Positions 1-40,029 of a stretch of DNA of 40,029 nt are shown piece after piece. The notes beneath the pieces were generated by a model. That model made no database searches. It saw only the letters and a program-made list of their open reading frames with translations, and had not been told where the DNA came from. Each line of letters starts with the position of its first letter. Within the stretch, counting starts at the first letter, position 1. Position numbers and translations under genes: made by a program. The stretch is from an uncultured Caryophanales bacterium (GTDB lineage: Bacteria; Bacillota_I; Bacilli_A; RF39; UBA660), in NCBI GenBank assembly GCA_948433085.1, contig CAOJDP010000005.1:1-40029 (forward strand), given 5' to 3'.

Positions 1-215
1 ATTTTGAATGATTTTTCTATTTTTATAATTTAACTAGCACAACGCGTTAATTTAACATAATCTTTCTCATTTCACAATATGGAAGGCTATTATAACACAC
101 ATTTTTGTTTTAGAAAATAAGTTTTCAAAATTATGTAAAGATCAGAAAAAATTCATTTGTATATATGTAAAAATCATAATTTGTTGTATAATAAAAAAAG
201 AATGGTAGTGATGAT
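1..215. other. AT-rich intergenic region upstream of xerD
   Basis: I see no credible coding frame here. A TATAAT box at 187-192 lies 23 bases before the xerD start and may be its -10 element, but no good -35 is visible. On the minus strand another TATAAT (about 90-95) points out of the window to the left, so a divergent gene may lie just outside. Confidence 0.4.
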
Positions 216-1103
216 ATGAATTTACATGTAATAGATTCCGATGGCATTGACTTTCTAAACTATCTTCTAATTGATCGTAAATATAGCAAAAATACAGTAA
301 TGTCCTATGATTTACAACTACATGAATTTGAAAAAACAATTCAAAAAAAATTAAACAATGTAACAAAAGAAGAGATTATGGAATTTCTAATAAAAAGAAA
401 AAAGACAGATAGTGCTCGTACAATTGCCCATTACATGACTGTCTTAAGAAGTTTCTATAAATTTTTAGAGAAAGAAGAATTATTACAAAAAAATCCATTG
501 GATGATTTGGACATGCCTAAATTACCAAAAACACTTCCAAAAGTACTTTCTAAAGAGGAAGTAGAAAGACTGTTGGACATTCCTCTCAACAACCACTATC
601 AATATCGTAATAAGGCAATGTTAGAACTTATGTATGCATCAGGATTGCGTATTTCAGAATTGATATCACTACAAATTCATGATGTGAATTTAGAAATGCA
701 AACAGTAAGAATATTTGGAAAAGGGGCCAAAGAAAGAATTGTTCCAATCGGAGATTACGCTACTTACTATTTGAAAGTTTATATAGACCAATATAGACCA
801 TTCTTGCTGAAAAAAAAAGAAACAGATATTTTATTTTTAAGTAGTAGGGGAGATAGAATGACAAGACAAGCATTCTTCAAAATCATAAAACAATTAGGTA
901 TACAACAAGGAATCAAAACAGACTTTTCACCACACACCCTAAGACATTCCTTCGCAACCCATTTATTAGAAAATGGTGCCGATTTAAGAAGCATACAAGA
1001 GTTATTAGGTCATTCCGATATTTCAACAACACAAGTATATACACACATATCAAACCAACAATTACAAGAAAACTATACTAAATTTCATCCACATGGAGAT
1101 TAG
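216..1103 (+). CDS. xerD: Site-specific tyrosine recombinase XerD
   Basis: XerD acts with XerC in the cytoplasm to resolve chromosome dimers at dif near the septum. The 295-residue length is normal for the family. Residues 1-90 form the SAM-like core-binding domain and about 110-290 the catalytic domain. The full catalytic set is visible: Arg145 in GLRISEL, Lys169 in GKGAKER, His240 and Arg243 in HTLRHSF, His266 in LGHSD, and the nucleophile Tyr275 in QVYTH. The start at 216 is the first useful ATG; its Shine-Dalgarno is weak (GGTAGTGAT). The gene is followed after 14 bases by deoB. The xerD-deoB order is also found in Bacillus subtilis, which favours the housekeeping XerD over a phage or integron integrase. 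XerC cannot be fully excluded by sequence alone. Confidence 0.92.
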   Translation: MNLHVIDSDGIDFLNYLLIDRKYSKNTVMSYDLQLHEFEKTIQKKLNNVTKEEIMEFLIKRKKTDSARTIAHYMTVLRSFYKFLEKEELLQKNPLDDLDMPKLPKTLPKVLSKEEVERLLDIPLNNHYQYRNKAMLELMYASGLRISELISLQIHDVNLEMQTVRIFGKGAKERIVPIGDYATYYLKVYIDQYRPFLLKKKETDILFLSSRGDRMTRQAFFKIIKQLGIQQGIKTDFSPHTLRHSFATHLLENGADLRSIQELLGHSDISTTQVYTHISNQQLQENYTKFHPHGD

Positions 1104-1117
1104 AAAGGAAGAGAAAT

Positions 1118-2281
1118 ATGAAATTTAAAAGAATATTTTTAGTCGTAATGGACTCTGTAGGAATAGGCGCTGCAAAAGACGCAGATCAATTTGGAGATGA
1201 GGGTACCAATACGATAAAACATGCCTTAGAAAGCATTCATGCAAGATTACCACATTTTGAAGAAATGGGGTTAAATAACTTGCTCAATAATATCAATGAA
1301 CCAACGATTGCTTATTACACAAAAGCAGAGGAAATCAGCAACGGAAAAGATACCTTAACAGGTCATTTAGAAATGATGGGAATCGAGACAAAAATCCCAT
1401 TTAAAACATTTACCGAAACGGGTTTTCCAAATGAATTAATAGAAGAATTATCAAAAAGAACAGGCAAAGGTATCTTGGGTAATTGCAATGCAAGCGGGAC
1501 AGAAATTATCGAGCGCTTAGGGAAAGAACATATGGAAACAGGAAACATCATTGTCTATACCTCAGCCGATTCCGTTTTACAAATTGCTGCTCATGAAGAA
1601 ATCCTTCCTTTAAAAGAATTATATCATATCTGTGAAATCGCAAGAGAACTTACTTTAAAAGAAGAATGGAAAGTAGGACGTATCATTGCTCGACCATTTG
1701 TGGGGACTCCTGGAAATTTTACAAGAACACCAAATCGACATGATTATGCCTTAGATCCTGTCAAACCAACCGTTTTAGATTCCCTTAAAAATAATGAGTA
1801 TGACGTTATTTCTATTGGAAAAATAGCAGATATTTTCAATAACTGCGGGATTACAGAAAGTATCAAAACAAAAGACAATCTAGACGGAATGGAAATAATT
1901 TTAAAAACAATGCAGAAAGAGTTTACAGGCTTATGTTTTGCAAATTTAAATGATTTTGATTCAAAATACGGGCATAGAAGAAATCCAGTTGGGTATGCGG
2001 AAGCCTTACAGACTTTAGATGCTTATGTGCCTAAATTTATAGAAGCCTTAAAAGATGACGATTTGTTACTCTTTACAGCTGACCATGGAAACGACCCTAC
2101 TTATAAAGGAACTGATCATACAAGAGAAAATGTTCCTGTCTTCATTTATTACAAAGGAATCCAAACTCCAAGAGGGCTTCCAACCTTAAAAACCTTTGCC
2201 TCATTGGGCGCAACGATTGCTGATAACTTTAATGTGGAAATGCCTACGATTGGAGAAAGTTTTTTGGGATATTTAAAATGA
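1118..2281 (+). CDS. deoB: Phosphopentomutase
   Basis: Interconverts ribose-1-phosphate or deoxyribose-1-phosphate with the 5-phosphates, linking nucleoside salvage to the pentose phosphate pathway. The 387 residues fit the family (about 390). Alkaline-phosphatase superfamily metal-binding motifs are present: Asp12 in VMDSVGIG near the N-terminus, and ADHGNDPTYKGTDHTRE near residues 325-341. Thr81 in DTLTGHLEMMG is the expected phosphorylated residue. A Shine-Dalgarno AAAGGAAGAG precedes the ATG by a normal distance. The stop TGA overlaps the start of the following AlkD-like gene (ATGA), implying translational coupling. Usually deoB is followed by a purine nucleoside phosphorylase; that is not the case here. 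Confidence 0.95.
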   Translation: MKFKRIFLVVMDSVGIGAAKDADQFGDEGTNTIKHALESIHARLPHFEEMGLNNLLNNINEPTIAYYTKAEEISNGKDTLTGHLEMMGIETKIPFKTFTETGFPNELIEELSKRTGKGILGNCNASGTEIIERLGKEHMETGNIIVYTSADSVLQIAAHEEILPLKELYHICEIARELTLKEEWKVGRIIARPFVGTPGNFTRTPNRHDYALDPVKPTVLDSLKNNEYDVISIGKIADIFNNCGITESIKTKDNLDGMEIILKTMQKEFTGLCFANLNDFDSKYGHRRNPVGYAEALQTLDAYVPKFIEALKDDDLLLFTADHGNDPTYKGTDHTRENVPVFIYYKGIQTPRGLPTLKTFASLGATIADNFNVEMPTIGESFLGYLK

Positions 2282-3000
2282 ATTTAGAAACATGCGAATG
2301 GAATCAAAAGAATTATTCGAAATTTGTAAAATATCTCTATACCTTACAAGATTTAAAGTATAAAGAATTTCATGGAAGATTGATTCAAGATAATGAGTCA
2401 CTCATTGGTATTCGGACCCCAATTTTAAAAGAAATTGCAAAAACGATTAGCAAGAATCATCCTGAGGCTTTTTTAAAGATAGTAGGGCATACAACATATG
2501 AAGAAAGAGTCATTCATGGCCTTGTAATAGGTTATATGAAAGTGAGTTTTGAAGAATGTACTAAATCTTTAAATGCATTTCTTACCTATAATACGAATTG
2601 GGCTATTAATGATATTACGTGTGCCAATTTAAAAATATGGAAAAAACATTTGAATGAGGGTTTTGTAATCATTCAGCAATATTTGAAAAGTGAGAATCTA
2701 TGGATTCGAAGATTTGGACTTGTCCTTTTACTTGATTTTTATGTAAATGATAAATATATTGATTCTATTTTACAACTTATTCCTACAATAGCAGGCGATG
2801 AATATTATGTAGGAATGGCAAATGCATGGTTAATTTCTGTATGTTTTGTACATTACCCTAAAAAAACGAAAGTCTTATTAGAAAGTAATCAATTAGATTT
2901 ATTTACAAAAAAACATGCGATTCAAAAGATTGTAGAATCTACAAGAGTTTCTAAAAAAGAAAAAGAGGAAATGCGAAGTTTAAGGAAACGTTTCAGTTAA
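2278..3000 (+). CDS. AlkD-like DNA alkylation repair protein
   Basis: Belongs to the HEAT-repeat DNA alkylation repair family (DNA_alkylation, AlkC/AlkD type), glycosylases that remove N3- and N7-alkylated purines without base flipping. The 240 residues are nearly all helical, with a typical N-terminus (YKEFHGRLIQ, then IGIRTPILKEIAK at about 45-57). Family-type stretches follow: YEERVIHGLVIGYMK and, further on, NLWIRRFGLVLLLDFY. The WAINDITCANLK region corresponds to the conserved segment carrying a catalytic Asp. The start overlaps the deoB stop by four bases. The family is clear, but the substrate is inferred from homologues; some HEAT-like members have no proven glycosylase activity. Ends about 30 bases before dps. 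Confidence 0.82.
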   Translation: MNLETCEWNQKNYSKFVKYLYTLQDLKYKEFHGRLIQDNESLIGIRTPILKEIAKTISKNHPEAFLKIVGHTTYEERVIHGLVIGYMKVSFEECTKSLNAFLTYNTNWAINDITCANLKIWKKHLNEGFVIIQQYLKSENLWIRRFGLVLLLDFYVNDKYIDSILQLIPTIAGDEYYVGMANAWLISVCFVHYPKKTKVLLESNQLDLFTKKHAIQKIVESTRVSKKEKEEMRSLRKRFS

Positions 3001-3030
3001 ACACTCATACAATAGTATGGGGGATTAATT

Positions 3031-3474
3031 ATGGACGAAAAGAAAAACTTAGAATTTTTAAATGAATATTTAGCGAATTTAAAAGTTTTAAATAACAATC
3101 TATATAATATGCATTTTAACATTGTGGGGATGAGTTTTTTTGGAATGCATAGAAAATTAGAAGATTACTACAAAGAGGTTGCGGTTCAATATGATAAAGT
3201 CGCAGAACGGATTAAAATGCTAGGAGGTTATCCAATTACTTCCTTAAAAAAAATAGAAGATACCTCTACTATGAAATCCATGAGAAGTATGGATTATAAT
3301 GGAACACAAGTATTAGAAGTGTTACAAAACGACTTTGGCTTTATGAAAGTATATACAAAAGATTTAATGCATACTTTTGAAAAAGAAGAAGATTATGGAA
3401 CAGCAAATATGTTAGGAGAGTTCTTAGCTTTTTATGATAAAGAATTTTGGATGATTGACAGTAGCTTAAAGTGA
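3031..3474 (+). CDS. dps: Dps-family ferritin-like DNA-binding/iron-storage protein
   Basis: Forms a dodecameric shell that oxidises Fe(II) with peroxide and stores iron, protecting DNA during stress and in stationary phase. The inter-subunit ferroxidase ligands are all present with the exact Dps spacing: His28 (NMHFNIVG), His40 (GMHRKLED), Asp55 and Glu59 (YDKVAERI). The 147-residue length matches Dps. There is no long lysine-rich N-terminal tail, so DNA binding, if any, would be by other surfaces. The Shine-Dalgarno GGGGGA lies a few bases before the ATG. It follows the AlkD-like gene closely, so a stress-protection pairing is plausible. A terminator overlaps its stop. Confidence 0.93.
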   Translation: MDEKKNLEFLNEYLANLKVLNNNLYNMHFNIVGMSFFGMHRKLEDYYKEVAVQYDKVAERIKMLGGYPITSLKKIEDTSTMKSMRSMDYNGTQVLEVLQNDFGFMKVYTKDLMHTFEKEEDYGTANMLGEFLAFYDKEFWMIDSSLK

Positions 3475-3495
3475 AGCATAGAGCTTCTTTTTTTT
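3473..3495 (+). terminator. Rho-independent terminator of dps
   Basis: Stem GAAGC / GCTTC (3473-3477 with 3483-3487), 5-base loop, then eight T residues (3488-3495). It overlaps the dps stop codon. Confidence 0.85.
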
Positions 3496-3562
3496 AGCCA
3501 TTTTAGTATATATAAAAGTTTACTCTATGAAAATTTTATTTTATCAAATGCATCATTTTCTA

Positions 3563-3591
3563 TTTGCAAATACCTTTCTATATAGTATAAT
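3563..3591 (+). promoter_or_regulatory. Probable sigma-A promoter of the cas operon
   Basis: TTTGCA at 3563-3568, a 17-base spacer and a perfect TATAAT at 3586-3591. It predicts a transcript starting near 3598 and a leader of about 200 bases before cas9. That leader runs antisense through the whole tracrRNA gene. The -35 box is imperfect, so the call is moderate. Confidence 0.55.
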
Positions 3592-3658
3592 TAAATTAAT
3601 AAAAATATGGCAAAAACTGGAAATGCAATTGTTAGTTTTTTAAATGACTTGGAGAAAC

Positions 3659-3765
3659 AAAAAAAGTTGCCTAAGCAACTACACTCATCATAATGAGTAT
3701 TTAGGGTAATACAATTGTAAAACCTTTATTTTAACTCTCTATGTCATCTTAAATGGTATTAAGAC
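3659..3765 (-). ncRNA. tracrRNA of the type II-A CRISPR system
   Basis: Read on the minus strand, the RNA begins with an anti-repeat (3765 down to about 3728) complementary to nearly the whole 36-base CRISPR repeat. The 26 bases at 3740-3765 match the repeat with one mismatch. Near the other end the pairing is broken by an extra GAG opposite one A, giving the bulged lower stem typical of Cas9 guides, followed by GTTAAAATAAAGG, which resembles the Streptococcus pyogenes tracrRNA. Next come a nexus-like hairpin (about 3703-3724), a hairpin with stem ACTCAT/ATGAGT (3683-3698), and a terminator stem GTTGC/GCAAC (3666-3679) with seven U (3659-3665). Predicted length is about 107 nt. Its promoter lies at 3772-3801. 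Confidence 0.9.
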
Positions 3766-3771
3766 AACTAC

Positions 3772-3801
3772 ATAATACCATAGTAGTAGGAGGTATGTCA
3801 A
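3772..3801 (-). promoter_or_regulatory. tracrRNA promoter overlapping the cas9 RBS
   Basis: On the minus strand: consensus TTGACA (3801-3796), an 18-base spacer, then TATTAT (3777-3772). Transcription would start about 7 bases further, at 3765, exactly the first base of the anti-repeat. The spacer contains the complement of the cas9 Shine-Dalgarno AGGAGG (3788-3793), and the -35 box abuts the cas9 start codon at 3802. Confidence 0.8.
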
Positions 3802-6800
3802 TTGAAAAAATACAACATTGGACTAGATATTGGTACAACATCAGTTGGATGGGCAGTAGTGGAAAAAGAAAATTTTAAAGTAATGAAAAAGGGAAGAAAA
3901 AAAATGTGGGGCGTTAGATTATTCGATGAAGCAACTTCTGCAGCTGAGCGAAGAGGTTATCGTAACACGAGAAGAAGGTATGATAGAAGAAGAAAACGAA
4001 TTCAATTATTACAAAAGGAATTTCAAAAAGAAATGAATTTAGTAGACCCTAATTTTTATCAAAAATTAAAAGAAGCATTTTTTCATGAATGTGATATCTT
4101 CAATAAGACAACAATAATATCACAAGAAGAAAAAGAACAAATGAAAACATACTATAAATTATATCCAACAATCTATCATTTAAGAAATGAACTTGTGCAT
4201 ACAACAGAAAAAATAGATATCCGTTTGGTTTATCTTGCAATTCATCATATTGTGAAATACCGTGGTAATTTCTTATACGAAGGTGCAAAATTTAATACCA
4301 GTCAGTTACAATTGAATGAAAAAATAAATGAATTATTTCATGTAATTGACATAACAAATGGAACAATCGAACATCATAGTGAAATGATAGAATTATTAGA
4401 CAGTTTAAAACTAGAAGAAGCGCTTCTATTAGAAAACAAAAATGAGCAGCGAATTTATATAAAAGAAGCACTACAAAATTATTTTTCAAAAAATTTTATA
4501 TCCGAATTTACAAAAATGATTTTGGGAGACAACTTTTCTGTTGCTAAACTTTTTGACGTAGAACTAGATCCAGATATAAAACTCAACTTCAAAGGGTCTG
4601 ATTATGATGAAAAATTTGCACAATTAGAAAAAGAAATAGGAAACCAAATCGATATATTAAAAGAAATGAAAAGTTTATATGATATCTTATTTTTAAAAAA
4701 ACTATTAGAAGGAGAAGATGAGGGTAATATTTCTGCAATAATGGTAAAGCGTTATCAGACACATAAACAAGATCTGAACCTTTTAAAATCAGTTTTAAAG
4801 CAAAAAAAAGAAACCTATAAACAAGTTTTCAAATCAAATCAAAAACTTTGCCTTTATGAACAATACTGCCACAATCATATTACCTACGATGAATTTACAA
4901 AAAAAATTCTCAATTTTTTGGAAAAAGAAGATATCAGCGATAATAGCATTCTATTAAAAAAGAGAATAGAAACAGGTAAATTTTTACCACGTATTACTAA
5001 TATTGAAAATGGAAAATTTCCATATCAACTAAATTATAGTGAACTTATTTCCATCATAGAAAACCAAGGAATATATTATCCATTTTTAAAAGAGAAAGAA
5101 AACAATACATATAAATTAATCCAGTTATTACAATTTCGCATTCCTTATTATGTTGGTCCATTAAATAATACAACAAATACCCTAAAAAAGAATTCAAATG
5201 CATGGGCAATTAAAAAAGAGAATGTCGCCTGTATTACGCCATATAACTTTAAAAAAGTAATGGATTTAGATGCATCGGCAGAAGAATTTATTCTACGTAT
5301 GATAGGGAAATGCACATACTTATTAAAAGAAAAAGCACTGCCAGAGGCTTCTATTTTGTATTCTAAATTTAAAGTATTAAATGAATTAAAACAAATTAGA
5401 ATAAATGGACGAAAATTAGAACTTGAAATACAACAAAAGATTTATAAGGATTTCTTTTTAAAAAATAGTGGCAATTTAACAGACAATCGTTTTAAAACCT
5501 TCTTATATCAAATGCCTGAAATGAGAATGTATGATGATCTTACCATTACAGGATATTCTGCTGATATGAAATTTGCAAATACAATGCAATCTTATATTGA
5601 TTTTTTTGGAGAAAATGGAATATTTGAAGGAACTTCATACGATGAAAAAGATGCAGAACAACTGATTTCATGGATTACTATATTTGAAGATCAAGAAATT
5701 TTAAAACGAAAAATAGAAGCACACTATTCCTTGAACGAAACTAAAATAAATTGTCTACTAAAAAAGAAATATAAAGGGTGGAGTAATTTATCAAAACGTC
5801 TTCTTATAACCAAATATTATCAAAATTCTAATGCAATAACCAAACAGTCTATTTTAGACTTAATGGAAACAACAGAAGAAAACTTCATGCAAATATTATA
5901 TAATAGAAAATATAAATTCCAAGATATGATTGCACAAATCAATGGAAACGAAATGTCACAAAAATTAAATTATGAAGTGGTAAGTGAACTTGCAACTTCT
6001 CCAGCAGTGAAAAAAGGGATTTATCAAGCTTTATTACTAGTAGAGGAAATTATAAGTATTATGGGCTACGAGCCAAACCAAATTACCATAGAAATGGCTA
6101 GAGGAGACGAGAAAAAAGAACGAAAGAGTGATCGTAAAAAATGGATAGAAAATTTATTTACAAAGTGTAAACAACAAATTACAAACTATAATCAATTAAA
6201 AAAAGAATTGGATCGGTTTGAATCTATTGATTCTCAAAAACTATTTCTATATTTTATCCAAGAAGGAAAAAGTTTGTATTCAGGAACGCCTTTGGATATA
6301 GAAAAATTAAATTCTTATGAAATTGATCATATTATCCCAAGAACACTTTGGAAAGATGACTCCATTGATAATAAAGCCCTAGTCTTAAAAAAAGAAAATC
6401 AGGAAAAAGCAGCAGCTTTTGTATTACCATCAAAATTCCGAAACGACGCTATGCGAAAATGGTGGGATCACTTAAAACTAAATGGATTGATTTCGAGTAA
6501 AAAATATCATAATCTATGTAGAAGTAAATACACAATAGAAGATATTGAGGGATTTATCAATCGACAATTAGTAGAAACAAGACAGATTACAAAAAATGTA
6601 GCCAATATTATTCAAAAGTATCATCCAGATTCTAAACTGATATATATCCCCGCTAGTTTATCCCATAATTATAGAGAAAAATTTGAATTATTTAAATTTA
6701 GAGAAATCAATAATTTTCATCATGCACATGATGCTTATCTAGCAGCAGTCTTAGGAGAATACAAAGTTTCTTACTTAAAGGAAGCAATGGATTATGAACA

Positions 6801-7797
6801 ATTAAAAGAACTAACTACACAATGGATGAATCATAAAAATTACAAAGAACTAAACTATGGATATGTAATAAATAGTTTAGATAACAAGTTTCCTAGGTAT
6901 GATTTAAATGGGGAAATTGTGTTTCATCCGATTGATTTTAATCAAACAGTCAAGAACACATTATATCAAAATGATGTAATCATTAGTAAAAAAACAGAAA
7001 TGAAAACTGGAAAGTTTTATAAGGAAACCATTCATTCTAAAAGAGCAAAAGGAAATAAACTTTCCCTTAAAAAAGGTTTAGATCCAAAATTATATGGTGG
7101 CTATCAAGACATTGAAGTTGCTTATACCATTCTTGTATATTATCAAAACCAATATAAATTAGTAGGGATTCCTATTCTGATTTACAAACAAGCACAAAAG
7201 AATACAGATATTATTATGGAATATGTAAAAGAACATTTAAAATTAAAGGAAAATGATTCCTGTACATTAATAAAAGATAAAATTTTCTTTAATACTTTAT
7301 TTCTTTATAAAGGTCAATATGTTTATTTAAGGGGGTATTCTACCGAATCTAAAGGCTGTGAAATTGCGAATGCCACTGAGCTAAAAATACCACGAAAAAA
7401 AATGGAACAATGGAAATATACCCTGAATTATGTCTTAAATGATAAAAAAGTTCCCAACAATTTAGAGGAACTGCTAACAGAGGATAAGATAGAAGCACAG
7501 ATGAATGAAATAATACAATGGCTACTTTCTAAGCAAGAATATTATCCACTGTACACAAGTGCAATTGAAAAAATTAAGACGGTATTCAATGAGATAAATT
7601 TATCTTTTGAAGAACAAAAACGAGTTATTAAAGAGTTATTTATTTTATATGGTACAAGTCGAAATGCAAATTTATCTTTCATTGAGAATGGAGGATTAAG
7701 TGACCGCATTGGAAGATTGAGCGGAAAAAATGTGAATCATGGGATTATTTTTTATCGTTCCATATCTGGTTTAAAGGAAAGATATTATGAGTTTTAG
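3802..7797 (+). CDS. cas9: CRISPR-associated endonuclease Cas9 (type II-A)
   Basis: RNA-guided DNA endonuclease that uses crRNA:tracrRNA to cut both strands of invading DNA, and also helps choose PAM-flanked spacers. The 1331 residues are in the II-A size range. RuvC-I: Asp9 in IGLDIGTTSVGW. Arg-rich bridge helix at about 50-75 (AERRGYRNTRRRYDRRRKR). RuvC-II: Glu764 in ITIEMARGDE. HNH: Asp842-His843 in YEIDHIIPRT and Asn857 in DSIDNKAL. RuvC-III: His974 and Asp977 in HHAHDAYLAAVLG. All catalytic residues are kept, so the enzyme should be active. The start is TTG, chosen because AGGAGG (3788-3793) lies 8 bases upstream; the ATG at 3795 is out of frame. The C-terminal PAM-interacting region (roughly 1060-1331) does not allow a PAM guess by eye. 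It overlaps cas1 by 11 bases. Confidence 0.97.
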   Translation: MKKYNIGLDIGTTSVGWAVVEKENFKVMKKGRKKMWGVRLFDEATSAAERRGYRNTRRRYDRRRKRIQLLQKEFQKEMNLVDPNFYQKLKEAFFHECDIFNKTTIISQEEKEQMKTYYKLYPTIYHLRNELVHTTEKIDIRLVYLAIHHIVKYRGNFLYEGAKFNTSQLQLNEKINELFHVIDITNGTIEHHSEMIELLDSLKLEEALLLENKNEQRIYIKEALQNYFSKNFISEFTKMILGDNFSVAKLFDVELDPDIKLNFKGSDYDEKFAQLEKEIGNQIDILKEMKSLYDILFLKKLLEGEDEGNISAIMVKRYQTHKQDLNLLKSVLKQKKETYKQVFKSNQKLCLYEQYCHNHITYDEFTKKILNFLEKEDISDNSILLKKRIETGKFLPRITNIENGKFPYQLNYSELISIIENQGIYYPFLKEKENNTYKLIQLLQFRIPYYVGPLNNTTNTLKKNSNAWAIKKENVACITPYNFKKVMDLDASAEEFILRMIGKCTYLLKEKALPEASILYSKFKVLNELKQIRINGRKLELEIQQKIYKDFFLKNSGNLTDNRFKTFLYQMPEMRMYDDLTITGYSADMKFANTMQSYIDFFGENGIFEGTSYDEKDAEQLISWITIFEDQEILKRKIEAHYSLNETKINCLLKKKYKGWSNLSKRLLITKYYQNSNAITKQSILDLMETTEENFMQILYNRKYKFQDMIAQINGNEMSQKLNYEVVSELATSPAVKKGIYQALLLVEEIISIMGYEPNQITIEMARGDEKKERKSDRKKWIENLFTKCKQQITNYNQLKKELDRFESIDSQKLFLYFIQEGKSLYSGTPLDIEKLNSYEIDHIIPRTLWKDDSIDNKALVLKKENQEKAAAFVLPSKFRNDAMRKWWDHLKLNGLISSKKYHNLCRSKYTIEDIEGFINRQLVETRQITKNVANIIQKYHPDSKLIYIPASLSHNYREKFELFKFREINNFHHAHDAYLAAVLGEYKVSYLKEAMDYEQLKELTTQWMNHKNYKELNYGYVINSLDNKFPRYDLNGEIVFHPIDFNQTVKNTLYQNDVIISKKTEMKTGKFYKETIHSKRAKGNKLSLKKGLDPKLYGGYQDIEVAYTILVYYQNQYKLVGIPILIYKQAQKNTDIIMEYVKEHLKLKENDSCTLIKDKIFFNTLFLYKGQYVYLRGYSTESKGCEIANATELKIPRKKMEQWKYTLNYVLNDKKVPNNLEELLTEDKIEAQMNEIIQWLLSKQEYYPLYTSAIEKIKTVFNEINLSFEEQKRVIKELFILYGTSRNANLSFIENGGLSDRIGRLSGKNVNHGIIFYRSISGLKERYYEF

Positions 7798-8653
7798 GAC
7801 TGTTGTCATTACAAAACAAGCAAAGTTGAATTATCAAAATCGCTTTCTGGTAGTCAAGAATGGAATAGAAGAATCATACATTCATTTATCTGAAATTGAT
7901 ACAATCCTTGTAGATTCCATTTCAGTTTCAATTTCTTCTTATTTGTTAAAAGAATTATCACAAAATAAAATTAATATTATATTTTGTGATGAAAAACATA
8001 ATCCTTTTGGAGAATTAAAATCATTTTATATGAGACATAATTCTAGTAAGATGTTAATGTTGCAAATGAAATGGACACAAAAGCAAAAAGATCAATTATG
8101 GAAACAAATTGTTATAAATAAAATTACAAATCAAATTTGGGTATTGCAAAAAATAAAATCCAAAAATGTAGAGCGATTGCTTTCCTATATAGATGTTCAA
8201 ATAGGGGATAAGACAAACCGTGAAGGACATGCTGCTAAAGTTTATTTTAACTCTTTGTTTGGCACTAGTTTTATTAGAAATCATGATGATTCTATCAATG
8301 CTGCACTAAATTATGGATATGCAATTTTATTATCTACAATCAACAAAGAAATTATTAGCCTTGGACTTTTAACTCAACTTGGAATTCATCACAAAAATGA
8401 GTTCAATGAATTTAACTTAAGTTGCGATTTAATGGAACCGTTTCGACCTATTATCGATTCCTTTGTTTTTTACAATCAAACTAGGGAATTGAATCAAGAA
8501 TACAAAATGGACATTGTAAATATATTCAATAATACGTTTCAATATAAAGGGAAACAATATACACTAAAAGATATAATAAAATTATACGTGAAGAATGTTG
8601 TAGATGTTTTAACAACAAAAAAAGAATATGAAGGTTTTATTTATGAGGGATAG
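7787..8653 (+). CDS. cas1: CRISPR integrase Cas1 (type II)
   Basis: Metal-dependent integrase that, with Cas2, inserts new spacers at the leader end of the array. The 288 residues fit type II Cas1. An N-terminal beta domain (1-75) is followed by a helical catalytic domain. The metal site is visible: Glu146 in NREGHAAK, His201/202 in LGIHHKNEFN, Asp214 and Glu217 in CDLMEPFRP. The start lies inside the last codons of cas9 and is preceded by AAAGGAAAG. The overlap indicates one polycistronic mRNA with translational coupling. Nothing suggests inactivation. Confidence 0.96.
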   Translation: MSFRTVVITKQAKLNYQNRFLVVKNGIEESYIHLSEIDTILVDSISVSISSYLLKELSQNKINIIFCDEKHNPFGELKSFYMRHNSSKMLMLQMKWTQKQKDQLWKQIVINKITNQIWVLQKIKSKNVERLLSYIDVQIGDKTNREGHAAKVYFNSLFGTSFIRNHDDSINAALNYGYAILLSTINKEIISLGLLTQLGIHHKNEFNEFNLSCDLMEPFRPIIDSFVFYNQTRELNQEYKMDIVNIFNNTFQYKGKQYTLKDIIKLYVKNVVDVLTTKKEYEGFIYEG

Positions 8654-8963
8654 AGTTATGCGTACAATTGTATTTTTTGATTTACCCAATGTATATGCTA
8701 AGGACAAAAGAAATTATATGTTATTTCGGAAATTTTTGATGAATGAAGGATTTATTATGATGCAGGAATCAGTATATTCAAAGATTGTTTTAAATTCTCA
8801 GCAAGCAAATTTATTATTAAATCGTGTGAAAAAAAATTCTCCTAAAAAGGGATTCATTCAACTTTTAACAATTACCGAAAAACAATATGCAAATATTGAA
8901 TATATAGTAGGGGAGTCCAATACAAAAATTATAAATAACGAGGAGCGATTAATTATATTATGA
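8643..8963 (+). CDS. cas2: CRISPR adaptation protein Cas2
   Basis: Small ferredoxin-fold protein that bridges two Cas1 dimers in the spacer-integration complex. From the start at 8643 it has 106 residues. That start gives an N-terminus of the same length as in S. pyogenes Cas2 (MRDRVMRTIVFFDLP), with Asp13 after the first beta strand. The segment KFLMNEGFIMMQESVYSK and the later LLTITEKQ are family hallmarks. An ATG at 8628 extends the frame but has a poor context; an ATG at 8658 (Shine-Dalgarno GAGGGA) is a real alternative. It overlaps cas1 by 11 bases and csn2 by 4. Confidence 0.92.
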   Translation: MRDRVMRTIVFFDLPNVYAKDKRNYMLFRKFLMNEGFIMMQESVYSKIVLNSQQANLLLNRVKKNSPKKGFIQLLTITEKQYANIEYIVGESNTKIINNEERLIIL

Positions 8964-9634
8964 AATTATGTATGCGTTATTTTAATCACGACATTGTCTT
9001 TAAAAATGGATGTGTATCTACATTAGAGATAGAAAATAAAGATTATTTTTACCGTATAATCAATGATTTAACGCAATTAGAAAATAGCTTATATGTTGAA
9101 AATATTCAATTTTTAGAGGATAATGGAAATGAATTTAAGCACTTATTGATTAAAGTTATTATTAATTATTTTTCATTTAATTTTGATTCTACTAAAATGA
9201 ATAATTATATTGTAAAACAAATAATTAGTAGTATGGAAAGTCAAGAGACAGAGTACATCAATAAAGAATTTCAAAAGATTTGCAAATGTTTTGTGAAAAT
9301 TCTGGAAAAATTGGATTTGCCATTAGCATTTTGTGAAGAATTAAATATGGAATCTTTTATTAAATTATTAAAGATTCATATTTGTTCAAAAAACAAGTTA
9401 ATAAATAATTTACTGTTAATTATAGATATTAATACAGTATTAGAACATAATGATCTACTTATTTTTGTCAATTTAAAACAATATTTAACAAAGGAAGAAT
9501 TAATAGAATTATATAAATATTCTGTATATAATGAGGTAAGATTATTGTTGATTGATTCTCAACCTTATGGTCCCAAGATTGATTATGAAAATAAATTATT
9601 AATTGATGAAAATTTGGATGAATTTGAGTTATAA
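8960..9634 (+). CDS. csn2: Type II-A adaptation protein Csn2
   Basis: Csn2 forms a calcium-dependent tetrameric ring that slides on double-stranded DNA ends and is needed for spacer acquisition in type II-A systems. The 224 residues match short (streptococcal-type) Csn2 (about 220). The C-terminal part LLIFVNLKQYLTKEELIELY, then VRLLLIDSQP, closely follows the S. pyogenes pattern (LLIFVN, then FLTKDEV, then LFLEP). Sequence identity elsewhere is low, as usual for this family. Its position directly after cas2 (4-base overlap) and before the array supports the call and defines the locus as subtype II-A. Confidence 0.88.
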   Translation: MKLCMRYFNHDIVFKNGCVSTLEIENKDYFYRIINDLTQLENSLYVENIQFLEDNGNEFKHLLIKVIINYFSFNFDSTKMNNYIVKQIISSMESQETEYINKEFQKICKCFVKILEKLDLPLAFCEELNMESFIKLLKIHICSKNKLINNLLLIIDINTVLEHNDLLIFVNLKQYLTKEELIELYKYSVYNEVRLLLIDSQPYGPKIDYENKLLIDENLDEFEL

Positions 9635-9714
9635 TAGATGTTGTAGATTTCCATTTAAGATAAATATAGGTATTCTCTATTACTTATGAATTTTAGATTT
9701 AAAATTGATTTGAC
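9635..9714 (+). promoter_or_regulatory. CRISPR leader
   Basis: An 80-base AT-rich stretch between csn2 and the first perfect repeat. It is placed on the leader side because the perfect repeats start here and the degenerate repeat is at the far end. It ends TTGATTTGAC before repeat 1. I see no convincing promoter of its own, so the array may be read from the cas operon or from a promoter I cannot identify. Confidence 0.6.
9651..9670 (+). repeat. Inverted repeat-like remnant in the leader
   Basis: CCATTTAAGAT at 9651-9661 is an exact 11-base copy of part of the reverse complement of the CRISPR repeat. The next bases (AAATATAG) resemble the following GACATAG with one gap. It lies in the sense of the array transcript, so it could pair with repeat 1 in pre-crRNA or be a decayed anti-repeat. 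Confidence 0.4.
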
Positions 9715-10146
9715 GTTTTAAATCTATGTCATCTTAAATGGTATTAAAACTTGTTGTTCAGGAGTTAATGCTGATGACCAGTTTTAAATCTATGTCATCT
9801 TAAATGGTATTAAAACCGATAATTTCAATAACCATCTTAAATCTAAGTTTTAAATCTATGTCATCTTAAATGGTATTAAAACTGATATTGATGCTAAAAA
9901 GATAACAGTTGAGTTTTAAATCTATGTCATCTTAAATGGTATTAAAACTTTTTACCTGGAATAGATTACCTTTACGAAGTTTTAAATCTATGTCATCTTA
10001 AATGGTATTAAAACTACTTTTTCATTACGAGCTTTTCTTACATGGTTTTAAATCTATGTCATCTTAAATGGTATTAAAACTGCAAAAAGAAATGCACGAA
10101 TTGACTACATGTTTTAGATCTATATCATCTTAAGGCGTATTAAAAA
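9715..10146 (+). CRISPR. Type II-A CRISPR array, 7 repeats and 6 spacers
   Basis: Repeats are 36 bases, starting GTTTTAAATCTATG and ending GGTATTAAAAC. They lie at 9715-9750, 9781-9816, 9847-9882, 9913-9948, 9979-10014, 10045-10080 and 10111-10146. The first six are identical; the last has several substitutions (GTTTTAGATC at its start and TAAGGCGTATTAAAAA at its end), marking the trailer side. All six spacers are exactly 30 bases. The repeat ends are complementary (GTTTTAA/TTAAAAC). Orientation + is fixed by the tracrRNA anti-repeat, by GTTTTA at the repeat 5' end and by the degenerate distal repeat. No spacer was seen to match elsewhere in this window. Confidence 0.98.
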
Positions 10147-10236
10147 AGCAATTTTTTAATAAAACTTCTTTTTTCTTTGCAGCATTTAACAGAATTTATA
10201 AATATATATTTACATATACTTACATAGGTGAGTTGT

Positions 10237-10989
10237 ATGGACAAACAAGTTCTATATGCATTTCTTTTAACTACAATTGCAGGTCTATCTACAGTAATTG
10301 GATGTATTTTTATTTTATTTCCTAAAAAAACAAAAAGAATTATTATAGGTTCCCTTAGTTTTGCATCAGCTGTTATGCTTACAGTATCTTTTATAGATTT
10401 GCTACCTGAATCTTATAAAATGTTATCAAGAAGTTTTTATTTGTTTCCATGCATTGTAATAATTTTGATAGCAATGAATATTGGTATTTTATTTTCTTTT
10501 TTAATTGATAAGTATTTACCAGAAGGAAAAGAAGAAAATGGACTATTTCGTGTCGGAATTATTTCTATGCTAGCAATTATCGCGCATAACCTTCCAGAAG
10601 GTATGGCTACATTTATGGCAGGAAATACAGATATTCATTTAGGAATTTCTTTAACAATAGCAATAGCACTTCATAATATTCCAGAAGGTATTAGTATATC
10701 AATTCCAATTTATTATGCAACTGGTAGTAAAAAAAAGGCATTTTGGTATACGTTTATTTCTGGCTTATCAGAATTATTTGGCGCCATTATTACTTATTTA
10801 TTTTTAAAACCTCTTATTACAGAGCAAATTATGGGTTACTTGTTTGCAATCATAGCTGGAATCATGTTTCATATTGCCTTATTTGAACTATTTCCTACAT
10901 CTTGGAGATATAAAAATAAAGGAATCACAATCATTTATTTCTTGATTGGTATTTTCTTTATATTAATTAATCATTTTATATTTAAATAA
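10237..10989 (+). CDS. ZIP-family divalent metal transporter
   Basis: Membrane permease importing Zn2+ or related divalent metals, related to ZupT. About 250 residues with seven or eight membrane segments. The two metal-binding signatures are clear: HNLPEGMATFMAG and HNIPEGISISIP, the paired TM4/TM5 helices of the family. The N-terminus (ATG at 10237) follows AGGTGAG at 10226-10232; an upstream in-frame GTG at 10228 lies inside that site and is unlikely. A weak TATACT (10215-10220) may be its -10. It starts about 90 bases after the CRISPR array and is transcribed alone. Metal specificity cannot be read from the sequence. Confidence 0.9.
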   Translation: MDKQVLYAFLLTTIAGLSTVIGCIFILFPKKTKRIIIGSLSFASAVMLTVSFIDLLPESYKMLSRSFYLFPCIVIILIAMNIGILFSFLIDKYLPEGKEENGLFRVGIISMLAIIAHNLPEGMATFMAGNTDIHLGISLTIAIALHNIPEGISISIPIYYATGSKKKAFWYTFISGLSELFGAIITYLFLKPLITEQIMGYLFAIIAGIMFHIALFELFPTSWRYKNKGITIIYFLIGIFFILINHFIFK

Positions 10990-10990
10990 A

Positions 10991-11017
10991 AAGAGACTTT
11001 AAATTGTCTCTCTTCTT
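10991..11017. terminator. Bidirectional terminator between the ZIP gene and the Asn-rich gene
   Basis: Stem AGAGAC / GTCTCT (10992-10997 with 11006-11011), 8-base loop. On the minus strand it is followed by TTTTTATTT; on the plus strand by TCTT. It serves convergent genes. Confidence 0.75.
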
Positions 11018-11032
11018 GGGTTGAAACCTCAA

Positions 11033-11248
11033 TTATCTGAGTTCAAAAGAATGTTCATCGTTTTCATCTAAACGAAACGAGTGAGATTCTTCATCATCGA
11101 AACCGATACTATCAGTTACGTTATTAGAATTGTTTGAATCCTTAGAATGACAGTTTGTAACATTATTGTTAGTTTTATTCGTAACATTATTATTATTTTT
11201 ATTTGTTACTTGTGCATTCTTAGATTGTTTTGCGTTATTCTTTTTCAT
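11033..11248 (-). CDS. Asn-rich hydrophilic mini-protein, unknown function
   Basis: Not recognised. It has 71 residues from the ATG at 11248, chosen because GGGTGA lies 5 bases upstream; an in-frame GTG at 11257 sits inside that site. The first half is basic and Asn-rich with an internal repeat (VTNKNNNNVTN, then NKTNNNVTN). The second half is acidic with a duplicated motif (SHSFRLDENDE then HSFELR). No signal peptide or membrane segment; likely disordered. The good RBS and the bidirectional terminator support a real gene. Small Asn-rich proteins of sporulating Firmicutes are one possible comparison, but that is only a guess. Confidence 0.6.
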   Translation of the reverse strand: MKKNNAKQSKNAQVTNKNNNNVTNKTNNNVTNCHSKDSNNSNNVTDSIGFDDEESHSFRLDENDEHSFELR

Positions 11249-11257
11249 TTTTATCAC

Positions 11258-11717
11258 CCATTAATAGCATTAACAAATATTTTTTTTCTATACAATTTTT
11301 TATAAAAAATTTGTATTTTTTAATACATTTATAACATACTATAATTATAGCTTTTTCAAAATATCAGAAACTATAATATTACAATTTGAAAATTCAAAAT
11401 AATATTTTAAACATAAAAACTGTCATTATATTTAATCAATCTTTAATCCTTCCATTGTTACTTTTAAAAACAGAAAAATAATCATATTTTAATAAATAAA
11501 TATTTATTATAAAAATACATCCACTTTTGTATTTGCTAATTTAGATATTAGTAATAAATATATTTTGAATCTCTATTCATTTGATAATCGGAAGAGTAGG
11601 GAAGATAGATATTTTTCAGATTTTGAGATATTGATTCAAAAATTGTGGTATTTATGTTATAATGGTTTAGAGATATCTTGAAACTCAGTTGATAATTTAG
11701 AACTTAGATATAGTTGT
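11258..11717. other. Long AT-rich intergenic region
   Basis: About 460 bases without a credible coding frame. A TATAAT at 11658-11663 with TTCAAA 17 bases upstream (11635-11640) could serve the broken gene starting at 11718. Otherwise nothing recognised. Confidence 0.4.
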
Positions 11718-12004
11718 ATGTGTGAAAAGTTTAATCGTAAGGATTATGCAGAATTATTTAAATATATGACAAAAGAAACAGATGAGAATGATAATATATT
11801 AACGTATGATAATTTTGTAACATTATATGAAGCTACATATCATGTAAAACAAATAAAGTATATGCAGATATTAAAGAATTGTTATCACATGATGAACTAC
11901 CTAGATGTTCTACAGAAAGCCCTTATGAATTATTAAATAGTCCATTTACTGTCATATCTAGAAAAAAGATTTATCAATATTTAAAAGAGATTAACAAAGA
12001 ATAA
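11718..12004 (+). pseudogene. Frameshifted small gene, unknown family
   Basis: Two overlapping frames together make one plausible protein of about 95 residues. Frame one runs from ATG 11718 (MCEKFNRKDYAELFKYMTK) to about 11850. From there coding character switches to another frame, which reads NKVYADIKELLSHDELP and ends in YQYLKEINKE with a stop at 12002-12004. That second frame is open from about 11832, so the shift is near the A-rich stretch around 11845-11858. If unshifted, frame one ends at 11936. No Shine-Dalgarno is evident. It could be a decayed gene, a sequencing error or two small proteins; no family recognised. Confidence 0.5.
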
Positions 12005-12059
12005 TATATTAGTTAACATAATATACATTATAGAAAGTTATAAAAAGGAGAAAGAATAT

Positions 12060-12188
12060 ATGGTAACAGAACAATTTTTAAAGAAATATGGCGCAACAAT
12101 AATTGGTTTAGCTGTGATTGCTATATGGGCAATTGCTATTCTAGCTATTATGATATCCATTTTTAACAAGTCTATTCCAAACATGTAA
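12060..12188 (+). CDS. 42-residue single-span membrane peptide
   Basis: Short frame with an excellent Shine-Dalgarno (AAGGAG at 12045-12050, 9 bases before the ATG). The peptide starts MVTEQFLKKYGAT, has a hydrophobic segment of about 20 residues (GLAVIAIWAIAILAIMISIF) and a short polar tail. The layout is of a single-pass membrane peptide with a charged N-terminus. It may be a regulatory membrane peptide or a type I toxin-like peptide; nothing proves either. A weak hairpin with CTTTTTTT follows at about 12174-12200. Confidence 0.6.
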   Translation: MVTEQFLKKYGATIIGLAVIAIWAIAILAIMISIFNKSIPNM

Positions 12189-12445
12189 ACATGGCTTTTT
12201 TTATCATGGTGTATTGTAGTAAAACAAAATGTATGATTGTTCAATTTAAGTTCAAAAAAATGTTTAAAATATGTAGTGAATAAATTACGAATGAATTATA
12301 AGTACTACTCTACTCTCTTTTTGTTTTCATTTTTATAATAGGGGAGTCGAATATGAAAATATTATGTTGATTGAATGATCTATTTGGTATATATTTGACG
12401 TTTTTCTATACTATAAAATAGTAGGGTATATATATCATTTTAACT
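12189..12445. other. Intergenic region with an isolated promoter/RBS/start set
   Basis: No gene longer than a few codons. It contains TATAAT (12334-12339), GGGGAG (12341-12346) and an ATG at 12353 that opens a frame of only five codons. This looks like the start of a lost gene or a leader peptide. A TTGACG at 12395-12400 has no matching -10. Confidence 0.4.
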
Positions 12446-12475
12446 AAAAAATACAAGTATAATCGCTTGTATTTT
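12446..12475. terminator. Terminator of the XRE-type regulator gene
   Basis: Stem AAATACAAG / CTTGTATTT (12449-12457 with 12466-12474), 8-base loop. On the minus strand it runs into TTTTTT, directly after the regulator stop at 12475. Confidence 0.8.
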
Positions 12476-13263
12476 TATGATACTTTACGTGATTGAATCT
12501 CAGCAATTTTTTCAAATACTTCGGTAGCATTTGATTCATTAATCTCAGTGTACCCTAGTTCTTTTAAAGCTTGTACTTTAATCGTATTTAATTCCATTGT
12601 TCTACTCATTTTTTCTTCCATTTTGTGTTCAATCTGATTAATAAATCTACGATGCGACTCAGCAATTTTTGTTTTAGACACTCCCCCACCATTATATAAA
12701 GTCATTGCGGAAAACATTATACTTTCAAACATAAATTGTTCTTCTTCATCAAATACATATTCTAAAGGTTTAATAAAACCAGCAGCCTTAGCGATATACC
12801 CCAATATATATTTTAATTCCTTAGAAGTACTCATTGCTTGAATGAAATGGTATAAATAGAGATATTGATTATATATATCTCCTCCATGATCTGAATCATC
12901 TTCTAAATTTTCTTTTAATATTCCAATAATATTAGATAATAATTCCTTTTGTTTTTTCCCCAATCCTTCATATATTGTAGAAGCATCTGTTGAGGCCTCC
13001 GACTTAATGGTATTATCAAACAAAGAATTGATTCGAGATTCTACACTTAAAATATAATCCGTATCTACTTTAATTTGACCTAATTCATCAGCCGACTTAA
13101 TACCTAATAAATTTAATAATAAAACTTTTTTGTCCTTTGGCCATTTATTGATATCATCTAACTCCAAATAATTATAAATCATTTGTCTAGATACCCCTAA
13201 AAATTTGGCAAGTTTTACTTTTGATATACCTAGTTCATGTAAAATTTCGTTTAATCTATCCAT
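12475..13263 (-). CDS. XRE-type helix-turn-helix protein
   Basis: Probable DNA-binding regulator. Residues 1-40 form a lambda-repressor-like helix-turn-helix (LNEILHELGISKVKLAKFLG, then VSRQMIYNYLEL). The remaining 220 residues are mostly helical, with no known sensor domain recognised; the middle part (YLYLYHFIQAMSTSKELKYI) and a charged C-terminal part (HRRFINQIEHKMEEKMSRTM) look like a dimerisation or oligomerisation region. The start at 13263 follows AGGAGG at a rather long 11 bases; the ATG closer to it opens only a four-codon frame. A near-consensus promoter (13288-13316) drives it and contains an imperfect inverted repeat that could be its own operator. Target genes are unknown; the neighbouring accessory genes are candidates. 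Confidence 0.75.
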   Translation of the reverse strand: MDRLNEILHELGISKVKLAKFLGVSRQMIYNYLELDDINKWPKDKKVLLLNLLGIKSADELGQIKVDTDYILSVESRINSLFDNTIKSEASTDASTIYEGLGKKQKELLSNIIGILKENLEDDSDHGGDIYNQYLYLYHFIQAMSTSKELKYILGYIAKAAGFIKPLEYVFDEEEQFMFESIMFSAMTLYNGGGVSKTKIAESHRRFINQIEHKMEEKMSRTMELNTIKVQALKELGYTEINESNATEVFEKIAEIQSRKVS

Positions 13264-13287
13264 ATATCATAAAACCTCCTACTATTC

Positions 13288-13316
13288 ATTTTAGTTGTTT
13301 TGTCGGATAATGTCAA
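13288..13316 (-). promoter_or_regulatory. Strong sigma-A promoter of the XRE-type gene
   Basis: On the minus strand TTGACA (13316-13311), a 17-base spacer and TAAAAT (13293-13288). TTGTC (13300-13304) and GTCAA (13312-13316) form an imperfect inverted pair over the -35/spacer, a possible autoregulatory operator. Confidence 0.75.
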
Positions 13317-13335
13317 GTGTAAAGAAAAAGTATAG

Positions 13336-14442
13336 TTACAAATACCATAATTTTTGATGATTCCTTCCAACTTCCTTAATAATTCCGCCACCTAGACATT
13401 CTTCTTCTGCATAAAACACACAAGCTTGTCCAGGCGTTACAGATTTGACCAATTGTGGATATAGAACTAATATTTCACCATTTTTTAAATACTCCAATTG
13501 AACTTCATTATCAGGCTGACGATAACGGAATTTACAAGTACAAGTTAATGGTTTTGAATCACTAATCCAATTAACTGTATCTACAATACAATAATCACTG
13601 TATAAATATAGATTATCTTCTCCTAGGGCAACATAAAGAATATTGTCCTTTAAATTTTTACCTACAACAAATAGTCTATTTTCGTTTCCCCCTAAGTTAA
13701 GACCTCTTCTTTGACCAATGGTATAATACATGAGTCCAATATGCTCCCCTACAACTTCATTGGTTTCAATATTTACAATTTGACCTGGTGTATTTGGCAA
13801 ATAATTTTTTAAAAAACTTGTAAAATTTCTTTCACCAATAAAACAAATACCCGTTGAATCTTTTTTGCCAGCAGTTATTAAATCATACTCCTCAGCAATT
13901 TTTCTAACTTCCTTTTTATTCAAATCACCGATTGGAAATAAAACATTTATTAATTGTGCATTGGATAATTGAGATAAAAAATAAGTTTGATCTTTATTCG
14001 AATCTTTTCCACGTAAAAGTTTGTTTCCCTTTGTTCTTGCATAGTGTCCAGTGGCAATATAATCAGCCCCTAATTTCATTGCTTCTTTTGCAAATAAATC
14101 AAATTTAATATATTTGTTACACATGATATCGGGATTTGGCGTGCGCCCTTTTTTTAACTCATCCAAAAAATAAGTAAAAACAAAATCCCAATACTCTTTT
14201 ACAAAATCAACTCGATATAAAGGAATTGCTAATTTTTTACAAACCGCTAATGCATCATTATAATCTTGTTCTTGTGGACAAATATCGTTTTGTAAAGTAG
14301 GATTCCCCAAAATATCATTATTCAAACTACTATCCCAATTACGCATAAATAAACCAATTACTTCATATCCTTGCTGCTGAAGCAAAATAGCTGCTACACT
14401 ACTATCGACTCCTCCACTCATTCCTATTACTACTTTTTTCAT
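13336..14442 (-). CDS. mnmA: tRNA-specific 2-thiouridylase MnmA
   Basis: ATP-dependent enzyme that thiolates U34 in tRNA(Lys), tRNA(Glu) and tRNA(Gln), taking sulfur from a cysteine desulfurase relay. The PP-loop GMSGGVDSS lies at residues 7-15. The two catalytic cysteines are present: Cys108 (PDIMCNKYIKF) and Cys200 (STGICFIGER). QRRGLNLGG marks the central domain, and the C-terminal beta domain ends at residue 368. The ATG at 14442 is preferred over an in-frame GTG at 14451 because GGGTGG lies just upstream of it. It is transcribed downstream of spoIIM on the same strand, separated by a terminator-like hairpin. Confidence 0.96.
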   Translation of the reverse strand: MKKVVIGMSGGVDSSVAAILLQQQGYEVIGLFMRNWDSSLNNDILGNPTLQNDICPQEQDYNDALAVCKKLAIPLYRVDFVKEYWDFVFTYFLDELKKGRTPNPDIMCNKYIKFDLFAKEAMKLGADYIATGHYARTKGNKLLRGKDSNKDQTYFLSQLSNAQLINVLFPIGDLNKKEVRKIAEEYDLITAGKKDSTGICFIGERNFTSFLKNYLPNTPGQIVNIETNEVVGEHIGLMYYTIGQRRGLNLGGNENRLFVVGKNLKDNILYVALGEDNLYLYSDYCIVDTVNWISDSKPLTCTCKFRYRQPDNEVQLEYLKNGEILVLYPQLVKSVTPGQACVFYAEEECLGGGIIKEVGRNHQKLWYL

Positions 14443-14486
14443 AACAACCACCCAATTTCTATACTCATTATAGCATGTTGTGAAAG

Positions 14487-14507
14487 AAAAAAACAGGTGC
14501 CTGTTTT
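14487..14507 (-). terminator. Terminator after spoIIM
   Basis: Stem AAACAG / CTGTTT (14491-14506). On the minus strand it is followed by TTTTTTTC. It overlaps the spoIIM stop and precedes mnmA. Confidence 0.75.
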
Positions 14508-15135
14508 ATTTTACTACACTTATAATTTGTTTTACAAAATAAGGAACAGCAAATGTTTCATAAATCGCTGTGATGAATAACGAAATAACGACAATCATAA
14601 AAATGCGAAAATAAGGATTCATTAATGTTTTCAAATGAATTGTTCTTTTCTTCAAAATAGATGTAAGCAAATAATAGGAAAATTTGATTGCATATACCAA
14701 TAACAAAGTAAATACAATTAAATTGATAAAATGATGCGGAAAAATATAAATAACTGCATAAATGATTCCTTTGAATTTATACTTCAAAATGAAAGAAGCA
14801 ACTGTAAAGCCAATTATAAAAGATTTTGTAAAATACATAAATACAATAATCGGAATCCCAATTATAGAAATACCAAGTAACCAAATAATAGTTGTAAAAC
14901 TAAGGTTGGAAATTAATGTATTTTTAATTGCATCTAAATAACTCAGTTTTCCAGCTTGAACAGACTGCATAAACTTTTCAATATAAGATTGCACTAATGT
15001 TTGATCTTCTTTTGAAATGATTGTAATAAAAAGAGAACCAAAAATTATACCAATCAGAGATAATCCACTTAAAAATAGTATGATTCTTTTGTTTGCATGT
15101 GCTTTTTCTTTGAGCTTGTCCATTGTTTTATTCAT
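14506..15135 (-). CDS. spoIIM: Stage II sporulation protein M (SpoIIM)
   Basis: Integral membrane subunit of the SpoIIDMP complex, which remodels septal peptidoglycan and drives engulfment of the forespore. The 209 residues carry about five membrane spans, with a central block (FTKSFIIGFTVASFILKYKF, then PHHFINLIVFTLL) typical of the SpoIIM/DUF95 family. The start at 15135 follows AGAGGTGG at 5 bases. Upstream is an excellent sigma-E-type promoter (15153-15181), agreeing with mother-cell expression known for B. subtilis spoIIM. SpoIIM-like proteins also occur in non-sporulating bacteria, but gpr and ylbJ nearby favour the sporulation role. Confidence 0.88.
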   Translation of the reverse strand: MNKTMDKLKEKAHANKRIILFLSGLSLIGIIFGSLFITIISKEDQTLVQSYIEKFMQSVQAGKLSYLDAIKNTLISNLSFTTIIWLLGISIIGIPIIVFMYFTKSFIIGFTVASFILKYKFKGIIYAVIYIFPHHFINLIVFTLLLVYAIKFSYYLLTSILKKRTIHLKTLMNPYFRIFMIVVISLFITAIYETFAVPYFVKQIISVVK

Positions 15136-15152
15136 ATTGCCACCTCTACTGA

Positions 15153-15181
15153 AGGATATGAAACTATATAGAACAATATTC
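15153..15181 (-). promoter_or_regulatory. Sigma-E-type promoter of spoIIM
   Basis: On the minus strand GAATATT (15181-15175), a 14-base spacer and CATATCCT (15160-15153). The B. subtilis sigma-E consensus is KMATATT-N14-CATACAMT; the -35 matches fully and the -10 in six of eight positions. Confidence 0.7.
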
Positions 15182-15229
15182 CAAAAATTAAAAATTTATT
15201 GTATAATAGTATTGATAGAGGTGAACTAA

Positions 15230-15337
15230 ATGAAAAAGAAAACAAAAAAAACAATCAACGTACAAAGAATTGTTGCGATTGTTTTATTGATTGCGATGGT
15301 TTTAATGTATGTTTCTTCTATATTGGTATATATGTAA
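15230..15337 (+). CDS. 35-residue single-span membrane peptide (DUF4044-like)
   Basis: Short gene with a strong Shine-Dalgarno (GAGGTGA at 15218-15224) and TATAAT at 15202-15207. The peptide has a Lys-rich N-terminus (MKKKTKKTINVQR) and one hydrophobic helix (IVAIVLLIAMVLMYVSSILV). This is the layout of the small DUF4044-type peptides of Bacilli; the assignment is by layout, not by a diagnostic motif. Divergent from spoIIM and convergent with gpr. Function unknown. Confidence 0.65.
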   Translation: MKKKTKKTINVQRIVAIVLLIAMVLMYVSSILVYM

Positions 15338-15344
15338 TAGAAAT

Positions 15345-15372
15345 AAAGCGTTTAGAAAAAACTAAACGTTTT
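15345..15372. terminator. Bidirectional terminator between the membrane peptide and gpr
   Basis: Stem CGTTTAG / CTAAACG (15349-15355 with 15362-15368), extended by G-T and A-T pairs to 15345/15372. It overlaps the gpr stop. T residues follow on the plus strand, A residues flank the other side. Confidence 0.8.
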
Positions 15373-16399
15373 CATTTACTTTTTCATGGAGAGCCTGATT
15401 AATTCCATTCCCTAAAATATCACTTAAATGATTCATCACAAAATCTACCTCTTTTGGAGTTACCATCAAATTGTATCCAACAGGAGTTAAAACCTCATGA
15501 ATAAGTGTTTTTGTTTCCTCTGCATTAAAAGAGCCAAGAATTCCAAATAGTTCTTTTTTTTCTTCCTCATTTACATTTATATTCTGCTTCAAATAATTCA
15601 TAGAGCCATGTACCATTTTTTGCATTGGATTATGAGAAAAATCTTTTTGAAATGAATAAAATTTTTGCAAAAATTGTAATGTATCACTGACTACAGTAAC
15701 AGCATCTACTACAGTTGGAATTCCAATCGCAAGAACGGGAATTCCTAATGTTTCCTTACTGATTTCTTTTCTACTATTTCCAATTCCACTTCCTGGATGA
15801 ATGCCTGTATTACTCATCTGAATTGTGGTATTAATTCTTGTAATCGATTGACTTGCCAAGGCATCAATCACAATTACAAAATCGGGTTTTAACGTTTGAA
15901 TAATGCTTTCAACCATCTCACTTGTTTCAATACCAGTTTCTCCCATTACACCAGGTGTAATAGCACTTACAGGGCGAAAGCCTTCTTCAGGATAATCTAA
16001 AAGAAATAAGTGATTGGTTACTAAAATTTGATCAATCGTAAGTGGTCCTAAAGCATCAGGTGTAGACTTTCGATTTCCAAGCCCCACAATCAAACAACTG
16101 TCATCCTTTTGAATCTGACATTTTGCAAGCAATTTTTGAAAATATTTAATAAATTGTTGTTTTACATTTTCTCTGTTGTGATGATCGCTTACATCTTTAA
16201 ATTCGATTGTAATATAATTTCCTGCTTTTTTTTGAATAGAAGAAGCAATACTTTCATCCAATGTGATTTCCGTAATTTTTATTTGTTCTTCCTCATGTAC
16301 CACTTCTTCTATCCCACTTTTGGCATCACTATTTTCAATTGCCTCTACTGCTAAATCCGTTCTTATTCTATATTTACTTAAATCAATCTCATGATTCAT
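15362..16399 (-). CDS. gpr: Germination protease GPR
   Basis: Peptidase family A25 endoprotease that degrades small acid-soluble spore proteins at germination. The 345 residues are close to B. subtilis GPR (about 370). It starts MNHEIDLSKYRIRTDLAVEA, including a region where the pro-peptide is normally removed by autoprocessing. Hallmarks: LIVGLGNRKSTPDALGPL, the VIVIDALASQ segment, and GIHPGSGIGNSRKEI. RBS AGGGTGA is 7 bases before the ATG. A sigma-F-like promoter lies upstream (16418-16448), matching forespore expression known in Bacillus. The gene is strong evidence that this organism, or a recent ancestor, forms spores and uses SASPs. Confidence 0.93.
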   Translation of the reverse strand: MNHEIDLSKYRIRTDLAVEAIENSDAKSGIEEVVHEEEQIKITEITLDESIASSIQKKAGNYITIEFKDVSDHHNRENVKQQFIKYFQKLLAKCQIQKDDSCLIVGLGNRKSTPDALGPLTIDQILVTNHLFLLDYPEEGFRPVSAITPGVMGETGIETSEMVESIIQTLKPDFVIVIDALASQSITRINTTIQMSNTGIHPGSGIGNSRKEISKETLGIPVLAIGIPTVVDAVTVVSDTLQFLQKFYSFQKDFSHNPMQKMVHGSMNYLKQNINVNEEEKKELFGILGSFNAEETKTLIHEVLTPVGYNLMVTPKEVDFVMNHLSDILGNGINQALHEKVNENV

Positions 16400-16417
16400 T
16401 TTTCTTCACCCTATTTA

Positions 16418-16448
16418 TATTTTTCCCAAATAATTACTTTTTATTGCA
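16418..16448 (-). promoter_or_regulatory. Sigma-F-like promoter of gpr
   Basis: On the minus strand TGCAAT (16448-16443), a 15-base spacer and GGGAAAAATA (16427-16418). The -10 fits the B. subtilis sigma-F pattern GGNRANAMTW at every position; the -35 (WGCATA) in four of six. The -35 overlaps the divergent rpsT -35. Confidence 0.55.
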
Positions 16449-16472
16449 TTTTTTTATAAAATTTGCTAGAAT
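16444..16472 (+). promoter_or_regulatory. Sigma-A promoter of rpsT
   Basis: TTGCAT (16444-16449), a 17-base spacer and TAGAAT (16467-16472). A transcript would start near 16479, with GGAGGTGA just before the rpsT ATG. Confidence 0.65.
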
Positions 16473-16505
16473 AGAATAGATTAGTGATGACATGGAGGTG
16501 AGATT

Positions 16506-16766
16506 ATGCCAAATATGAAGAATGCAAAGAAAGCTGTAAAGACCATTGCAAAAAGAAAAGCAAACAATAATGCTTTTAAAGCAAGTATGAAAACAGCAAT
16601 TAAAAATGTAGAAAAAGCAGTTGTTTCTAAAGATAAAGCAAAAGCTGAAGAAGCTTTACACGTGGCAATCAAAAAAATTGATAAGGCATGTGCAGCTGGT
16701 GTCGTTACTGCAAATTATGTAGCACGTAATAAATCACGTTTAACAATTAAAGTGAATAACATGTAA
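16506..16766 (+). CDS. rpsT: Small ribosomal subunit protein bS20
   Basis: Binds the 5' domain and helix 44 of 16S rRNA early in 30S assembly. The 86 residues are Lys/Ala-rich helices as in all bS20 proteins: MPNMKNAKKAVKTIAKRK at the start, NKSRLTIKVNNM at the end, and AAGVVTANYVARNKSRL in the C-terminal helix region. GGAGGTGA gives a strong start. In Bacillus rpsT sits beside holA and gpr; here it is divergent from gpr and holA is 6 kb away, so the neighbourhood is partly rearranged. It is monocistronic, with a perfect terminator behind it. Confidence 0.97.
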   Translation: MPNMKNAKKAVKTIAKRKANNNAFKASMKTAIKNVEKAVVSKDKAKAEEALHVAIKKIDKACAAGVVTANYVARNKSRLTIKVNNM

Positions 16767-16786
16767 TCATTTACTTTTCGTTTCAT

Positions 16787-16812
16787 AAAAATGATATTTC
16801 TATCATTTTTTT
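16787..16812 (+). terminator. Terminator of rpsT
   Basis: Perfect 10-bp stem AAAAATGATA / TATCATTTTT (16787-16796 with 16801-16810), TTTC loop, with further T residues. Confidence 0.9.
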
Positions 16813-16859
16813 GTTTTGAAAAATGAATTTTAATGATATAGTTATAATAGGTGATGCTT

Positions 16860-17777
16860 ATGAAAAAATTATTTGGCACAATTCTTTGTTTAATAACTTT
16901 ATTTTGTTTATACACTTATAGAGGTCCAATTATACGATATATCATGGTCAATTTCATTTACCATGATACTTTAAAAGTCTTAGAATCGAATTCTTATGAA
17001 AGAGCTCAAAATTGGGCTTATATTCAAAAGACAGATAATTTTTCTCCACAAAACAAACAAGATATTCTAAATTTATTTTATACTGCATTAGATGGTGGTT
17101 GGGGCGCACTTACTTTTTATTGTGAAGAATCCTATCCAACATGTATGAATGATGTAAGAAGCCTTACACAGGATAGTACTACCCTATCTAATATCAATAA
17201 TTTTGCCTCTACTTTAAATGCATATAACAAAATTTATGTAGATATAAGCTCTTTAGGAAGAGTTAATATTCAGTTTGAACGTTTGTATACTCCAAAGCAA
17301 CGACAACAATTAGAAGAAAAAGTAGATCAGCTTTATCAAGAGTTAATAACAGAAACTATGAATACCGAAAAGAAAATTCGAGTAATTCACGATTATATCA
17401 TCACACACACTGTATATGATCAAGAATATGCTTCTACTTATAATCTAAAAGAACGTAGTTTATCCCCTTCCAATACTGCTTATGGCGCTTTATTTTTTGG
17501 GAAAGCTGTATGTGGTGGATATACAGATGCGATGGCTTTGTTTTTAGATAAAATGAACATACCAAATTATAAAATTTCTAGTCCAAAACATATATGGAAT
17601 TTAGTATACATCAATAAAGAATGGAAACATTTAGATTTAACATGGGACGATCCTGTTGTATCTAATGGCGAAAATATGCTTTTACACACATTTTTCTTAA
17701 TTTCAACTGAAATGTTAGAACAGGAAGATACAAAAGAACATATTTATGATAAAAACATTTATATAGAAGCAAAATAA
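16860..17777 (+). CDS. Membrane-anchored transglutaminase-like protein
   Basis: A single N-terminal hydrophobic segment (residues 1-23, MKKLFGTILCLITLFCLYTY) anchors the protein outside the cell. The C-terminal half is a transglutaminase/protease-like domain with an intact Cys-His-Asp triad: Cys218 in AVCGGYTDAM, His244 in KHIWNLV and Asp259 in HLDLTWDDP. DYIITHTVYD at about residue 180 is a usual lead-in. Such proteins cleave or cross-link cell-surface proteins; the substrate is unknown. The start at 16860 follows AGGTGA by 5 bases; the GTG at 16851 and ATG at 16854 lie within that site. A TATAAT (16843-16848) is unusually close to the start. Monocistronic, with a strong terminator. Confidence 0.82.
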   Translation: MKKLFGTILCLITLFCLYTYRGPIIRYIMVNFIYHDTLKVLESNSYERAQNWAYIQKTDNFSPQNKQDILNLFYTALDGGWGALTFYCEESYPTCMNDVRSLTQDSTTLSNINNFASTLNAYNKIYVDISSLGRVNIQFERLYTPKQRQQLEEKVDQLYQELITETMNTEKKIRVIHDYIITHTVYDQEYASTYNLKERSLSPSNTAYGALFFGKAVCGGYTDAMALFLDKMNIPNYKISSPKHIWNLVYINKEWKHLDLTWDDPVVSNGENMLLHTFFLISTEMLEQEDTKEHIYDKNIYIEAK

Positions 17778-17798
17778 AAAGTGAGATGTCTCACTTTT
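17777..17798 (+). terminator. Terminator of the transglutaminase-like gene
   Basis: Perfect 10-bp stem AAAAGTGAGA / TCTCACTTTT with a 2-base nominal loop (17777-17786 with 17789-17798), starting at the stop codon. Confidence 0.85.
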
Positions 17799-17892
17799 AT
17801 TTATGTTGGATAATTTTATGATCGTTCTCCCACTTATTTTCTATACTATAATATTTTTCATGCCAAACAACATGTTGCCTTGAAAAGAAACC

Positions 17893-18909
17893 CTATTTCA
17901 CATACTTCTTTAAATATTCTAAAGCTTCTTCAAAAGTATTCACTCCTACAATTTCAATTTTATAATGTAAACGCTCCTTTAAGCGAATGGCTTCTTCATA
18001 GTTTTTCCCATTGGGAACAAAGAAAATATCAGCTTTTCCTTTTTCAGCACCTTTTAATTTATACTTAACCCCTGCAATATCCCCTACTTTTCCATTGGCA
18101 TCAATCGTTCCTGTCCCTACTATTTTTTTACCCTGAGTAATATCTTCTTCTGTCAATTGGTTATAGATTGCCAATGTCATCATAAGACCGCCTGAAGGAC
18201 CTGACTCAGATGACTTAAAATGAAATTCTACTTCTGGAGATGTTTCTAATTCTAATTTTTCATGCAACATAATACCTATCATAGGAATCTCCTGAACTAA
18301 AATCATTTCTGCTTTAACCTCTAGTTTTTTTTGATTTCTGATAACTGTAAATTGTATGGTATCACCAACTGAATATTGTTTTAGAATTTGACTTAATTCT
18401 ATTTTACTAGAAATAGGAGTATTAAAGACTTGAATTATTTGATCCCCTATTTTTAAATCTGTTTTTGCAGTAGCATCAATATAGGTTACAAACAATTGTT
18501 GATTTTCAATAGTGACTTCCTTATTTGCTTGTTTAAAAGCAACTAAAATTGCATTTTGATTGGCTTCTTCTAACTGCATTCTATCCCTTAAATATACCTC
18601 ATCTGCATTTTCATTTTCCATTACAACTTCATTTTTTTCAATAATATCCCAATCTTTTTTTAATTTGGCAAGCAACAATGTAGGAATAGTTGCTTTTAAT
18701 TCAGATACATATGCAAGATGAAACGATCCATTTGCAGAATATCCATTTTCAACAACAATTCGATCTGTCACATCAATTGTTCCTCCTGGAGTTTCAATAT
18801 AATAAGGAAATTCATAAGTTAAAGTAAATAACAATAAGAAAAATAAAATAAAAAATTTAATATTTTCAGTTACAATTTGTTTTATTTTTTTGCATACTTG
18901 TTTTATCAT
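17893..18909 (-). CDS. ylbL: YlbL-type PDZ and Lon-like (S16) membrane protease
   Basis: Secreted-face serine protease anchored by one N-terminal helix (about residues 18-35). The order is membrane helix, PDZ domain (about 140-205, with IGDQIIQVFNTPI) and a C-terminal Lon-type proteolytic domain. The Ser-Lys dyad is present: Ser239 in SGPSGGLMM and Lys282 in DIAGVKYKLKGA, 43 residues apart as in Lon. The 338 residues match B. subtilis YlbL, which has been linked to DNA-damage checkpoint recovery through removal of a division inhibitor. AAAGGA lies 8 bases before the ATG. Divergent from ylbJ, which in Bacillus is a near neighbour, so the pairing is conserved although rearranged. Confidence 0.87.
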   Translation of the reverse strand: MIKQVCKKIKQIVTENIKFFILFFLLLFTLTYEFPYYIETPGGTIDVTDRIVVENGYSANGSFHLAYVSELKATIPTLLLAKLKKDWDIIEKNEVVMENENADEVYLRDRMQLEEANQNAILVAFKQANKEVTIENQQLFVTYIDATAKTDLKIGDQIIQVFNTPISSKIELSQILKQYSVGDTIQFTVIRNQKKLEVKAEMILVQEIPMIGIMLHEKLELETSPEVEFHFKSSESGPSGGLMMTLAIYNQLTEEDITQGKKIVGTGTIDANGKVGDIAGVKYKLKGAEKGKADIFFVPNGKNYEEAIRLKERLHYKIEIVGVNTFEEALEYLKKYVK

Positions 18910-18937
18910 AAATCGAATCCTTTCTTTCCTATTTTAT

Positions 18938-18965
18938 GACTATTTTATTCATTATATCATATAAT
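18938..18965 (+). promoter_or_regulatory. Sigma-E-type promoter of ylbJ
   Basis: GACTATT (18938-18944), a 13-base spacer and CATATAAT (18958-18965). Against the sigma-E consensus (KMATATT, CATACAMT) this matches six of seven and seven of eight positions. Confidence 0.65.
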
Positions 18966-18988
18966 TGAACAAAAAGTAGGTGTAAACT

Positions 18989-19972
18989 ATGAAGAAAATA
19001 TGTACAAGTATTTTTATATTGTTTCTTTTGTTATTTATTGCTTTTGAAATTTTGACAGAATCAAAGACCATTATGGACTCAGTGATATTCTCTTTTCAAA
19101 TTTGGCAAAATAATATTTTTCCCTCCTTATTCCCTTTTTTTGTTTTATCAGAAATCTTAATATATTATGGATTTGTTGAATTTATATCAGAATTATTCAG
19201 ACCCTTAATGGCAAAAATATTTTGTATGAATGGTGCAGCATCTTTTGTTTTTTTTATGAGTTTAGTATCTGGCTTTCCAAGCAATGCAAAGTATACAAGA
19301 GAACTCTATTTAAAAGGATTATTAGATGAAGAAGAGGCTTCTAAAATATTAACATTTTCACATTTTTCCAATCCTTTATTTGTTTTAGGTACAGTTTCTC
19401 TTTTATTTTTGAAAAATAAAGAAGTTGGATTTTTGATTTTAATCTGTCATTATATGACCAATATCTTGATTGGACTTATATTTCGCAGTTATCATAAAAG
19501 CAATGTTTCAAAAAATCACATTTCTATTAAATCCGCAATTATAGCTATGCATCAAAAAAGAATTCACAACGAGAAAACGTTTGGTGCAATGATTACAACT
19601 GCTTTAACCAATAGTATTCAAACCCTACTCCTGATTTTAGGAACAGTTACAATGTTTTTAGTACTTACGACAATTATTGATAATAATTTAAACATAAATT
19701 CTTTATATCAAAGTATTTTAAATGGGTTTGTTGAAATGACACAAGGACTAAAATATGTAAGTATGTTAAATATTCCTTTAAAAATAAAAAGTGTATTAAC
19801 TGTAATGATTTTATCATTTGGAGGATTCAGTGTTCATATGCAAGTAATTAGTATTTTAAGTGATACAAAAATAAAATACCTGCCTTTTTTTACAGCACGT
19901 ATTTTACATAGTGCAATTGCAGGTATCTTAGTCTTTTTCCTATTTGATTTTTGGATTCAATTTTTTATATAA
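18989..19972 (+). CDS. ylbJ: Sporulation integral membrane protein YlbJ
   Basis: Polytopic membrane protein of the YlbJ family (related to nucleoside-recognition gate proteins), required for heat-resistant spores in B. subtilis. The family core is easily recognised: FSFQIWQNNIFPSLFPFFVL, the SLVSGFPSNAKYTRELY loop, and FSHFSNPLFVLGTV. At 327 residues it is shorter than the Bacillus protein (about 400) but has no obvious internal loss. The N-terminal helix could be read as a signal anchor. RBS AGTAGGTG precedes the ATG. The upstream sigma-E-type promoter agrees with mother-cell expression. The transported substrate, if any, is unknown. Confidence 0.88.
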   Translation: MKKICTSIFILFLLLFIAFEILTESKTIMDSVIFSFQIWQNNIFPSLFPFFVLSEILIYYGFVEFISELFRPLMAKIFCMNGAASFVFFMSLVSGFPSNAKYTRELYLKGLLDEEEASKILTFSHFSNPLFVLGTVSLLFLKNKEVGFLILICHYMTNILIGLIFRSYHKSNVSKNHISIKSAIIAMHQKRIHNEKTFGAMITTALTNSIQTLLLILGTVTMFLVLTTIIDNNLNINSLYQSILNGFVEMTQGLKYVSMLNIPLKIKSVLTVMILSFGGFSVHMQVISILSDTKIKYLPFFTARILHSAIAGILVFFLFDFWIQFFI

Positions 19973-20005
19973 CATTGTTTCAAAAATAAATTATATCGCA
20001 GTTAT

Positions 20006-20023
20006 CTGCTATGAATTTAGCAG
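20006..20023 (-). terminator. Hairpin after the second prepilin gene
   Basis: Stem CTGCTA / TAGCAG (20006-20011 with 20018-20023) right after the prepilin stop. No U tract follows, so termination is uncertain. GCAG occurs again just upstream (19998-20001). Confidence 0.4.
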
Positions 20024-20557
20024 TTACTGGTTAGGAGTCACAGGTGGTTCTGAATTAGAAGGAGGAATCGGCAGAATGGCGGAACTGTACTGATAAATAA
20101 TAGAAATCCCATACTCGCGTTCTAATAACTTATGTTCTACAGGAATTTCTAGTTTTAACAAAGAATCATTTACTGTAGTACTTGCATTTGTTCCTTTATA
20201 AGTATCAATGTGGATTGTTCCTAAAGTCGCTCCTGTTGGTAATTGCCAGGAATAGTCATGATAACGAATGATCCGTTTTTCCAAATCAATGGATAAATTA
20301 TAAGAATCTCCTGTTTGATATTCAAAAGTAATGCAATGTTCTCCACAACTAGAATATTTTTTTAATTTCAATTTTTCTAAATCATTACTGATTTTCTTTG
20401 TTAAAATTCCTTGTTTACTTAACATAGTTGTTTGTAAATCTCCTTTGATATAAATTTCCCTCAATGAAATAATAATTTCAAATAATAAAATTGTAATCAC
20501 AGTAACTAAACTAAATGTAACAGCAAGTTCAATCAATGTAAAACCCTTTTTTTTCAT
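20024..20557 (-). CDS. Type IV pilin-like protein (second prepilin)
   Basis: Prepilin with a short basic leader and a class III signal: MKKKGFTLIELAVTFS, cleaved after the Gly and methylated on the Phe. A hydrophobic helix (residues 6-28) forms the filament core. The C-terminal part (residues 30-177) is a soluble beta-rich head with a Cys-rich pair (SSCGEHC) and a Pro-rich end (ILPIPPSNSEPPVTPNQ). The Glu at position 5 of the mature protein, needed for assembly, is present. AAGGGG lies before the ATG; 14 bases separate it from the first prepilin. It may be a competence pseudopilin (ComG-like) or a minor pilin; the sequence does not decide. Confidence 0.8.
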   Translation of the reverse strand: MKKKGFTLIELAVTFSLVTVITILLFEIIISLREIYIKGDLQTTMLSKQGILTKKISNDLEKLKLKKYSSCGEHCITFEYQTGDSYNLSIDLEKRIIRYHDYSWQLPTGATLGTIHIDTYKGTNASTTVNDSLLKLEIPVEHKLLEREYGISIIYQYSSAILPIPPSNSEPPVTPNQ

Positions 20558-20571
20558 GTAAATTCCCCTTT

Positions 20572-21063
20572 CTACTTCATTTGCAAAGAAGCTACTGTGC
20601 CATCATTAAATTCTACAACTAATCTATTTTTTGCAAAACGAGATGTTGATAAACTCAAAATATACTGATCCATTGTTTCACTAAAAAGATTGCTTGACTT
20701 TGTTTGGAGTTGTTCTTTTAATTTTGATAAATCGTCTTTTACAACTACCGCTTTTTTCACATCTGCTAACCACATTAAACGTTTACAATAATCACTCGCT
20801 GATGTTGTAAACACACAAGATTCAATTTCAACATATTCTTTAGTAGTTAATGCTTTCGTTATATCACTAATATCCGTATTTTCTAAATAAGATACAATAT
20901 TTTGAACATAATATAAACTAGGTATTGTATCTCTTGTAAAACTAATGTCGTAAGTCTTTTTGATATTGGAAAACTGGACATATAAATAAACAAGCGTTCC
21001 AATCACAAATGTAGAAACAAGTAAAGTTTCAATTAAAGTAAATCCTTTGCTATTTTTTTTCAT
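20572..21063 (-). CDS. Type IV pilin-like protein (first prepilin)
   Basis: Prepilin of 163 residues starting MKKNSKGFTLIETLLVSTFV; the peptidase would cut after Gly7, leaving Phe1 and Glu5 of the mature pilin. Hydrophobic helix residues 8-30, followed by a mostly helical, charged head with two cysteines (ESCVFTTSASDYCKR) that could form a disulfide. RBS AAGGAG is 7 bases before the ATG. It leads a two-gene operon and is divergent from the assembly ATPase, so the three genes form one pilus locus. No major-pilin abundance signal is visible; both may be minor subunits. Confidence 0.8.
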   Translation of the reverse strand: MKKNSKGFTLIETLLVSTFVIGTLVYLYVQFSNIKKTYDISFTRDTIPSLYYVQNIVSYLENTDISDITKALTTKEYVEIESCVFTTSASDYCKRLMWLADVKKAVVVKDDLSKLKEQLQTKSSNLFSETMDQYILSLSTSRFAKNRLVVEFNDGTVASLQMK

Positions 21064-21169
21064 AAGTTAACTCCTTTTTCTTGTATTTCTTACAAAACTA
21101 TTATATAATAGATTCAGGATAAATGCTAGTCCTAAAGTGAATAAAAAGGATATAAAGGGGATGTAAATC

Positions 21170-22648
21170 ATGTTAAAAAATTTTGATTATGATAAAACGC
21201 CAGTAGTAGAAGTTGTAAATGAGATTCTAGTGGACTCTAGTAAAAGAGGCGCAAGTGATATTCATTTTGACCCATTAGAAGACTATATGCGAATTCGTAT
21301 TCGTATTGATGGTACTTTGATTGATTATGCAAAAGTACCTAATAGCATTAGAAAAAATTTAGTGACGCGTATTAAGATTATTTCAGGTATGAATATTACA
21401 GAATCGAGATTGCCACAAGATGGTGCGATTAAAGTAACTTTACAAGATATTAATTTGGATTTGCGTGTTTCTTGTTTACCCGTTTTAGTTGGTGGCCTTG
21501 GTGGCGAAAAGATTGTTGTTCGTATTTTGGATTACAGTATGAGTTCTAGTGGTCTTGAAACATTAGGATTTAGTGAACGAAATTATCAAAAAGTATTAAA
21601 AATGATCGCAATGCCAAATGGAATTATACTAGTAACAGGAGCAACAGGGTCAGGTAAATCTACAACTGTATATTCAATCTTGCAGAAATTGAATCGTGAA
21701 GAAACAAATATCATTACAGTAGAAGACCCTATTGAAATGAATATTGAAGGAATCAACCAAGTACAAACAAATAGTGAAATTGGCTTAACATTTGCTAATG
21801 CACTTCGTTCTATTTTACGTCAAGATCCAAACGTAATTATGATTGGAGAAATTCGTGATACAGAAACTGCTCGTATTGCAGTACGTGCCTCTATTACAGG
21901 ACATATCGTATTATCTACAATCCATACCAACAGTTCCTTAAATACAATCGAACGTTTACTAGATATGGAAGTAGAGCGTTACTTACTTGCAAGTGCATTA
22001 ACAGGAATCATTTCGCAAAAATTAGCACGACGTTTGTGTACACACTGTTGTAAGAAAAAGAAAACCAATCAATATGAAAAAGAATTATTCAAACGAGTGC
22101 TTCACCGGGAAATTGATGAAATTTATACAACAGAGGGTTGTGAGATTTGTGGAAATGGATACAAAGGTCGTATAGCAATTCAAGAAGTTCTTTTAGTAAA
22201 CCAGGAAATTAAAGATGCCATTAGTAGTAATCTTCGAAAAGAAAAATTAAGAGAGCTCGTGTATCGAGCAGATGTAACTACATTATTAGAAGATGGACTT
22301 GAAAAAGTTGCAGCAGGACTAACAACTTTTGAAGAAGTGCTAAAATTAATTGAATTAGAAAATGATGATCGTCAAGATAGTGGTTCTTATGATTTGAAAT
22401 CAGCGCTTGATTTTACCAGCATTGCACAAGAGCATCAAGAACATCCAGAAGAATTAAATCCTATTCCTCCAAAGCCTGAAGTAAATGAACAAAATTTAGA
22501 TATTGACACATTCTTTAACCAGTCAATAGAATCTGATATAAATAAAATTAAACCAGTACAGCCTATCACACCACAACCAGCACCAGTACAACAGACGACT
22601 GCCTCTACATTTGATGACGATGAAGATTTAATGAATATGGAATTTTAA
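21170..22648 (+). CDS. Type IV pilus/type II secretion assembly ATPase (GspE/PilB family)
   Basis: Cytoplasmic hexameric ATPase powering pilus polymerisation. Residues 10-110 form the N2 domain (RGASDIHFDP is its signature). Walker A GATGSGKST is at 157-165, the Asp box and Walker B follow (LRQDPNVIMIGEIRD), and the His box is TGHIVLSTIHTN. A tetracysteine zinc site is present: Cys290/Cys293 and Cys324/Cys327. The N1 domain of long PilB proteins is missing, as in ComGA and short GspE forms. Odd: after about residue 396 there is a roughly 95-residue Pro/Gln/Asp-rich tail ending DDDEDLMNMEF, not part of the usual fold. RBS AAAGGGG. It ends in a shared terminator with holA. Confidence 0.93.
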   Translation: MLKNFDYDKTPVVEVVNEILVDSSKRGASDIHFDPLEDYMRIRIRIDGTLIDYAKVPNSIRKNLVTRIKIISGMNITESRLPQDGAIKVTLQDINLDLRVSCLPVLVGGLGGEKIVVRILDYSMSSSGLETLGFSERNYQKVLKMIAMPNGIILVTGATGSGKSTTVYSILQKLNREETNIITVEDPIEMNIEGINQVQTNSEIGLTFANALRSILRQDPNVIMIGEIRDTETARIAVRASITGHIVLSTIHTNSSLNTIERLLDMEVERYLLASALTGIISQKLARRLCTHCCKKKKTNQYEKELFKRVLHREIDEIYTTEGCEICGNGYKGRIAIQEVLLVNQEIKDAISSNLRKEKLRELVYRADVTTLLEDGLEKVAAGLTTFEEVLKLIELENDDRQDSGSYDLKSALDFTSIAQEHQEHPEELNPIPPKPEVNEQNLDIDTFFNQSIESDINKIKPVQPITPQPAPVQQTTASTFDDDEDLMNMEF

Positions 22649-22675
22649 AAAACAGATCCAATGCGATCTGTTTTC
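22649..22675. terminator. Bidirectional terminator between the assembly ATPase and holA
   Basis: Stem AAAACAGATC / GATCTGTTTT (22649-22658 with 22665-22674), 6-base loop, between convergent genes. Confidence 0.88.
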
Positions 22676-22676
22676 T

Positions 22677-23621
22677 TTATACATTTAATATAAATAATTC
22701 TAATCCTATGTTTTTATCCATTTTTCCGCTTTTAATTTCATAGTCCAAGTTTGCTAACTGTTTTAAATAAGATAGTAAATCCTCTTCCTGAAATTTTCGA
22801 CTTTTTTCTAAAGCCAATTTCACACGATATGGGTGAATATCCAAATGACTCGCTATATTTTTTTCAGAATATCCCCTTTTTAATAATTGTTTTGCTTGAT
22901 ACATAATCCGAAATTGATTCGCCAACATAATGATAATTTTGATAGGCTCTTCCCCTAATTTGATCATCTCTGTATAACTTTCTAAAGCTTTTTCTTTATT
23001 TTTCAATACAATATCTTCAATTAAGGTAAAAATATCAATATCAACTGTTTTACAAGTAATATCTAAAATATCTTGTCTTGTAATCTCTAACACTTCATTT
23101 TTATAAATTTTTAATTTTTCTATTTCTTGTTCTAATAAAGAAAGATTATGACCTACACGATTAATGAAGAATGAATAATCGCTCAATTGCATATAATAAG
23201 GCTTTAACATATTAGTAACAAAAGAAACTTCATTTTCCAAAGGAACAAATTCGAATACCTTCCCTACTTTTTTTAATTGTGTCACTATTTTTTTTCTAGA
23301 ATCAATTGTCTCCTTATTCACAATAAATAATAGTATCGTAGATGGATTTGGATGTTCTAAGTAATCTGTTAAACATTCTAATGGTTGTTCTGGTAATTTT
23401 TTATTATTTGAAGATGTAAAAATGTAACTATTTTCAATGATAATTGCTTTTTTTTCTCCAAACAAAGAGATTGTAACTGCATCTTCTATAATCTCTTTTA
23501 AACTATGAGTTTCCAAATCATAATGATTTAAATTGATTTCATCTATTTCTTCTTTTTTTATAATTTCTTTAATTTCTCTATGGATTAAGAAATCTTCAAG
23601 ACCATATAATAAATAAATCAT
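22677..23621 (-). CDS. holA: DNA polymerase III subunit delta
   Basis: Delta subunit of the clamp loader; it opens the beta sliding clamp during replication. About 314 residues with the usual order: an AAA-like N-terminal region (MIYLLYGLEDFLI, then ILLFIVNKETIDSRKKI), then the helical collar domain (FTLIEDIVLKNKEKAL, and near the end LANLDYEIKSGKMDKNIGLE). The last motif is characteristic of HolA. The start at 23621 is preferred because AGGTGA is 6 bases upstream; an ATG at 23639 precedes that site. A TATAAT (23643-23638 on the minus strand) lies only 16 bases before the start. Downstream of two unknown genes on the same strand. Confidence 0.9.
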   Translation of the reverse strand: MIYLLYGLEDFLIHREIKEIIKKEEIDEINLNHYDLETHSLKEIIEDAVTISLFGEKKAIIIENSYIFTSSNNKKLPEQPLECLTDYLEHPNPSTILLFIVNKETIDSRKKIVTQLKKVGKVFEFVPLENEVSFVTNMLKPYYMQLSDYSFFINRVGHNLSLLEQEIEKLKIYKNEVLEITRQDILDITCKTVDIDIFTLIEDIVLKNKEKALESYTEMIKLGEEPIKIIIMLANQFRIMYQAKQLLKRGYSEKNIASHLDIHPYRVKLALEKSRKFQEEDLLSYLKQLANLDYEIKSGKMDKNIGLELFILNV

Positions 23622-23669
23622 ATATCTCACCTTTTTCATTATAGCAGATTTTAGGCTAAAAAAAAAGAA

Positions 23670-24281
23670 CTACATTTTTCGCTTTTGAACTTCTCTCAAT
23701 GTAGATACATCAATTGAAGTGCTTGGATAAGGTAAATAAAACTTTCCATTTTTTTGTTTCATAAGTTCTTCTTCTGATAAACAATAGATATAATATTTTC
23801 TTTCTGTATATGATTCTTCTATTCTAACTACATAATTTAAATAATTTTGAATTGTCTCATAAAATTCTTGTTGCCCATATTTCTTCCATATATATCTTTT
23901 TATCTCATTTTGATTAGAATCATATCTAGACGTTTCTCTGTATTGGCAATACATATTATTTCGATGATATTCATAATTGAATATCGTATTGTAAGAAATA
24001 TTTTGCCTCTTTCCTATATTATTTTCACATATATAAGTAATCCCAAGTTGTATAAAATGATCCACAAAATAAAATAGGATTTTCGTAGGTAATAAAACCA
24101 TACGAATTCCATAATAAAGCTTTTTATCTTTAAAAATCCCAATTTCATAACATTGCTCTTCCATGTTATAATCTATTTTTACTTTTGAATAAGCTAATAA
24201 GTGTTCTAAGAAATTTCTAAGACGAATAGACATTGGATATCCTTCTATTTCTGAAAACAAAAGTAACTTTGAATTTATCAT
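23670..24281 (-). CDS. Unrecognised 203-residue protein
   Basis: No family recognised. It is Tyr/Ile/Asn-rich and basic, without membrane spans or a signal peptide. Visible features: an N-terminal segment PMSIRLRNFLEHLLAYSKVK, a central strand-rich part (MVLLPTKILFYFVDHFIQLG), a helix FYETIQNYLNYVVRIEESY, and a basic end (REVQKRKM). The start at 24281 follows AGAGATGA. It sits between holA and another unknown gene on the same strand and is followed by a run of nine U, so it probably has its own 3' end. Probably lineage-specific. Confidence 0.6.
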   Translation of the reverse strand: MINSKLLLFSEIEGYPMSIRLRNFLEHLLAYSKVKIDYNMEEQCYEIGIFKDKKLYYGIRMVLLPTKILFYFVDHFIQLGITYICENNIGKRQNISYNTIFNYEYHRNNMYCQYRETSRYDSNQNEIKRYIWKKYGQQEFYETIQNYLNYVVRIEESYTERKYYIYCLSEEELMKQKNGKFYLPYPSTSIDVSTLREVQKRKM

Positions 24282-24333
24282 ATTATCATCTCTTAATCAA
24301 TCAATGCAGAATCGTATCTTTTTAGAACAAAAA

Positions 24334-24855
24334 TCACTTTATTTTTTGGAATCCCTCTGTTTGAGGAAATGCCAATTCATTTTTTAGAACAGTATTTTCT
24401 AAGTATTGCGCCATCAATTCTTCAGCAGTTAAACACCCATAAAAATCTAAAAAAAGACAAATTTGACAGTCAAATGCTTTTCCATTACCACTTGTATAAT
24501 ACCAAGGAATAGAAAAGGTAATCTCTTGTTTACTGTTTTGTATCTTACAAATTTTTCTATAATCGTTTGCAAAATATTGGATAAGATCACTGATAACTTT
24601 TTCCGAAAGAAATCTGTCAATATGAATTTCTTCTGGTACCCTATTATATATTCCATTTTTCACGACTGTAAAATAAATTTGAGTAAAAGAAGATAAGGAA
24701 GAAATTCCATTATAAAAATTTAAAATCATATGCACTTGCGTTAATTGATTCTTGGATGCGAATTCTTTACTACTCACATTAGACAATTGATTTAAAATCA
24801 CTTGTTTCATTTGTAATAAAATTTCAGCATCATTTTTATTATTCCATTTTTTCAT
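24334..24855 (-). CDS. Unrecognised 173-residue protein
   Basis: No family recognised. Soluble, with an N-terminal helical part (MKKWNNKNDAEILLQMKQVI), a central part with mixed strands (FTQIYFTVVKNGIYN) and a Cys pair around FDCQICLFLDFYGC. No signal peptide. AGGTGAT lies 5 bases before the ATG. Its neighbour downstream (the 203-residue gene) has a similar size, charge and composition and both lack known relatives by eye; they may function together, but no shared motif proves it. Upstream on the same strand is the two-component system, separated by about 50 bases. Confidence 0.6.
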   Translation of the reverse strand: MKKWNNKNDAEILLQMKQVILNQLSNVSSKEFASKNQLTQVHMILNFYNGISSLSSFTQIYFTVVKNGIYNRVPEEIHIDRFLSEKVISDLIQYFANDYRKICKIQNSKQEITFSIPWYYTSGNGKAFDCQICLFLDFYGCLTAEELMAQYLENTVLKNELAFPQTEGFQKIK

Positions 24856-24905
24856 GCAATCACCTGTGAAGCTTTATTATAAATAAAGTTTTTCAAAAAA
24901 GCAAG

Positions 24906-26300
24906 TTATGCTTTTTCTAACTCTACATAAAAAGTTGTTCCCTTTCCTTTTTCTGAACGGACCCCATATGGCATATGATGTTGTTCCATAATGCTTTTTA
25001 CAATGGATAAACCAATCCCTGTGCTACTTTCTTCTCTTCTATGATTCTTGTCAATTTTATAATAACGATCCCAAATAAATGGTAAATTTTGAGAAGTAAT
25101 TCCTTTTCCATGGTCAATGATTTCAATAAGAATTGTAGTTTCCTTTTCTTCTATATGAATGAGAACTTGTTGATCAGTGCCTACGTATGTGATTGCATTA
25201 CTAATTAAATTATATAGCACACGTTCAATTCTTTTTTGATCCGCTTTAACCATTTGTGTTTTTTGATTATCATAAGAAAAATAAATTTGTTTTTTTTCTT
25301 TTAAATAAGAAAATTTTTTTAAAATACTTTCTATTAATTGATGCAGGTCAAACAGTTCTACTTGTAATGCCTCTACCCCAGCTTGCATTTTAGAAAGTTC
25401 TAAAATATCATTTACAAGCACATTTAAACGATCTGTTTCTTCTATAATCGTATTTAAATGATTGTTCCTTTTCTTTTCATTTTTATAACTTAAATCTCGA
25501 ATCATTTCCGCATAAGCTCGAATCATAGTAAGTGGGGTTTTTAAATCGTGCGAGACATTCGCTAATAAATCACGCCTTAATTCTTCTGTTATTCCAAGCT
25601 CTTCTTCCGCATGATTTAGAGTATCCGCAAGTTGATTCAATTCTTGTATATCTGTTTGCGTATCAAATTTTACTTTAAAATTTCCATTTGCTAATTCCTG
25701 AGCAGAATTGGTTAAATGAACAATCGGTTTTGATATTTTTCTAGATATAAAATAACTGATTAAAAAAGAAAGTATGAAAACAAGTATTGTTACATATACC
25801 AATTGACTGGCTAAAATATTAGTTGCCCAACCAAGTGGTTCTAAAGATACATTAATAAAAACAAATGTCTCTTTATCCAATTTTAATGCATGTACCAATG
25901 TCTTATTATGAAATTTTTGATTCACAATTTTATAGCTTTTGTTTTCTGCGCCACTATTTATAAATTCTTTTTTATAGGGGTAAGTAATAATGGAGGTATC
26001 GGATTCTAAACAACCTCGACTATAACTGTTAGTAGAGTAAAAGGGGTTTCCATTTTGTATCATTTCAATACAAACGCCTTTGTCAAAAGTAATATTATCA
26101 ATCAGTTCTTGAAAATTTTCCGATAAATAATTTTTTTCTATCAAAGATGCAATCTTATGTATATCATTAATTTTCACATGTTCATAATAGGTATTTAAGA
26201 GTAAAACTTGAAATAGCCATAAAAATGTAAGTATAGCAACAGAAAAAAGAATTAAATAAAGCCATACTTTATGTGTAAGTTTACAATTTTTCGATTTCAA
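24906..26300 (-). CDS. Sensor histidine kinase
   Basis: Membrane-bound kinase of the partner response regulator encoded just upstream. Two membrane helices (about 11-32 and 165-185) flank an extracytoplasmic sensor domain of about 130 residues with Cys residues (CIEMIQNGNPF, then YSRGCLES). HAMP follows (about 185-235), then HisKA with the phospho-acceptor His251 in NVSHDLKTPL, and an ATPase domain with the N box (RVLYNLISNAITYV), G1 (IDHGKGI) and G2 (STGIGLSIVKSI). The start is TTG at 26300, within the last codons of the regulator; no better start is near, and translational coupling is expected. The ligand is unknown. Confidence 0.9.
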   Translation of the reverse strand: MKSKNCKLTHKVWLYLILFSVAILTFLWLFQVLLLNTYYEHVKINDIHKIASLIEKNYLSENFQELIDNITFDKGVCIEMIQNGNPFYSTNSYSRGCLESDTSIITYPYKKEFINSGAENKSYKIVNQKFHNKTLVHALKLDKETFVFINVSLEPLGWATNILASQLVYVTILVFILSFLISYFISRKISKPIVHLTNSAQELANGNFKVKFDTQTDIQELNQLADTLNHAEEELGITEELRRDLLANVSHDLKTPLTMIRAYAEMIRDLSYKNEKKRNNHLNTIIEETDRLNVLVNDILELSKMQAGVEALQVELFDLHQLIESILKKFSYLKEKKQIYFSYDNQKTQMVKADQKRIERVLYNLISNAITYVGTDQQVLIHIEEKETTILIEIIDHGKGITSQNLPFIWDRYYKIDKNHRREESSTGIGLSIVKSIMEQHHMPYGVRSEKGKGTTFYVELEKA

Positions 26301-26949
26301 ATTTATAACCTACTGTTCTAACTGTGGTAATTAAATCTCTGTATTTTCCTAAATTTCCACGCAACATTTTGATATGTGTGTCAATTGTTCTATCATCCCC
26401 AAAAAAGTCATAGCCCCATAAAGTACTAAGTAACTGTTCCCTAGATAGCGCAATTCCTTCATTTTCTATAAAATAAACCAATAATTCATATTCCTTTGGT
26501 GTCAGTTTAATCTCTTGATTTTCTATCTTTACTGTGTGTCCTTTATAATCAACTATAAAATCATGATAAACAAAACAATCTTTTTCCCTTTTTTGATAAC
26601 GTTTGGTAATTGCTTTTATTCTTGCGATTAATTCTTTTGGGCTAAATGGTTTGGTTAAATAATCATCGATTCCTAAATGAAAACCCATCAATTTGTCATA
26701 TTCTTCACTACGTGCTGATAACATAATGGTTGGAATATTTTTATATGCTTTTATCTCTTGATAAGCAGAAAAACCATCCAATACTGGCATCATAATATCC
26801 AATACAACCACATCAATGGCATGTTGTTTTACAAGTTCAACTGCTTCTTTTCCATTTGTTGCCTCGATTACATCGTAATTCTCATTTTCGGCATATTCCT
26901 TTACAACTTCTCTTATTTTTTCTTCATCATCTACAATGAGTACAGTCAT
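26281..26949 (-). CDS. OmpR/PhoB-type response regulator
   Basis: DNA-binding regulator of the two-component pair. The receiver domain (1-115) has the acidic pair Asp7/Asp8, the phospho-acceptor Asp51 in VVLDIMMPVLDGF and Lys100 in LTKPFSPKEL. A winged-helix effector domain (about 130-222) ends in TVRTVGYKFEIEKL. The length of 222 is standard. AAGGAAGTGAT precedes the ATG. The pair is of the VanR/VanS, WalR-like general type; the VanW-like gene 12 kb away on the same strand gives no proof of a link. Targets unknown. Confidence 0.92.
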   Translation of the reverse strand: MTVLIVDDEEKIREVVKEYAENENYDVIEATNGKEAVELVKQHAIDVVVLDIMMPVLDGFSAYQEIKAYKNIPTIMLSARSEEYDKLMGFHLGIDDYLTKPFSPKELIARIKAITKRYQKREKDCFVYHDFIVDYKGHTVKIENQEIKLTPKEYELLVYFIENEGIALSREQLLSTLWGYDFFGDDRTIDTHIKMLRGNLGKYRDLITTVRTVGYKFEIEKL

Positions 26950-27015
26950 AGTATCACTTCCTTCTTTTCTATATTATACAGAAAAATTTGTAGTTTTTGT
27001 GAAATTGCCAAAAAG

Positions 27016-27039
27016 AAAAGACATTTTAAAATATCTTTT
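27016..27039 (-). terminator. Probable terminator after the 241-residue unknown gene
   Basis: Stem AAAAGA / TCTTTT with inner AT pairs (27016-27039), one mismatch, followed on the minus strand by CTTTTT. It overlaps the stop of the gene. Confidence 0.55.
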
Positions 27040-27763
27040 AGACTTTTATTTTCAATTTTTCTTGCTTATAAGTAGAAGCAAGTCTTTCAGCTACTTCTTT
27101 CATTTCTAAGTAAGTGAGGTATTCCCCTTTTTCTAACTGTTGCATTACAAGCGTATCTGTAAAGTCTAAGATGTAAGAATATCTTGAATCACATAAGCAG
27201 GAATGATGGAGGAACAAATTTCTTTCTTCTTCTTTTTTTAGTCCTCCATTATAATAAATTCCAATAAAATTTGAGACATCAAAATGGTTTATAAAATTGT
27301 CACCATAAGTTAATTGTATATAATTGTCACTTGGAACTTGTAAATAATGATTGATTTGATTAAATTCTGCTTCACTCTGGACATGCTGAACAGGAAAGAT
27401 TGGACGCAGTTTACAATCAAATCTTGCCTTCATTTCAGTAGTTGCTTCTTCTAATTTTTCCTCTTCTACCAAACATACAAGATGTTTTGTTTGCAATGTA
27501 TTTTGACCACTATAGTAGTATGGATCAGCAAGTGTAGGATAAAAAACTTCTACACTATATTTCTTGTTTTCTATTAAACTTACAAAATAAGCAACCGCCT
27601 TTAAACTTTCATGATAAGAAAGATAATGTGCATTCTCAATAAAATTATTGACTGCCCTTAAATAATGTAATTCTTTTCTTGAATTTGGCCTTTGCGCATT
27701 TACTTTTAATAACATGGAAACCTTTTTATCAAGGTATAAAGGAATTCTATCATTCATTTTCAT
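27038..27763 (-). CDS. Unrecognised 241-residue protein
   Basis: No family recognised. Soluble and slightly acidic, without signal or membrane segments. Features: a basic N-terminus with PLYLDKKVSMLLKVNAQRPN, a Tyr/Asp-rich centre (YPTLADPYYYSGQNTLQTKH), a FIGIYYNGGLKKEEERNLF segment, a CLCDSRYSYILDFT stretch, and a C-terminal helix ending KQEKLKIKV. An apparent alpha/beta fold is possible. The Shine-Dalgarno GAGAGGG is 8 bases before the first ATG; a second ATG two codons later is a less likely start. It stands alone, upstream of the two-component genes. Confidence 0.6.
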   Translation of the reverse strand: MKMNDRIPLYLDKKVSMLLKVNAQRPNSRKELHYLRAVNNFIENAHYLSYHESLKAVAYFVSLIENKKYSVEVFYPTLADPYYYSGQNTLQTKHLVCLVEEEKLEEATTEMKARFDCKLRPIFPVQHVQSEAEFNQINHYLQVPSDNYIQLTYGDNFINHFDVSNFIGIYYNGGLKKEEERNLFLHHSCLCDSRYSYILDFTDTLVMQQLEKGEYLTYLEMKEVAERLASTYKQEKLKIKV

Positions 27764-27920
27764 CTATTTACCCTCTCTCTTGATTTTTTATTATACAAAA
27801 TAATACCATAAAAGTAAAGAAAGAAGATATCATTATTTTTGTGCATAATTTCCTAATAAAAATTGTGCAAGGATAGGCAACAATAATTTTTCTTCCTATG
27901 ATTACATATGGACTATCAAT

Positions 27921-27948
27921 AAAAATAAGGAAGCATATCCTTATTTTT
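27921..27948. terminator. Terminator of the flavinylation operon
   Basis: Perfect 11-bp stem AAAAATAAGGA / TCCTTATTTTT (27921-27931 with 27938-27948), 6-base loop AGCATA, overlapping the stop of the FMN-binding lipoprotein gene. Confidence 0.88.
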
Positions 27949-28429
27949 TAGCCTGTTCTAACGCTTGTTCTACCGCTTTTATATAAGTATCAGCTGTAAT
28001 TGTGACCCCACTAATTACATCTAAATCTAATTTTGTTTTCTTTGTATCTGTCCATTTTACCCAATCCAAATTTTGTTCTTCAATTACTTTTTTTTCAATT
28101 TGTGCAACTTGTTCATACCATTCTGCACCACCTGGAATCACACCAATATTTGCAGATGTTTCTTTCATACCATAAGCATCCATTAAGGCTTTTTTCGTTG
28201 TAATATCACCACGATCTGTCTGATAAGTAGAATCGATGAAACAAGCTTCGATATTTCCATATTTTCCTACATAAATAGTAGCAGTCGTTACATAATTTTT
28301 TCCATAAGATTCATAAGGAACAACACCAGTATAAGTTCCTGTTTTATAACTTCCTTCTTTTTCGACTTTCTCACAGCCACACAACAAGAAGATAGAAACT
28401 GTAATCAAAAATAAACTTAATTTTTTCAT
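27941..28429 (-). CDS. FMN-binding lipoprotein
   Basis: Secreted electron carrier predicted to bear covalent FMN. From the ATG at 28429 (AGGAGA 8 bases upstream) it begins with a lipoprotein signal (MKKLSLFLITVSIFLLCGC); Cys19 would be lipidated. The body (residues 25-162) is an FMN_bind domain. Its flavinylation site is DVISGVTITAD, with FMN expected on Thr143; this fits the loose D-x-x-[ST]-G-x-[ST] pattern used by ApbE, although the usual Ala before the Thr is Val here. Last gene of an operon with apbE, the NusG-II gene and the Gx gene. An upstream in-frame ATG at 28513 overlaps the Gx gene and is rejected. Confidence 0.85.
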   Translation of the reverse strand: MKKLSLFLITVSIFLLCGCEKVEKEGSYKTGTYTGVVPYESYGKNYVTTATIYVGKYGNIEACFIDSTYQTDRGDITTKKALMDAYGMKETSANIGVIPGGAEWYEQVAQIEKKVIEEQNLDWVKWTDTKKTKLDLDVISGVTITADTYIKAVEQALEQAKK

Positions 28430-28469
28430 ATATAATTCTCCTATTCTATTTCTATTATAACCGATATTT

Positions 28470-28961
28470 TCATATTTTACAATTACGAATAATCTGTTTA
28501 GCAAAATAACCAATGATACCTCCTGTCAACATGGATAATAAAATCATCCAAGGAAGGTAGTAGATAAGGTTTGGTAAATGAAGCAAAACTGTCGCAACCG
28601 CAATTTGGCCAATACTATGGAATATAGCTCCAACAATACTGATTCCAATAATAGATAATTTGCTTTGTTTTACAATCGACATTGCACTTACACTAAAAAG
28701 GGCACCTCCTAAACTAAGAAAGAAGCCTGTACTAAATATACCTGTTCTTAAAATTCCCATTACCAAGACACGGAGAATCGTAATTCCAAAAGCTTCCTTA
28801 TAGCCATAATGCAGCAAAACCACTATAGTGATAACATTCGCAATTCCTAATTTCATTCCAGGAATATGTCCTCCAATCATTGGCAACAAACTTTCTAAAA
28901 TAGATAATAAAATAGAAAGCGCCAAAAACATGGATAATCTTGTTAGTTTTTGATACTCCAT
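28470..28961 (-). CDS. Gx transporter family membrane protein
   Basis: Member of the Hpre_diP_synt_I / Gx transporter family, small proteins often annotated as heptaprenyl diphosphate synthase component I. The 163 residues form about five membrane helices. The typical loop GGHIPGMKLGIANVITIVVL is present (residues about 29-50), as is LRVLVMGILRTGIFSTGFFL. It resembles an ECF-type substrate-binding (S) component in layout. Proteins of this family occur next to NusG-II, FMN-binding and ApbE genes in Firmicutes, which is exactly the arrangement here. Its cargo may be a quinone or flavin precursor; this is inference. Confidence 0.82.
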   Translation of the reverse strand: MEYQKLTRLSMFLALSILLSILESLLPMIGGHIPGMKLGIANVITIVVLLHYGYKEAFGITILRVLVMGILRTGIFSTGFFLSLGGALFSVSAMSIVKQSKLSIIGISIVGAIFHSIGQIAVATVLLHLPNLIYYLPWMILLSMLTGGIIGYFAKQIIRNCKI

Positions 28962-28964
28962 AAA

Positions 28965-29333
28965 TTACCTCACAATCGTATCTATATTGTCTTTTTCTTT
29001 AATTTTAATAACAATTTGATTTGGTAAACAAACAATTATTTCTGTACTATTTTGAATAAAACCCTGACGAGAGCAAATATGTAAAGGACTATTTTCTTGC
29101 TTAACCCTTATTTTTCCTTGTTTAGACTCTAAGGTAACAATTCCATTTTTTCCTAAAACTTGGTATTCTTGTGATTCTTCTAATAGTGGGATGGTCTTTA
29201 CTAATTCATTTTTATAATAAACCAAAGCTACTTTTTCTTGTTCATTTTTGTTGAAATGGAATATAAGAATAAAAACAATACAAATAAAACTTATTATAAT
29301 CGCTAATTTTTGATCACTTTTGTTCATAGGCAT
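28965..29333 (-). CDS. NusG domain II-containing membrane-anchored protein
   Basis: An N-terminal membrane helix (LAIIISFICIVFILIF) is followed by a small beta-barrel NusG_II domain (about 40-120) exposed outside. Recognisable features: the GIVTLESKQGKIRVKQENSP region, the Cys in LHICSRQGFI, and a final IIVCLPNQIVIKI strand pair. The conserved CxxQG-like motif (here ICSRQG) is typical of this extracytosolic group. Start choice is uncertain: ATG 29333 (AGGA 4-5 bases upstream) or 29327; both lie within the 3' end of apbE. It is not a transcription factor. In this context it probably belongs to the flavin-transfer electron chain. Confidence 0.75.
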   Translation of the reverse strand: MPMNKSDQKLAIIISFICIVFILIFHFNKNEQEKVALVYYKNELVKTIPLLEESQEYQVLGKNGIVTLESKQGKIRVKQENSPLHICSRQGFIQNSTEIIVCLPNQIVIKIKEKDNIDTIVR

Positions 29334-30333
29334 CAAATCCTTTGGAAGTGACAATAAGATTGTCTGCGGTATACCAAATTGCTTCTACCCCCAACTGATT
29401 GACTAACATTTGTCCTTGATCTAATGGTAATAAAAATAAAGTGGTGGATAGCACATCCCCCAAACGGCTATCCTCTGCAATTACTGTCACACTTTTTAAA
29501 TGACTACTAGGCATTAAGGTATCAGGATCTATAATATGATGGTATTTTTTTCCCTCAAATTCATAATATCGTTCATATCCACCACTCGTCACTATACTAA
29601 TATTTTTTCCATAAACTACTTTAAAAACATCTCCTGTTTTACTATTTGGATCTTCTATCCCAACTGAAAATTTTTCCTTTTCCCTAGGTATACCTATTTT
29701 GACATTTCCACCTGCATTAATTAAATAATTCTTAATACCAATAGATTCTAAGTATTGACCCACCATTTCTGTCGCATATCCTTTTGCAATTGCCCCTAAA
29801 TCAATATTGACATGATTATTTTGTATTTTATAATTGTCCAACAAAATAATATCATCAATAGATGAAGTATTGGAAACTTGTAATTCTTCTAAGGTTGGAA
29901 TTCCACTTTGATTTGTTCTAAATCTTTTCCATACATCTAATACGTTTCCCATACTAATATCAATCTTTCCATTACTTTTTATATACCAATCTTTTCCATA
30001 TTGAATCATGTCATATAATCTGGGATCTAATGGAAGCGTATCATCTGTCTCTTGATTATTATGAATTGTATAAATATTATGAATCCCCTCATATTCCTGA
30101 TAACGATCTGCTAGTATATGATAATCTTGATAAATAGAATCTATTTTTTCTAAAGCTTTCTTAGCTTTGTTTTCATCTTGTTCATCCAATTTAACATAAA
30201 TATAGGTATCCATATAAAAAAAATTTTGTTCAAATATATTAGAATGTTGTTTGGTCAATCCAACTAAAATTCCAATCATCAAAAGCAAGATAGGTATCAA
30301 TAACCATATAAATTTATTTATTTTTTTCTGCAT
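29314..30333 (-). CDS. apbE: FAD:protein FMN transferase ApbE
   Basis: Extracytosolic, Mg-dependent enzyme that moves FMN from FAD to a Thr/Ser of target proteins. An N-terminal membrane anchor (residues about 8-28) with no lipobox is followed by the ApbE domain. Motifs: FFYMDTYIYVKL at the start, DLGAIAKGYATEMV in the flavin-binding centre, INAGGNVKIG, YHHIIDPDTLMPS, and GDVLSTTLFLLP with a metal-binding Asp. About 339 residues. The ATG at 30333 is preferred because AGGTGA lies just upstream; an in-frame GTG at 30342 is part of that site. First gene of the operon; its natural substrate is very likely the FMN-binding lipoprotein three genes downstream. Confidence 0.93.
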   Translation of the reverse strand: MQKKINKFIWLLIPILLLMIGILVGLTKQHSNIFEQNFFYMDTYIYVKLDEQDENKAKKALEKIDSIYQDYHILADRYQEYEGIHNIYTIHNNQETDDTLPLDPRLYDMIQYGKDWYIKSNGKIDISMGNVLDVWKRFRTNQSGIPTLEELQVSNTSSIDDIILLDNYKIQNNHVNIDLGAIAKGYATEMVGQYLESIGIKNYLINAGGNVKIGIPREKEKFSVGIEDPNSKTGDVFKVVYGKNISIVTSGGYERYYEFEGKKYHHIIDPDTLMPSSHLKSVTVIAEDSRLGDVLSTTLFLLPLDQGQMLVNQLGVEAIWYTADNLIVTSKGFDAYEQK

Positions 30334-30590
30334 GATTTTCACCTATTCTTTCCAATATCATTGTAACAGATTCAAATTTAATTGTCTAGTTTTGATAAAA
30401 GTAAATCCAAATAAAGATTTCAAAAATTCATTTATAATCTTTTCGCTATAGAAAAGCATCTTGTTATCTGAATAAAAATATTTTTTATAGTCTTATAAAA
30501 TTTTAATTTAAATATTTAAAAGGTGATGTATTACACATCACGATTATTATATACTCCCCTACTTTTTACAAATTAAACCACTGTTACAAT
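30334..30590. other. Intergenic region with a hairpin
   Basis: No gene seen in about 257 bases between prepilin peptidase and apbE, both on the minus strand. A hairpin with stem GTGATGT / ACATCAC (30523-30529 with 30535-30541) lies downstream of the peptidase gene; CTTTT follows on the minus strand, so it may terminate that operon weakly. Confidence 0.45.
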
Positions 30591-31388
30591 TTAATGAGAT
30601 AATAAATCTATTATAAAATTAAAATCGATTCTTGATAGTAATAATACGATGGATGCGATGGCCAAAAAAGGTCCAAAAGGAATACTATGTTCTGGAATTT
30701 CATCATCTTCAATATACTTTTGATTACCATATTTCATTACAAAATAAACTGCAACTGGTAATGCAATAAAGGAAGCGATAAATACACTCAAAATCGACAT
30801 TGCATATCCTAATGTAAGACCAAAAACAAACATTAACTTTATATCTCCACCACCCATGGACTCCTTTTTAAATAGAAAATCACCAATTTTTTTGAAAACA
30901 TACATCGTTAGAAAAGATAGTACCCCGGATAGAAGTGCTTCAAGTGCACCATGCCATCCTTGACCTACACCAATTTCAATTAACAATAAAGCTGAGCTAA
31001 TAAGTAAAATTTCATCTGGAATAATCATCGTTTGATAATCACTAATAATAATAATTAACATTGCAGATATAAATGTAAGGGCTACTAAAAGTTGTACCGA
31101 AAATCCAAAAATGAGAAAACTACATGCAAATAGCAAGCCTGAACAAAGTTCAAATATTGGATAGAACAAAGAAATTTTCTGCCCACAACTCTTACATTTT
31201 CCCCCTAAAAATAGATAAGAAAAAATAGGAACAAGTTCACTTGCCCCTAATTTATGATTACATTTGGTGCAATGTGAAGATGGAAATAAAAGGGATTCTC
31301 CTTTTGGCAAACGATAGCCTACTACATTGTAAAAAGACCCAAGCACTGTTCCAAAAACAAATAGAACAATTGTATAATATATTTCCAT
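30591..31388 (-). CDS. pilD: Prepilin peptidase (A24 family)
   Basis: Bifunctional aspartyl peptidase and N-methyltransferase that processes prepilins. The 265 residues have about seven or eight membrane helices. The N-terminal cytoplasmic loop holds two CxxC pairs (CTKC and CKSC) typical of the bifunctional form. Catalytic aspartates are Asp117 (ISDYQTMIIPDE) and Asp182 (GGGDIKLMFVFG). It lies 16 bases after the PilC-like gene on the same strand, so the two are one operon. Its substrates are presumably the two prepilins encoded 10 kb away. The symbol pilD/comC is used only by function. Confidence 0.93.
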   Translation of the reverse strand: MEIYYTIVLFVFGTVLGSFYNVVGYRLPKGESLLFPSSHCTKCNHKLGASELVPIFSYLFLGGKCKSCGQKISLFYPIFELCSGLLFACSFLIFGFSVQLLVALTFISAMLIIIISDYQTMIIPDEILLISSALLLIEIGVGQGWHGALEALLSGVLSFLTMYVFKKIGDFLFKKESMGGGDIKLMFVFGLTLGYAMSILSVFIASFIALPVAVYFVMKYGNQKYIEDDEIPEHSIPFGPFLAIASIVLLLSRIDFNFIIDLLSH

Positions 31389-31404
31389 ACTTCAACCACC
31401 TAAC

Positions 31405-33216
31405 TCACCCGTAATTTTGAATTGTAGAATACATACCAAACATTGGTATAACGATTGCTAAAATAATGATACCAACAATAACAGTTAAGAAAATTGTCAA
31501 AATTGGTTCTATGAATGTCTTAATTCTTGTAACAGATTCTGTATGTAACTGTTGATAATAAGTTGCTACTTTCCCCATCATTTCAGATAGTTCACCAGTT
31601 TTTTCTCCTGTAACTAGCATTTCATAGGCAGGGATTGGAAATGCCCAGTGGTTAGCAAAAGCGGTTGAGATTTTATCTCCCTTTGCTAAATTGGTAATGG
31701 TATCCAAAATAATCATTTTATAGATTTCATTATTTGTAATTTTATTCAAAATTTCCATACTATCTGTAATGAATACATTGTGTGCTAGCAATGATGAGAA
31801 AGTTTTTGTAAACATTGTAACTTCATTATAAATAATAGTATCGCCAAAAATTGGAATATGCATTGTAACCCATTGAACAACAGTTCTAAATCCCCTTATT
31901 TTTTTATACATATACATAAATATCACAACAAATAACACAAGACCTATAATTACATATACAATATTTGCTTTCAAGAAATCACTAACAGCAATTACTGCTC
32001 TTGTAAATGCTGGAATTTGACTTGCATCCATTTCAGAATAAATTTCGACAAATTGTGGAATAACAAACATCATAATAAACGTAATAACTCCAACAGAGAA
32101 AATCATAACCAATGATGGATACATCATTGCTGTAATCATTTGTTTTCTCGTTTTTTCTGTTTCTGTATAATAATCATACATATCATCTAAAACTTCTGGT
32201 AACTCCCCTGTCATCTCAGCTGTTTTTACCATATTAATAAATAATCTAGGGAAAGCAACACCTTGTTTACTTAATGCATTACTAAAACTTTCTCCCATCG
32301 TCAAATCATATACAATCGCTTTGAATATTTTTTGATATTTTTTATTTTTAAATTGTCTAGATAAAATTTTAAGAGCTTCCACCAATGGAATACCTGCTTT
32401 TAAATAAGTGGAAAGTTGTGTAATAAAGAAGATTAAGTCTTTGATTTTGATACGTGTTTTATTGGTTTTTACTTGTCCTCGCAAGAAAATAGTCCATTTG
32501 CTTGCTTTTTTAATTTTATAAACTTCAAATCCCTCACTCAATAAGTAAGAGTGAACTTCTACTTTAGAAAAAGCTTCAAAGAAATCTTTAATAATATGTC
32601 CATCTTGATCTTTAGCCTCATATTGATACAATTCCTTCACAGCACTTTTCACTGCTTCTTCCCCTTCAAAGTTTACTAAAAGGGCTTGTGTTTGCATCAT
32701 ACGTCTATTACGTTTATTTTTTGAGAAATCATTATTTTTAAAACGACTTATTATTGTAGCTGGAATACTAGCTAATTTTTTGAAGAAGTCTTTAAACTGT
32801 TTTCCTATAGACGGTTTTTCAATCTTCATATCTTTGTTGACATACATTTCAGCTTCTTTTTTCTCTCTTTTTATTCTCTGTTTTTCTCGTTTCTTCTCTC
32901 GTGATTTTGCTAATGACTTACGAATTGGTACTAAAATAAAACCAAAAGTTTTATCGAATAACCGATAAAATACGCGACATATTTTCACAAACAATTTTAA
33001 AATTAAATAAATTAAGAATGTTACTCCAAAAATAAAATACTTTAGCGTTCCATAAGTAAGCATCATAATAACAGACACTATAAAATACAATGTATAAAGA
33101 ATACCTAAGAAAAAATAACGAATAATGAAAATAGGTATATTAACAATCATATTAATACTATCATAAAGAAAGGTAAAAATCTTCCTATTCATATTCTGCA
33201 TAAAAACACCATCCAA
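31405..33216 (-). CDS. PilC/GspF-type pilus platform protein with a long N-terminal extension
   Basis: Inner-membrane platform for pilus assembly, which interacts with the assembly ATPase. The usual family length is about 400 residues; this one has 603. The conventional part starts near residue 199 (YEAKDQDGHIIKDF) and holds two T2SF domains (LRAGIPL-like KAGIPLVEALKIL, and later LLAHNVFITDSMEIL) and three membrane helices. Residues 1-198 are extra: two hydrophobic segments (about 15-75), then a strongly basic region (KSREKKREKQRIKREKKEAE) and a Lys-rich linker. The start at 33216 follows GGGAG by 5 bases; no internal start gives a standard length with a clear RBS. Confidence 0.9.
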   Translation of the reverse strand: MDGVFMQNMNRKIFTFLYDSINMIVNIPIFIIRYFFLGILYTLYFIVSVIMMLTYGTLKYFIFGVTFLIYLILKLFVKICRVFYRLFDKTFGFILVPIRKSLAKSREKKREKQRIKREKKEAEMYVNKDMKIEKPSIGKQFKDFFKKLASIPATIISRFKNNDFSKNKRNRRMMQTQALLVNFEGEEAVKSAVKELYQYEAKDQDGHIIKDFFEAFSKVEVHSYLLSEGFEVYKIKKASKWTIFLRGQVKTNKTRIKIKDLIFFITQLSTYLKAGIPLVEALKILSRQFKNKKYQKIFKAIVYDLTMGESFSNALSKQGVAFPRLFINMVKTAEMTGELPEVLDDMYDYYTETEKTRKQMITAMMYPSLVMIFSVGVITFIMMFVIPQFVEIYSEMDASQIPAFTRAVIAVSDFLKANIVYVIIGLVLFVVIFMYMYKKIRGFRTVVQWVTMHIPIFGDTIIYNEVTMFTKTFSSLLAHNVFITDSMEILNKITNNEIYKMIILDTITNLAKGDKISTAFANHWAFPIPAYEMLVTGEKTGELSEMMGKVATYYQQLHTESVTRIKTFIEPILTIFLTVIVGIIILAIVIPMFGMYSTIQNYG

Positions 33217-33315
33217 TCTCCCTATTCTTATACTAACAATTATTATACTATATATTTTTGATTTTGTAAAATATTTTTTTCAATAACATATAATAAATTA
33301 GAAAGGAGTACGATT

Positions 33316-33645
33316 ATGAATTACTATAACCCTTATTTTGGCATCTATCCAACTGCGCCTACATCTTCAGGATTATTCTCCAAACTCCTTAGTGGTGGTG
33401 GAATTAAATGGGGATCCCTTCTATCTGGAACGCAAAAAGTACTAGGTGTTGCCAATCAAGCAATACCAGTTATTCGACAAATAACTCCAGTTATGAAAAA
33501 TGCGAAAACAATGTTTCGTGTTATGAATGAATTTAAAAAAGTAGATACTCCAACCGAGGTAAACGAAACGATAACGCAACCAACTAATGATATCAAAACA
33601 ACTTCAAAATCATTAAATGAGGGTGGCCCTACATTTTTTATTTAA
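33316..33645 (+). CDS. YqfQ/VrrA-like protein
   Basis: A 109-residue protein with a Tyr/Pro-rich N-terminus (MNYYNPYFGIYPTAPTSSG). A family-like core follows: GLFSKLLSGGG, LLSGTQKVLGVANQAIPVI, then MKNAKTMFRVMNEFK. This pattern resembles the YqfQ/VrrA family of Bacillus. The neighbourhood agrees: in B. subtilis yqfQ lies close to dnaG-sigA-cccA-trmK, and here the gene is convergent with trmK. AAAGGAG is a strong RBS. A CATATAAT at 33287-33294 could be a sigma-E -10, though the -35 is poor. A role in spore envelopes is suspected from the family only. Confidence 0.65.
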   Translation: MNYYNPYFGIYPTAPTSSGLFSKLLSGGGIKWGSLLSGTQKVLGVANQAIPVIRQITPVMKNAKTMFRVMNEFKKVDTPTEVNETITQPTNDIKTTSKSLNEGGPTFFI

Positions 33646-33656
33646 TAAAATTAGTT

Positions 33657-33684
33657 AACTAAAGTTATTTCTTTAGTTCTTTTT
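33657..33684. terminator. Bidirectional terminator between the yqfQ-like gene and trmK
   Basis: Stem AACTAAAG / CTTTAGTT (33657-33664 with 33671-33678), loop TTATTT, then CTTTTTT on the plus strand. It overlaps the trmK stop. Confidence 0.82.
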
Positions 33685-34318
33685 GAATCCATTTTATTCT
33701 TTTCGCAATATAATGTCGTTTTTTCCATTTATGAAATGGAATTTTTTGATATATAGATTGATATCGATGAAATAAATAAGAAAAGTATAAGTCATTTTTT
33801 TCTTTCATCAACAATGGACCTAAAAAGCATTGCTTTGCAGTATACCGCACCATTCCTTTTTTCCATCTCATTATTACATAATATTTTCCATGCTCAATTA
33901 CTACTTTTTCTTGATCCAAAGAAAAACCTTTTAGCGAGATCTCTTTTCTGAGTCTATCCCATTCATTATTTGTTTGAATAATTAAATAAGAACAGCTATC
34001 TATTTTTTTATTTTCTAATATAGATAATATTGTTGAAGTTCCCATACCTGCAATTACAACAATAGAATTGGGTAGTAATTGAATTGCTTCTAAACCATTA
34101 CTTTTTACAATCGCAATCTTATCTTCTAAATGATATTTTTTTATGTTACGATATGCGTGCGTTAACACGCTTATCTTAACATCACTTGCAGTACATATAT
34201 TGGTTTTTTTTTGTGTTAGATAAATATCCAATAATGCGTGATCACAACCAATATCTACAACAGGCATATTTTTAGGAATCATTGCAGCAATTGTTTTTAA
34301 TCTTTTAGATAATTGCAT
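33665..34318 (-). CDS. trmK: tRNA (adenine-22-N1)-methyltransferase TrmK
   Basis: SAM-dependent methyltransferase making m1A22 in tRNA. It has 217 residues. The N-terminal Rossmann part shows the SAM motif VVDIGCDHALLDIYL (about 20-34) and VVIAGMGTSTILSIL; the C-terminal part is a helical coiled region (YQSIYQKIPFHKWKKRHY). The ATG at 34318 follows the rpoD stop without a gap (TAAATG), with GGGGGA of the rpoD end serving as RBS. The order dnaG-rpoD-trmK is as in Bacillus (with cccA missing). Confidence 0.9.
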   Translation of the reverse strand: MQLSKRLKTIAAMIPKNMPVVDIGCDHALLDIYLTQKKTNICTASDVKISVLTHAYRNIKKYHLEDKIAIVKSNGLEAIQLLPNSIVVIAGMGTSTILSILENKKIDSCSYLIIQTNNEWDRLRKEISLKGFSLDQEKVVIEHGKYYVIMRWKKGMVRYTAKQCFLGPLLMKEKNDLYFSYLFHRYQSIYQKIPFHKWKKRHYIAKRIKWIQKELKK

Positions 34319-35404
34319 TTATTCCCCCATATAATCTTTAAGTTTTCTAGAACGTGAAGGATGCCTTAATTTACGTAAAGCTTTGGCTTCAATTTGACGA
34401 ATTCGTTCCCTTGTTACACCAAATAACTGTCCTACTTCCTCTAAAGTTTTGGATTTGCCATCATCTAAACCAAAACGAAGACGAATAACCTTTTCTTCTC
34501 TTTCTGTCAATGTTTCTAGCACATCATTGATTTCATCTTTCAACATTTCATTTGTCGCATATTCTTCAGGACTTACATTACGCTCATCTTTAATGAAATC
34601 TCCTAAATGCGAGTCATCTTCTTCTCCAATTGGAGTTTCTAAGCTAACTGGCTCTTGACTAATTTTATAAATATCTCTAATTTTGTCTACTGAGGTATTC
34701 ATCTTAGAGGCTAGTTCTTCTTCAGTTGGTTCACGATTCAATTCTAAGGTCAATTGTCTTTGAATACGTGCCAATTTGTTAATCGTTTCAACCATGTGTA
34801 CAGGTACACGAATGGTTCTCGCTTGATCTGCAATTGCTCTTGTAATGGCTTGACGAATCCACCATGTCGCATAAGTCGAAAATTTATACCCTTTGGTTAC
34901 ATCAAATTTTTCAACAGCCTTCATTAATCCAATATTTCCTTCTTGAATCAAATCAAGAAATAACATACCTCGTCCTACATAACGTTTAGCAATACTAACT
35001 ACCAATCTTAAATTGGCCTCTGCAAGTGTTGCTTTTGCTTCAGGATCACCTTCGATGATACGATCTGCTAAAGCAAGTTCTTCTTCCATAGATAATAATT
35101 TAATTTGTCCAATTTCCTTTAAATACATGCGAACTGGATCATTAATTGTCAAATCTTTTGTGAGTGTATTATCATCTAATATTAACTTACCACCATCTTC
35201 TTCGCCATCATCCGATTCTTCTTCTGATACAACCGCAATACTATTTTCATTAAATAAGTTATATAATTCATCTAAAGCATCTGTGTCTAACTCCAACCCC
35301 TTTAAAGAAGAAGCCAATTCTTCATATGTAATAAAGCCCTTTTCTTTTCCCTTTTTGACTAATTCTTCTTTTCTTTGTTCAAATGTCTTAATTTCGTTTA
35401 TCAT
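34319..35404 (-). CDS. rpoD: RNA polymerase primary sigma factor (sigma-A)
   Basis: Housekeeping sigma factor. The 361 residues resemble B. subtilis SigA in size. A short region 1.1 contains an acidic stretch ([13 protein letters not shown], about 60-72). Region 1.2 starts at [17 protein letters not shown]. Region 2 carries [20 protein letters not shown] (2.3/2.4, -10 recognition), region 3 RIPV-type [19 protein letters not shown], and region 4 [20 protein letters not shown] (-35 recognition). RBS AGGG lies close to the ATG. dnaG ends 8 bases upstream. Its presence next to dnaG is typical of the macromolecular-synthesis operon. Confidence 0.97.
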
Positions 35405-35412
35405 ATTTTTCC

Positions 35413-37149
35413 CTACCTTGTCATTTCTGCTTTTCTAATTTCTACTATTTTTTGGGCAATTTCAGCTTTTTTAATCGGATTGATTTCCATTTGAATCAAT
35501 TCATTTAAATGCTTCAGTTGAAATTTAACTCCGTATTCGTGTAATACGTTAATATAATCCATGATTTCATCTACTGTATAGTTATCATCCCGTTCAATCG
35601 CAAGTATTTCATTTAAAAGCGTTAACATATTTGGTTTATCTTGAATAGAGGTCATAAAATCTGCAACATGAATGGAATGATTCGATTTATAATATTGTAC
35701 AATTTCTATAGCCAGTTCTCTATAGAGTTTTGTTGGTAAATATGTATTATGATTTTGGTACAATTGAATGACCTCAGGAGATTCCAACATATAATAAATC
35801 AAATATTTTTCTGCCACATCATACTTTGTTTTTTTGGCAACTGGTTTACTCACAACTTGCACAACTTCTTTTGGAGTTTGTTCATGCAATTGTTCTTTTA
35901 AAAATGCTTCATCTAAATGTGTTTCTTCACTTAATTTATGAATGGTCAATTCCTTTAATACGACATCATTTGTTTTTTCTAGTTCTTTTAATACCAATTT
36001 TACATAATCTGCCACATCATTATTATTTGTAAAATCTTTTTTTTGTTTCAAATAATTTAATTTAAAATCCATAATACTAATTGGATTTTCTAATTTTCGT
36101 TCAAACTGTTCTTTTCCATATTTTAATATATATTCGTCTGGATCTAAGTTTTCTTCTAATCTTACAATTTTTGGAACAATACCCATTTGTAAAAGTTCAT
36201 TGGAACAGGCCATCGTCGCTTTCGCACCCGCTTCATCCCCATCAAAACAAAGAATAATTTCTTTCGCCATACGTTTTATACATAAAGCTTGTTGCTTGGT
36301 CACTGCTGTTCCCATTGTCGCAATCACATTAGAAATCCCGATGGTATAAGCACGTATGACGTCCATAAAACCTTCCATAACGACAACAGTCCCTGTTTTT
36401 CTTGCTTCCCTTTTCGCCCGATGGTAATTGTATAATAGTTCCCCTTTTTTAAAAATTTCTGTTTCTTTCGTATTAATATATTTTGCAGTGTCCTCTCCTT
36501 GATAAATTCTACCACTAAATCCAACTACATTTCCCTCTAAATCCCAAAGGGGAAACATAATACGATTATAATAACTATCATGCATTCCTTTTTCATTTTC
36601 ATTCACAAGTCCTGACTTTTTTAATATATTAGGCTCATAGTTTTTTTTCAATAATAACTTTGTTAACATTTCTGTATTTTTAAGAGATAGTCCAATTTCA
36701 AATTCTTTGATAATTTCAGGACCAATTTGACGCTTGTCCAAATAGGTTTTTGCATCTTTTCCTACTGCGGTATTGATATTATTTCGATAAAATTTAAGAG
36801 CTAAATCATATATTTCATAGTATGGACTCGTTTTTTTTTGCTTCAATGGTTTAGAATCAATTTGAATCGGAATACCAGCTTTGTCTGCCAAAAATTTTAC
36901 TGCATCCAAAAAATTCATATTTTCATATCCCATTACAAAGCTAAATACATTTCCACCTGCTCCACAAGAAAAACATCGGTAAATTTGTTTTTGTCTCGAT
37001 ACACTCATACTTGGAGAATGATCATCATGAAACGGACAAACACCAAAGAAATTCGTTCCTTTGGCTACTAATGGTAAATAACTGCCAATAATATCTACAA
37101 TATCAACGGATTCACGGATTTGATTGATTTGTTGACTCGTTAATTCCAT
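35413..37149 (-). CDS. dnaG: DNA primase
   Basis: Makes RNA primers at the replication fork together with the DnaB-type helicase. From the ATG at 37149 it has 578 residues. The zinc-binding CHC2 domain is at about 10-100 ([10 protein letters not shown] and CFSCGAGGN). The TOPRIM core is at about 260-345 ([14 protein letters not shown], then [14 protein letters not shown]), followed by a C-terminal helicase-binding domain. An upstream ATG (37233) would add 28 residues with no resemblance to the family; AGGGAGAG 7 bases before 37149 decides the start. A TATAAT at 37171-37166 (minus strand) is only 16 bases from the start. Confidence 0.96.
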
Positions 37150-37333
37150 TCTAACACTCTCCCTAATTATAATATACGACAAAACTTTCGAATTTCCTTT
37201 TTTTTTTGAGAAAAAGTTACTTTTTTCAATCAATTTTGAGTTAATTTTAAATCACAATGCCTATTTTAAAATAAAATTTCGTCTAAATAAAAAAGACCAT
37301 TATTTTGAATCCAAAAGTAAACGGCCAATAACA
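37150..37333. other. Intergenic region upstream of dnaG
   Basis: Contains the dnaG RBS and TATAAT and otherwise only AT-rich DNA; no gene seen. Confidence 0.4.
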
Positions 37334-37360
37334 AAAAAAGCTATGACTTCCATCGCTTTT
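37334..37360 (-). terminator. Terminator of the acyltransferase gene
   Basis: On the minus strand, stem AAAAGC...GCTTTT with an inner ATG/CAT stem and one mismatch (37334-37360), followed by T residues. It overlaps the stop at 37341. Confidence 0.7.
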
Positions 37361-38336
37361 GTTGTTTTATTGTTTCAACTAAAATACTACATCCAAAAGA
37401 AAGCAATACAACGAGGCCAAAATGAATTAAATTTTTATACACAAGATATGCTTCTAAATGAATCACTTTTGCAACACCCCGAATGAGGACAATCATCAAT
37501 GGATGTATGATATAAGCCGTAGTAGCAATATTACGAATTTTTGCGTCTGCCTTTGAATTTGCTTGTAACAAAAGTGGAAATAAACAAATCATAGTTGGAA
37601 TTAATAAAATATACATACTGTCATGTCTCTGCAAAGCATATTGTTGTAATAAAAAACCTTCAAGCTCTAAAAACACAATAAAGTAAATGAACAGCAATAA
37701 GTTGCTTTTCAAAGATACTGTCCATTTTATTTTAGAAAAATAATAACCTAAATATAAGAAAATTGGGACATAAAATATTCCGTTTCTTGTATAATCAAAG
37801 ATTAAAAATATAACATCATAAAATGATTTTAAAAATGAAATATTTAAAGTGATTCCATAATAACTATCTCCAAAAAGACCAATTAGAAAAAGGAAAAATA
37901 AAATTGTTTGTAATAACCACTCTTTGGTATGTTGCATTAAAAAGTATAAAATCCAGATGCCCAACAATAATGCTGGAAAATACCAAAGATGGTAAAATGT
38001 TCCATTGAAAAAAATCCATTTGATATAGTCACTTACATGCATTGTTTCAAATATACCAGCATAAATGTTAATGGGCAAATATATTAATATACAAATTCCA
38101 TACAATCTAGCGATTTTTTTTGTATATTGAATGAGATATGTTTTATCTTGCATTCCCCTATTGACTACATAATAGCCTGTAATCATTAAAAATAAAGGCA
38201 CTGCAATTCTACAGAATACATGTGTAAATAAGAAATCGACATTTTCATTTATGGTTGCAAAGGGGTAAGTATGAATTGCAATTACGAAAATCGTTGCAAT
38301 CACACGAATCCAATCTAAATTCATTTTTCTTAACAT
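37341..38336 (-). CDS. Acyltransferase family 3 membrane protein
   Basis: Polytopic membrane protein of the Acyl_transf_3 family (331 residues, about ten helices), the type that O-acetylates surface polysaccharides or peptidoglycan, and is also the membrane half of VanT. The N-terminus MLRKMNLDWIRVIATIFVIA with IHTYPF carries the family His; RIAVPLFLMITGYYV is also typical. No racemase domain follows. The ATG at 38336 is chosen because GAGGAG lies 7 bases upstream, overlapping the vanW-like stop; an ATG at 38351 is inside that gene. The adjacent VanW-like gene suggests a common cell-wall role. Confidence 0.82.
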   Translation of the reverse strand: MLRKMNLDWIRVIATIFVIAIHTYPFATINENVDFLFTHVFCRIAVPLFLMITGYYVVNRGMQDKTYLIQYTKKIARLYGICILIYLPINIYAGIFETMHVSDYIKWIFFNGTFYHLWYFPALLLGIWILYFLMQHTKEWLLQTILFFLFLIGLFGDSYYGITLNISFLKSFYDVIFLIFDYTRNGIFYVPIFLYLGYYFSKIKWTVSLKSNLLLFIYFIVFLELEGFLLQQYALQRHDSMYILLIPTMICLFPLLLQANSKADAKIRNIATTAYIIHPLMIVLIRGVAKVIHLEAYLVYKNLIHFGLVVLLSFGCSILVETIKQQKRWKS

Positions 38337-38340
38337 AATT

Positions 38341-39156
38341 CTACTCCTCAATCATGGTGTTTTCAGGAAGTGTATATGTAATTTCAACAACTTCATCATA
38401 TAAAATTTCTTTTTTTATCTCTTTGTTTGTTTTTTTATCAATCATTGTCCTTGTAACTGCCACTTTTTCATAAATTTTATTGTTCTTTTTAAAATAAGAA
38501 AAATTTTGATTCCCTATTTCATACAATACATCTGATTCTATATCCGATAAAATCTTCCCATACATGTAAGTTTCATCAAATGTTATGACGATTTGATAAG
38601 TATGGTTGGTATCATTTTTAACTTTTAAATCCAGCCATCCACTATTGATTGTTGCATCAACTCCATCCAAAGAGTTTACATCTGGATTTGGAAATGATTT
38701 TTCTTTATGTCCATGTCTTTCTATAATGGTAAGTGGACTCATCAAAAATAGGAAATAAAGTAAGTTAGTAATATGGCAAACTCCTCCACCTTTTTGGGGA
38801 ACAATTTTACCATCAATTAAAATAAGCCCCTCTTTTAATTTTCCATGTTTTTTACTTTTTCTAGTTGCATAGCAGAAAGAAAAAATTTGCCCTGGTCTAA
38901 TCAAAATTTGATGGATACATTTACTCATAATTTTTAAATTGTCTACTTTATTTTTTTGATAAATGATATCATATCCACTATTTTCATTGATCATACTCGT
39001 TTTGGAACTACTTATTTCATAAGGTAATAACTCTCCATATTGTTCTGCATAATCATTTTTATCTATTCTCATTGATAAATTCCATATTACATTTCTTTGC
39101 CATGTACGGAAAGGAATTAGAAATGGAAATAGTTGTGTCAATCGTTTTCTTGCCAT
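38341..39156 (-). CDS. VanW-family protein
   Basis: VanW family, found in VanB- and VanG-type glycopeptide resistance clusters but also widely as a stand-alone gene; function unknown. The 271 residues contain the hallmark block: LIRPGQIFSFCYATRKSKK, then GGGVCHITNLLYFLFLMSPL (about 130-150) and ERHGHKEKSFPNPDVNSLDG. There is no signal peptide or membrane anchor. AAGGAG precedes the ATG. No vanH, vanA/B ligase, vanX or vanY gene is in the window, so there is no basis for calling it a resistance cluster. Confidence 0.85.
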   Translation of the reverse strand: MARKRLTQLFPFLIPFRTWQRNVIWNLSMRIDKNDYAEQYGELLPYEISSSKTSMINENSGYDIIYQKNKVDNLKIMSKCIHQILIRPGQIFSFCYATRKSKKHGKLKEGLILIDGKIVPQKGGGVCHITNLLYFLFLMSPLTIIERHGHKEKSFPNPDVNSLDGVDATINSGWLDLKVKNDTNHTYQIVITFDETYMYGKILSDIESDVLYEIGNQNFSYFKKNNKIYEKVAVTRTMIDKKTNKEIKKEILYDEVVEITYTLPENTMIEE

Positions 39157-39202
39157 ATTGATGCGCTCCTTTATACACTTATTATAGCATACATTAACAT
39201 AG

Positions 39203-39227
39203 AAAAAAATGACTACAATGTCATTTT
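39203..39227 (-). terminator. Minus-strand terminator
   Basis: Stem AAAATGAC / GTCATTTT (39206-39213 with 39220-39227), loop TACAAT; on the minus strand seven T residues follow. It could end transcripts coming from the tfoX remnant about 190 bases away. Confidence 0.75.
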
Positions 39228-39409
39228 GCCAAGTTGATTTTAAATTTTATTTGTTTTTAATATATTTTTTGCATATTTAAAAACTATTTTCCTTTTTATA
39301 AATTTTATTCAAATAAAAAGTTTTAATATATACAAATTATTGAAACAAACATTTTGTTCAAACAATACAATTTTTCATATTATGAATAAAGAATTGATTA
39401 TTCGATGGA
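39228..39409. other. AT-rich intergenic region
   Basis: No gene. An imperfect inverted repeat lies at about 39340-39362 (TTGAAACAAA facing TTTTGTTCAA). Confidence 0.35.
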
Positions 39410-39713
39410 TTATTTTTTAGGTTTTAACTCTTTACATGTATCTAATATAATATGCTTTATTAATTCGGTATCTTCAAAATCTTCTATATAATACATCATT
39501 TTAGCACCTTTATATGGAAGAGCTTCTTTTAAATTATATTTTTTATTACTAGATGTTTCTTTGATTAAAAAAACGATTTTCTTCATAAATACCACCAAAT
39601 AAGATATTATTATAATAAAATAAATATCCACCCATCATAGGGCGTGCGAAAATAGAATCTAAACATTCTAATTTTTCTAAGATATACTCTTTATATTCAT
39701 TTGTTTTTGACAT
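39410..39713 (-). pseudogene. TfoX N-terminal-domain gene broken by a one-base frameshift
   Basis: Two overlapping frames rebuild one TfoX_N-domain protein of about 100 residues. The first frame starts at ATG 39713 (GGAGG 8 bases upstream) with MSKTNEYKEYILEKLECL, FARPMMGGYLFYYNN and LFGGIYEENRF. The second frame continues with LIKETSSNKKYNLKEALPY, GAKMMYYIEDFED and the end LDTCKELKPKK at 39410. The switch falls in a run of seven A on the plus strand (39567-39573); six would restore the frame and give NRFLIKET. As written the first frame stops soon after. It could be real decay, slippage-based phase variation or a sequencing error. TfoX-type domains occur in competence regulators and in many stand-alone proteins of unknown function. 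Confidence 0.75.
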
Positions 39714-39765
39714 ATTATCAACCTCCAGCTCTTGATATTTCCATAAATCAATTACGATAGTCAAA

Positions 39766-39888
39766 TTATCCATACAAAGCTTTTCTTATTTTTTCTATAT
39801 TTTTATTTATTTCTTCAGAAAAATCAGTACAATCTAGTTTGTATTTGTTTTCTAAGTATTCATTTATTATATCAATAACTATAATAAA
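39766..39888 (-). pseudogene. C-terminal fragment of an unknown gene cut by an IS200-type element
   Basis: On the minus strand an open frame reads VIDIINEYLENKYKLDCTDF, then SEEINKNIEKIRKALYG, and stops at 39766-39768. It begins without a start codon at the edge of the insertion-sequence end (about 39886-39892). It looks like the last 40 codons of a charged helical protein whose beginning was separated by the insertion. No family recognised. Confidence 0.45.
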
Positions 39889-39892
39889 GTAT

Positions 39893-39914
39893 CCCCGCTA
39901 CAAAGCAGACGGGG
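39893..39914. mobile_element. Terminal hairpin of an IS200/IS605-type element
   Basis: Imperfect palindrome with outer stem CCCCG / CGGGG and an inner stem CTAC / GCAG with one G-T pair, separated by a single unpaired base. Bulged hairpins of this kind near the ends are recognised by IS200/IS605 transposases. It lies 13 bases beyond the stop of the tnpA fragment, as expected for the right end. Confidence 0.65.
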
Positions 39915-39927
39915 TATTTACAAGGAG

Positions 39928-40029
39928 TTACAACGACAAATATAATTGGGTGTAATCAGATTCACAACCCTGACTTTTTACATATTCTGCGATTGCATCT
40001 TCGCTTGTATTCTTGCCTACTGTTGCAAC
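39928..40029 (-). CDS. tnpA: IS200/IS605-family transposase TnpA, C-terminal part
   Basis: Only the last 33 codons are in the window (the gene continues past the right edge). The sequence VATVGKNTSEDAIAEYVKSQ, then GCESDYTQLYLSL, matches the end of Y1 (HUH) TnpA transposases, where YFVATVG...V..YV..Q is conserved just after the catalytic Tyr helix. These enzymes move single-stranded DNA, cutting at hairpins like the one at 39893-39914. The catalytic HUH and Tyr lie outside the window, so activity cannot be judged. Confidence 0.75.
   Translation of the reverse strand, partial: VATVGKNTSEDAIAEYVKSQGCESDYTQLYLSL

Follow-up and report, generated by a model that had tools for sequence, protein, structure and literature searches.

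The window, by which we mean the whole 40,029-nucleotide stretch of DNA analysed here, from an uncultured Caryophanales bacterium of the gut, holds a complete type II-A CRISPR–Cas system. The genes cas9, cas1, cas2 and csn2 lie in one operon, each scoring above the cut-off of its family model, and are accompanied by an array of 36-nt repeats and by a tracrRNA with a complementary anti-repeat and a terminator (Table 1). The tracrRNA gene is antisense, located between a Dps-like gene and cas9, and has the canonical type II-A anatomy; its anti-repeat pairs with the array repeat GTTTTAAATCTATGTCATCTTAAATGGTATTAAAAC, and the two RNAs cofold as expected. A scan of the window with Rfam returned nothing at gathering score, and in one relative (L126) the Rfam tracrRNA model reached 27 bits, below its gathering score of 70.

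Table 1. Features of the type II-A locus in the window, and positions of a hairpin found in the cas leaders of relatives
Feature	Position	Strand	Basis or remark
Candidate cas operon promoter, TTTGCA-17-TATAAT, start ~3598	3563..3591	plus	upstream of the tracrRNA 3' end; enriched in relatives
tracrRNA gene, ~109 nt: anti-repeat, nexus, hairpin, intrinsic terminator	3657..3765	minus	terminator stem 3680-3665, then T run
tracrRNA anti-repeat	3728..3765	minus	repeat match D2, alignment, RNA cofold with repeat
Predicted tracrRNA start (G), anti-repeat base 1	3765..3765	minus	offset 0 in 38/45 family loci
Extended -10 of the tracrRNA promoter, TGG-TATTAT	3772..3780	minus	TG in 43/45 family loci; third base free
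cas9 Shine-Dalgarno sequence, AGGAGG	3788..3793	plus	inside the tracrRNA promoter spacer
-35 of the tracrRNA promoter, TTGACA	3796..3801	minus	plus strand TGTCAA is the cas9 SD-start spacer; TTGAC core here in 41/46 family loci
cas9, 1331 aa, TTG start	3802..7797	plus	NCBIfam TIGR01865, 805 bits; Pfam REC/PI/RuvC/HNH
cas1 (type II)	7787..8653	plus	TIGR03639
cas2	8628..8963	plus	TIGR01573
csn2 (type II-A marker)	8960..9634	plus	TIGR01866, PF09711
CRISPR array, 7 repeats of 36 nt, 66-nt spacing, last degenerate	9715..10146	plus	repeat detection
Leader hairpin in cas leaders of relatives	L126 5302-5353; L070 1799-1850; L067 1847-1898		
Leader hairpin, further cas leaders	L081, L083, L076, L125, L133, L145, L080, L121, L087		weakly also L086
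Leader hairpin, other family genomes	include G695, G475, G439, G007		

The predicted tracrRNA promoter consists of TTGACA and TATTAT (3777-3772) on the minus strand, 18 nt apart, and matches the consensus at 11 of 12 positions. It ranks first among the 15 promoter-like matches between 3000 and 4400, and its score was never reached when the local 60 bp were dinucleotide-shuffled 2000 times. A preliminary description of the window had given the coordinates, the 18-base spacer and the strand of this promoter correctly; the TG at 3780-3779, which makes the -10 an extended one, was absent from it. Transcription is predicted to begin 7 nt past the -10, at a G (conserved at 96%) that is the first base of the anti-repeat, in agreement with the start proposed at the outset. 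An inverted repeat around this position, ATGGTATT..AATACCAT, formed by the extended -10 and the anti-repeat, was considered as an operator and rejected: the third base of the TGn motif varies freely in relatives, so that conservation at this repeat is limited to the extended -10.

The same segment is also where translation of cas9 begins. The TTG codon is the only in-frame upstream-most start, with an in-frame stop at -15, and an out-of-frame ATG at 3795 was discarded as a start, being unusable 1 nt past the Shine-Dalgarno (SD) sequence. The SD lies inside the spacer between the -35 and the -10, and the gap between the SD and the TTG is occupied by the -35, which bears out the described overlap of the promoter with cas9 translation initiation. 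The element shared by the tracrRNA promoter and the cas9 ribosome-binding site is the -35, rather than the SD. The further claim that any mutation of the ribosome-binding site alters the promoter was overstated, because the SD sits in the -35/-10 spacer: substitutions in the SD fall in that spacer, and only indels or changes to TGTCAA affect both elements.

For comparison, we gathered cas9 loci from 40 genome stretches together with 78 record-titled loci, many of the surveyed loci being metagenome bins; these came down to 93 distinct start regions, Listeria L199 included. Relatives of the window locus were found by an alignment-based contig search, a single-protein query having given none. The resulting family set of 46 distinct loci comes from about two dozen genomes, nearly all of different genera, and from record-titled contigs (uncultured Bacilli, Candidatus Pelethosoma and Scybalousia) whose membership is inferred from the placement of their Cas9 in the tree. 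All 46 loci have the anti-repeat, and in 45 of them a promoter with a TTGAC core is aimed at it; the remaining one (L124) seems to have such a promoter by eye. The -35 begins at most 8 bp from the cas9 start in 41/46 loci, and in 12 its first base faces the start-codon A (offset 0). Among the 45 promoters, the -35 and -10 are separated by 17 bp (33 loci), 18 bp (11) or 16 bp (1). The TG of the extended -10 is present in 43 of the 45 (96–98%), a -10 statistic computed on loci pre-selected for TTGAC, with TG itself not a selection criterion, and the predicted tracrRNA start coincides with anti-repeat base 1 in 38. The alignment of relatives, suggested earlier as a check, thus found ribosome-binding site and promoter conserved together. 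Judged from these alignments, the same DNA bases do both jobs in the window and in dozens of relatives, the predicted tracrRNA promoter lying reversed within the cas9 translation-initiation stretch.

The conserved TGTCAA nearly always adjoins the start codon, as would be expected if it served cas9 in translation or in protein binding and were not a promoter -35. We consider this reading extremely improbable, because TGTCAA is missing before 212 other SD-led genes of the same loci (GTCAA at -13 to +3 in none of them; the two matches listed are cas9 genes), and because it is fixed at 16–18 bp from the extended -10 and at a set distance from the anti-repeat, whereas its position relative to the start codon ranges between 0 and -21. 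The variation comes from loci with a displaced -35, which in L075, L086, L121 and L125 lies between -19 and -21, ahead of the SD and with no overlap; L124 is probably also displaced, by about 20 bp, without overlap. In the first four the 17-bp spacing is kept and the predicted start is 0 to 2 nt from the anti-repeat, the start-codon distance being what has changed. Since the displaced loci keep both the spacing and the anti-repeat offset, the element travels with the tracrRNA, and we take the conserved element to be a tracrRNA promoter that stays with the anti-repeat.

Relatives with a displaced promoter had been named in the preliminary description as the case that would speak against its proposal. 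They do exist, in the loci just listed, which shows that the overlap can be lost, and Listeria L199 is likewise without overlap; in 41 family loci the two elements coincide. On the Cas9 tree the overlap clusters by descent, with 12 state changes compared with 24.6 in shuffles (at least 10–12 changes). The displaced and missing states are scattered over the tree, which indicates that the overlap of promoter and cas9 start is strongly favoured, but not obligatory. One genome of the survey (G607) carries two separate type II-A cas9 loci, C66 (L076) and C51 (L083), which have different repeats and show the overlap in each.

Of 33 loci with an anti-repeat outside the family, mostly from Bacillota, 19 show the overlap. 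Cultured strains that have it include Thomasclavelia saccharogumia DSM 17460 (L170), Faecalibacillus faecis and Sharpea azabuensis DSM 18934, whose locus appears as both L150 and L092. No overlap was seen in the Companilactobacillus, Lachnospiraceae and Listeria loci. In L092, L094, L097 and L157, which are of the Sharpea, Faecalibacillus and Thomasclavelia types, the overlap is kept and the predicted tracrRNA start falls about 14 nt before the anti-repeat. Two loci from Clostridia (L166 and L169) have TAGACT in place of the conserved -35, at the same position before the start codon.

Just 37 bp separate the anti-repeat, and with it the tracrRNA start, from the cas9 start codon, which leaves no room for a cas promoter between them. 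Over the 45 family loci, plus-strand promoter scores rise above those of shuffles in one region only, upstream of the tracrRNA 3' end (mean z 1.65), where an extended -10 occurs in 23 loci against 2.2 expected; inside the tracrRNA there is none (1.2 expected), and further upstream the count is hardly above expectation (4 versus 1.8). The candidate in the window itself is a moderate one, with 10 of 12 consensus positions and without the TG. If the cas operon began within the tracrRNA gene, at a promoter that shares bases with the tracrRNA -10, it would have a very short leader and would form a divergent pair with the tracrRNA instead of an antisense one; the AT-rich -10 region does give weak plus-strand matches in several loci (starts at -9 to -19). 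Such an internal start is nevertheless very unlikely in our judgement, as over the 45 loci this region does not outscore its shuffles (mean z 0.08, with no extended -10), in contrast to the enrichment upstream of the tracrRNA. With plus-strand promoters enriched only there, the leader of the cas mRNA should be about 200 nt long and antisense to the whole tracrRNA. The cas mRNA therefore probably runs antisense through the entire tracrRNA and its promoter.

In about a dozen family loci, the window not among them, a conserved hairpin of the form AAAGnGCUAGUACAGACUUUA...GUACUGGC-UUUUUU, with the consensus also seen as AAAGnGCUAGUACAGACUUUA...GUACUnGC-UUUUUU, lies just past the predicted cas start (Table 1). 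Of 117 family genomes, 34 contain matches to a covariance model of this hairpin, sometimes in several copies, and it also precedes unrelated genes, such as those for AMP-binding ligases and kinase-like proteins; at the thresholds used, the model did not find it in the genome of the window. The hairpin has no credible match in Rfam, and its assignment to SpF36 was rejected (24 of 48 bits, matching only as an AT-rich hairpin). It looks like a candidate dispersed leader attenuator.

The comparisons with S. pyogenes and S. agalactiae rest on published descriptions of these loci. As in the window, the S. pyogenes locus has the order cas9-cas1-cas2-csn2, a tracrRNA upstream of and antisense to cas9, and the same anti-repeat, nexus and terminator anatomy. 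S. pyogenes makes tracr-L and tracr-S forms and its Pcas is autorepressed (Workman 2021 as cited in PMC8616872; PMC11417352); in streptococci, Cas9 is directed by tracr-L to the cas promoter (PMC11417352, PMC8616872). S. pyogenes thus has two tracrRNA promoters and a tracr-L-repressed cas promoter, whereas the window locus presents a single tracrRNA promoter signal, nested in the cas9 ribosome-binding site. The streptococcal scheme also places the cas promoter between tracrRNA and cas9 (PMC12216829), and here the difference from S. pyogenes pointed out in the preliminary description is upheld, no plus-strand promoter signal being present inside the tracrRNA or between it and cas9. For a second, long-form tracrRNA promoter, the first 200 nt of cas9 showed no minus-strand excess at the sequence level (45 loci, mean z -0.04). 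The longest guide-like matches of a tracr-L to the cas promoter region were of 8 and 10 nt, compared with the 11 nt plus PAM of a tracr-L guide, and lay within the range of shuffles.

A closer parallel to the predicted cas leader is found in S. agalactiae, in whose locus, near-identical to that of S. pyogenes, the autorepressed promoter is the cas9-proximal one. A second, distal cas promoter, P2cas, is the sole one left in CC-17 (PMC12216829), and an RNA of about 100 nt antisense to the tracrRNA 3' end has been reported (PMC4448216). The predicted cas promoter upstream of the tracrRNA 3' end would give an antisense leader of the P2cas kind, with cas transcription entering from upstream of the tracrRNA and crossing it; no overlap with the cas9 start is described for the S. 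agalactiae tracrRNA promoters, unlike that of the window. In Listeria monocytogenes (NZ_LR134400.1, L199), an antisense tracrRNA likewise lies a short distance before cas9, with its anti-repeat at about -61, and a plus-strand promoter of the TATAAT type can be recognized by eye upstream of the tracrRNA, but the tracrRNA promoter is upstream of the SD and there is no overlap. No description of an overlap between tracrRNA promoter and cas9 start was found in the openly accessible literature searched.

We think it likely that both parts of this arrangement go together, namely a tracrRNA promoter nested in the cas9 start and a cas operon transcribed antisense across the tracrRNA from an upstream promoter. 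Each cas transcript, beginning upstream of the tracrRNA 3' end, would then cross the tracrRNA gene and its promoter head-on, and its leader would be perfectly complementary to the tracrRNA. Interference may arise between polymerases that start at the two promoters, and the tracrRNA may pair with the cas leader, resulting in titration or in cutting by RNase III. As about 23 nt separate the SD from the tracrRNA 5' end, and hence from the tracrRNA-antisense part of the predicted leader upstream of it, this pairing would not cover the ribosome site, and RNase III cutting of the duplex would leave an mRNA with an intact SD. Interference or pairing might in this way couple the output of Cas9 and tracrRNA without the tracr-L feedback of streptococci. 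A nested promoter with obligate antisense read-through implies at least potential interference, and this layout makes it plausible that tracrRNA and Cas9 levels are coupled. The tracrRNA promoter might thereby block the cas transcript and set the ratio of tracrRNA to Cas9, as envisaged in the preliminary description.

The overlap can also persist without a regulatory effect. The main rival to coupling is a neutral architecture, in which a compact tracrRNA-cas9 module is inherited as a block, the SD-start spacer is a convenient place for the -35, and polymerase traffic is too low to matter; we give it somewhat less than an even chance. It agrees with the AT-rich and compact nature of these genomes, with the clustering of the overlap by descent and with the existence of displaced variants, and, as SD function tolerates any spacer sequence, TGTCAA costs nothing. 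It is less easily reconciled with the retention of the overlap in so many family loci despite a divergence of Cas9 to about 50% identity and variable upstream intergenic lengths (the cas promoter of L080 is near -437). As read from the aligned loci, this persistence shows that both elements are constrained, without showing the same for the overlap as such. At the other extreme, coupling could take the form of a reciprocal switch in place of tracr-L feedback, with strong cas transcription clearing the tracrRNA promoter and strong tracrRNA transcription stopping cas elongation, so that the locus would be in either a guide-loading or a Cas9-making state. In line with such a switch, which we nonetheless hold to be rather unlikely, the two promoters necessarily face each other, so that cas transcription would have to pass that of the tracrRNA; in many relatives both have a strong consensus match, and there is no sign of a tracr-L start. 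Similarly doubtful is the broader proposal that a widespread class of type II-A systems is self-regulated through nested promoters rather than through tracr-L, with cas and tracrRNA transcription mutually exclusive owing to the place of the tracrRNA promoter in the cas9 initiation region, where cas transcription has to cross it, and the cas leader acting as an antisense sponge of the tracrRNA.

For the type II-A loci of this clade, the results provide a rule that helps in finding tracrRNAs: the tracrRNA starts at anti-repeat base 1, and its -35 is the SD-start spacer of cas9. The arrangement also bears on the design of constructs, where a cas9 moved with its native ribosome-binding site brings an antisense promoter along, and a recoded spacer in that site would silently kill the tracrRNA. 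If the overlap does couple the two products, it would represent a second, guide-independent way of balancing Cas9 and tracrRNA, in a large group of systems that seemingly do without tracr-L feedback.
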